Assembly (NCBI GenBank): GCA_025454475.1
Contig: JALOOJ010000064.1
Coordinates: forward strand, 1 to 41,730
From: Anaerolineae bacterium
GTDB taxonomy: Bacteria > Chloroflexota > Anaerolineae > B4-G1 > SLSP01
DNA length: 41,730 bases
Direction: 5' to 3'
The notes under the pieces were generated by a model. It saw only the letters and a list, made by a program, of their open reading frames with translations. It was not told the origin of the DNA and made no database searches. Below, in pieces: positions 1 to 41,730 of the stretch; within the stretch, counting starts at the first letter, position 1; each line of letters begins with the position of its first letter. The translations under genes were made by a program, and so were the position numbers.

Positions 1-16
1 GACTTAGAACGCGTTA

Positions 17-42
17 AGCCTGATCTGCGATGATGTCAGGCT
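17..42 (-). terminator. Hairpin downstream of the DUF5679 gene
   Basis: A 7-bp perfect inverted repeat (17-23 with 36-42) with a 12-base loop lies just after the stop codon of the small minus-strand gene. There is no clear U-run after it, so it may be a weak or Rho-assisted terminator or only a 3' stabilising stem. Confidence 0.3.
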
Positions 43-48
43 GACCTA

Positions 49-201
49 CTAGCTGGCCTTGGGTAGGAAGCGGGTGACCTTGGTGCTGCAGACCGGGCAG
101 GTACCTTGGGCCATCTTGCGTCCGTTCGCAGTTTCCTTGACCTCGCCGTTAGCGACCTGCCTCTTCGCACGACACTTGACGCAGTATCCTTCGAACTCCA
201 T
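49..201 (-). CDS. DUF5679 family zinc-ribbon-like mini-protein
   Basis: This 50-residue gene starts at the ATG at 201 and ends with TAG at 51-49. A strong AAGGGAGG ribosome site sits 7 bases upstream. The protein begins MEFEGYCVKCRAK, continues with a basic NGRKMAQGTCPVC segment and ends FLPKAS. The two CxxC pairs (CVKC and CPVC) suggest a small metal-binding zinc-ribbon fold. This layout matches DUF5679, a family of about 50 residues common in Chloroflexota and of unknown function. The cysteines, basic residues and ribosome site are seen directly; the family call is from recognition. It stands alone, divergent from uxuA. Confidence 0.85.
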   Translation of the reverse strand: MEFEGYCVKCRAKRQVANGEVKETANGRKMAQGTCPVCSTKVTRFLPKAS

Positions 202-505
202 GTTTGTGCCTCCCTTTCTGGTAGGAGCCGGAACCGACGTGCTGTGTGTCCTTGACGATTTCCGGGCCAGCTCCGGCTAAGGTGTCACATCAGGGCATTG
301 CCCGCCTCAGTGACGCTATCATCATACACCTAACCACGCTGAATTGGTAGCCCTATTCGCGCCACGGCAAGGCTAGTGAGTATGGGATGTCATCCGTCGA
401 CATCGTGAGATAATGCGGGCGGTTGGTTGCCCATGGAGGCCCTGTGGACTCATGAGCCGTCGTACTGTCCGTGGACCTGACGTCGATGAATGGGGAGGAT
501 ATGAG
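202..505. other. Divergent intergenic region between DUF5679 and uxuA
   Basis: About 300 bases without a convincing gene. It must hold the promoter of the minus-strand mini-gene (a TATGAT-like -10 near 322-327 on the minus strand, with no good -35) and that of uxuA (see the separate candidate). An upstream extension of the uxuA frame to 413 exists but has no ribosome site and an atypical Arg/Cys/Trp-rich composition, so I treat it as non-coding leader. Confidence 0.5.
387..414 (+). promoter_or_regulatory. Candidate promoter for the uxuA pair
   Basis: ATGTCA (387-392) and GATAAT (409-414) with a 16-base spacer resemble sigma-70 boxes (4/6 and 5/6). They would give a leader of about 85 bases before the uxuA start at 506. 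Seen by eye only. Confidence 0.35.
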
Positions 506-1510
506 ATGAAGATCGCTCTGAGCTTGGGCCGGTCTCTGAGAGAGATGCAGTTCGCGCAGCAGCTCGGCCTCCAGTACGTAGTGAGCGCTTTGCCGGCAGA
601 TCCACGAGGGTACCTCGCCCTGGACGATCTCCGAGAGGCCCGCGAGGAGTTCGCTGCTCACGGACTGGCCTTCGATGTAATCGAGAATCTGCCCACGCCG
701 CATTACTACAAGGCGATGTTTGGCCTGCCGGGCCGCGATGAGCAGATCGATGCTGTCCGGACGACGTTGCACAACATGGGGAGGGCGGGCATATCGGTCT
801 TGCAGTACCAGTGGATGCTGCTGGGGGGGCTCCGCACGGAGTACTGCCCTGTCGGTAGGGGTGGGGCGCGTGTCTCGCGCTTTGACTGGGAGGTGGCCAG
901 ACGCTCCCCGATTGCTGCGCTGGATTGGAGGCCGGGGCCCGATGGTCTGATCCACACACCTGACCGTGAGCTGACCACCGATCAGGTATGGGGCAATCTG
1001 ACGTACTTCCTGAAGGGTGTGGTGCCGGCGGCTGAGGAGGCCGGCGTGAAGCTCGCAGCCCATCCCGACGATGCGCCGATTCCGTCGTTCATGGGCGTGG
1101 CACGAATCCTGAGCAGCCTCGAAGGGCTCCAGCGGCTCATTGACTCTGTCCCGAGTCCATGCAACGGCCTGGGCTTCTGCCAGGGGACGGTTGCCAGCAT
1201 GGCGGGCGTCGACATGATCGAGGCGATTCACCGTTTTGGCCGTCAGGGCAAGATCTTCTTCGCACACTTCCGCAACCCGCGTGGACAGGTGCCCGTCTTT
1301 GAGGAGGTCTTTCCGGATGAGGGTGATACCGACTTGGTGGCAGCGGTTCGCGCCTACCGCGACGTGGGCTTCGATGGCGTAATCCGGGTTGACCATGCAC
1401 CAGCGGTCGTGGGCGATACGCACAGTGAGCGGACATTCGCGTATCAGGTCGGGTATTTCAAGGGTCTGGTCGACGCTATCGAGATCCTGGACGCCGAAGG
1501 AGTGAACTGA
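506..1510 (+). CDS. uxuA: D-mannonate dehydratase
   Basis: Mannonate dehydratase removes water from D-mannonate to give 2-keto-3-deoxygluconate in the cytosolic glucuronate catabolic pathway. The start is the ATG at 506, 6 bases after GGGGAGGA, giving 334 residues; longer upstream starts lack a ribosome site. The TIM-barrel xylose-isomerase-like family motifs are present: AAHPDD (H186), GFCQGT (C225), FAHFRN (H254) and VDHAP (D296, H297). These correspond to the family's divalent metal ligands (His, Cys, His, Asp) and catalytic His, so the enzyme should be active. It lies one base upstream of a degenerate paralogue at 1512, so the two are surely cotranscribed. No uxaC, uxaB or kdgK lies nearby, so the rest of the pathway must be encoded elsewhere. 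Confidence 0.9.
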   Translation: MKIALSLGRSLREMQFAQQLGLQYVVSALPADPRGYLALDDLREAREEFAAHGLAFDVIENLPTPHYYKAMFGLPGRDEQIDAVRTTLHNMGRAGISVLQYQWMLLGGLRTEYCPVGRGGARVSRFDWEVARRSPIAALDWRPGPDGLIHTPDRELTTDQVWGNLTYFLKGVVPAAEEAGVKLAAHPDDAPIPSFMGVARILSSLEGLQRLIDSVPSPCNGLGFCQGTVASMAGVDMIEAIHRFGRQGKIFFAHFRNPRGQVPVFEEVFPDEGDTDLVAAVRAYRDVGFDGVIRVDHAPAVVGDTHSERTFAYQVGYFKGLVDAIEILDAEGVN

Positions 1511-1511
1511 C

Positions 1512-2429
1512 ATGCATCTCGCACTGACGTTGAACCCGTTTGTGGATGCGGATCTGCTCTATGCCCAGCAGCTTGGCGTCGAATGGATCGTGGGGGATCT
1601 GCCGGGCTGGGAGGCCGACACCCTGGCAGCGGCGCGGAACCGAGTGATTAGGGCCGGCCTGCATCTCTGCGCGCTCGACTGTCTGCCGGTGTCGCTGGTC
1701 GCGTCGGCGCTCACCGACCAGCCGTCTCGGGTCGAGGCGACTGAGCAGGTCTGCCAGATCATCGAGGACGCGGGCAAGCTAGGCATCCCATCACTGGGGT
1801 ACCGATGGCCGATCGGTGATTCGAGCAGCCGTAGGACCGTCACGCAGGGACGCGGTGCGGCCGTAAGCGTAGTGCACCCGGTGCTGACGAGCGAGCCTCC
1901 CACTGATTCGGAGGTCCGCAGGGCGCTATGGGGGACCCTGACCGCATTCCTGGAGCGTGTTGTGCCAGTCGCCGAGTCAGCCGGGGTGCGCCTAACCTAT
2001 CAGACTGACGTGGCGTTGGCGGCACTGCCCAGCTCCGAGCGTATCCTGGACACCGTCTCAGAGCTTGACCTTCTCCAGGAGGTGGCAGGGGGCCCGGCGC
2101 ACGGCCTCGATCTGCACCACGGCTTTGTCACTGCAGTGCTTCGCCTACGAGCGGAAGAGGCGATTCGCCATTTCGGCTCCCGCAAGGCGATCTCAGTAGC
2201 CCGTATCGGTAGCTTCCGCCGGACTGATGCCGGCGCGCAGGAGCACTTCCTTGACCAGGACAAGGTGGCAGCGCTGCGTGCATTGCAGGCCTATCGGGAG
2301 GTGGCGTACGAGGGCCCGCTATGTCCCATCGCGGCACCGGGTATGACGGACGACTCGGAGTGGCGCCACAAGGGGCAGGCCTTTGCCATCGGCTACCTGC
2401 GGGGGCTTATCCAGGTGCTTTCGGGGTAG
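1512..2429 (+). CDS. UxuA-like paralogue lacking metal ligands
   Basis: A 305-residue protein that starts one base after the uxuA stop, with GAAGGAG about 9 bases upstream. It has the UxuA layout: an MHLALTLNPF N-terminus like MKIALSLGRS, matching helices, and a C-terminal AFAIGYLRGLIQVL matching the uxuA end AYQVGYFKGLVDAI. Every metal or catalytic residue is replaced: the HPDD site is now YQTD, GFCQGT is DLHHGF, AHFRN is ARIGS, and DHAP is IAAP. The frame is intact, so this is not simple decay. I infer a non-catalytic partner, a regulatory subunit or an enzyme with changed chemistry; dehydratase activity is unlikely. Confidence 0.75.
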   Translation: MHLALTLNPFVDADLLYAQQLGVEWIVGDLPGWEADTLAAARNRVIRAGLHLCALDCLPVSLVASALTDQPSRVEATEQVCQIIEDAGKLGIPSLGYRWPIGDSSSRRTVTQGRGAAVSVVHPVLTSEPPTDSEVRRALWGTLTAFLERVVPVAESAGVRLTYQTDVALAALPSSERILDTVSELDLLQEVAGGPAHGLDLHHGFVTAVLRLRAEEAIRHFGSRKAISVARIGSFRRTDAGAQEHFLDQDKVAALRALQAYREVAYEGPLCPIAAPGMTDDSEWRHKGQAFAIGYLRGLIQVLSG

Positions 2430-2524
2430 ACCTCTGAGCTTGTCCCTGCCGGAGTGTGCTTAGCTAGCCCTAGAGCTCGGAGGTTTGAGACCCCGGCGAG
2501 CGGTTACGGCGCAGCTTTCGCTCT

Positions 2525-3358
2525 TCACCGGTCAGTGACCTGCGTTCGGGCAAGGTCGAGTGCAGTCAGCAACACCTCGAACCTCGATGCGTATGACCCG
2601 TTCCACGAACCCGCCAGGCGATCGAAGATGCGAGCGCTGCCCTCAACCAGATCCAGGATCCCCATCGCCGTCGGCGGCAGGCCGGCGCCCGGAAACGTAT
2701 TGACGATGTCATTCGCCATGCCACCGGTCCTGTGGTGGTTAGTGCCGGTCGCTCTGTCTCGCAGCATCATAGCGAGTACGCAGGCGTCCTGAAGCAGCCC
2801 CAGCGCCAGGTGCAGCGCAATGGCGCGATCACCGCGCACGACCTTGGAGATGGCAACGACCGCTCGAAACCAGAAGCCATCGGCCAACGTTGTGAACTGC
2901 TCAGCCGAGGGCATCTGATAGGCAGGGGTCTGCAGAGAACCCGTAAGGTAGGCGCAGGTCTCGGCTGACCTCGAGAAGAGCACCCGGAGGCCGCTCGCAA
3001 ACGGTGGGTGTGGCCAGGTCGCGATCTGGCGTGCGCTCGATTCCGAGGTGACCACAAGGTCCAGGCGTTGGAGATCCCCGAAGCAGATGCGTGTCGTGCT
3101 GGCGACCTCGCCGCAGAACTGCTCGCACCCCAAGACCGGCCCCAACGGCCCCAACCATGCTGTGGTTGGGTAGAAGCGCGCCATCGCGTCGTCGCGGACG
3201 ACGACCAGGACGTCGACATCACTCCAAAGGTCAACCTCGTCGGGTCGCAGGCCGGACCCGTAGAGTGCCAGGACGATCACGTCAGGGTCATCGCGCACCA
3301 GATCGGTCAGAGCATCGATCAGTGCAGCGTGCCGGGAGGCCGTCGTCGCGCCCGTCAT
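2525..3358 (-). CDS. Nucleotidyltransferase-domain protein (aminoglycoside adenylyltransferase-like)
   Basis: A 277-residue protein with the pol-beta nucleotidyltransferase signature: a GS motif (G34-S35) followed by SDVDVLVV, giving the metal-binding Asp47 and Asp49. The rest is a mostly helical domain, as in aminoglycoside 6-adenylyltransferases and related small-molecule nucleotidyltransferases. Such enzymes transfer AMP or another nucleotide to a hydroxyl group; the substrate cannot be read from sequence. The start at 3358 has only a weak CAGG upstream. It lies 114 bases beyond the GT2 gene on the same strand and may end that operon. It is convergent with the UxuA paralogue. Confidence 0.65.
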   Translation of the reverse strand: MTGATTASRHAALIDALTDLVRDDPDVIVLALYGSGLRPDEVDLWSDVDVLVVVRDDAMARFYPTTAWLGPLGPVLGCEQFCGEVASTTRICFGDLQRLDLVVTSESSARQIATWPHPPFASGLRVLFSRSAETCAYLTGSLQTPAYQMPSAEQFTTLADGFWFRAVVAISKVVRGDRAIALHLALGLLQDACVLAMMLRDRATGTNHHRTGGMANDIVNTFPGAGLPPTAMGILDLVEGSARIFDRLAGSWNGSYASRFEVLLTALDLARTQVTDR

Positions 3359-3472
3359 CCTGTCGGTGTGCGCCGGCGGTCGAACGCGTGCCCGCGGACT
3401 GGCAGGCGAGCCCAGGCAGGGAGGGCCTGGAAGACTTCATGGGAAACGACGTTCGGTGCTAGCCTTGGTCTC

Positions 3473-4267
3473 CTACAGATCGTCATAGTAGCCCCGCAGC
3501 TGGTTGAGGGTAACGCGCAGCACCTGCTTCACCATGTCGACCGACTCGCGCAGATAGCGGTGAGCCTCGCCGTTCTGACCCTTCGTGTCGCTGAGATCCC
3601 GGTTTCGCCAGGCCACCGTGACCTCTTTGATCCCGTAGCCTGCTCTGCGACAGAGATGAAGCAGCTCCACATCGTAGGCAGTCACCTTCCATCCCTTGAC
3701 CTGCGCGCCGGCGGCCCTGAAGAACTGCAGCCTGCCGAAGAGGCGCGCCAGAACTTCGCGGCGGAAGAGCTTGAAACCGCACTGTGTATCACGGACGTCG
3801 CGCAACAAGAAGGTCGCGCGAAGCATGCGGAACACTGTGCTGCCTGCCTGGCGCAAAGCCGTGAAGCCCTCCCTCTCTGCACCCCGGGACCCGATGACCA
3901 CGGGGAACTCGCTTGACCATGGCAGCAGCTTGTCCAGCTCCTGGATCGGGGTCGACTGATCCATGTCGGCGAAGAGCACGAGCTCGCCACGCGCGCGCCG
4001 AATGCCCTCCGCGATGGCAGCCGGCTTCGTGCCGTGCGGGATCGCTTGGACCGCGAACCCAGGCTCATCTGCGACGAAGGATTTGACCAGCGCGAGGCTA
4101 TCGTCTGTCGAGCCGTCGTCGACGACAATAACCTCCCACAGGTAAGGGCGGGATGCCAAGTACGTCGACACCTCGGCCAGGACGCCGTGCTCGAGGTTCT
4201 TCTGCTCGTTGTAGCACGGGATGATGACTGACAACCACGGCACAGCCGCGTTAGCGTCGGTGGTCAT
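3473..4267 (-). CDS. GT2 glycosyltransferase, dolichyl/polyprenyl-phosphate sugar synthase type
   Basis: A 264-residue GT-A fold enzyme that transfers a sugar from a nucleotide donor, probably to a polyprenyl phosphate at the membrane. Motifs: SVIIPCYNE near residues 13-21, VVDDGSTDD (D50, D51), a nucleotide/metal-binding ADMD site (D101, D103), then TQCGFKLF, typical of dolichyl-phosphate glucose/mannose synthases. There is no C-terminal membrane segment. The start at 4267 follows GGAGGG with about 7 bases' spacing and lies 17 bases inside the upstream GNAT remnant, so translation is probably coupled. A much longer in-frame extension exists but is the antisense-biased shadow of the neighbouring genes. 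Confidence 0.8.
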   Translation of the reverse strand: MTTDANAAVPWLSVIIPCYNEQKNLEHGVLAEVSTYLASRPYLWEVIVVDDGSTDDSLALVKSFVADEPGFAVQAIPHGTKPAAIAEGIRRARGELVLFADMDQSTPIQELDKLLPWSSEFPVVIGSRGAEREGFTALRQAGSTVFRMLRATFLLRDVRDTQCGFKLFRREVLARLFGRLQFFRAAGAQVKGWKVTAYDVELLHLCRRAGYGIKEVTVAWRNRDLSDTKGQNGEAHRYLRESVDMVKQVLRVTLNQLRGYYDDL

Positions 4268-4595
4268 CGCCGGACCCTCCATCGGCGAACTCCGCTGCCA
4301 ACAGGCCATACGTGATCTCATCCCACCGGCGTCCACAGCGGAAAACCGACTGGCGGCGCGCGCCCTCGCGCCTGAAACCGCACGCTTCGAGCAGCCGCCC
4401 CTCGAAGTCGAAGATGCCCAGGTAGAGCTGTTCGCGGCCCTGTCGTGCCTGCATCTCCTCGAACCAGCGATCGGCCCCCTCGCTCGACAGGCCCGGGTTA
4501 AGGGGCTCGGTGGGCTCGTAGTTGTCCCAGAGCTGCCGGCAATCGGCTCGCTCCAGGGTGCGCAGCGTGACCTTTGTGCCGCGGAGCTCAATCAC
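4251..4595 (-). pseudogene. GNAT acetyltransferase with internal in-frame deletion
   Basis: A 114-residue frame starting with GTG at 4595, which overlaps the stop of the upstream nucleotidyltransferase by 4 bases (GTGA). Residues 1-68 match the N-terminus of GNAT N-acetyltransferases (RGTKVTLRTLER, then GREQLYLGIFDFEG). The sequence then jumps straight to the typical C-terminal segment EACGFRREGARRQSVF and GRRWDEITYGLL. Roughly 60-70 residues are missing, including the acetyl-CoA-binding R/Q-x-x-G-x-G/A region. The frame is kept and operon overlaps are preserved, but acetyltransferase activity is not expected. The junction is near 4383-4394. It could instead be a real short derivative with another role. 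Confidence 0.6.
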
Positions 4596-5395
4596 AGTTC
4601 GGGACTTCCCTCCGCCAGCGCCATAGTCGCGTCGATCAGCGCACACATCCGGTCGTACTGCGCCCGAAGCGCGCCGTCGCCGGTTCCCGGGTAGAGAATA
4701 GCATCGACCTTCTCGACGAAGCCCTCAGGCACGCAATCGAAGTGCTCGATGAAGGTTAGGTTGTTCCCGTCACCGGCGTAGTAGGTCTCGTTAAGCGCGA
4801 ACAGGATCTGGATGAGATCGTGTACCAACCGGGCCGTCAGCGACGCCAGGAACACTACGTCGCCGCGCTCCACCTTGTGCTGATAGTGGTAGTCCTGGCG
4901 CCAGTACCGAACTGACTTGAGATGCTTGTCCAGGACCGCATGTTTGAGCTGCGGCGGATAGGTAGAGAGCCTGGCCCGCCAGCCGGCAAGGATACCATCC
5001 CGATCATCGATCACCATCTGGTTGTATACGTCCGTCAGCACGTAGTACCCCCAGATGGTCCAAACGCGGTCGACGGTCGCGATGGCGCCGTTGCACCAGG
5101 CATCGATCTGAGCATCGATCTCGCCGGTGGTGCGAACCCAGCAGCCATCGATGATGACCCCCTTTTCGGCCCACCGATCGATGGCGGCCTGGACCTGTGC
5201 GTACGCCTGCTGAAACGCCTCCGGGGGAGAGAGCCGGCGCTCGCAGAAGAGCCGGAAGTCGAGATCGGAGCTTGGGTCGAAGGTGCCCTTGCCGTACGAC
5301 CCGCCAATCGAGACAGCGCGTGCCCCCTCACCGAGGGCTCTGCAGAGGGGCAGCAGTTCGTCGACTACGGGTTGGGCTTCGGGTGGAAATGTCAT
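4592..5395 (-). CDS. Nucleotidyltransferase-domain protein (DUF4037-like)
   Basis: A 267-residue protein with a canonical nucleotidyltransferase core: IGGSYGKGTF (Gly-Ser at about 32-33) followed by SSDLDFRLF with Asp44 and Asp46 as metal ligands. The long C-terminal part resembles DUF4037-type proteins, with a KHAVLDKHLKSVRYWRQDY helix and a later FLASLTARLVHDLIQILFA helix. I chose the ATG at 5395, which has AAGGAG upstream; a GTG at 5422, overlapping the previous stop, is an alternative. Its target, whether a small molecule or a macromolecule, is not predictable. It is translationally coupled to the GNAT remnant downstream. Confidence 0.7.
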   Translation of the reverse strand: MTFPPEAQPVVDELLPLCRALGEGARAVSIGGSYGKGTFDPSSDLDFRLFCERRLSPPEAFQQAYAQVQAAIDRWAEKGVIIDGCWVRTTGEIDAQIDAWCNGAIATVDRVWTIWGYYVLTDVYNQMVIDDRDGILAGWRARLSTYPPQLKHAVLDKHLKSVRYWRQDYHYQHKVERGDVVFLASLTARLVHDLIQILFALNETYYAGDGNNLTFIEHFDCVPEGFVEKVDAILYPGTGDGALRAQYDRMCALIDATMALAEGSPEL

Positions 5396-5421
5396 GGCTG
5401 ATGGGTCTCCTTGTGCGGTCA

Positions 5422-6123
5422 CTAGGGTTCACGAACTGGGACTTGCTCCCCTCTGTCACTCATAACGTCACCGGCCGCCGCCACAAGCCGGAATCCGCAC
5501 AGCCGGATTCCCGAATCCGGCTGGTCCCAGTCACGGTTGGCGCACCGGGCCTGGAGTCGGTCACCCGTGAACGATCCGCCGCGAACGACCCACCGGTTGC
5601 CGCTCGCGGCGATCGCCCATTCCCAGACATTCCCTGCCATGTCGGTACAGCCGTAAGGGCTGTCGCCGCGCGGGGAATAAGCTCCCACGGGTGTTGTGGT
5701 CATCAGCTCCGACTCTGCCGTGTTGCAGCGATCGTGGTCCCAGGTGCCCCAGGGATACTTGCGCCCGTCTGTGCCGCGGGCTGCCTTCTCCCATTCGAGT
5801 TCGGTGGGGAGCCGGCCTCCGGCCCACTCGGCATACGCCTGGGCGTCGTACCACGCGACCAGCGTTACGGGATGCTGGCCTCTGCCGACCGGGTAGGTCC
5901 GGCTGTCCCGGTCCCAGTTGTACGCAAGGGCCCAGCCGTCGATCTCGAAGGGCACGGGGTACTCGGGGTTGGCGTCGACAAAGCGCTGGTAGGACGCATT
6001 GGTCACTGGCGACCTGTCGATCCAGAAGCCCGCGAGGGCCCGTTCTTCCTTGGCGTCGCCGTAGAGAAAGGGACCTGGCCCGATCCACACCATATCGCGC
6101 TGCCACCCGCTGAGTTTCGTCAT
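5422..6123 (-). CDS. SUMF1/FGE-fold protein without the FGE copper cysteines
   Basis: A 233-residue formylglycine-generating-enzyme-like (SUMF1) domain. Diagnostic stretches are FWIDRSPVTNASYQRFVDAN, HPVTLVAWYDAQAYAEWAG, GGRLPTELEWEKAARG, DMAGNVWEW, and RWVVRGGSF near the end. In true formylglycine-generating enzymes two cysteines follow the GGS motif closely and bind copper; here the segment reads GGSFTGDRLQARC, so neither is in place. No sulfatase lies in the window. It is therefore probably a non-FGE member, such as a carbohydrate- or ligand-binding C-lectin-like domain or an EgtB-like oxygenase part. Start at 6123; a second Met at 6093 is possible. Nearest neighbours are an amidohydrolase and a nucleotidyltransferase. 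Confidence 0.75.
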   Translation of the reverse strand: MTKLSGWQRDMVWIGPGPFLYGDAKEERALAGFWIDRSPVTNASYQRFVDANPEYPVPFEIDGWALAYNWDRDSRTYPVGRGQHPVTLVAWYDAQAYAEWAGGRLPTELEWEKAARGTDGRKYPWGTWDHDRCNTAESELMTTTPVGAYSPRGDSPYGCTDMAGNVWEWAIAASGNRWVVRGGSFTGDRLQARCANRDWDQPDSGIRLCGFRLVAAAGDVMSDRGEQVPVREP

Positions 6124-6162
6124 CTCCAGGTACCACTGCTCGATGGGGCGGACGCCTTGTTT

Positions 6163-7272
6163 CTAGGCCAGCGCTTCCAGCTTGCGGGCGACGCGCACCG
6201 CCTCCGTGTCCTCAGCGGGCGTGTTGGACATACCCTGGGCGATGGCACCGATGCGAGTGCACTCGCCAATGGCGCGCCCGATATCCAGCGGACGGGGCTG
6301 TTCGCCTGCCAGCCTGGCGATGTTGCCGTGGTAGATCCTCGCCAGCACGTCGTCGGGAAGGCTTAGCCCGTGGATGATGCCATCCTCTGGCTGGCCCAGC
6401 AGGAAATCGGCGCCTTCAGGGATGCGGAAGGTATCCTCGGACTCCAGCCAGCGGTAGACGATGCCGGCGCGGAACACAGCCTCCGCGACTGTGTTGCGGC
6501 TCGCGATGTCGGTGCCGAAGACGATGCGATCGGCGTATTTGATGAAGAACTCGCGGGTTGCGGCTGGGTCGCGTGACATGTTGAACAGCATCTCTACACC
6601 GGGCGTGAGATCGAAGTGCGCCGTCGGGTGTGCATCGAAGAAGCGTGCGGCCCGGGTCAGATCGGCGGACAGGAAGTAGAAATGGGCGAACACGATACGT
6701 AGCTGGGGGTGCCTGGCGAGCACTTCGTCCACCTCGGCGTAGAGTTGCTCCTTCGTGACATCGCTGGGCCCGTAACCCCAGCCCTGCTTCTGTGCCCAGG
6801 CGGGTAGTAGCTTGGGATTCCAGAACTCCTCTGGATCGTTCACGTGCCAGACGATCGGAAAACCTAACTCCTCGACCCGCGCCCAGTAGTCCGCAAAGTA
6901 GGCATCCGTGACTGGGATATCCATGACCTGCCGAGAGGTAGGCTTGCCCTCGATCATCTTGATGCCGTCACATCCCATTGCGACGAACCCGTCGAGCTGG
7001 GATACCAGGCTCGGAGTTCTGACCCGCCCGTCGGACAGCTTCTCGCCGTGGTTCAGGCCCGCGAAGACGTAGAAGGCCTCCGGATGGCGTGCTTTCATAT
7101 ACAGTGACTGAGGAAGGCCGCTTCCATGGGTGGGATCCTGGATCGAGACCAACGCCGTTCTCTTAACGCCGATGGCGCGGTTGATGTCCAGGATGTGGTC
7201 CTCGGTTGCGATCGCGCCCATATGGACATGAGCATCCACAATACCCGTCATCTTCGACTGCCACATATTCAT
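6163..7272 (-). CDS. Amidohydrolase-2 family metal-dependent hydrolase
   Basis: A 369-residue TIM-barrel hydrolase of the PF04909 type. The start at 7272 follows AAAGGAG with 7 bases' spacing, replacing a longer frame with no ribosome site. Metal motifs are complete: DAHVH at 13-17 (H15, H17), IVWHVND, IVFAHF and an FGTDIAS segment carrying the catalytic Asp. Family members act as decarboxylases or as hydrolases of lactones and related C-C or C-O bonds; uronate-type or aromatic substrates are possible. It is the first gene of a minus-strand group running down to 2525. It is the only clearly intact catalytic amidohydrolase-2 among three in this window. Confidence 0.8.
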   Translation of the reverse strand: MNMWQSKMTGIVDAHVHMGAIATEDHILDINRAIGVKRTALVSIQDPTHGSGLPQSLYMKARHPEAFYVFAGLNHGEKLSDGRVRTPSLVSQLDGFVAMGCDGIKMIEGKPTSRQVMDIPVTDAYFADYWARVEELGFPIVWHVNDPEEFWNPKLLPAWAQKQGWGYGPSDVTKEQLYAEVDEVLARHPQLRIVFAHFYFLSADLTRAARFFDAHPTAHFDLTPGVEMLFNMSRDPAATREFFIKYADRIVFGTDIASRNTVAEAVFRAGIVYRWLESEDTFRIPEGADFLLGQPEDGIIHGLSLPDDVLARIYHGNIARLAGEQPRPLDIGRAIGECTRIGAIAQGMSNTPAEDTEAVRVARKLEALA

Positions 7273-7297
7273 GTGCCAACTCCTTTCGCTCGGTTGT

Positions 7298-7303
7298 AGT
7301 ATA
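7298..7303 (-). promoter_or_regulatory. Candidate -10 for the amidohydrolase operon
   Basis: A TATACT box on the minus strand lies about 26 bases before the amidohydrolase ATG, upstream of a clear AAAGGAG site. No good -35 is visible at the usual distance, so an activator may be needed. The remaining 200 bases up to the VOC stop (7304-7515) show no gene. Confidence 0.35.
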
Positions 7304-7515
7304 GTCCCCATCAGATCGACGACGTGATCCATCACGGCAAGTCTACATTGGATGGCCACGATGATCAAGCGCCGCCACCGGAGAGCCAGCAATCGCGGAG
7401 CTTCTGTCTGTCGGACCTCGGCTCGCTCGTGGCCGTCCGCACGGGCCGTGCCACGGGCGGTCAGCCATCCGCTGTGGAAGCATTCCGGCTATTGTTGTTC
7501 TCTGAGAACCCTCTC

Positions 7516-7905
7516 CTAACCCCCGCGCACCTCAGCCATGAGGGCCATCGTGTTGCCCTCGGAATCGAGAAAGAACGACATCCAGAGGTCGTGATCGGGC
7601 ATCTTGGCGATCAGGTGAGGTTCTGCGGTAATCTCCACGCCGCGCGATCTCAGAGCCGTCGTGGCAACCTCTATGTCATCCACTCGGAAGTACAGGATTG
7701 AGCTTCGATGCTGGATAGACCCCGGTTCGCCGCGGTCCAACAACAACCTGGTTCCTGCACAGTCGAAAAAGGCCAGGTTCGGAACCTCGAATAAGAACGG
7801 CAGCCCGAGCACGTCGCGGTAGAAGGCGACAGCCCGATCCTGATCCGCAGTCGGCACGGCGATCTGCCCGATTGCGGACAACCCCGCGAACCCTCTGGCA
7901 TCCAT
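7516..7905 (-). CDS. VOC superfamily (glyoxalase/bleomycin-resistance-like) protein
   Basis: A 129-residue single-domain vicinal-oxygen-chelate protein. The start at 7905 has AGAGGAGG 5 bases upstream, so the longer upstream frame is discarded. Visible are the two beta-alpha-beta-beta-beta modules: QIAVPTADQDRAVAFYRDVL, with a following GTRLLL strand, then ILYFRVDDIEVATTALRSRG and FFLDSEGNTMALM at the end. The DSEGN-x-x-AL ending is typical of dioxygenase or lactoylglutathione-lyase-like members. Substrate unknown. Its promoter region is shared with the divergent methyltransferase at 8009. Confidence 0.8.
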   Translation of the reverse strand: MDARGFAGLSAIGQIAVPTADQDRAVAFYRDVLGLPFLFEVPNLAFFDCAGTRLLLDRGEPGSIQHRSSILYFRVDDIEVATTALRSRGVEITAEPHLIAKMPDHDLWMSFFLDSEGNTMALMAEVRGG

Positions 7906-7973
7906 AGCGACCTCCTCTGCACAACAGGCAAGCGCACTCCTCGCGCGCTGGGCTGAGAGCCCTGCAGGGCGGC

Positions 7974-8001
7974 TTGCCTTTGCGACGTCCTGGCCTACAT
8001 T
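7974..8001 (+). promoter_or_regulatory. Candidate leaderless promoter for the methyltransferase gene
   Basis: TTGCCT (7974-7979) and TACATT (7996-8001) with a 16-base spacer. The -10 ends 7 bases before the ATG at 8009, and no ribosome site is seen, so the transcript probably begins at or one base before the start codon. Confidence 0.5.
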
Positions 8002-8008
8002 CCGGTTC

Positions 8009-8713
8009 ATGTCATTCTACACAGAGTTTGCCGAAACATACGAGTCGATCTTTCCGTTTTCTGGGGCAGTGTACGCCCTGCTCCGGCGCCATCTTCCTGT
8101 AGCGCCCGCGCGGGTCCTAGATATCGGCTGTGGGACGGGACACTACGCCGGAGCGCTTGCCGCCGAGGGCTATGTTGCCCTGGGAATCGACCTGGATCCC
8201 GCAATGGTCGCCTATGCGCTGGCCCACTATCCAGCCGCCGAGTTCCGTTTGCTCGACATGCGCGAGATTGCCAGCCTCGATGGGACCTTCGACCTCGTTG
8301 CATGTGTTGGCAACACCGCGGCGCACTTGCCGCAGGGCCAGTTCGTGCGGTTCGTCGATGCGGTCAACCAGGTCCGCACTCCGGGAGCGCCATGGATCCT
8401 CCAGGTGATGAACTGGGACTACGTGCTTATGCAGGACCAGGTGACCTTCCCGGTCGTTGAGGGTACCGGGGGCGCCACGTTCTACCGGGCATACCGTGAC
8501 ATCACACCGACCCAGGTCACATTTACCACGCGGCTGGAGCTTTCCGGGCGCGTTGTGTTCGAGGACGCGGTTGCTCTGTACCCCATGACGTCGGATGAGA
8601 TCATCCGAATGCATCGAGCGCGGGGATACGATGTGGTGGAGCATCTCGGAAGTTACAGCGGTGCCCCTTTTGACCCGGACGTTTTCTCGGCGAACATTAT
8701 CGTGTTCCGGTAG
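8009..8713 (+). CDS. Class I SAM-dependent methyltransferase
   Basis: A 234-residue methyltransferase. The SAM-binding motif I is VLDIGCGTGHYAGALAAEG near residues 36-54, followed by the acidic end of strand 2 (GIDLDPAM) and motif LLDMREIA. The YTEFAETYESIF N-terminus is common in Methyltransf_11/25-type enzymes. The acceptor is unknown. There is no ribosome site before the ATG, but a promoter is placed for leaderless translation. It stands alone between VOC (divergent) and the isomerase-like gene, from which it is separated by 112 bases with a small hairpin. Confidence 0.8.
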   Translation: MSFYTEFAETYESIFPFSGAVYALLRRHLPVAPARVLDIGCGTGHYAGALAAEGYVALGIDLDPAMVAYALAHYPAAEFRLLDMREIASLDGTFDLVACVGNTAAHLPQGQFVRFVDAVNQVRTPGAPWILQVMNWDYVLMQDQVTFPVVEGTGGATFYRAYRDITPTQVTFTTRLELSGRVVFEDAVALYPMTSDEIIRMHRARGYDVVEHLGSYSGAPFDPDVFSANIIVFR

Positions 8714-8728
8714 AGCCCACACTTCGGG

Positions 8729-8746
8729 GGCGCTCAGACGAGCGCC
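8729..8746 (+). terminator. Hairpin after the methyltransferase gene
   Basis: A 7-bp perfect stem GGCGCTC/GAGCGCC with a 4-base loop starts 16 bases after the stop codon. It has no U-tract, so termination is only suggested. Confidence 0.35.
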
Positions 8747-8825
8747 ATATCCTGATGAGATCCCCTGAGCTGCTCGGGAGGTCGCGCTCGGGCAAGTCCG
8801 GCGATTCCCAGATGGAGGCGCACCC

Positions 8826-10277
8826 GTGCACCCGACTGCACTGAGACGTAGACCTCTGACCGCCCGTGTTGGCGTACTCGGCGTGGGCCTCGATGTGTAC
8901 TGGTCCCAGTTCCCCGATCTTCGAGAGGCGCTGCTTGGCTACCTCGATGTGTTCGAGCAGCAGGTCCACACAAGCGGTGTTTCCGCAATTCGCTTTGGGA
9001 TGGTCGACAATGCGCAGACTGCGTACGCGGTTCTGCCACGCCTGAAGTCTGCCAACCTTGACCTGTTGTTCGTCGACATGCTGACCTATGCCACATCATC
9101 GACCTTCGCCATCCTCATCCGTGATCTGGACGTCCCGGTGGTTCTCGTCGCCCTCCAGCCGCTGGCACGACTCGACTACGCCCGGGCCACGATCGAGATG
9201 CAACTCCAGAATGACAACGTCTGCTCACTACCGGAGTTCGCGGGCGTCGCCGTGCGGATGGGCAGGCCTGTGCCGGCGATGGTTATTGGAGTCCTTCGAG
9301 GAGACGCACGCGCTGATGCCGAGGTGACGATGTGGTGTCGCATCGCCCGCGTGTTGCATGCCCTTAAGGGCGCCCGTATCGGCCATTTCGGTCATCCGAT
9401 CGAGGCGATGCTGGACATGCACACTGACCAAACGGCGCTGACGGCTGCCTTTGGGCTTCATGTAGTGCAGACGGAAATCGACGATCTCGTGCGGCTGGCG
9501 CGGCAGGTGACGTCCGACGAGATCGCCGCGAAGCACGATGAGATCCTCGGGCTATTCGATACGCCCGACCCGGGATCGGATCCGCTCACACACAGGCTCA
9601 CGACTGCAGACCTAGACAGCGCCGCGAGGATGGCTGTGGCCCTGGACCGATTCGTCGACGCGTACGCCCTCGACGGCCTGGCCTACTACTACAAGGGCGA
9701 ATCCGGTACCGAACGCGAGGTGGTCGCAGCCAACCTCATTGTGGGCAGCTCACTTCTCATCGCAGCCGGCGTCCCCGTCTGTGGCGAGGCCGATCTCAAG
9801 ACCTGTATCGCGATGCTGATCATGGATCGTCTGGGAATCGGCGGCAGCTTCGCCGAGTTTCACCCGATCGATTTCGAGCAAGGCTTTGTCCTCGTGGGGC
9901 ACGACGGACCGCACCACATCGGAATCGCCGACGGTAAGCCGGTGCTCAGGAGCTTGTCCACGTATCACGGCAAGCCGGGCTCGGGCGCCTCAGTGGAGTT
10001 CAAGATCAGGGAGGGCGCCATCACGATGCTGGGTGTTACGTCGACGTATGACGGGCGCTTCAAGTTCGTGATCGCCGAGGGACATTCGGTAGCCGGCCCG
10101 ATACCGGCGACGGGCAACACGAACACGCGAGCCTACTTCAAGCCCGACGTGGTGACCTTTCTGAGGCGGTGGATGGCCGAAGGCCCAACGCATCACTTTG
10201 CGCTTGGGATCGGGCACCACGCCGAGACGATCAAGCTCCTCGGTGGCTCCTTGGGCATACAAAGTGTCATCGTCTGA
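8826..10277 (+). CDS. L-arabinose/L-fucose isomerase-like protein
   Basis: A 483-residue protein starting at GTG 8826, five bases after GGAGGCG. It has the three-domain layout of ketol-isomerases of the AraA/FucI fold. The N-terminal VGVLGVGLDVYWSQF and the segment VVLVALQP resemble AraA-like proteins. Putative metal ligands line up as E321 (GEADLKT), E344 (FAEFHP), H359 (GHDGPHH) and H464 (GIGHHAE), the same Glu-Glu-His-His set as in AraA. I infer a Mn-dependent aldose-ketose isomerase; the sugar is not certain, because this divergent branch is poorly characterised. It overlaps the adenosine deaminase gene downstream by 14 bases, so the two are coupled. Confidence 0.7.
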   Translation: MHPTALRRRPLTARVGVLGVGLDVYWSQFPDLREALLGYLDVFEQQVHTSGVSAIRFGMVDNAQTAYAVLPRLKSANLDLLFVDMLTYATSSTFAILIRDLDVPVVLVALQPLARLDYARATIEMQLQNDNVCSLPEFAGVAVRMGRPVPAMVIGVLRGDARADAEVTMWCRIARVLHALKGARIGHFGHPIEAMLDMHTDQTALTAAFGLHVVQTEIDDLVRLARQVTSDEIAAKHDEILGLFDTPDPGSDPLTHRLTTADLDSAARMAVALDRFVDAYALDGLAYYYKGESGTEREVVAANLIVGSSLLIAAGVPVCGEADLKTCIAMLIMDRLGIGGSFAEFHPIDFEQGFVLVGHDGPHHIGIADGKPVLRSLSTYHGKPGSGASVEFKIREGAITMLGVTSTYDGRFKFVIAEGHSVAGPIPATGNTNTRAYFKPDVVTFLRRWMAEGPTHHFALGIGHHAETIKLLGGSLGIQSVIV

Positions 10278-11298
10278 GTTGGTCTCGGCGCTGATCGGCG
10301 AGGTCGCAGCGTGGCCTAAGGTGGAGCTGCATCTCCATCTGGAGGGAGCGATCCCACTACCCACTCTCTGGGCCTTGATGACCAAGTACGGCGGCGATCC
10401 GGAGGTGTCGGATCCGGAAACCCTGGCTCGCCGCTTCACCTATCTTGACTTCCCGAACTTTCTCGGGATCTGGAACTGGAAGAACACCTTCATCCGCGAG
10501 TATGAGGACTTCACGACCATCGCCGAGGCTGTCGCACGTGACCTTGCGGCACAGAATGTGCGGTACGTCGAGGCCTTCTACTCGCCATCTGACTTCGCTT
10601 ACCACGGCCTCTCGGCGCAGGAGATCACACTGGCGATCCGGAAGGGTCTGGATCGCGTTCCCGGGGTAGAGGTGGCCCTGGTCCTGGATGTCGTGCGCAA
10701 CCGCGGCCCCGTTCACGGCCTGCGCTGCCTTGAGGAGGTCGCCGAAGTTGCGGGGTGCGGGGTCGTGGGTGTTGGGATTGGTGGGGCCGAGCACGAGTTC
10801 CCGCCCGAACCCTTCGCGCCAGTCTACGATCGTGCCCGGGCCCTGGGGCTACACACGACTGCGCATGCCGGTGAGGCCGCCGGCGCGGAGAGCGTCTGGG
10901 GCGCGTTACGTGCGCTGCGGGTTGAGCGTATCGGCCACGGAACACGTGCCTACGAAGACCCTGCGCTGATTCGCTATCTGGTCGAAACGCGAACACCCCT
11001 CGAGATGTGTCCGCTCTCCAATGTGCGCACCGGCGTGGTGTCCACCATCCGCGATCATCCTGTGCGCCGGTATGTCTCGGAGGGCGTGGTGGTGACCGTG
11101 AACTCCGATGACCCAAAGATGTTCGGCAACAGCTTGGCCGAGGAGTATGCTGTCCTGGGTGCGGAGCTCGGTTTCACAAAGGGCGAGCTCCAAGAGCTGA
11201 ATCTGAACGGACTCCGCGCCTCGTGGCTACCCGAGGTCCGGAAGGCTGAGATGCTCGCTGAGTACGAGCATGCCTTTGCCGCCGGCTCCACGGAATGA
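10264..11298 (+). CDS. add: Adenosine deaminase
   Basis: A 344-residue zinc enzyme that deaminates adenosine (or adenine or a modified purine) to the 6-oxo form. All hallmark residues are seen: ELHLHLEGAI (H23, H25), TAHAGE (H201, E204), IGHGTRAYEDP (H225) and NSDDPKMFG (D282, D283). The GTG at 10264, inside the end of the isomerase-like gene, gives the usual family length; a TTG at 10279 is the alternative. The overlap with a sugar isomerase suggests joint expression and possibly nucleoside salvage, with base and pentose handled together. That link is inference. Confidence 0.85.
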   Translation: MSSSELVSALIGEVAAWPKVELHLHLEGAIPLPTLWALMTKYGGDPEVSDPETLARRFTYLDFPNFLGIWNWKNTFIREYEDFTTIAEAVARDLAAQNVRYVEAFYSPSDFAYHGLSAQEITLAIRKGLDRVPGVEVALVLDVVRNRGPVHGLRCLEEVAEVAGCGVVGVGIGGAEHEFPPEPFAPVYDRARALGLHTTAHAGEAAGAESVWGALRALRVERIGHGTRAYEDPALIRYLVETRTPLEMCPLSNVRTGVVSTIRDHPVRRYVSEGVVVTVNSDDPKMFGNSLAEEYAVLGAELGFTKGELQELNLNGLRASWLPEVRKAEMLAEYEHAFAAGSTE

Positions 11299-11360
11299 TG
11301 CCCGAGGCATGACGAACGCCTGGATCTTCCGCCTACGAAGACCACGTGAGGGAGATACCT

Positions 11361-12209
11361 ATGAATCTGCTCGATATCGTGCGCCGTGCGGCGATGCCCG
11401 AGCCATGGACCGAGGGCGACAGGATTCCCTGGGACGAGCCGGGATTCAGTGCGCGCATGCTGAAGGAGCATCTCTCGCAGGCGCACGATGCCGCAAGCCG
11501 GCGGTTCGAGACTATCGATCGTCAGGTACTCTGGATCCATACCCACGTTCTTGGTGCCAGGCCGGCCCGCATCCTCGATCTCGGCTGTGGACCGGGTCTG
11601 TACGCGAGCCGTCTGGCTCGCCTCGGCCACACCTGCGTGGGTATCGACTTCGGACCAGCCTCGGTCGCGTACGCGCGCGATGTGGCTGAGAGAGAGGGAC
11701 TTGCCTGCACGTATCAGTTGGCTGACCTGCGCGAAGCCGACTTTGGCAAGGGGTTCGGTCTGGTGATGCTCATCTACGGCGAGATGAACGTCTTCAGACC
11801 AGCAGATATCGAGTCGATCCTGGCGAAGGCCGCGGCTGCACTGGCGCCTGGGGGCATGTTGCTCCTTGAGCCGCAGTCATACGAGCATGTCGAGCGGGAG
11901 GCAACGACGGGTCCCTCCTGGTATGCGGCGACGTCGGGCCTGTTCTCGGATCGCCCGCACATCGTCCTGACCGAGAATTCCTGGGATGCCGAGAGAGCCG
12001 CTGGGACGACGCGCCACATCGTCGTGGATGCCGGATCGGGCGATGTCGCCTGGCACGCGATGAGCAACCAGGCGTACACGACAGGGAGGTTCCGAGAGCT
12101 ACTGACGTCGTGCGGCTTCGGCGATATCGCGTTCTACCCGTCTCTGACTGGAGTTGGTCTAAGCGACGACGGGCTTCTGGCGATCGTGGCCCGCACCCAG
12201 GTGCACTGA
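11361..12209 (+). CDS. Class I SAM-dependent methyltransferase
   Basis: A 282-residue protein with a start at 11361, six bases after GAGGGAG. Motif I is ILDLGCGPGLYASRLARLG near residues 67-85, followed by VGIDFGPASVAYARD and a YQLADLREADFG segment. The following LIYGEMNVFRPADIE and GGMLLLEPQSYEHVE match Methyltransf_25-type folds with a proline-rich post-motif loop. Substrate unknown. It follows add by about 60 bases on the same strand and may be part of that operon; it is tail to tail with the gene at 12229. Confidence 0.8.
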   Translation: MNLLDIVRRAAMPEPWTEGDRIPWDEPGFSARMLKEHLSQAHDAASRRFETIDRQVLWIHTHVLGARPARILDLGCGPGLYASRLARLGHTCVGIDFGPASVAYARDVAEREGLACTYQLADLREADFGKGFGLVMLIYGEMNVFRPADIESILAKAAAALAPGGMLLLEPQSYEHVEREATTGPSWYAATSGLFSDRPHIVLTENSWDAERAAGTTRHIVVDAGSGDVAWHAMSNQAYTTGRFRELLTSCGFGDIAFYPSLTGVGLSDDGLLAIVARTQVH

Positions 12210-12228
12210 GCGCTTTCCTGCCAGGGTC

Positions 12229-12999
12229 TCAGTGTACCCAAGGGAGCCACGGCTCCAGCGCGCGGTGCCAGAGGTCGCCTGCATCCCAGTCTCCATCCTC
12301 GTCACCGTAGGCCACCTGGATGCCGATCGACGTCACTAGCCAGTACCAAGGTAGATCCCGTACGCTCTCGATGCGCAGAACCAACTCGCGCAATGTCGCA
12401 GCATCGTTGAGCTCGCTAAGCTCATCAGACGCGATCCGTACCGGATGGAGGAGCAACGTGTCGTCCAGCACGACGAACGATAGGCGATCGTCGGGCAGTA
12501 CACGGGCGGCGATGGCGGCCGGAACTGACTCAGCGCGGTATAGGTCCAGGTCAATGGTCACAGGCTGGCCCGATCGCGTGAGGACCGTCCGCAGCGGAGG
12601 GTCGAACAGGCCTCCGACCGCATCGTTCAGGAAGCGATACCAGAGCCAGGTCGACTGCATGACGAATTGCGGATCGACCAGGTCCATCGTGGGGACCTCG
12701 CCGAGCCCTGCGCTTGCGAGCTGCCGCCCAAGTCCCCGCTCAACGCGGAGTCCCAGAGACATCAGACCCTGTGTTGTTGCGTTCATCGTCCCCGGTTCTC
12801 GACGCAGATATAGCCTGCCGTGCCCGACCATCGAGCGGTGCGAGCCTGCCAGCAGCCACCAGTCTGCGAATGCCCGCGCGCTGCTGTCGGAAGGTCGGGG
12901 CCTCAGGTTGCGCACCGGGGGTGTCAATGCGCCAATGTGGCGAATCACTGACTGCGTGGCACGCTCGTTGTTCGGGAACCGGATCGTCGGAATCGGCAT
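12229..12999 (-). CDS. Unrecognised conserved-looking protein
   Basis: A 256-residue protein I cannot assign. It has no signal peptide or membrane segment. The N-terminal third is basic; the C-terminal half is acidic and regular, with strands such as PVTIDLDLY, LSFVVLDDTLLLHPV and an acidic tail around YGDEDGDWDAGDLW. Codon third positions are GC-rich as in neighbours, and the end is tail to tail with the methyltransferase gene, which supports a real gene. There is no ribosome site before the ATG at 12999, but an extended -10 sits at the right distance for a leaderless message. Confidence 0.55.
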   Translation of the reverse strand: MPIPTIRFPNNERATQSVIRHIGALTPPVRNLRPRPSDSSARAFADWWLLAGSHRSMVGHGRLYLRREPGTMNATTQGLMSLGLRVERGLGRQLASAGLGEVPTMDLVDPQFVMQSTWLWYRFLNDAVGGLFDPPLRTVLTRSGQPVTIDLDLYRAESVPAAIAARVLPDDRLSFVVLDDTLLLHPVRIASDELSELNDAATLRELVLRIESVRDLPWYWLVTSIGIQVAYGDEDGDWDAGDLWHRALEPWLPWVH

Positions 13000-13005
13000 A
13001 ACACC

Positions 13006-13014
13006 ATACTACCA
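13006..13014 (-). promoter_or_regulatory. Extended -10 for a leaderless transcript
   Basis: TGGTAGTAT on the minus strand (TGn plus TAGTAT) ends 6 bases before the ATG at 12999, so transcription should start at the start codon. The -35 region is poor, as expected for extended -10 promoters. Confidence 0.45.
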
Positions 13015-13041
13015 CTTACGACGTCGCGATCCAGATCGGGG

Positions 13042-14109
13042 TCAGGCCGCTATGAGCAGTTCCGCCAGATTCGCGGGCGCGATCGGCCGCTTCCCTGCCG
13101 CGATCTCGCGCACCATCGCCACAAGCGCGGTGTTCACCGGTGTGGCGATGCCCATGGCTTGGGCCTTTGTGACCACGTAGCCATTCAGGAACTCGATCTC
13201 CGGCTCTCGGCCGCGCTCCAGGCTCTGAAGCATGGATGATCTGAGCCGGCGGAACCTCACCCCGACAGCGCCCATTATCACGTGCTGCGGGATCTGCGCG
13301 AGGTTGAGCCCGCCCCCGCGCCGCGTGGGTTTCACGTATAGACGCGCCAGATCGAGCGTGCCGCCGACCGGTTCGAGACCGATGCCGCCGCTCTCGGCCG
13401 TGTCGAGCACTTCGCTGACGACAGCCAGGGCCAGACGACGCGCGAGTCGGCGCCTGAGCAACGTCCCCAGCTTCTGGCCAGTGATCGCGCCAAGCGTTGT
13501 GATGGCGCAGTTAATGGCCAACTTGCTCCATAGCACGCCCATGATGTTGGTAGAGATGGAGGTCGGAGTAGCCTCGGCGAGGATGCCGCGCAGTGCGACT
13601 GCGCGGCTGCTGATAGCGCCGTGCAGCTCACCAATGACGGTCTCACCGCAGGACGTCATCTCGTAGATGCCGGGTCTGTGCATCGTGGCGCCCCAGCCCA
13701 CGATCGCGCCGATCACGCGGTTGCGGCCCACAATCTCAGCAACTCGATCTTCGACAATGCCGTTCTGCAAGGTAACGACGTAGCCGTCGGGTCCCAGCAG
13801 TGGCTCTACCTTGTGGGCAGCGTCTTCTACGGCGGTAGCTTTCATCGACAGCAGCACGATGTCGAACTGCCCATCCACATCGGACGTGTCCGGGCACGCG
13901 GCGCCGCATAGGGCCGCGGCAAGCGTGCGTCGACCCTTGGGCGTCACGACGTGAAGCCCATTGTTGGCGATCGCGTCGCTGATCGCCGGATTGTGGGTGA
14001 CCAGCGTTACATCGTGACCCGCACCGAGGAGTCCGGCGGCTATGACACCACCTACAGCGCCGCAGCCCATCATCAGGATGCGTGGGTTTGCTTCTGTGTA
14101 CGGGTTCAT
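13042..14109 (-). CDS. Ketopantoate reductase family (PanE/ApbA-like) NADPH oxidoreductase
   Basis: A 355-residue enzyme with an N-terminal Rossmann fold and a C-terminal helical ApbA_C domain. The nucleotide motif GCGAVGG is at 15-21, LLSMKAT at 87-93 follows the second half of the Rossmann fold, and LQNGI lies at 114-118. The catalytic lysine is K196 in LWSKLAIN, with N200 one turn on. Family members reduce 2-dehydropantoate to pantoate for CoA synthesis, but at 355 residues this is longer than classical PanE and other 2-oxoacid substrates are possible. The ATG at 14109 follows GAGGAGG by 5 bases. No other pantothenate gene is near. Confidence 0.8.
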   Translation of the reverse strand: MNPYTEANPRILMMGCGAVGGVIAAGLLGAGHDVTLVTHNPAISDAIANNGLHVVTPKGRRTLAAALCGAACPDTSDVDGQFDIVLLSMKATAVEDAAHKVEPLLGPDGYVVTLQNGIVEDRVAEIVGRNRVIGAIVGWGATMHRPGIYEMTSCGETVIGELHGAISSRAVALRGILAEATPTSISTNIMGVLWSKLAINCAITTLGAITGQKLGTLLRRRLARRLALAVVSEVLDTAESGGIGLEPVGGTLDLARLYVKPTRRGGGLNLAQIPQHVIMGAVGVRFRRLRSSMLQSLERGREPEIEFLNGYVVTKAQAMGIATPVNTALVAMVREIAAGKRPIAPANLAELLIAA

Positions 14110-14182
14110 GGATGCCTCCTCAACGCGGGCCGGAAATGGTGTATCTACGAAGCCAGCGGGCGCGGCAGGCGCATTCTGACAG

Positions 14183-14205
14183 TCACCGAGATCGATCCCC
14201 GGTGA
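14183..14205 (-). terminator. Hairpin after the NBR1-Ig protein gene
   Basis: Arms TCACCG/CGGTGA (14183-14188 with 14200-14205), with an outer GACAG/CTGTC extension after a bulge, lie just past the stop codon at 14209. No U-run is seen, so confidence is low. Confidence 0.3.
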
Positions 14206-14208
14206 TCC

Positions 14209-15360
14209 TTACTGTCGAATGGGTGTCTCCAACGGCGCGCTAAGCAGGCTGGGTTCCCAGCGCAGCGTAAGTGCACGCCGGGTCTTGGTACGGTCGGCAA
14301 TCGCTGTCGTCCACCATCCCTCACAGGTGGCTCCGGGGCCTGCTGTACAGAGGGCGAAGGGTGGGTCCTTGCGTTCCAGGATAAGGGTTTCGTGGGTTCT
14401 CCCATCACCATCGATGACAGAGATCTCCAGGGGGCTGAAAATCGCGCTGCTGTCGTCAGTCGACATGCCCACGATGTACAGCGAGAGGTAGATCTCGCCC
14501 TTGCTTGAGGTGAAACCATTGAGCGAGGTGTCCCAGGCGATCTCACGAATCCCCAGCGCCCGGTTGCCGTGGACAAGCCATTCGCTTGCGCCAGGACTTG
14601 GGGGAAGTGTCGAGGGCGAAGGCTCTGGGCTGGGCGTTGCGGAAGGAGTGGCTGGAGTCGCCGATGGGGTGGCTGCCGCGCCAAGGGTCACGCTGGGGGT
14701 AGCCCCAACCGCGACGACGATCTGGACGTAGACAACAGGTCCGAAGCACGTCGCGTCGCTGGCGCAGAGCTGCCAGTTCCCGCGGTGAACCCCTTGAGCT
14801 TCGGGCGCGACAAGAGACACCGAGAGTTCTGCTGTTTCCCCAGGTTGCGCCGCAGGCACGGAGATCGACGCGGGTCCCCCCATCTGCTCGCCTGAAGAGA
14901 AGCGGAGAGTGTAGCCGGCGACCCAAGGGCACGTCCCGCTGTTGCGTACCCGCCAGGCCTTCAGGAAGGCAGCGCCCGGCGCAACGACGACATTATCGGG
15001 GGCGGTCACGTCATCCACGTACTCGGCATCAGGCACACAGTCGGGTGCAGGTGTGGGCGATGCCAAAGGTACTTGGGTGGCCAGGCCCTGAGCGGGTGTC
15101 AGTGTGCCCCAAGGTATGGTTGGCATAGGCTCAGCAGTGGGGAAGATGGCGCGCAGCAACAGGTACGTGATCGCCAGGCAGGCCAGCACTGCGGCAGCGG
15201 TTGCGCCAACCAGCCACCAAGTGCGGTTGGTCGGACCTGGCTCCGGCGCGCCTACATCATGTTGTGGATCGGAGTCGTCTGATGCGATGTCGAACCATCC
15301 ATTCGGGGCCTTGCGCCCCATCTGCTGCCGCGGGCACGACCGAGGCTGAATGGCAGCCAT
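14209..15360 (-). CDS. Membrane-anchored NBR1-Ig-like domain protein
   Basis: A 383-residue surface protein. Residues 1-46 are cytoplasmic and polar; one membrane helix spans about 47-70 (WWLVGATAAAVLACLAIT). The NBR1 Ig-like domain covers about 118-217, with the marker WRVRNSGTCPW (136-146) and a GVHRGNWQLC strand. A Pro/Ser/Thr-rich linker follows (about 219-258), then a beta-rich C-terminal domain (260-383) that resembles DUF4352-type immunoglobulin folds. Such proteins are frequent in Chloroflexota, and a wall or polymer-binding role is inferred. There is no ribosome site, but a promoter fits leaderless expression. Confidence 0.75.
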   Translation of the reverse strand: MAAIQPRSCPRQQMGRKAPNGWFDIASDDSDPQHDVGAPEPGPTNRTWWLVGATAAAVLACLAITYLLLRAIFPTAEPMPTIPWGTLTPAQGLATQVPLASPTPAPDCVPDAEYVDDVTAPDNVVVAPGAAFLKAWRVRNSGTCPWVAGYTLRFSSGEQMGGPASISVPAAQPGETAELSVSLVAPEAQGVHRGNWQLCASDATCFGPVVYVQIVVAVGATPSVTLGAAATPSATPATPSATPSPEPSPSTLPPSPGASEWLVHGNRALGIREIAWDTSLNGFTSSKGEIYLSLYIVGMSTDDSSAIFSPLEISVIDGDGRTHETLILERKDPPFALCTAGPGATCEGWWTTAIADRTKTRRALTLRWEPSLLSAPLETPIRQ

Positions 15361-15368
15361 TATACTTG

Positions 15369-15396
15369 TTTATAGGAAAATGATAGGTCTAGGCAA
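15369..15396 (-). promoter_or_regulatory. Leaderless promoter of the NBR1-Ig gene
   Basis: TTGCCT (15396-15391) and TATAAA (15374-15369) on the minus strand with a 16-base spacer. The -10 ends 8 bases before the ATG at 15360. The same TTGCC box and 16-base spacer occur before 8009 and 16193. Confidence 0.55.
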
Positions 15397-15520
15397 CTCG
15401 GTGCGCGTAAGTATACTGGGCCTGGCGATGGGATGGCTTTGTGCGGGAGGACGGTGGGAGCATGGTCACCGGATTGCCCCGGTATGGAGACTGCGGAAAT
15501 ATGGCTGAGGTCGCGACCGG

Positions 15521-16048
15521 ATGCGCCGGCTTCTAGCGCGTTGGCTTCTGAGAGTCTGGAAGCGTACGCCAGGGCGGATCCAGGGGTGGATCGCGTGGCT
15601 GACGTTACCGAAGTTCCTCGTGGGGGCAATGGCGGTCGTGCTCGACGATGCCGGGCGCGTCCTGCTGTTCCGACATACCTACCGCGCCGACTATCCCTGG
15701 GGGATTCCTGGCGGGTGGCTGAAGGGAAACGAGGACCCGATAGACGCCGTCGAGCGCGAGGTCTTCGAGGAATCGGGCTTCCGAATCAAGGCAATGCATC
15801 CCCTGGTGATTGGCGGCGATCGAGCGCTGCGTCGCCTCGATCTGATCTTCCTGTGCAGACTGGTAGAGGGTTCATTTCGGGCCAGTGCCGAGGTGTCCGA
15901 TGCAGGCTTCTTTGCGCCGGAGGATCTCCCCGGACGCGTGGAGCCATTCCATATGGATGTCGCGGCTTACGCCCGGAAGGTTATGGCAGGGGAGGTGGTG
16001 GGACAGCCGCGCCCAGGTGGCATTTGCCGAGACCAGCAATCGGTGTAG
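15521..16048 (+). CDS. NUDIX hydrolase
   Basis: A 175-residue pyrophosphohydrolase. The NUDIX box is complete at residues 65-87: G-x5-E-x7-REVFEESGF, with the metal-binding glutamates in REVFEE. A basic, hydrophobic N-terminus (MRRLLARWLLRVWKR) precedes the domain and could touch the membrane. Family enzymes cleave nucleoside diphosphates linked to another moiety; the substrate is unknown. The start at 15521 has only a weak site, and a TATACT box lies at 15412-15417. The 160-base region shared with the divergent NBR1-Ig gene shows no other gene. Confidence 0.8.
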   Translation: MRRLLARWLLRVWKRTPGRIQGWIAWLTLPKFLVGAMAVVLDDAGRVLLFRHTYRADYPWGIPGGWLKGNEDPIDAVEREVFEESGFRIKAMHPLVIGGDRALRRLDLIFLCRLVEGSFRASAEVSDAGFFAPEDLPGRVEPFHMDVAAYARKVMAGEVVGQPRPGGICRDQQSV

Positions 16049-16051
16049 AAT
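16024..16051 (+). promoter_or_regulatory. Promoter of the HNH endonuclease gene
   Basis: TTGCCG (16024-16029) and TAGAAT (16046-16051), 16-base spacer, overlapping the last codons of the NUDIX gene. It predicts a leader of about 135 bases before the GTG at 16193. Confidence 0.5.
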
Positions 16052-16192
16052 GGGCCTGTGTGCTTGGGGATGAGATCTGCCGTACCTCAACCCGCAGTAG
16101 CCGCGCCGACTCATCTGGCAGATCGTCGTCGACCAGCAATATGGCGGCCGTCGAACCCTGGTTGCTCTGCCGTGGTGAGGAGGAGGTAGGCC

Positions 16193-16717
16193 GTGGCATC
16201 CGGTGTCTTGCTGCTCAACGCGAGCTACGAACCGCTTGACATCATCCCGCTGAAGCGCGCTGTTTCCTTGCTTCTGCGGGACCGTGTCGAAGCTGCTTGC
16301 GCTGAGTCGATCGTTATGCGCGGCGCTTCCACCACCTGGCACATCCCTACGGTGATTCGTCTGCGCTACTACATCAATGCTCCCCGTCGCGGTGTGACCT
16401 GGAGCCGCGAGGCAGTACTGCGCCGCGATCACTATACGTGTGCCTATTGCGGGGCTCAGGTCGGGCTCCGACACAACGGTCGAGTGTACGAACGTCAGCA
16501 CTTCACGGTTGACCACGTGTTACCTGTGAGCCGCGGCGGCAAGAACACCTGGGGTAACACAGTCTGCGCTTGCCAGTCGTGTAACCAACGCAAGGCCAAT
16601 CGTCTGCCGAACGAAGCTAATATGCGGCTGCATTGGGAGCCAAAGACGCCGCGCGCCCGGTACATCGTGGCATCCGGCGAGATCCCCGCTACCTGGAAGG
16701 CGTACCTGGAGGTCTAG
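16193..16717 (+). CDS. HNH endonuclease
   Basis: A 174-residue HNH nuclease of the type widespread in Chloroflexota, Actinobacteria and Cyanobacteria (LLLNASYEPLDIIPLKRAV start). Zinc cysteines are C83 and C86 (CAYCG) and the CQSCN pair (C127, C130). The catalytic His is in TVDHV (H108), with the RGGKNTWGN loop giving the Asn. A GTG start follows AGGAGG. The domain nicks or cleaves DNA. These stand-alone copies are chromosomal housekeeping or repair proteins in many genomes rather than proven restriction enzymes. It has its own promoter and a strong terminator, so it is a single-gene unit. Confidence 0.85.
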   Translation: MASGVLLLNASYEPLDIIPLKRAVSLLLRDRVEAACAESIVMRGASTTWHIPTVIRLRYYINAPRRGVTWSREAVLRRDHYTCAYCGAQVGLRHNGRVYERQHFTVDHVLPVSRGGKNTWGNTVCACQSCNQRKANRLPNEANMRLHWEPKTPRARYIVASGEIPATWKAYLEV

Positions 16718-16749
16718 TCCAGGCGCCTGGTACATTCTGCTTGCGGTTG

Positions 16750-16781
16750 GACCCCGAGAGACTGCTTCTCTCGGGGTCTTT
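16750..16781 (+). terminator. Intrinsic terminator after the HNH gene
   Basis: A perfect 12-bp stem (16750-16761 with 16767-16778) with a 5-base loop, followed directly by TTT. This is the best terminator in the window and ends the HNH transcript. Confidence 0.85.
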
Positions 16782-16885
16782 CGTGAGAGGTCGCTGTGCT
16801 GGCGGCTCACCCGATGTGCAGCTAGAATGAGACGCAGACCGCCTCCGCGGGTTTCGGCGGTGTCAGAAAGGAGTGTGACCGGAAT

Positions 16886-18880
16886 ATGGGCTCAGGCCAT
16901 AGAGCGTGGGGTGCGGTGCTGCGCCAGGACGATGAGGCCGCGCGGCCAAAGATCAGCCGCGCGCTGGTTGTCCGCGTCGTACGCTACGCGCGGCGCTATT
17001 GGGGCACGGTTGGGCTGTTGATGGTCGCCATCACCATCTCGTCGCTTCTGGATCTCGTGCCTCCGCTGTTATACCGGCACCTCGTGGACGATGTACTGCC
17101 CAGCAAAGACCCCGCGGGGCTGAATTGGCTTGCGGTTGGCCTGATCGGTGTGCCAATTCTGGGCCGACTAATTGGTATCTGGCAGTCCTATCTTAGCGCC
17201 AGGGCCGGCGAGGGCATCATCCGCGATCTGCGAGAGTCGCTCTACCGGCACTTGCAGGCTATGAGCCTGCGTTTCTACACGCACACGAAGACCGGCGAGC
17301 TGATGTCGCGTCTCAACAACGATGTGAGCGGCGCTCAGCAGGCTGTGACGGGCACGCTGGTGAACCTCGTGTCCAATGTCGTGTCGCTCGTGTCGACGCT
17401 CGTCGTGATGATCTCTCTCGACTTAAGGCTCACAGTCATCGGTGTGGCGATACTGCCTCTGTTGATCCTGCCTGCCCGTAGCGTTGCGAAGCGGCTGCGC
17501 ACGATTACCCGGGGTTACATGGAGGCCAACGCCAAAATGAACGCCCTGATGAATGAGACGCTGAACGTAAGTGGAGCGCTGCTGGTGAAGATCTTCGGGC
17601 GCACTGAAGACGAGAACTCCAGGTTTACCGAGCGTGCGACTGAGGTTCGGGATCTGTCGGTCCGGCGCTCCATGGTCGCTCGCTGGTTCTACGCCGGTCT
17701 CGGGCTCACCAGTGCGCTGGGCACTGCTTTCGTCTTCTGGGCAGGTGGGCACTACGTCCTGCGAGACGCAATGACGGTGGGAACCATCATCGCTTTCAGC
17801 AGTTACCTGCGGCAGATCTACCAGCCTCTGACGGCGCTCGCTGGCGCCCAGGTGGAGTTTGCCACGAGCCTTGTGAGCTTCGAGAGGGTGTTTGAGGTCC
17901 TCGACTTACCGGTCGAGATCGACGACCGCCCATCTGCTGTGGAACTCACGCAGCCCCAAGGGTGGGTTCAGTTCGACCGAGTCTGGTTCCGCTATCGCGG
18001 CGATGGGGATGCGCCGCAGCTAGGTGCAGTGCGCCGCTATGGGGGTCGGGGAGGCCAGCCGGTGGAGGTCACGAAGAGCGGTGCGCTTGCCGATGACGTC
18101 GGGATTCCGCGTGCTGAGGGGGAAGGCCAGGACGACGAGGAGTTGCGATGGGTCTTGGAGGACGTGAGTTTCGACATCCGACCGGGCCAACTGGCGGCCC
18201 TGGTCGGGCCCAGCGGCGCCGGCAAGACCACGATCACCTACCTGCTGCCAAGGTTATACGATCCGAGCGAGGGCCGCATTCTGCTTGACGGTCGTGACCT
18301 GCGGGAGATCCGACTCGGCTCGCTGTCCTCCGCCATCGGCATGGTCACGCAGGAGACTTATCTATTTCACGATACCCTGCGCGCGAACCTGCTCTATGCG
18401 AGGCCGGAGGCCACCGATGAGCAGCTTGTGGTGGCGTGCAAAGCAGCGAATATCCATAGCCTCGTGCTCTCCCTACCAAACGGCTATGACACGGTTGTGG
18501 GCGAACGCGGCTACCGGCTTTCCGGGGGTGAGAAGCAGCGCGTGGCGCTTGCCCGCGTGATACTGAAAGATCCCCGCGTTCTGATTCTTGACGAAGCCAC
18601 GAGTCACCTGGATTCGGAGAGTGAGGCGCTGATCCAGGAAGCTCTGGAGCGCATTATGAAGGGACGCACGAGTCTGGTGATAGCGCACCGGCTCAGCACG
18701 GTGCTGTCGGCCGACGTGATCCTCGTGCTTGAGCAAGGGCGTATCGTCCAGCGGGGCAGACACGATGAGTTGCTGGCTGAGGGCGGTCTCTACCGTCAGC
18801 TCTTCGAGCGCCAGTTCGCGGCGGCGAAGCGGGGCCAGCCGGGCGCAGTCCGCGATGCTGGGCGCGCGCCTACCGGATAG
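16886..18880 (+). CDS. ABC exporter half-transporter (MsbA/LmrA type)
   Basis: A 664-residue fused permease-ATPase. A six-helix ABC membrane domain (about 40-330) precedes an ATPase with an A-loop YRG near 370, Walker A GPSGAGKTT (441-449), signature LSGGEKQ (S546), Walker B LILDEATS (D569, E570) and an H-loop at H601. Between the A-loop strand and VLEDVSF there is an unusual hydrophilic insert of about 40-45 residues (bases about 18010-18145). It should work as a homodimer exporting lipid or drug-like substrates. The ATG at 16886 follows AAAGGAG at somewhat long spacing; a TAGAAT box lies at 16823-16828. It probably stands as its own unit. Confidence 0.9.
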   Translation: MGSGHRAWGAVLRQDDEAARPKISRALVVRVVRYARRYWGTVGLLMVAITISSLLDLVPPLLYRHLVDDVLPSKDPAGLNWLAVGLIGVPILGRLIGIWQSYLSARAGEGIIRDLRESLYRHLQAMSLRFYTHTKTGELMSRLNNDVSGAQQAVTGTLVNLVSNVVSLVSTLVVMISLDLRLTVIGVAILPLLILPARSVAKRLRTITRGYMEANAKMNALMNETLNVSGALLVKIFGRTEDENSRFTERATEVRDLSVRRSMVARWFYAGLGLTSALGTAFVFWAGGHYVLRDAMTVGTIIAFSSYLRQIYQPLTALAGAQVEFATSLVSFERVFEVLDLPVEIDDRPSAVELTQPQGWVQFDRVWFRYRGDGDAPQLGAVRRYGGRGGQPVEVTKSGALADDVGIPRAEGEGQDDEELRWVLEDVSFDIRPGQLAALVGPSGAGKTTITYLLPRLYDPSEGRILLDGRDLREIRLGSLSSAIGMVTQETYLFHDTLRANLLYARPEATDEQLVVACKAANIHSLVLSLPNGYDTVVGERGYRLSGGEKQRVALARVILKDPRVLILDEATSHLDSESEALIQEALERIMKGRTSLVIAHRLSTVLSADVILVLEQGRIVQRGRHDELLAEGGLYRQLFERQFAAAKRGQPGAVRDAGRAPTG

Positions 18881-18885
18881 GCGCG
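18865..18885 (+). terminator. Hairpin at the end of the ABC exporter gene
   Basis: An 8-bp perfect stem CGCGCCTA/TAGGCGCG with a 5-base loop includes the stop codon TAG (18878-18880). There is no U-run, so it may stabilise the message or weakly terminate it. Confidence 0.4.
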
Positions 18886-18969
18886 GTTGGCCCGGTTGGC
18901 GCAGTGAGCGGCTAACGTGGACCTGGCTCGTGAGATTCGGCGATATGCCGTTGAACGGAGGCGATGGCT

Positions 18970-19719
18970 ATGAGGTTCTTCGACTGCAATGTGTCCTTCG
19001 GACTCCCTGCGCGACGTCCGCTCGCGCCTGTTGCCACGGCAGTGGAGCTCCTCGCAGAGATGGATGTCGCTGGGGTGGATCGTGCGCTCGTGTGGCACAT
19101 CGCGCAGCATGATGTCGCCCCTCAGACGGGCAACGCCATGCTCTCGGATGCCATTGCACCCCACGCGCGCCTGACGGGCTGCTGGACGGTGTTGCCGAAC
19201 CAGGCTCACGAGTTTCCAGAACCGTCCGAGCTCTTTCGACTGATGCGCGAGTCCCATGTGGCAGCACTGCGCGCTTTCCCGGACTCGCACCGCTTTCTGC
19301 TCAATGCAGTGTCGATGGGCGAGGTGCTGTCGGCTATGGATGAGCGCCGCGTACCGTTGTTCCTGTCGGTCAAGCGCGGTTGCACCTGGTCGACGATCTA
19401 CGATCTGATGGCGTCGTTCCCATCCCTGACCTGCGTTGTGTGCGATCACGGGTGCTGGGGTGAGGACCGCGCCTTCCGGCCGCTTCTCGAGCGGTACCCG
19501 AACCTCTACGTCGATACGGCTCAATACCTTCTTGACGGAGGCATTGAGGCGCTGGTGGCTGACTATGGCCCGCACCGCTTGCTGTTCGGGAGTGGATTCC
19601 CCGAATCGCATTTCGGGGGAATGATGATGGCCTTACGCCACGCTCAGATCCCGGATGGCGCGAAGGATGCGATCGCGTACGGCAACCTTGAGCGGCTCAT
19701 CGAGGAGGCGCAGCTATGA
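18970..19719 (+). CDS. Amidohydrolase-2-like protein lacking metal ligands
   Basis: A 249-residue TIM-barrel protein. I chose the ATG at 18970 (8 bases after GGAGG) over that at 18964. The fold follows PF04909, but the metal site is gone: the N-terminal DxHxH is DCNVS, and the terminal GTD is GSGFPES (LLFGSGFP), so the Asp is missing. Remaining His residues (HIAQHD, CDHGC) do not restore a site. The end overlaps the next amidohydrolase by an ATGA, so the two are coupled. I infer a non-catalytic partner or a different chemistry; a hydrolase role is unlikely. Confidence 0.7.
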   Translation: MRFFDCNVSFGLPARRPLAPVATAVELLAEMDVAGVDRALVWHIAQHDVAPQTGNAMLSDAIAPHARLTGCWTVLPNQAHEFPEPSELFRLMRESHVAALRAFPDSHRFLLNAVSMGEVLSAMDERRVPLFLSVKRGCTWSTIYDLMASFPSLTCVVCDHGCWGEDRAFRPLLERYPNLYVDTAQYLLDGGIEALVADYGPHRLLFGSGFPESHFGGMMMALRHAQIPDGAKDAIAYGNLERLIEEAQL

Positions 19720-20563
19720 GGGGCACTATGCTCGATAGATCACGGCTAGCGAGCGACTTCTGGGAGAATGGCAAGTCAGCTTCGTGCCCAATCTACGATA
19801 TGCATGGGCATATGGGGGCCTACCACTCGATCTACTTCCCACGCGGCGAGGCAGCAGACATGGTCCGTACCATGGATGAGGCCGGTGTCCGGCTGTTGCT
19901 GTTCTCGCATCACGCGGCACTCAACTCGCCGGATCTTGCCAACCGACCCAGCATCGAGGCTGTGCGGCGATTCCCCGATCGACTGCGCGCCTATTGTCTG
20001 GTGAACCCCAACTACCCTGAGCAGCTCACACGCGACCTGGCGACATTCGACGGTCTGTTTCCCGACGTGTACGTGGGTTTCAAGTTCCTCTCCGATTACC
20101 ACCGGGTGGCCCTGACCGATGACCGGTACGGTCCGGCGTGGGAGTATGCGGATTCCCCCGTGGGCTGCTTGTGTTGGCCCACACCTGGGGCGGCAGCGCC
20201 TACGACGGCGAGGATGTAGTGCAACAGGTAGCGGAGCGGTACCCACGCGTCAGGTTTCTGTTGGGGCACTCCTGCCATGGGGCGTGGGATGCCGCTGTGG
20301 CTCTGGCGCGATCCTTTCCGAACATATACCTGGAGTTGACCGCCGTCTTCGATGACCGCGGTGCGATTGAGAAACTGGTCGGGGAGGCCGGATCGGAGCG
20401 CATGCTGTTTGGTACGGATCTCCCGTGGTTTGACCCGCACCATGCCGTCGGGGTTCTGATGAACGCCGATATCACGGACCGGGACCGGCACAACATCTGC
20501 CACGCCAACGCGGAGAGGCTGCTGGCGCCGATCGTGCCTGAGCTCGTGGTGGCTCGCGAATGA
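19716..20563 (+). pseudogene. Amidohydrolase-2 gene broken by a frameshift
   Basis: Two adjacent frames make one amidohydrolase. The first part (from 19716) has IYDMHGHMG with the metal motif D28-x-H30-x-H32, then runs to PAWEYADS. The homologous sequence continues in the -1 frame with RGLLVLAHTWGGSAYD, FLLGHSCHG and LLFGTDLPWFDP-type motifs to 20563. The switch is at a run of five C (20155-20159); one inserted or two deleted C would restore a protein of about 282 residues with a complete metal site. It could be a sequencing error, a real mutation or, less likely, programmed -1 slippage. The start follows GAGGAGG and overlaps the previous stop (ATGA). Confidence 0.75.
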
Positions 20564-20618
20564 TGGCGCGCTCTTCTCCGATGGCGAGTGACCGACACGC
20601 CGGGAAGGATATGGTGGC

Positions 20619-21905
20619 GTGAAGACGCATCTGGGGCATCATCCCTACATCCAGGCACTCAGACGGGATCCGCTGCTGTTGCCGTTCTATGTGCCGGCTG
20701 TCGCTATTGCCCTTGCTCACGGGCTCCTGACCCCGGTCCTGCCCTACTACGCCGAGGGATTCGGTGCTTCGTACGGTTGGGTGGGCGCCTTGGTCGCTGC
20801 GCAGGGCCTTGGGACATTACTGACGGATCTTCCGAGCGGCCTGCTCATCAGCCGCCTCGGCCACCGCCGGGCGATGCTCCTTGGGTTGCTCGTGTTGGTC
20901 GCAGCCTCCGCCGGACTTGCTTGGGCCGGATCGATCGCTGTCGCGCTGGTCTACCGCTTCGTATCTGGGTTCGGCTTTGCCCTCTTTGGAGTGGCGCGTC
21001 ACGCGTATATCTCAGAACACACGGATCTGGCAAGTCGCGGCAAGGCCCTGGCGCTATTCGGCGGGCTCCTCAGGGTCGGGCAGTTCGTTGGGCCAATGGT
21101 GGGTGGGGCTGTGGCAGCCACGTGGGGGTTACGGGTGCCGTTTCTCGTCGCTGCTGTACTGAGTGTCCCAGCCCTGCTGTGCGTCGCGCTGTTCACCGCT
21201 GGACCGTGGTCCGTGACGGCTCGGTCTGTCCCGAGAGCGCCTCGCGACGAGCGCAGGGCGCGGCAGGACCGCTTCTGGGCGATGTTGCGCGAGAAGGCGA
21301 CGGTCCTCGCCCCCGCAGGCATGGGCCACATCTTCGCGCAGATGATCCGGTCAGGACGCAACACGATCATCCCGCTCTACGCTGCTGGGGCGCTCGGACT
21401 CGATGTGGATCGCGTCGGGTTGCTGATGGGGATCGCCGCTGCGGTTGAGATGGTCATGTTCCCGCCCGCAGGCTGGCTGATGGACAACCTTGGCCGCAAG
21501 TACGCTATCGTGCCGAGTTTCGCTGTCCAAGCCGTGGCGATGGCGCTAGTCCCGTTGACCGGCGGGTTCGGCGGTCTGTTAGCCTGTGCGATGGCTATCG
21601 GCGTGGGCAATGGGCTGAGCTCGGGTGCGATGATGGTGCTGGGTACGGACCTGGCGCCGGCGGGGGCACGGGGTGAGTTCCTCGGCGTTTGGGGACTCAT
21701 CGGCGACGTTGGCGGTACGGGAGGTCCGGCTGTCGTCGGGCTGGCTGCCGAGGTGCTGAGCCTGCCCGCGGCAGCCCTGTCGATGGCTGCAGCAGGCCTG
21801 GCCGCAGCGCTCACCGTTGGTTTGTTCCTGCCCGAAACGCTGAGGCGGCGGTCTGACCTGTCGCCAAAGCGATCCGTAACGGTCTCCGATCGACTCGGAA
21901 AGTGA
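20619..21905 (+). CDS. MFS transporter
   Basis: A 428-residue major facilitator superfamily carrier starting at GTG 20619 (GGAAGGA upstream). About 12 hydrophobic helices are visible. The loop-2/3 type motif is GLLISRLGHRRAM (residues about 74-86), repeated in the second half as GWLMDNLGRKYAIV. The central loop (about 200-225) is basic. Resembles sugar- or drug-proton symporter/antiporter groups; the substrate is not readable. It follows the broken amidohydrolase and precedes a 77-residue membrane protein, so it probably belongs to the same operon. Confidence 0.85.
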   Translation: MKTHLGHHPYIQALRRDPLLLPFYVPAVAIALAHGLLTPVLPYYAEGFGASYGWVGALVAAQGLGTLLTDLPSGLLISRLGHRRAMLLGLLVLVAASAGLAWAGSIAVALVYRFVSGFGFALFGVARHAYISEHTDLASRGKALALFGGLLRVGQFVGPMVGGAVAATWGLRVPFLVAAVLSVPALLCVALFTAGPWSVTARSVPRAPRDERRARQDRFWAMLREKATVLAPAGMGHIFAQMIRSGRNTIIPLYAAGALGLDVDRVGLLMGIAAAVEMVMFPPAGWLMDNLGRKYAIVPSFAVQAVAMALVPLTGGFGGLLACAMAIGVGNGLSSGAMMVLGTDLAPAGARGEFLGVWGLIGDVGGTGGPAVVGLAAEVLSLPAAALSMAAAGLAAALTVGLFLPETLRRRSDLSPKRSVTVSDRLGK

Positions 21906-21911
21906 GTCCTG

Positions 21912-22145
21912 ATGGTCCAGACAGCATTCCTAGTGGCCTTGGTGTCGGCAGGCGTCGTGGTCGCTCTGCAGGGGTATCTGGTGATCCGCGGTAAGCGGAG
22001 GCCCTTCGTGACGTACCCTGAGCGAAAGCTGCTGGAGGCTCTGCCGCTGAAAGCAGAGGCGCAGAAGCTGCAAGCATTAGGGCGGCTGCGCGTGGTCTAT
22101 GGTATCTTTCTCGCCGTCGTCGGGCTGTGGGGGCTCGCAGCGTGA
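21912..22145 (+). CDS. Small two-helix membrane protein
   Basis: A 77-residue protein, not recognised. An N-terminal helix (FLVALVSAGVVVALQGYLVI) is followed by a basic, polar middle (RGKRRPFVTYPERK and LKAEAQKLQAL) and a C-terminal helix (YGIFLAVVGLWGLAA), so both ends may face the same side. It starts 6 bases after the MFS stop and ends about 20 bases before the next MFS start, which argues it is a real cotranscribed gene. A role as accessory subunit of one of the transporters is inference. Confidence 0.55.
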   Translation: MVQTAFLVALVSAGVVVALQGYLVIRGKRRPFVTYPERKLLEALPLKAEAQKLQALGRLRVVYGIFLAVVGLWGLAA

Positions 22146-22167
22146 CCCGCGCACAGGGAGTTGGGCC

Positions 22168-23343
22168 TTGGTAGCGACTGCGGCCCACCTGCGACGCGGT
22201 CCGCAGCCTCTTGCGCTCGCTCGCGCGTTCTATGCGTGCTACTACGGCGCCAGCGCGTGCCTGATGCCATTCCTGGCTGTGCACTTCAGTGAGCTGGGGT
22301 TCAGCGGCGGCCAGATTGGGGTGCTTCGCGGCATCGCTCCGGTCGTCACGCTCCTTGCGGCCCCGCTCTGGAGCGGGCTCGCCGACATCACGCGGCGCCA
22401 CAGACTGCTGTGGCTCCTGGCGATCGCCGGCACATGGGCCGCGGCTCTGGCCTTGGCATCGGCGTCCTCGTATGTCGTGCTCATTGCGATCGTAGTCGCG
22501 CACGCGTTCTCTGGCGCGCCTGTGATACCGCTGGCCGACAGCACGGTCATCGGCCTGCTGGGAGCTCGTACCGATCTGTATGGCGCCCAGCGGTTGTGGG
22601 GCGCTGTCGGGTGGGGACTGTCCGGGCTTGTGATCGGGTTTGTGACTGAGCGCTTCGGCCTCAGATGGTCTTTTGTGGGCTACCTGCTGCTGATGGCGTC
22701 CGGGGGCCTCTTGGTTGCGGCGCTCCCGAAGCCCACCCTGACGCTAAGAGTTCGGGGCAACTACGGTGAGGACGTACGAAGGTTGCTGTCGAATCCGGGG
22801 TGGCTGGCATTCCTTGCATCGAGCCTGTTGGGCGGACTCTATCTCACCACCGAGATGAACTTCCTGATGCTCTACATGGCATCACTGGGTGCGGGCGAGT
22901 CGTTGATGGGCATTGCGTTGGTGATCAGCACGCTCGGTGAGCTGCCCATTTGGGCCCTGGCGCCCTACCTGCTGCGAAGGCTAGGCCCTCGGGGTCTGCT
23001 CGCAGTGGCGCTGCTCTCAGGTAGCATCCAAGGCCTGGCGTTCTCGCTCGCGACGACGCCCTGGGTGATTCTGCCGATCCAGCTCCTTCACGGCCTCGCC
23101 TTCTCTGCGGCGTGGGCCGCCGGGGTTGCGTACGTGGCTCGCACTGCGCCGAAGGGCACGCAGGCAACCGCGCAGGGCCTTTTCAGCGGGATCATGATGG
23201 GACTGGCGGCAGCCATCGGAGCCCTTATAGGTGGCCAGCTCTTTGACCGGGTGGGGGGCGCGATGACCTTTCGCCTCGCGGCGTTGATGCCACTTGCGGC
23301 GCTCGCGCTCCTCTGGCTAGGGACACGCCGACGCTTGGGGTAA
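22168..23343 (+). CDS. MFS transporter (MFS_1-like)
   Basis: A 391-residue carrier. I chose TTG at 22168, seven bases after a GGGAG site; the longer frame runs back into the neighbour and lacks a ribosome site. About 12 helices are visible. The first half has ARAFYACYYGASACLMPF then PLWSGLADITRRHRLLW, typical of LacY/nucleoside or phenylpropionate transporters (MFS_1_like). The late part RTAPKGTQATAQGLFSGI is also typical. It lies directly upstream of beta-mannosidase (41 bases), suggesting uptake of a sugar or small glycoside in the same unit. The substrate is inference. Confidence 0.8.
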   Translation: MVATAAHLRRGPQPLALARAFYACYYGASACLMPFLAVHFSELGFSGGQIGVLRGIAPVVTLLAAPLWSGLADITRRHRLLWLLAIAGTWAAALALASASSYVVLIAIVVAHAFSGAPVIPLADSTVIGLLGARTDLYGAQRLWGAVGWGLSGLVIGFVTERFGLRWSFVGYLLLMASGGLLVAALPKPTLTLRVRGNYGEDVRRLLSNPGWLAFLASSLLGGLYLTTEMNFLMLYMASLGAGESLMGIALVISTLGELPIWALAPYLLRRLGPRGLLAVALLSGSIQGLAFSLATTPWVILPIQLLHGLAFSAAWAAGVAYVARTAPKGTQATAQGLFSGIMMGLAAAIGALIGGQLFDRVGGAMTFRLAALMPLAALALLWLGTRRRLG

Positions 23344-23384
23344 CCGATCGAGGGCGCTGACATGACGCCAATGGAGGACATGCG

Positions 23385-25889
23385 ATGACCGGCATCTTGT
23401 CTTTGAATGGCATCTGGGAGCTGCGCGATGAGGTGCTCGGAGCATCCATCGACCAGGCTGATCGGGTGGCACGCGAAGCTGATGGTTGGATCCCCCAGCC
23501 GGTCCCGGGCGACATCCACCAAGGCCTCGAGACGGCTGGCCGCATCAAGGCGCCCCTCCTGGGTCTCAACAGCTTCGACTGTGTGTGGACCGAGCACCGG
23601 TCGTGGTGGTTCCGGCGCCGATTCGACGTTGAGCCGACGTGGCTTGATGCCGATGCCGTGGAACTGGTCATGCAAGGGCTGGATGCCAACGCCGAGGTTT
23701 TCCTTAACGGAACACACATCGGCAGCCACCCAACGGCCTTCCGCCCTTTTTGCCTCGACGTGAGGCAGTGGCTGCGGCCCACCGACAATGTGTTGCTGGT
23801 GCGCCTGACGAGTGGGGTCGAGGCTGTCTCGGAGGCCGACACGTACCACTGCAGTGGCATCCGAGCCAGCACCGAAGCCGCCAACGGGCGTCCGGAGCGC
23901 GGCGATCCCCGCAGGATCTACGCCCGCAAGCCCCAGTTCTCCTGGGGCTGGGACTGGAGCCCGAGGTTGGCGACGACCGCGATTGGAGGCGATGTGACCC
24001 TGAGCGCCCTGCACGACGCCTGCATCCGCGACGTCATAGTCGAGCCGTTAAGGCATAGCGACGAGGTGTTGGTCACTGTCTCCGTGGACCTGCTTCACGA
24101 TTTCGCTTCAGACGAAGGCGTTGTGAATGTCTCGCTTGTCGATGAGACGGGAACGGTTCACCGGGCGGCGACACGAGCCTTCCTCCGGTCGGGTCTCACC
24201 TACGTCGAGGTGCGCGTCCAGGTACCCGACCCCAAACTGTGGTGGCCCAATGGACTGGGCGATCAGCATCGCTATCGGGTTCACACTGCGCTAACGACGA
24301 AGGGTCGCACAATCGCGCATCCGGAGTTCCTGGTTGGGCTGCGGTATGTCGAGTTGGAGGCGCTGGATGACTTCGCCTTCGTCATCAATGGGCTCAGGGT
24401 CTACGCCAAGGGCGCCAACTGGGTCCCAACGGATGCCGTGTATGCACGAACGACCGATGATGTGTACGAACGACTGGTACGTGAGGCGCGTGAGGCGAAC
24501 TTCAACATGCTGCGCGTCTGGGGAGGGGGGCTCTACGAGCGCGACGCGTTCTACGAGGCGTGCGATCGCTATGGCATTATGCTGTGGCACGACTTTATGT
24601 TCGGATGCGCGCCCTATCCCGATGACTTGCCTGCCTTCCGCGAAGAGGTGCGGCGAGAGGCCGACTACCAGACCCGTCGGCTGCGAAACCATGCCAGCAT
24701 TGTGCTCTGGTGCGGCAACAACGAGAACACGTGGGGGTTTGTTGACTGGTGGCACGAGCAGACACGCGGAGGCGCGGCCATCTACAACTACGTGCTGCCC
24801 GAGATCGTGCATCACAACTGCCCCGGCATCCCATACTGGACCAGCTCTCCTTACGGTGGCGAACGCCCGAACGATCCAGATGTAGGCGACCGACACCATT
24901 GGGATCTGATGATGAACCCTGAGATGGCGAAGCGGATCGCGCCGGAGGAGTATGACGCGTGTGATGCTCTGTTCGTGTCGGAGTTCGGGTATGTGGGTGC
25001 TCCCACCAAGGAAACCGTGCTGACGTACCTGGATGGTGCGCCCTTCGACCGTGAAGGCGCCGTATGGCAACATCACACGAACACCTTCGAAAAGCACACA
25101 GTCGATGAGGGGATCCGCAAGCACTATGTAGACCCGGAGACACTTTCACCCGATGACTACTTGCTCTACAGCGGCCTGGTTCAGGGGATGATGTACAGCT
25201 ACGCTCTGGATTCGATGCGATATAGGGCGAACTGTCGAGGAAGCCTGTTCTGGATGTTCGGCGACTGTTGGGGCGAGGTCGGGTGGACGATCGTGGATGG
25301 TTTCCGACGGCGCAAGATCTCCTGGTACTTCGTGAAACGGGCATATGCGCCGATTCGCCTGATCCTGAGGCCTCAGGGTACCGATGGGATTGGCATAGTC
25401 GTGGCGAACGATGCTCCTACTGCCTTCGCGGCGGACATTGAGGTTGGGTACGTCACGCTCGATGGCGCGCAGCGCGACGCTCGCATCGTGACTGTGGCAG
25501 CCGAACCTCTGCGCAGGACCGAGGTCGTCACGATCGACAGGAACGGGCACGATCCGCGCCAGGGTCTGTGGTATGCACGTGCAGTCAGTAGGGACGATGT
25601 GCCCACAGGCATCTTCCGTGCATGTGATCGCGGCCTGCTCGGTGGTCCCGCCGCCGACCTTCGGGCCGATATCGTGGACCGTGGGGCAGGCTGGCTGAAG
25701 GCGCGCGTATCGTCTAACGTCTATGCGCACGCCGTTTTCATCGACTTGCCTGCGCAGGCTGTGCCCAGTGATGCCTACTTCGATCTCCTGCCCGGAGAGG
25801 CCCGTGAGATCGTGATCTGGTCGGAGTCCCCGTTGGCACCAGAGCAGATCAGGGTTCGGTACGAGAGATCGCACCGGCCCGCCCCGTAG
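23385..25889 (+). CDS. Beta-mannosidase, GH2
   Basis: An 834-residue glycoside hydrolase that removes terminal beta-mannose from mannosides; retaining mechanism, cytoplasmic because no signal peptide is seen. An N-terminal jelly-roll (GIWELRDE) and the W-rich sheet LWWPNGLG lead to a TIM barrel with KGANWVPTDA and LRVWGGGLYE. The acid/base is E447 in WCGNNENTW and the nucleophile E533 in FVSEFGYV. The length fits the mannosidase branch. The ATG at 23385 follows GGAGG. Upstream is an MFS carrier, downstream a glycosidase with its own promoter and a sugar ABC importer, which fits oligosaccharide use inside the cell. Confidence 0.9.
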   Translation: MTGILSLNGIWELRDEVLGASIDQADRVAREADGWIPQPVPGDIHQGLETAGRIKAPLLGLNSFDCVWTEHRSWWFRRRFDVEPTWLDADAVELVMQGLDANAEVFLNGTHIGSHPTAFRPFCLDVRQWLRPTDNVLLVRLTSGVEAVSEADTYHCSGIRASTEAANGRPERGDPRRIYARKPQFSWGWDWSPRLATTAIGGDVTLSALHDACIRDVIVEPLRHSDEVLVTVSVDLLHDFASDEGVVNVSLVDETGTVHRAATRAFLRSGLTYVEVRVQVPDPKLWWPNGLGDQHRYRVHTALTTKGRTIAHPEFLVGLRYVELEALDDFAFVINGLRVYAKGANWVPTDAVYARTTDDVYERLVREAREANFNMLRVWGGGLYERDAFYEACDRYGIMLWHDFMFGCAPYPDDLPAFREEVRREADYQTRRLRNHASIVLWCGNNENTWGFVDWWHEQTRGGAAIYNYVLPEIVHHNCPGIPYWTSSPYGGERPNDPDVGDRHHWDLMMNPEMAKRIAPEEYDACDALFVSEFGYVGAPTKETVLTYLDGAPFDREGAVWQHHTNTFEKHTVDEGIRKHYVDPETLSPDDYLLYSGLVQGMMYSYALDSMRYRANCRGSLFWMFGDCWGEVGWTIVDGFRRRKISWYFVKRAYAPIRLILRPQGTDGIGIVVANDAPTAFAADIEVGYVTLDGAQRDARIVTVAAEPLRRTEVVTIDRNGHDPRQGLWYARAVSRDDVPTGIFRACDRGLLGGPAADLRADIVDRGAGWLKARVSSNVYAHAVFIDLPAQAVPSDAYFDLLPGEAREIVIWSESPLAPEQIRVRYERSHRPAP

Positions 25890-25935
25890 TCTCCCGAGAC
25901 TGGTCCCGTGCCGGCGGAATCCAGTCGTTCGATAC

Positions 25936-25964
25936 TTGCGCACTATGTTGGTTGGGTCTAAGAT
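25936..25964 (+). promoter_or_regulatory. Candidate promoter of the GH63-like gene and ABC operon
   Basis: TTGCGC (25936-25941) and TAAGAT (25959-25964) with a 17-base spacer precede the glycosidase start at 26020, giving a leader of about 50 bases with a GGAAGGAG site. Confidence 0.5.
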
Positions 25965-26019
25965 GAACACGTGATTTGAGTGCAAGGGGCCGACCACGTG
26001 GCGGAAGGAGCGTGCGCCG

Positions 26020-28785
26020 ATGGGGCAGAACAGCGCGTTTGAAGCTCTTCGAGGGTCGCACGACCTTAGGCTCCCGGCTTGGGGACCCTACACCAAGCGC
26101 TACATCGGTGTCAGCCATATCCCTGACATCAGCACCGGATTGCGGTTCGATCTGAGCGTCTTCCCCGGACTGTACCGACGAGCCCCCTTTGTGCCCAACG
26201 TGCTCTGGGAATCGGGATACCATCCCTGGGAAGCTGCATCGGACCTTTCCTACTATCGGCATCGACACGAGGTCATCTGGAAGGACCAGGTCTATGCCGA
26301 CATCGACTACTACCGCCCGGCAGAATCGAGCCCTGCCAACCAGATGCTGATCCGTGCGCAATGCGTGAATGCCACCGACGCGCCGCAGAATCTGGTCTTG
26401 CACTGGATGGCCTCGATCCATCTGCCAACCGAGGGTACACCGAAGCGCAGTCCGTTGATTCCAGCGCGGGTCGCGCTGCCCTCTGGGAGTATGTGGGTGG
26501 AGGGCACGGAGTATGCGGTGCTATCGCTTGGCCACGATTCCCATCGGTCGAACCTGTCCTATGACGGCCATCTGCGAGGCGAGGCGGGCGTCAGCGGGTT
26601 CGTGAACGGCCAGGGGCTGGGAAATGGCTTCGGCCTGAGCGAGGGCGATGCCGTGGTCTACCGCGTGTCAGTGTCGCGGCCCATTGCGGATGCACTCCTC
26701 GTGCTGCGCTACCGGCTGCCCGACCGGGCCGAGGTCAAGCTCAGTTTCCCAGGGCTCACGAGTCGGATCATCCGGCTGCGCGGCACCGGCGATGTGGCGA
26801 TCCGTGAAGTGTCTCTGGACCGCGCCCTGTTCGGCGAGGTCATCGTGACCATCGCGCTATCAGAGCACGGGGTGCCGCTCGAGATTGATGGGTTCGCCCT
26901 GGTGCCGCGCCGATCGCTTGATGATCTGCGGTTCGAGGTGGCGACCCCGGTCTACGCGCCGAAGCGGCTGCCGGGCCCGCGACACGATACGTTGCTGCTG
27001 TTGTACGAAGGCATACCTAACGCTTTCGGCCTGGCCTGGGGCGCGCAGGATGGCGTCGCGATCCCGTTCCAGGTCCGTGACATCTACTGCGATGACCTAG
27101 ATACCACGCTGAAGTACACTGTGCACAACCACACCCAGCTTGCGCTGTTTGGGCCGGGCGAAGGACACTTCACGAATGTCTTTCAGCGTCCGATCTTCCT
27201 GGCACCGCATTCCGTACGCGTGATCATGGGCTCGGTCTACTGCGGGGAGCCGAAGGACGTGTACGCGCAGTGTGCCGCTTTCGATCCTACCGCGACTGAG
27301 TGGAATGAGGTGCATGCGGCGGCACGTCGTCGCGCTGCCTTCCACGAGGAGAGTGAACAGAGCGCCTCGAACCCGGCAGGTAAGCCCTACCTGGGTGGAC
27401 AGGAGCGCATGGCTGCCACTCTGCTCACCAACATCGTGTACCCAGTGCGGACCCGCGGGACGTGGATTCGCCACTACACCCCAGGGCGATGGTGGGATAG
27501 CCTGTACACCTGGGATGCCGGCTTCATAGGACTTGGGTTGGCGGAACTGGACCTCGACCGAGCGGTCGACACGCTGAATGCCTACGTCACGGAGCCGGAT
27601 ACTGAGGATGCAGCCTTCATACATCACGGAAGCCCGGTGCCAACGCAGTTCTACGTCTTCCTTGACCTATGGAACCGTACCCAGTCGCGGCCGCTGCTTG
27701 AGTACTTCTACCCGCGGCTTCGTCAGTACCACCGGTTCCTCGCCGGTAGGATGGGGAGTTCGACAACTCGGAACCTGAGATCGGGGCTCATCCGGACCTG
27801 GGACTATTTCTACAACTCCGGAGGGTGGGATGACTACCCACCACAGGTTCATGTCCATCGCTATGGGATGGAGCACAGCGTCACGCCGGTCATCAGCACC
27901 GCGCAGGTGATCCGCACGGCGAAGATTCTGAGGATGGCGGCGCTGGCGCTGGGCGAGGAGACGACTGAGTACGACGATGACATCTCCCTGCTGTCCGGTG
28001 CCCTACAGTCCAACGCATGGGATGACGAATCCGGCTATTTTGGCTATGTTGAGCACGACGAGCAGGGCCTTCCGTACGCCATCCTACGCACCGCCGATGG
28101 CGCAAACTACAACATGGGTATGGACGGGGCATCCCCTCTCGTGGCTGCAATCTGCACGCCAGATCAGGAAAAACGCCTGGTCGATGCACTGATGTCTGAG
28201 GACCACATGTGGACCCCGTGCGGGCTTAGCACGGTTGACCGTTCAGCGCCGTACTACGCTGTGGACGGCTATTGGAATGGGGCCGTCTGGATGCCACATC
28301 AGTGGCTCTTTTGGAAGGCGCTGCTGGATCTCGGACGGGCCGATGAGGCGCACCGCATCGCCTCGACGGCACTTGGTCTCTGGCAGCGAGAGGTGGATCT
28401 CTCGTACAACTGCTTCGAGCATTTCACGGTCGAGACTGGACGGGGCGCGGGCTGGCACGCCTTCGGCGGGCTGTCCTCCCCGGTTCTGTGTTGGTTTGGC
28501 GCCTATCACCGGCCTGGACGCTTGACGGTGGGGCTCGACACCTGGATCGAGTCGCTGGAGGTCACCGACGGGAAGGACGGACTGCGGGCGCGTCTTCGCC
28601 TCATGGGGCCGCCGCGTCACGAACCCGCGATCATCGTGACGTTGGTCCCGGGCGCGTATGCCGCAACCTGGAACGGTTCGCCAGTCGCGACGCACGAACG
28701 ATACGCAGGGACACTCGAGATCGTCCTTCCGCGCGGACAGAGGGTGGGTGACCTCGTGGTGCGCCCCACACGTCTCGCAAGCTAG
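26020..28785 (+). CDS. GH63-like (alpha/alpha)6 glycoside hydrolase
   Basis: A 921-residue enzyme with no signal peptide. An N-terminal beta-sandwich (about 1-450) is followed by an (alpha/alpha)6 barrel (450-870) of GH63/GH37 type, clan GH-G, which includes processing glucosidases and mannosylglycerate hydrolases. Visible motifs are RWWDSLYTWDAG (D493, D499), GGWDDYPP (D604/D605, candidate general acid) and CFEHFTVETG (E800 and E805, candidate base). The aromatic-rich end has DGYWNGAVWMPHQWLFW. The sugar cannot be named; the neighbouring beta-mannosidase and ABC importer suggest an oligosaccharide taken up whole. The ATG at 26020 follows GGAAGGAG. Confidence 0.75.
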   Translation: MGQNSAFEALRGSHDLRLPAWGPYTKRYIGVSHIPDISTGLRFDLSVFPGLYRRAPFVPNVLWESGYHPWEAASDLSYYRHRHEVIWKDQVYADIDYYRPAESSPANQMLIRAQCVNATDAPQNLVLHWMASIHLPTEGTPKRSPLIPARVALPSGSMWVEGTEYAVLSLGHDSHRSNLSYDGHLRGEAGVSGFVNGQGLGNGFGLSEGDAVVYRVSVSRPIADALLVLRYRLPDRAEVKLSFPGLTSRIIRLRGTGDVAIREVSLDRALFGEVIVTIALSEHGVPLEIDGFALVPRRSLDDLRFEVATPVYAPKRLPGPRHDTLLLLYEGIPNAFGLAWGAQDGVAIPFQVRDIYCDDLDTTLKYTVHNHTQLALFGPGEGHFTNVFQRPIFLAPHSVRVIMGSVYCGEPKDVYAQCAAFDPTATEWNEVHAAARRRAAFHEESEQSASNPAGKPYLGGQERMAATLLTNIVYPVRTRGTWIRHYTPGRWWDSLYTWDAGFIGLGLAELDLDRAVDTLNAYVTEPDTEDAAFIHHGSPVPTQFYVFLDLWNRTQSRPLLEYFYPRLRQYHRFLAGRMGSSTTRNLRSGLIRTWDYFYNSGGWDDYPPQVHVHRYGMEHSVTPVISTAQVIRTAKILRMAALALGEETTEYDDDISLLSGALQSNAWDDESGYFGYVEHDEQGLPYAILRTADGANYNMGMDGASPLVAAICTPDQEKRLVDALMSEDHMWTPCGLSTVDRSAPYYAVDGYWNGAVWMPHQWLFWKALLDLGRADEAHRIASTALGLWQREVDLSYNCFEHFTVETGRGAGWHAFGGLSSPVLCWFGAYHRPGRLTVGLDTWIESLEVTDGKDGLRARLRLMGPPRHEPAIIVTLVPGAYAATWNGSPVATHERYAGTLEIVLPRGQRVGDLVVRPTRLAS

Positions 28786-28875
28786 GCCAGAGAGCGAGGT
28801 GCTGCGGGCGTGGCGCCCTGTATCACTTGTCGGACCTCGGGGCAAGACATGACTGGGCACCAAGGAGGTGCAACC

Positions 28876-30468
28876 GTGAAGAGAGTGATCGGCGGCCTGT
28901 TGGCGATCGTAGGTGGTCTGCTGGCGCTTATCTGTGCGCCCTTTCTGCTCCACGCGTTGGTGAACGCCATCTTCGTGTTGGCTCTTGGACAGCCAGTTCC
29001 GGGGTGGTGGTGGCGGCTGATCGCGCCCATTCAGAACATCGTCGCCCTTCCGATCCTTGCCTTTGCCTTCGTCATCAAGATGGGGTCGAAGCTCTCCTTG
29101 ATCATCCCTCTCATCGTCCTCTTGATCGTGCAGGCCATCGGAGTGGTCCTGCTACTCGTGGGGCTGAAGATGCTTCGCAACTCGCGAAGCCGTCGGGACG
29201 CAGCGCTTCGCAATGTCGCTGCATTCCTGCTGCCGGTAGTCTTGTTGGTGGGATGCGCGAAGGCCACACCGGAGGCAGTCGCTGTCGAAGCACCCCCCGG
29301 CAAGGTTCTCGTCCAGTGGTCGACCTGGGGCGGGAGCGAGGCGACAGCGTTACACGAGCAGATAGTCGCCGACTTTGAGGCCAAGCATCCTGGCATCAAG
29401 GTGCAGCTGGTAACGGTTGCCGGTTTCACCGACTACCTGACAAAGCTGCAGACACTGTTGGCTGCGGGCACGCCACCCGACGTGATTACCTTGGGGAATG
29501 AGTGGTTTCCGGCTTTCCTGTCGAAGGGGGCTTTCCAGGACCTCTCGCCCTTTGTGGCGGGGGATCCTGAGGTGGATCTGGATGCCTACATCCCTCTCAC
29601 AATCGACGTGCTGACGCGCGGAGGCAAGCTCTATGCCCTGCCCAAGGACTTCAGCGTCGATGCGTTGTACTACAACCTGGACGCTTTTGACGAGGCTGGG
29701 ATCCCGTATCCGGACGAGACGTGGACGTGGGCGACGCTGTTGGACGCGGCGCAGAAGCTCACCACACGCGATGCCAGTGGAAGGGTAACCCGCTACGGGT
29801 GGTCCGACTCAGGGCTCAACATGTGGCCGTGGATCTGGCAGAACGGTGGTCTCCTCTTCGACAATGAGCGCGAACCTACGCTCGCGACGCTAACGGATCC
29901 GGCGGTCGTTGAGGCGGCGCAGTTCTACTATGATCTGTCGCTCAAGCACAAGGTCGCCCCGAACGTTGCGGAGCTGCAGCAGGTCTCACAGCGGGACCTG
30001 TTCATTGGTGGACGCGTGGCGATGATCTATGACAACGTCAGTGCTCAGGTGCCCTTCGCCAAGATCGACGCCTTCCGCTGGGACGTCGCCGTGTTGGCGA
30101 AGGGTAAGCAGCGGGCGACGCCGATGTCCGAAAACGGGTATGCGATGTCCGCAAGTGCGCAGTACCCCGAGGAGGCTTGGGCGTTGATCAAGTACCTATC
30201 CAGTCCGGAGGCGGTCCGCGTCATCATTGGGGCGGGGGGGGCGTTGCCCTGTCTCGAGGCGCTCGCCGGTTCCGATGAATATGACGTTCGACCTGCGTTC
30301 CTGCAGTCGGTGGACTTCTCGAAGCCCAGTTTCTCGCCTTCGCAGATGTTGGACATGTATGCCGTCTTCCGCAATGAGCAGCCCCTGATGGCGATGGGGC
30401 TCAAGTCCGTGCCTGACACGCTCGCGTCGATGAACGACCAGTTCAACGTGATGCTGGGGGCGAAATAG
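28876..30468 (+). CDS. Sugar ABC transporter substrate-binding protein with N-terminal membrane-helix extension
   Basis: A 530-residue protein, much longer than a normal sugar-binding lipoprotein (about 410-430). GTG 28876 lies after AAGGAGGTG. Residues 1-100 form about three membrane helices (4-38, 49-70, 73-98), then a basic stretch (RNSRSRRD). A lipobox-like NVAAFLLPVVLLVGC with C127 precedes a family-1 solute-binding domain (VQWSTWGGSEA to the end, with the typical DALYYNLDAFDEAGI segment). The binding domain could also be translated alone from ATG 29170, as a lipoprotein with a normal signal peptide. The two permeases follow at once, with no ATPase gene. Confidence 0.8.
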   Translation: MKRVIGGLLAIVGGLLALICAPFLLHALVNAIFVLALGQPVPGWWWRLIAPIQNIVALPILAFAFVIKMGSKLSLIIPLIVLLIVQAIGVVLLLVGLKMLRNSRSRRDAALRNVAAFLLPVVLLVGCAKATPEAVAVEAPPGKVLVQWSTWGGSEATALHEQIVADFEAKHPGIKVQLVTVAGFTDYLTKLQTLLAAGTPPDVITLGNEWFPAFLSKGAFQDLSPFVAGDPEVDLDAYIPLTIDVLTRGGKLYALPKDFSVDALYYNLDAFDEAGIPYPDETWTWATLLDAAQKLTTRDASGRVTRYGWSDSGLNMWPWIWQNGGLLFDNEREPTLATLTDPAVVEAAQFYYDLSLKHKVAPNVAELQQVSQRDLFIGGRVAMIYDNVSAQVPFAKIDAFRWDVAVLAKGKQRATPMSENGYAMSASAQYPEEAWALIKYLSSPEAVRVIIGAGGALPCLEALAGSDEYDVRPAFLQSVDFSKPSFSPSQMLDMYAVFRNEQPLMAMGLKSVPDTLASMNDQFNVMLGAK

Positions 30469-30481
30469 AGGGCGCCCTACC

Positions 30482-31378
30482 GTGACCCGCGCAGCGGCCG
30501 CGGGCTCGCGCCATCGATGGCGCCAGCCTGCGTGGGCTCTGCTCTTCCTGGCGCCTAGCCTTGTCGGGTTCCTGGCCTTCACCTTGGGCCCGATTCTGGC
30601 CTCGCTGGTGCTCAGTGTGACCCGCTGGGACCTGATCGGTCGCCCGCAATTCGTGGGGCCGGAGAACTACCGCGCAGCGTTCTCCGACCCGATCCTCGGA
30701 CGTGTGATGCGCAACACTGTTATCTACAGTGGCGGCACAGTACCGCTGCTGGTGATCGTGTCGCTGGCTCTAGCCCTGGCGCTCAACCAGTCTATCCGCG
30801 GTCGTACCTTCTTTCGGGTGCTCTTCTTCATGCCTGTGGTGTCGTCCACTGTCGCGGTGGCGATGGTCTGGCGCTGGATCTACTCGCCGTTCGGGCCGAT
30901 CAACGCTATCCTGGTTGGCTTTGGGCTGCCGGTCGTAGGCTGGCTCACAACGACGACCTGGGCGCTGCCTGCAGTTATCCTGATGAGCGTCTGGCAGAGC
31001 ATGGGCTATAGCTTGGTGATCTTCCTCGCCGGTCTCCAATCCATCCCACAGCACCTATACGACGCCGCAGCAGTGGATGGTGCCAACGGGTGGCTGCGTT
31101 TTCGGCATATTACAGTGCCTCTGCTCTCGCCCACGACGTTCTTTGTCGTGGTCATGGCGGTGATCAGCACCTTCCAGGTATTTGGCCAGGTCTATATGCT
31201 CACCGGTGGCGGCCCCGCGTTTGCGACAAGCACCATCGTCTACTATGTCTACGAACAGGCGTTTCTGGCGCTGCGCATGGGCTATGCCAGTGCGCTGGCG
31301 TGGTTGCTGTTTGCCGCGATTTTCGGGTTGACGGTGCTGCAGTTGCGGTTCCAACGGCGGTGGGTGACGTATGACTAG
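30482..31378 (+). CDS. Sugar ABC transporter permease (MalF/UgpA type)
   Basis: A 298-residue inner-membrane permease with six helices. GTG 30482 lies 14 bases after the binding-protein stop. The cytoplasmic EAA loop is LYDAAAVDGANGWLRFRHI (about 192-210), which contacts the ATPase. It overlaps the next permease by 8 bases. It pairs with the MalG-type permease and the upstream lipoprotein to form one importer. No ATPase is encoded here, so a shared MsmK/UgpC-like protein from elsewhere is needed. Confidence 0.9.
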   Translation: MTRAAAAGSRHRWRQPAWALLFLAPSLVGFLAFTLGPILASLVLSVTRWDLIGRPQFVGPENYRAAFSDPILGRVMRNTVIYSGGTVPLLVIVSLALALALNQSIRGRTFFRVLFFMPVVSSTVAVAMVWRWIYSPFGPINAILVGFGLPVVGWLTTTTWALPAVILMSVWQSMGYSLVIFLAGLQSIPQHLYDAAAVDGANGWLRFRHITVPLLSPTTFFVVVMAVISTFQVFGQVYMLTGGGPAFATSTIVYYVYEQAFLALRMGYASALAWLLFAAIFGLTVLQLRFQRRWVTYD

Positions 31379-32207
31379 TCGCCCTCGGCGCCGCGACACG
31401 GCGACGCGGTTAGCGCTCTATGCCGCGTTGGCTGCCGCTGCGGCGGCTGCAGTATCGCCCTTTGCGTGGATGGTGAGCACATCGCTCCGGACGCTGGTCG
31501 AGGTCATCGAGGCTCCGTTTGGGCTCCCGCTTCCGCCTCAGTGGGACAACTACCCGGCTGTCTTCGAAGCGATCCCTTTCGCTCGCGCGTACGTCAACAC
31601 GGTGGCGGTCACGTCCGCGCGGACGGTGGGCGTGCTGGTCATATCATCAATGGCTGCCTATGCCTTCTCTCGGCTGCGCTTTCCGGGACGCGACGCGCTC
31701 TTTGCGCTCTACCTGGCGACGATGATGGTGCCCTCACAGGTAACGATGATCCCCACGTTCGCTCTGATGCGACTCCTGGACTGGCGCGACACTTACCAGG
31801 CGCTAATCGTTCCGCACCTGTTCAGCGCCTTCGGCACATTTCTGCTGCGCCAGTTTATGCTCACGCTGCCGGTGAGCCTGGAGGAGGCTGCAGTGATGGA
31901 CGGCGCCTCACCTTGGGCGATCTTCCGGCGCATCATCGTGCCGCTCAGCAAGCCTGCACTGGCGACGCTGGCGGTCTTCACATTCCTGGGCGCGTGGAAT
32001 GACTTCATGTGGCCTCTGATCATCACCGACTCACCGCAGTTGGCGGTGCTTAGCGTCGCGCTCTCGTATTTGCAGCAGCTCAGCCACACCGATTGGCCCC
32101 TGTTGATGGCCGGCGCAGTAATGGCGCTGGGTCCGGTGCTGGCGGTCTACGTCGCCGCGCAGCGCACGTTCGTGGCGGGCATCGCGCTGACGGGGATCAA
32201 GGGATAG
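31371..32207 (+). CDS. Sugar ABC transporter permease (MalG/UgpE type)
   Basis: A 278-residue permease starting at ATG 31371 inside the end of the previous gene. Six helices; the EAA loop is LEEAAVMDGASPWAIFRR (about 169-186). The FLGAWNDFMWPLIIT stretch is typical of MalG-type subunits. It is the last gene of the importer operon and is convergent with the broken enolase-superfamily gene at 32304; the 96 bases between show no obvious terminator. Confidence 0.9.
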   Translation: MTSRPRRRDTATRLALYAALAAAAAAAVSPFAWMVSTSLRTLVEVIEAPFGLPLPPQWDNYPAVFEAIPFARAYVNTVAVTSARTVGVLVISSMAAYAFSRLRFPGRDALFALYLATMMVPSQVTMIPTFALMRLLDWRDTYQALIVPHLFSAFGTFLLRQFMLTLPVSLEEAAVMDGASPWAIFRRIIVPLSKPALATLAVFTFLGAWNDFMWPLIITDSPQLAVLSVALSYLQQLSHTDWPLLMAGAVMALGPVLAVYVAAQRTFVAGIALTGIKG

Positions 32208-32303
32208 GCGAGCGGTCATCCGTCAGCCGACAGATGACCGCCGCTGTCGATGCCTCTTGGGCGAGCAGCAACCCCGGCCCGCCCTGGTGTCTGGTGGCGC
32301 AGC

Positions 32304-33300
32304 CTACCAGTCTACGACCGACCCGTCGAACGCATCGTACGACTGCGGATTGGTCCAGTCGTGATCGATCTTGCCCTCCAGCGCATCCTCGTCGAGCTCG
32401 ATGCCGAGACCCGGCTTTGTCGGCAGCTCGATGTAGCCATCTTTGAAGGTGAAGGGCTCCTTCAGATAGCCCTCGCCCAGCGTGGTGTGCTCCTGCGCCA
32501 GGAAGTTCGGGATTGCCGCGTCAAGCTGGATGCAGGCGGCCAGTGCAATCGGGCCCAGCGGGCAGTGTGGCGCGATGGCGGCGTAGTAGGCCTCGGCCAT
32601 TCCCGCGATCAGACGCGTCTCGAAGATGCCCCCGGCGTGGCAGAGGTCGGGCTGGAGAACCATCGCGGCGCGCTTTTCCAGGACTTCGCGGAAGCCCCAC
32701 TTCGTGAAGAGCCGCTCGCCTGTGGCGATGGGGATGTGGGTGCTGTGAGCCAGGTCGGCGAGCACATCGACGTTTGTCGACCTCAGGACCCGCGGCCTCG
32801 CGCAACGCGGCGAAGTGCTCGACGGCGTCGTCAACAAAGGCCTTGCTCTCGATAATGCGCGCGGGCCTTCCCTTCGCGATGCCGGTCTTGAACGCGGTGA
32901 ATCCCATGTCAACGAACTGCCTGATGGTATCGGGTCGCCCGCCGCCCTTGTAGATGCGAATGCGATCACGGGTGGGGCCCCCAAGCAGCTTGTAGACGGG
33001 TACGCCTAGCGCCTTGCCGGTCAGGTCCCAGAGCGCCTGCTCCACGCCACTGAGCGCACTCGTCAGCAGAGGTCCGCCGCGGTAGAAGGCGTGGCGGTAC
33101 ATCGCTTGCCAGTGGTGCACAACGCGCGTGGGGTCCTGCCCGATAAGGTAGGGCTCCAGCTCAGCGACCGCAGTCGCTCACGTCAGCGCGCGGCCCTCCA
33201 GAATCGGCTCGCCGAGGCCGACCAGTCCCTCGTCGGTGTGGATCTTGAGGAAGATCCAGCGCGGCTTGACCAGAAAGGTTTCCAGCTTGGTGATCTTCAT
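32304..33300 (-). pseudogene. Galactonate dehydratase-like enolase-superfamily gene, multiply broken
   Basis: The gene starts at ATG 33300 after GGAGG and reads [15 protein letters not shown] in the galactonate dehydratase/mandelate racemase manner. Codon 41 is an in-frame TGA (33180-33178); the matching frame resumes with ATAVAELEPYLIGQ. After EAAGPEVD the homology shifts frame near 32765-32781 and resumes at THIPIATGERLF. About 35-40 codons are lost, including the segment with two of the three metal ligands (Asp, Glu). The GER Glu, APHCPLG His and the C-terminal DGSVVDW remain. Two independent lesions mean no active enzyme. Other genes here end normally in TGA, so recoding is unlikely. It would have made 2-keto-3-deoxygalactonate. 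Confidence 0.8.
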
Positions 33301-33395
33301 TCGTCCTCCAGTGGATGGGTGATCAGGGTGTGGAGATTGGGCCAGACCCCGGTGCCAGACAATGTCTCTGCCACCAGAACAGCACCATTGTTCGC

Positions 33396-33424
33396 ATAAT
33401 AGGGTGGGCCTAGGGGATTGTCAA
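33396..33424 (-). promoter_or_regulatory. Consensus promoter of the broken dehydratase gene
   Basis: TTGACA (33424-33419) and TATTAT (33401-33396) on the minus strand with a 17-base spacer, nearly perfect sigma-70 boxes, giving a leader of about 90 bases. The -35 lies in one arm of the palindrome at 33420-33438. The promoter is intact although its gene is dead. Confidence 0.7.
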
Positions 33425-33438
33425 AGGCAGCCTTTGAC
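33420..33438. promoter_or_regulatory. Palindromic operator candidate over two divergent -35 boxes
   Basis: An 8-bp perfect inverted repeat GTCAAAGG-CAG-CCTTTGAC. Each arm supplies the -35 hexamer of a promoter pointing outward, so a dimeric repressor or activator bound here would control both genes. Confidence 0.6.
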
Positions 33439-33460
33439 GTCGACTATCCTAAGGTATACT
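33433..33460 (+). promoter_or_regulatory. Promoter of the DUF1638 gene
   Basis: TTTGAC (33433-33438, 16-base spacer) or TTGACG (33434-33439, 15-base spacer) with TATACT (33455-33460). The leader to the ATG at 33543 is about 75 bases. Confidence 0.55.
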
Positions 33461-33542
33461 AGGCGCACCCGGCGGTCTGCCGCGTGGAGACTGGGTGTTC
33501 GTGAACCTGCCGGGATATCCCGCGACCCGAGGCCATTAAGCT

Positions 33543-34283
33543 ATGTACCTGAAATGTCTGTCGTGTGAGGCGCTGGCGCGCCTCGCGTATCTGGCGGCGG
33601 CAAGCTCTCCGCATGTCGTGGATGTTGAGCTGTTCCGTCTGGGGTGGCACAGCAATCCTCCGGACCTTCGCGAGCGACTTCAGGTCGCCATCGACGCGGC
33701 CTCTGTCGATGCGGAGCGCCACTACGACGCAATCGTGATGGCGTATGGCCTCTGCGGTCGCTCCACCGACGGCTTGGTGGCCCGCGGCTTGCCCTTGATC
33801 ATCCCGCGCGCCCATGACTGCATCACGCTGTTCCTCGGCGGGCGGGTCCGATACCAGCAGCAGTTCTCGGATCACCCGGGCACCTACTGGTATGTGCGCG
33901 ACTATGTCGAACGGAAGACGGGTGCCACGGCACTCTCACTTGGCGCCGAGGGCTACGACGACGTGGCCGCGATGTATGACGAGTACGTCGCGAAGTACGG
34001 CAAGGACAACGCCGATTACCTGATGGAGGTGATGGGCGCGTGGCGTGATCACTACAATCGCGCGGCCTACATCGATATGGGCGTCGCTGATAGTGCGTCA
34101 GTGGAAGCTGAGACGCGTGATGAGGCTGCACGGCGCGGGTGGACCTTCGACAAGGTGGCGGGTGATCTCGTGCTGATCAAGCGCCTGCTCGACGGCGACT
34201 GGAATGACGACTTCCTGGTCGTGCAGCCAGGGCAGACGATCAAGATGGTCTATGACGAGCGCGTCGTGAGCTGCTTCGGGTAG
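33543..34283 (+). CDS. DUF1638 family protein
   Basis: A 246-residue protein of the DUF1638 family, often found near corrinoid and methyltransferase genes; biochemical role unknown. Seen: the N-terminal MYLKCLSCEALARL with C5 and C8, the central DAIVMAYGLCGRSTDG, and LPLIIPRAHDCITLFLGGR, the family's best-kept stretch with Cys and His that could bind metal. There is no signal peptide. The ribosome site is weak. It is driven by the operator-covered divergent promoter and followed by the DUF8091-like gene after 22 bases. A uroporphyrinogen-decarboxylase-family gene lies 6 kb downstream, which fits the corrinoid theme loosely. Confidence 0.75.
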   Translation: MYLKCLSCEALARLAYLAAASSPHVVDVELFRLGWHSNPPDLRERLQVAIDAASVDAERHYDAIVMAYGLCGRSTDGLVARGLPLIIPRAHDCITLFLGGRVRYQQQFSDHPGTYWYVRDYVERKTGATALSLGAEGYDDVAAMYDEYVAKYGKDNADYLMEVMGAWRDHYNRAAYIDMGVADSASVEAETRDEAARRGWTFDKVAGDLVLIKRLLDGDWNDDFLVVQPGQTIKMVYDERVVSCFG

Positions 34284-34305
34284 ACGCGAAGGCGCACGTG
34301 GCGCT

Positions 34306-34995
34306 GTGGCTTACCCAATCAACATACACAACGAGAAGTCCCTGCATGCAGCGCTCAAAGCCTGGTATGCGGGCGACGATGGCGATGTCGAGGCCCGGGT
34401 TGGTGGGTATATCGTCGATGTCGTGCGCGACGATCTCCTGATCGAGGTGCAGACCCGCAGTTTTGCGTCGGTGAGAGCGAAGGTAGCGGCGTTGGCGTCG
34501 GACCACAGAGTCCTGCTGGCATACCCTGTGGCGCTGGAAACGTGGCTAGTCAGACCTGCCGAGTCCGGCGGACGACCCTCTCGGCGGAAGTCTCCGAAAC
34601 GAGGGTCGGCTCTGGCGATTTTCCCGGAGCTGGTGAGTTTCCCAGGGCTGGTGGCGAGTCCGAACTTCGAAATCGATGTCGTCTTCACGCGAGAGGATGT
34701 GCTGCGCCACTACGATGCGCGCCGCGGTTGGCGGGACCATGGCTGGGTCACAGACGACCGTATCCTGCTCGAAGTGGTCGAGACCCAGCGCTTCGCCGGC
34801 CCTGCTGATTTCGCCACGTTGCTCCCTGACGGCCTCGGGGAGCCTTTTTCCACGGCGGAGTTGGCCCGGGCGGTGAAGCGGACGCAACGGTTCGCTCAGA
34901 AAATGGCGTATTGCCTTCGTGAGATGGGTCTACTGGCTGACGTAGGACGGCGCGGTCATGCCATTCTGTATCGGCGCGCGGGCGGCGACGGCTGA
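34306..34995 (+). CDS. DUF8091-like protein with nuclease-like N-terminal motif
   Basis: A 229-residue protein starting at GTG 34306. The N-terminal part, INIHNEKSLHAALKAWY then VGGYIVDVVRDDLLIEVQTR, resembles DUF8091-type sequences and has the D-x(n)-E-x-Q pattern of restriction-endonuclease-like folds, although Lys is replaced by Gln. The C-terminal half (about 125-229) is helical and winged-helix-like, with STAELARAVKRTQRFAQKMAYC. I infer DNA or nucleotide recognition, but the function is unknown. It lies close behind DUF1638 on the same strand; heparinase follows. Confidence 0.55.
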   Translation: MAYPINIHNEKSLHAALKAWYAGDDGDVEARVGGYIVDVVRDDLLIEVQTRSFASVRAKVAALASDHRVLLAYPVALETWLVRPAESGGRPSRRKSPKRGSALAIFPELVSFPGLVASPNFEIDVVFTREDVLRHYDARRGWRDHGWVTDDRILLEVVETQRFAGPADFATLLPDGLGEPFSTAELARAVKRTQRFAQKMAYCLREMGLLADVGRRGHAILYRRAGGDG

Positions 34996-35067
34996 ACCGC
35001 CTCTGTGCGCAGGTATCGCTAGCGCCCTCCGAGGAGCATAGCCAGATACCGATGCAAAGGAGATCCT

Positions 35068-36993
35068 ATGCTGAGTGAAGGTCTTTCGCTCGAACGCATT
35101 GCTGCCCTGCTGATCCCAACAACAGACTGGAGGCCCTACCCGACCATCGATCAACGAGATGCCTGGCTGGGGCTACCCGAAGACCTGCGCAAAGCCTACG
35201 TGGCGGTCGGCGAGGCGGCACTGGGTTACGAATGGCCCGCGCTGCCCGCGACGCTGTTTCTCGAGTTCGCGCGCATCGGGAACCGTACCAACTACGAGCG
35301 CGTGAACCACCTGCGGCGGGCAGCGCTGCGTGACCTGGTCCTCGCTGAATGCGTCGAGGCGCAGGGACGCTATCTGGACGACATCGTGAACGGCATCTGG
35401 ACAACGTGCGAGGAGACCTACTGGGGCTACCCGGCGCACGTCAATGCTCAGCGCGCCGGCGTAGGTCTCCCCGACGCGGAAGAGCCAACGGTGGATCTCT
35501 TCGCCGCCGAGACCGCGGCGCAACTGTCGTGGACGGTCTACTTGCTGGGCGAGAGGCTCGACGAGATCTCGCCACTGGTGAGGCCTCGGGTCAAGTACGA
35601 GGTCATACGCCGAGTACTCGGTCCGTGCCTGCAGCGCGACGATTTTTGGTGGATGGGCTTCTACCCGGGAAGCCACGGCGTGAACAACTGGAACCCTTGG
35701 GTCAACTCCAACTGGTTGGCATCCGCGCTTCTCTTGGAAGATGACCACGATCGACGCTCTGCGGCGGTAGCCAAGATCCTGAGCTCTCTCGATGTCTTTG
35801 TCGGAGTCTACGGCGAAGCGGGAGGCTGCGACGAGGGCCCGAGCTATTGGGGGCGTGCGGGGGCATCGCTTTTCGATTGCCTCGACCTCTTGCACAGCGC
35901 AACCGGCGGGACGATCGACCATTTCGGTGACGCCAAGATCCGGAATATCGGCCGCTACATCTATCGGGCGCACATCTGCGACGGCTACGCGATTAACTTC
36001 GCCGACGCGTCCGCGGTGAACTGGCCGCCGGCCTCGCTGGTCTACCGCTATGGTCGAGCCATACAGGACGAGCCGATGATGGCGTTAGGCGCCTGGCTGC
36101 TTGATGGGCCGGCTGCGGGACGGGGGCCGTCGGAACGGCGGGGCAAGCAAGAGGGCAGCTTGGGGCGCATCCTGCCGGCGATCTTCGATATACCCGACCC
36201 GCTCGGCATCGTGCCGCGGCAGCCGTTGCCGCGCGATGTGTGGTTTGACGACATCCAGGTCATGGCGGCTCGCGAACGCGAAGGAGCGCCTGATGGCTTC
36301 TTCGTCGCAGCAAAGGGAGGCCACAATGCGGAAAGTCACAACCACAACGATGTGGGGAGCCTGATCATCTACGTCGACGGGAAGCCGGTCGTTGTCGACG
36401 CTGGCGTGGAGACTTACCGGCGGCAGACCTTTAGCCCGCAGCGCTATGAGATATGGACGATGCAGTCGGCGTACCACACGTTATTGCCTACGTTTGAGCT
36501 GGCCGGGCGTGACGGCGTGATGCAGGCTCCTGGGAGTATCTACGCGGCGCGGGATGTACGATACGACGTGGATGATGGAGCAGCTGCTCTGAGCCTTGAT
36601 CTTGCCCCAGCCTATCCTGAGGAAGCAGGCGTGTCGTCGTGGAATCGCGTTATCAGGCTACACCGTGATCACTCTGTCGAGGTCACGGACGCCTTCGAGT
36701 TGGCGAGCGTACCGGAGGCGATCGCACTTGGATTGCTGACGCCGTGCAACGTCTCGGTCGATGCGGGGATCGTCGTCTTTGCGGCGGCACCGGTCGGGCC
36801 GGGGGATTCGGGGCGCCGGACAGGTGCGGCGCGGTTGGTGTTCGACGCGACTGTGTTCGATGTCATCATCGAGCGCATCGAGATTGGTGATGCGCGGCTT
36901 GGCACAGCCTGGGGTGACCATCTGAACCGGGTGGTATTCCGATCAGAGACGCCGCCGGCCCAGGGAACCTGGGCCTGGCGGTTCTTGTTGTAG
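35068..36993 (+). CDS. Heparinase II/III-family polysaccharide lyase
   Basis: A 641-residue protein with an AAAGGAG site before ATG 35068. The N-terminal (alpha/alpha) toroid has GVNNWNPWVNSNWLASALL (about 210-228) and GCDEGPSYWGR. The C-terminal beta-sandwich holds the heparinase II/III motif GGHNAESHNHNDVG (H419, H424, H426, N427). Such lyases cleave uronic-acid polysaccharides by beta-elimination; related members act on alginate or glucuronan oligomers. There is no signal peptide, so it may act on imported oligomers, consistent with UxuA-type sugar-acid catabolism upstream. The polymer cannot be named. Confidence 0.8.
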   Translation: MLSEGLSLERIAALLIPTTDWRPYPTIDQRDAWLGLPEDLRKAYVAVGEAALGYEWPALPATLFLEFARIGNRTNYERVNHLRRAALRDLVLAECVEAQGRYLDDIVNGIWTTCEETYWGYPAHVNAQRAGVGLPDAEEPTVDLFAAETAAQLSWTVYLLGERLDEISPLVRPRVKYEVIRRVLGPCLQRDDFWWMGFYPGSHGVNNWNPWVNSNWLASALLLEDDHDRRSAAVAKILSSLDVFVGVYGEAGGCDEGPSYWGRAGASLFDCLDLLHSATGGTIDHFGDAKIRNIGRYIYRAHICDGYAINFADASAVNWPPASLVYRYGRAIQDEPMMALGAWLLDGPAAGRGPSERRGKQEGSLGRILPAIFDIPDPLGIVPRQPLPRDVWFDDIQVMAAREREGAPDGFFVAAKGGHNAESHNHNDVGSLIIYVDGKPVVVDAGVETYRRQTFSPQRYEIWTMQSAYHTLLPTFELAGRDGVMQAPGSIYAARDVRYDVDDGAAALSLDLAPAYPEEAGVSSWNRVIRLHRDHSVEVTDAFELASVPEAIALGLLTPCNVSVDAGIVVFAAAPVGPGDSGRRTGAARLVFDATVFDVIIERIEIGDARLGTAWGDHLNRVVFRSETPPAQGTWAWRFLL

Positions 36994-37055
36994 GCGGGGA
37001 GACGGACGAGCGTCGCTCCCGAACCGGCACCTCGCGGGCGACGCGCCCAGAAGGC

Positions 37056-37517
37056 TCAATCCAGGCGGAAGCTCATGGCCGCGGCGTTGACCAGCGCCTC
37101 CGGTAGGCCTTCTACGTAGGCGCGGATCTCATCTCGCACGCGCCGATAGTGCGCCAACGCCTCCTCCTCGGTCGATGCCGCGGATGCCAGCTCCGGCGGG
37201 TCGTCGAAACCGTGGTGCACGACGACGGCCCGGCCGGGGAACACCGGGCAGTTTTCTCTTGCGTTGTCACACACGGTGACGACGTAGTCGAATTGCAGCT
37301 CCAGGAGGTCGGCGACGGCCTTGCTGTGGTGACCGGTGATATCGACGCCGGCCTCTGCCATGACCTGAATCGCCCGGGGGTCGACGCGCTTGGCGATGAC
37401 TCCGGCAGACCACACATCGATGCGATCGCCTCTCAGGGCGCGCGTCCACCCTTCAGCCATCTGGCTCCGGCACGAGTTGCCGGTGCAGAGGAACAGAACA
37501 CGGTACTTCTCCGGCAC
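37056..37517 (-). CDS. arsC: Arsenate reductase, LMW-phosphatase type
   Basis: A 153-residue thioredoxin-coupled arsenate reductase. The P-loop CTGNSCRS carries C11 and C16, and the redox pair C83 and C90 lies in VCDNARENCPVFPG, the same spacing as in the Gram-positive ArsC. The GTG at 37517 follows AAAGGAGG. It reduces As(V) to As(III) for export; no arsR, arsB or acr3 is nearby, so the rest is elsewhere. The leader contains a hairpin, and two tandem palindromes sit further upstream. Confidence 0.85.
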   Translation of the reverse strand: MPEKYRVLFLCTGNSCRSQMAEGWTRALRGDRIDVWSAGVIAKRVDPRAIQVMAEAGVDITGHHSKAVADLLELQFDYVVTVCDNARENCPVFPGRAVVVHHGFDDPPELASAASTEEEALAHYRRVRDEIRAYVEGLPEALVNAAAMSFRLD

Positions 37518-37535
37518 GGTTATCCTCCTTTCGGT

Positions 37536-37557
37536 GCCGGGCTGTCACCGGCCCGGC
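37536..37557 (-). promoter_or_regulatory. Hairpin in the arsC leader
   Basis: A 7-bp GC stem (37536-37542 with 37551-37557) with an 8-base loop lies just upstream of the arsC ribosome site. It could tune translation or act as an attenuator; there is no direct proof. Confidence 0.4.
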
Positions 37558-37612
37558 CTTACTTAAACTGACTGTATCGTACCGCGATCCGCGTCTGCGC
37601 CAAGGTCCGGCT

Positions 37613-37642
37613 GCATCCAGGATGCGACCGCATCCAGAATGC
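37613..37642. repeat. Tandem palindromic 13-mers, candidate operators
   Basis: GCATCCAGGATGC (37613-37625) is a perfect palindrome around a central A; GCATCCAGAATGC (37630-37642) is a one-mismatch copy 17 bases on. This direct-repeat spacing fits two adjacent dimer sites on one face of about 1.6 helical turns. They lie in the arsC/GH2 divergent region. Confidence 0.45.
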
Positions 37643-37771
37643 GCGCGAAGGATGGTCGTCCCCGCCCCAGAGTGGGATGCGGGCGGCAGCCAGGGCAATG
37701 CCAAGTCACCCTTCTACTTCGCATCTTTGGTACGTTCCAGTGGGGCACTCCTGGCGGGTGCCCTCTGGTTC

Positions 37772-37799
37772 TTGTAAGCTCGCGACAGTCGCCTATGAT
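37772..37799 (+). promoter_or_regulatory. Candidate promoter of the GH2-GNAT gene
   Basis: TTGTAA (37772-37777) and TATGAT (37794-37799), 16-base spacer, about 90 bases before the ATG at 37891. Confidence 0.5.
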
Positions 37800-37890
37800 G
37801 GGTGCTGCGGCTGACTCGTGTGCCGCCGCTGATGCGAAGCCAGGATGTGTTTCGGCCTATCTCAACGACCTTCGAGGGGAGTCGTCTGGA

Positions 37891-40242
37891 ATGACATCGA
37901 TCGACATGACTGGCCTGTGGCGCTTCCAGCCCGACCCTGCAGGAACCGGCCTGATGCGAGGCTACGTGCGTATGGACTACGACGATCACCGGTGGCGCGA
38001 GGTCTCTGTACCGATAGACTTCGAGACGTGCCATCCAGGACTGGACACCTATGAAGGGGCCGGCTGGTTCCGACGCTGGGTGGACGTGCCTCTCGATTGG
38101 GCGGGCCAGCGCATCGTGCTGCGCTTTGAGGGTGTCAATGCTCACGCACGCGTGTGGCTGAATGGGCACGAGGTCGGCGCCTGGGAAGATCCTTTCCTGC
38201 CCTATGAGATCAATGTGACGGGCACCGTTGTGCCGGGTCAGCGCAACCTGGTCGTCGCGCGAATCGACAACGAGCGCCGCCGCGGCGACGTCCCGGGGAT
38301 GCAGCGCGGCTGGCGCAACTATGGAGGCATTCTGCGCGAGGTGACTCTATACGCCACCGACCTCTGTTACCTGGTGCGGCAGACTGTGGTTGCGGAACCC
38401 GTGGAGGGTGGGGGACGTCTCGAGATCCAAGCCTATGTACGTAATTCGCGCCGGGTGCCTGTCGACGCCCGCATCGACGTTGTCGTCAGCCATCCTCAGG
38501 ATCCGGATGCGTTCGATGCTGTACAATTGGTCAGCACAGGTGTGTCTATCCTGGAGGGCGATGAGGCGGCACTAACCGTCTCCGGTCACGTTGCCGGCGT
38601 GACGCCGTGGTCCCCGGACCGACCCTCGTTGTACACGGCATCCGTGACGCTCAGGGTTGTGAGCGAGGGGAGCAATGTCATAGATCGCCGTGAGCTGCAG
38701 ATCGGCTTCCGCTCCATCGAGGCCCGCGATGGGCGGGTGCTCCTCAATGGGGCGCCCATCTTCCTGACCGGCTTCAACCGGCACGAGGATTCGCCTGAGA
38801 CGGCCATGTGCCCCGATCCGGCGCTCACACGACGCGACCTTGGGGCGATGAAAGCAGCCGGGGCGAACTCCGTTCGCCTGTGCCACTATCCCCATCACCC
38901 GGCGGAGCTGGACCTCTGCGACGAGCTCGGGCTGCTGGCGATGGTCGAGATACCTCTTTATTGGTGGGATGGCCTGGCCGAGGGACACGATGCGGCTGCT
39001 GCGAAGCTGGTCGCAGCCCGGCGCCAGCTCGAAACATTGATCCGGCGTGACCGCTGCCATCCGTCGGTCGCGTTCTGGTCGGTGAGCAACGAGACGCATG
39101 AAGAGCGCGAGGAGGTCGCTTCCGGGAACCGGGAACTCGTGCGCCTGGCGAAGCGGCTTGACCCGACGAGACTTGCCGTGCACGTCAGTGACCACTGGCA
39201 ACAGCACCCCAACTTCGAGGCTGATGATGTCATCTGCGTCAACGGGTACCCGAGCGTCGGGCCACTGGCGGGCGGTGGTGATCCAGATTACGATCTGGCG
39301 GATTCCACGGCGTTCTGGCGTGAGGGACTGGCGGCACTCCACGAGCAGAATCCGGACAAGCCGATCCTGGTGACCGAGTTCGGCTATACGTCGCTGCACG
39401 GCGTCACGGACAACGCTTTCAGTGGTGATACGCATGCCGCGGTGCTTGCTTCCGAGTTCGCAGGTATGGACGCGGCGTACGTGTGTGGCGCCATCGTGTG
39501 GTGTTGGGCCGACCACGCGTGGCCGCCCGCGACGTTTACGTTCTGCGGACACCTGGCAGTGAGTCCCTACGGTGTGGTCACGCGCGACCGGCGGCGGAAG
39601 ACCCCCTATTGGGCCGCCCGTCGGCTGTTCAGGGCAAGGCAGGGATTGGCTGATCCCCCCAAGGGCAACGAGCGTCCCCTCCCGACGCCGTCGGGGTACG
39701 AGGTCACAATGGTGCGCCCCAGTATGGAGGGGATCGCCGACGTGGCGTTCCCGGCGGGCTACAGCATCAGAGCGATGCGCCCCGATGAAGGTGGGCTGTG
39801 GACCGACATCTGGCGGGATGCGGAGGAGTTCGCCAGCATCGAGTCGACGCTCTTTGAGAACGAGTTCGGCGATGATCTCGAGGCGTTGCGCTGGCGAGGC
39901 TACATCGTACAGGATGACCATGGGGTCGGGGTCGCCACGATCACGTCGTGGTACAACCGAACGCACAAGGGACAGGACTACGGTCAGATCCACTGGGTCG
40001 CGACGCGGCGGTCGCACTGGGGTCGTGGGCTGGGTAAGGCGATGCTGTCCCACGCTCTACGCCAGATGGCCCAGTGGCATAGCAGGGCGTACCTTGGGAC
40101 ACAGACCAAACGTCTGGCGGCGATAAAACTGTACCTGGACTTCGGTTTCGTGCCGGACCTCGACGATCAGTGGGCGCGCGAGGCGTGGGCAGAGGTCCGG
40201 ACCGCGCTCGACCATCCCGCGCTGCGAGCCCTTGGGCTATAG
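37891..40242 (+). CDS. GH2 beta-galactosidase/glucuronidase-like enzyme fused to a GNAT acetyltransferase
   Basis: A 783-residue protein; the ATG at 37891 follows GAGGGGAG. Residues 1 to about 590 form a GH2 enzyme (MTGLWRFQ; jelly-roll FEGVNAHARVWLNGHEVG; TIM barrel) with acid/base E401 in VSNETHEER and nucleophile E496 in VTEFGYTS. Residues 607-783 form a whole GNAT domain: YSIRAMRPDEGG, WVATRRSHWGRGLGKAML (acetyl-CoA loop) and YLGTQTKRLAAIKLYLDFGF. The GNAT part starts with its own Met at 39709, with GAGG 5 bases upstream, so it may also be made separately. It could hydrolyse a glycoside and acetylate the product or an amine; this is inference. There is no signal peptide. Confidence 0.85.
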   Translation: MTSIDMTGLWRFQPDPAGTGLMRGYVRMDYDDHRWREVSVPIDFETCHPGLDTYEGAGWFRRWVDVPLDWAGQRIVLRFEGVNAHARVWLNGHEVGAWEDPFLPYEINVTGTVVPGQRNLVVARIDNERRRGDVPGMQRGWRNYGGILREVTLYATDLCYLVRQTVVAEPVEGGGRLEIQAYVRNSRRVPVDARIDVVVSHPQDPDAFDAVQLVSTGVSILEGDEAALTVSGHVAGVTPWSPDRPSLYTASVTLRVVSEGSNVIDRRELQIGFRSIEARDGRVLLNGAPIFLTGFNRHEDSPETAMCPDPALTRRDLGAMKAAGANSVRLCHYPHHPAELDLCDELGLLAMVEIPLYWWDGLAEGHDAAAAKLVAARRQLETLIRRDRCHPSVAFWSVSNETHEEREEVASGNRELVRLAKRLDPTRLAVHVSDHWQQHPNFEADDVICVNGYPSVGPLAGGGDPDYDLADSTAFWREGLAALHEQNPDKPILVTEFGYTSLHGVTDNAFSGDTHAAVLASEFAGMDAAYVCGAIVWCWADHAWPPATFTFCGHLAVSPYGVVTRDRRRKTPYWAARRLFRARQGLADPPKGNERPLPTPSGYEVTMVRPSMEGIADVAFPAGYSIRAMRPDEGGLWTDIWRDAEEFASIESTLFENEFGDDLEALRWRGYIVQDDHGVGVATITSWYNRTHKGQDYGQIHWVATRRSHWGRGLGKAMLSHALRQMAQWHSRAYLGTQTKRLAAIKLYLDFGFVPDLDDQWAREAWAEVRTALDHPALRALGL

Positions 40243-40246
40243 TTGC

Positions 40247-40308
40247 CTCACGCAGAGGCGCAAGGGACACGAAGGAAGCCATGCACGAGCTCTGCGTCTC
40301 TGCGTGAG
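40247..40308. repeat. Inverted repeat of the CTCACGCAGAG type
   Basis: CTCACGCAGAG (40247-40257) and its perfect reverse complement (40298-40308) flank about 40 bases; CTCTGCGT is tandemly doubled in the right arm. It lies between the GH2-GNAT and UroD-family genes. Similar CTCTGCGT-rich dispersed repeats are known in many environmental genomes. It can form a long stem and might act as a processing or terminator element. Confidence 0.6.
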
Positions 40309-40330
40309 CCATACATCCTGGAGGGAAAGC

Positions 40331-41392
40331 TTGATCGACCAGTATCTCGAGGACCTGGAGCAACGGATCAGTCCGGAGGTTGAGGAGGCCCTGTGGGCGC
40401 AATGGGCATCATTCGCCAGCGGGGAGTTCGGAGGCGCGATCTTCTGTCCCCGGCGTGCGCGCAGAGCACCTCCCGGGCTGGCCTGGCCCCACGTACTGGT
40501 GAACAGTGCGCTTGAGAGCTACGAAGCGATGGCTCTGCAGCAGTTGGCGAGGTGTTCGCAGGCGCTCTCCGAGGGCACGGGTGAGGTGCTGGCGGTACGC
40601 TGTAACTACGGAACGGGGATCCTACCGACGTTGTTTGGGGCAGAGCTCTTCGTGATGGATGACGAGACGGACACGCTGCCCACCACGGTGCCGCTGGGAG
40701 GGCTCGACGCTACGACGCTCGCGGCCTCATTGGGGCAGGCCGACACGACGAAAGCCGCCGAGGCGGTGAAGCGGATATTGCGGTTCGGCATTCCCGACAT
40801 CCGCGGAGGACTGGGCAAGAAGGTCTTCGAGATGGCTGCCACTTACAGGGATCTGCTGGCGCCCTACCCGAAGGTCAGTCGTTACGTCCATCTCTACCAC
40901 CCGGACCTCCAGGGGCCGATGGACATCTGTGAGCTTCTGTGGGGGAGTTCGCTGTTCGTCGCCCTGGTAGAGGCTCCTGACCTGGTGACTGCGCTTCTGG
41001 AGTTGGTGACCGATACCTACGTCGCGTTCATGGACGCGTGGCTTGCGGCAGTGCCTCGGGACGACGACCTCGCGGTGCATTGGTCGATGGTCCACAGGGG
41101 CACCATTATGCTGCGCGACGACTCGGCGATGAACCTCTCGCCGCGGATGTTCGATCGGTTCATCAGGCCGTACGACGCCCGCCTGTTGGCACGCTACGGG
41201 GGTGGGGCCCTCCACTTCTGCGGACGGGGCGACCACTACATCCGCAGCGCTTCCGAGATGCCCGGGCTCACCGCGATCAACCTGTCTCAGCCGGAGTACA
41301 ACGATCTGGACAGGATCTTCGACAACACGGTGGACAAGGGCACCAACATCATCGGCCTCGCACGCGAGGCGGCTGAGGCAGCCTGCTGGTAA
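40331..41392 (+). CDS. Uroporphyrinogen decarboxylase family protein (MtaA/CmuA-like)
   Basis: A 353-residue TIM-barrel protein of the URO-D family, which includes haem-pathway decarboxylase and corrinoid methyltransferases (MtaA, CmuA type). TTG 40331, 6 bases after GGAGG, removes an unsupported 33-residue extension that overlaps the previous gene. Seen: DLQGPMDICELLWG (middle), a LLELVTDTYVAFMDAWL helix, LHFCGRGDHYI near 292-302 and NLSQPEYNDLDRIFD towards the end. A methyl-transfer or O-demethylation role is more likely than haem synthesis, because no hem genes are near. It is 11 bases from the Nif3-like gene, so probably cotranscribed. Confidence 0.75.
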   Translation: MIDQYLEDLEQRISPEVEEALWAQWASFASGEFGGAIFCPRRARRAPPGLAWPHVLVNSALESYEAMALQQLARCSQALSEGTGEVLAVRCNYGTGILPTLFGAELFVMDDETDTLPTTVPLGGLDATTLAASLGQADTTKAAEAVKRILRFGIPDIRGGLGKKVFEMAATYRDLLAPYPKVSRYVHLYHPDLQGPMDICELLWGSSLFVALVEAPDLVTALLELVTDTYVAFMDAWLAAVPRDDDLAVHWSMVHRGTIMLRDDSAMNLSPRMFDRFIRPYDARLLARYGGGALHFCGRGDHYIRSASEMPGLTAINLSQPEYNDLDRIFDNTVDKGTNIIGLAREAAEAACW

Positions 41393-41403
41393 GGAGGAGT
41401 CCA

Positions 41404-41730
41404 ATGCGCGCCAAGGATGTGCAGGTGTACCTGCGTTCGCTCAACAGTGGATGGGTCGACCTGGAGAAGACGGTGGACACGTTCAAGTGCGGAGATCCTG
41501 AGGCTGAGATCCGCGGCATTGCGGTGTCGTGGATGAGCACGACAGCGGCGCTGCGGACAGCGCTTGCGGCGAACTGCAATCTATTTATAACGCACGAACC
41601 CACATATTATGATCATTATGATGATCCAAAAGGATGGGCCTTCTCGTTCGAGGGCACGCGCGCCAAGCGAGCGTTCATCGAGGAGAACGGACTCACCATC
41701 ATCCGATGCCACGATCTGTGGGACCAGGTA
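41404..41730 (+). CDS. Nif3-like dinuclear metal-binding protein, cut by the window end
   Basis: The gene starts at ATG 41404 after AAGGAGG and runs off the window (109 codons seen). It reads MRAKDVQVYLRSLNSGW and reaches FITHEPTYYDHYDD, the NIF3/DUF34 metal motif (HE...H) of a hexameric GTP cyclohydrolase I type 2-like fold; function is poorly known. The motif region (about 41575-41635) uses A/T-ending codons (CTA, TTT, ATA, ACA, AAA) unlike the GC-ending rest. It lies just behind the UroD-family gene. Confidence 0.75.
   Translation, partial: MRAKDVQVYLRSLNSGWVDLEKTVDTFKCGDPEAEIRGIAVSWMSTTAALRTALAANCNLFITHEPTYYDHYDDPKGWAFSFEGTRAKRAFIEENGLTIIRCHDLWDQV

Follow-up and report, generated by a model that had tools for sequence, protein, structure and literature searches.

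Glycosidases that share a single chain with a GNAT-type domain have been described for the GH3 and GH84 families. RmNag of Rhizomucor miehei is a bifunctional GH3 beta-N-acetylglucosaminidase-GNAT protein, the structure of which has been solved (PDB 4ZM6) and the glucosamine N-acetyltransferase activity of which has been measured (PMC4680927). The O-GlcNAcases carry a C-terminal GNAT-like domain behind a GH84 glycosidase, and the acetyltransferase role of this domain is controversial (PMC4680927). For GH2, a 2025 survey of subfamilies provides structure-function rules (i.e. an NxK motif for hexuronidases and SD/Glu for glucosaminidases), lists GH2_11 and GH2_21 as doing without NxK, detected no secreted GH2 in Chloroflexota, and makes no mention of GNAT or acetyltransferases (PMC12243196). 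No paper on a GH2-GNAT fusion was found in the literature searched, subscription papers and preprints being outside its scope. The first-pass annotation of the locus presented here stated that no enzyme of this kind had been described, which holds for GH2 as far as was searched, but is too broad in view of the GH3 and GH84 pairings.

The locus lies in a window of 41,730 nucleotides (the whole stretch of DNA that was analysed), in which an uninterrupted frame of 783 codons and a stop encodes both a GH2 glycosidase and a GNAT acetyltransferase. Its layout is given below; all four Pfam domain matches exceed the curated cut-offs.

37891..40242, + strand: gene of the GH2-GNAT fusion; 783 aa, ATG start and TAG stop.
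37912..38355, + strand: GH2 N-terminal sugar-binding (jelly-roll) domain, aa 8-155 (Pfam PF02837, GH2_N, 3.7e-17).
38407..38712, + strand: GH2 immunoglobulin-like domain, aa 173-274 (Pfam PF00703, 4.9e-7).
38719..39612, + strand: GH2 catalytic TIM barrel, aa 277-574 (Pfam PF02836, 9.1e-35; model Z 37-39 to GH2 beta-glucuronidases, residues 1-586).
39643..39699, + strand: variable linker, aa 585-603 (~19 aa; 7-53% identity to relatives; mean pLDDT 67 for residues 591-600).
39700..40239, + strand: GNAT acetyltransferase domain, aa 604-783 (Pfam PF00583; model of the GNAT alone pLDDT 86.6, best match MshD, Z 18.1).

Both parts are complete, as the GH2 part comprises all three domains (residues 1-584) and the GNAT part spans residues 604-783, with the Acetyltransf_1 (PF00583) match at residues 655-753 (1.3e-13); the open frame and the Pfam domains thereby bear out the earlier proposal that a whole glycosidase and a whole acetyltransferase are encoded in one frame. 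The same annotation had described the halves as joined with almost no linker, and the linker is indeed short, but variable. The start at 37891 is supported by a preceding GGAG and by relatives that begin at the equivalent place; an extension of the frame further upstream, to 37639, lacks conservation. No signal peptide was seen in the fusion protein, the GH2 fold of which begins at residue ~4. That no secreted GH2 proteins were detected in the Chloroflexota (PMC12243196) fits a cytoplasmic location, in which the enzyme would have access to acetyl-CoA.

The GH2 half displays the three-domain fold, the Glu nucleophile and the NE acid/base of GH2 (CAZy clan GH-A), and the following sites were located by alignment.

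39088..39093, + strand: Asn400-Glu401, the NE motif with the acid/base (Glu401 at 39091-39093, in WSVSNE); invariant in the family alignment A1 and aligned with the NE of PDB GH2 enzymes.
39376..39378, + strand: Glu496, the catalytic nucleophile (in VTEFG); invariant in A1 and aligned with the PDB GH2 nucleophile.
39562..39573, + strand: Ser558-Pro-Tyr-Gly561, at the place of the hexuronidase NxK-G motif; S558, P559 and G561 are invariant and the segment aligns with NRKG and NNKG of PDB hexuronidases.

Alignment A1 consists of 12 sequences; the two catalytic glutamates, reported as intact at first pass, are indeed unchanged throughout it, and His332 and Trp537 are invariant alongside them. The model of the whole protein (mean pLDDT 84.7) superposes on GH2 beta-glucuronidase structures with an rmsd of mostly 2.1-2.6 A. 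However, beta-glucuronidase, although the top match in both NCBIfam and the PDB, was demoted as an assignment: the group I hexuronidase NxK motif (loop 8, which binds the C6 carboxylate) is absent, with SP[YF]G in every member that covers the site, and the fusion scores far under the cut-off of every NCBIfam GH2 equivalog. Since GH2_11 and GH2_21 do without NxK, hexuronidase activity is not strictly excluded by the missing motif. Exo-beta-glucosaminidase, though a neat fit to a GNAT that acetylates GlcN, was demoted as well, because the GH2_16 signature (SD in place of NE, and Glu in place of the loop-2 His) is absent while NE and His332 are invariant. No sign of 2-acetamido sugar recognition was detected in the GH2 half. 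By the rules of the survey (PMC12243196), the motifs suggest a beta-hexopyranosidase for neutral sugars, either galactosidase-like or of another kind.

Within the GNAT half, two sites bear on catalysis.

40018..40035, + strand: acetyl-CoA (P-loop-like) signature W-G-R-G-L-G, aa 710-715.
40132..40134, + strand: Tyr748, invariant in the 12-sequence alignment.

From general knowledge of the GNAT family, we take Tyr748 to be the likely general acid. The acetyl-CoA loop had been regarded as intact, which is correct with respect to Gly713 (invariant), but needs qualification at the first position of the Q/R-x-x-G-x-G/A signature, which is W in the closest relatives of the window and Q in more distant ones. 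As the fold search with the whole model was filled by GH2 structures, the GNAT part was folded and searched alone. Its best matches are C-terminal halves of tandem GNATs, with MshD first (1ozp; 162 aligned, 2.8 A) and MAB_4324 second (7q3a; Z 17.3), ahead of the C. acetobutylicum glucosamine N-acetyltransferase (5kf2; 159 aligned, 3.1 A, Z 14.5) and, lower, the GNAT of RmNag (4zm6, residues 678-855; Z 13.1, 156 aligned, 3.2 A). MshD-type tandem GNATs act on a substrate that carries glucosamine. The resemblance of the model to glucosamine enzymes, together with the RmNag precedent, makes an amino sugar a suggestive first guess for the GNAT substrate; it is suggestive only, since the protein/peptide N-acetyltransferases RimI, Ard1 and Naa50 also match the model at Z 13-14, i.e. 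near the glucosamine enzymes. The GNAT part has no match in NCBIfam.

The surroundings of the gene were also inspected. Upstream of the fusion the window contains a heparinase-like gene and a cluster of genes for CAZymes and sugar ABC transporters. Positions 22099-32207 hold an MFS transporter, a GH2 mannosidase-like gene, an MGH1/GH63-like hydrolase, an ABC solute-binding protein and permeases, and a low-molecular-weight phosphotyrosine phosphatase-like (arsenate-reductase-type) gene lies just upstream of the fusion (37056-37517, - strand). In genus g9 of the same family, the fusion starts directly after a gene for a xylose-isomerase-like TIM-barrel protein. The downstream genes (URO-D-like and Nif3-like) are conserved in the genus of the window, and say little as a guide to the substrate. 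Between the fusion stop and the next gene, positions 40247-40308 form a hairpin with a 16-bp stem (CTCACGCAGAG...CTCTGCGTGAG; folding z-score -3.2), the core of which finds only a handful of less exact matches in the rest of the genome. Related GNATs are also joined to other enzymes, namely to Gfo/Idh/MocA-like proteins at the N-terminus in L069 and at the C-terminus in L071 and L163. L070/L071 belong among these oxidoreductase-like GNAT fusions, and L163 also matches the GH109 C-terminal domain. In L164 (1733-3418), from a Poribacteria MAG that also carries a GH2-GNAT fusion, the GNAT is situated at the N-terminus of a uroporphyrinogen-decarboxylase-family (URO-D) protein. Free-standing GNAT orthologues in Poribacteria (L147-L166) are near-ubiquitous and often adjoin a gene for a SpoIIE-domain protein or a PhyH dioxygenase; no adjoining GH2 genes were found in the roughly one dozen Poribacteria genomes examined, which argues that coupling to GH2 is confined to the fusion and is not shared by the GNAT family at large.

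We tentatively propose, with a little less than even confidence, that the product of the gene is a true bifunctional enzyme of the cytoplasm, conserved among its carriers, which would couple deglycosylation with N-acetylation of predicted substrates. The GH2 site would remove a neutral beta-hexose, and the GNAT would use acetyl-CoA to acetylate an amine on that same glycan, the acceptor most likely being an amino sugar such as GlcN, either in the aglycone or in the released product. Joining the halves would couple the two reactions, as in RmNag, albeit in reverse. Complete domains, conserved residues and a single fused lineage support the two-step enzyme at the level of sequence. Further points in its favour are the sugar-gene context (the xylose-isomerase-like gene of g9 and the CAZyme cluster of the window), the GNAT-Gfo/Idh/MocA fusions and the RmNag precedent. 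A rather unlikely alternative, albeit one to be weighed, is that the fusion is real while its GNAT acts on a non-sugar substrate, be it a protein or peptide amine, the precursor of a thiol, or an amino acid, the link to GH2 serving co-expression or regulation by acetyl-CoA instead of a common substrate. The RimI, Ard1 and Naa50 matches fit this alternative, as do the PDB profile matches of the GNAT part, which are weak and mostly to N-terminal acetyltransferases, and the non-sugar genes that adjoin the free Poribacteria homologues; yet the C-terminal halves of MshD-type tandem GNATs, with their glucosamine-bearing substrate, match best by ~3-4 Z units, and relatives of the GNAT are joined to sugar dehydrogenase-like proteins.

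It is improbable that only one of the two halves is catalytic and that the GNAT (or the GH2) acts as a binding or structural module, as has been proposed for animal O-GlcNAcase and its GNAT-like domain: while the W in place of Q/R in the closest relatives and the controversy over the O-GlcNAcase domain (PMC4680927) are compatible with such a role, Glu401, Glu496, Gly713 and Tyr748 are invariant across the family. Furthermore, identity to relatives is 43-79% for the GNAT domain as against 42-75% for the GH2_N and TIM domains, so that conservation is similar in the two parts and both halves look selected.

It had also been suggested that one message may give rise to both the fusion and a free acetyltransferase, by way of an internal start.

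39709..39711, + strand: Met607, the earlier proposed internal start; a conserved protein residue without a conserved ribosome-binding site.

The suggestion drew on GAGGT at 39700-39704, four bases before the ATG, and is now considered very improbable. The GAGGT simply represents Glu-Val codons, and the Shine-Dalgarno-like score at this position ranges from 0 to 6 matched bases across 12 relatives, so that the site is not conserved; the distribution is broadly like that of 127 other internal Met codons of the same genes, where scores of 0 (40), 3 (49), 4 (30), 5 (7) and 7 (1) were obtained. In free-standing GNATs of this family the equivalent Met is itself internal, ~6 residues past their own start (MKNYSVRM-IRE..., MKNYSVRMIRENMENIP), indicating that the Met is kept for reasons of the protein itself. 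In L015 it is replaced by Leu.

To assess the distribution of the fusion, short peptide patterns were run against 84,980 species genomes, and 99 related genomes were searched. The fusion was found in at least 15 genomes (each counted once, that of the window included), mostly Chloroflexota, and its full-length relatives display 47-70% identity in the 12 aligned. Carriers occur in the genus of the window (L008/G003, L009/G002, L010/G004 and L018/G001), in genus g9 of its family (L011/G021, L012/G017, L017/G012 and G019), in the same order (L015/G043) and in the same class (G369), with a further carrier in L016/G389; three more are MAGs labelled Poribacteria (L013/G387), Brocadiaceae (L014/G388) and 'uncultured bacterium' (L019/G390). 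In genera g1 and g9 of the window's family, the fusion is present in 9/9 genomes searched; in G001, G012 and G019, a contig end or an N gap interrupts the gene. Conversely, a draw of 300 other genomes across the phylum yielded G369 alone, indicating that the fusion is a minority trait. In L015 (194-2452) the GNAT ends ~30 residues early and may be truncated or frameshifted. None of the matched fused frames contains a stop. The fusion thus recurs in relatives without stop or indel at the junction, the opposite of the outcome that the first-pass annotation had named as speaking against it. That two separate ancestral genes were joined by a sequencing or assembly error in the window contig, part of a draft genome of 369 contigs, is ruled out by the same fused frame and boundary in 15 assemblies at 47-70% identity and by the clades that the fused halves form. 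The fusion is real and inherited.

Phylogenetic analysis of the 15 fused and 43 other GNATs grouped all the fused GNATs in a single clade (support 100/99) that branches within the free-standing GNATs, of which those of Poribacteria are nearest. The fused GH2 halves likewise form one clade (92/87), the sister of which is the closest unfused GH2 (L020, from a Planctomycetota MAG), a protein that ends right at the junction; no GNAT of this kind was detected in the L020 genome, an empty search that by itself shows little. The branching of the window sequence with L008, L009, L010, L011, L012, L017 and L018 broadly agrees between the two halves. These sequence data fit a single old fusion followed by vertical descent and some transfer. 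The carriers outside Chloroflexota rest on MAGs, and mis-binning of the contigs from Poribacteria and Brocadiaceae is conceivable. A profile-matching GNAT is present in 75/85 Poribacteria genomes and in 22/294 genomes from the phylum to which the Brocadiaceae MAG belongs.

With GH3 and GH84 pairings already known, the GH2 version in 15 genomes indicates that the pairing of glycosidase and GNAT arose again, in bacteria and with a different glycosidase. It delimits a GH2 clade that lacks the signatures of hexuronidases and glucosaminidases, as well as a GNAT clade, and the two may be tested together; if both steps act on one glycan, the fusion itself would be a clue to the substrate of each half. 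The GNAT-Gfo/Idh/MocA-like fusions broaden such a test. It is possible, though we would not call it likely, that this is the first GH2 in which glycoside cleavage is coupled, in the bacterial cytoplasm, to the N-acetylation of that same amino-sugar glycan with acetyl-CoA, its GNAT belonging to a family that has joined three or more types of partner (GH2, Gfo/Idh/MocA-like and URO-D-like proteins) in several phyla.

Among the known systems, RmNag resembles the window fusion in having an N-terminal glycosidase and a C-terminal GNAT in one chain, but it is fungal, belongs to GH3 and has two tandem GNATs, whereas the fusion combines a GH2 with a single GNAT; RmNag acetylates and then cuts the 2-acetamido sugar, while the opposite order is proposed here. 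The O-GlcNAcases also place a GNAT-fold domain after a glycosidase, but this is a GH84 enzyme that acts on modified proteins, and the window fusion keeps the acetyl-CoA loop and the likely catalytic Tyr. With the GH2 enzymes of group I (beta-glucuronidase/LacZ) it shares the three-domain fold (~23-28% identity to GUS structures), the NE motif, the nucleophile Glu, and the His and Trp positions, and it differs from them in having SP[YF]G in place of NxK and in its C-terminal GNAT. The C-terminal halves of MshD and of the C. acetobutylicum glucosamine N-acetyltransferase superpose on the window GNAT, N-terminal strand included, although these are tandem proteins as against the single GNAT (~180 aa) of the fusion, and identity is 13-16%. 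Finally, L069, L071, L163 and L164 have a homologous GNAT module joined to other enzyme families, but they fall outside the GH2-fused clade and represent separate fusions, at either end of the partner.
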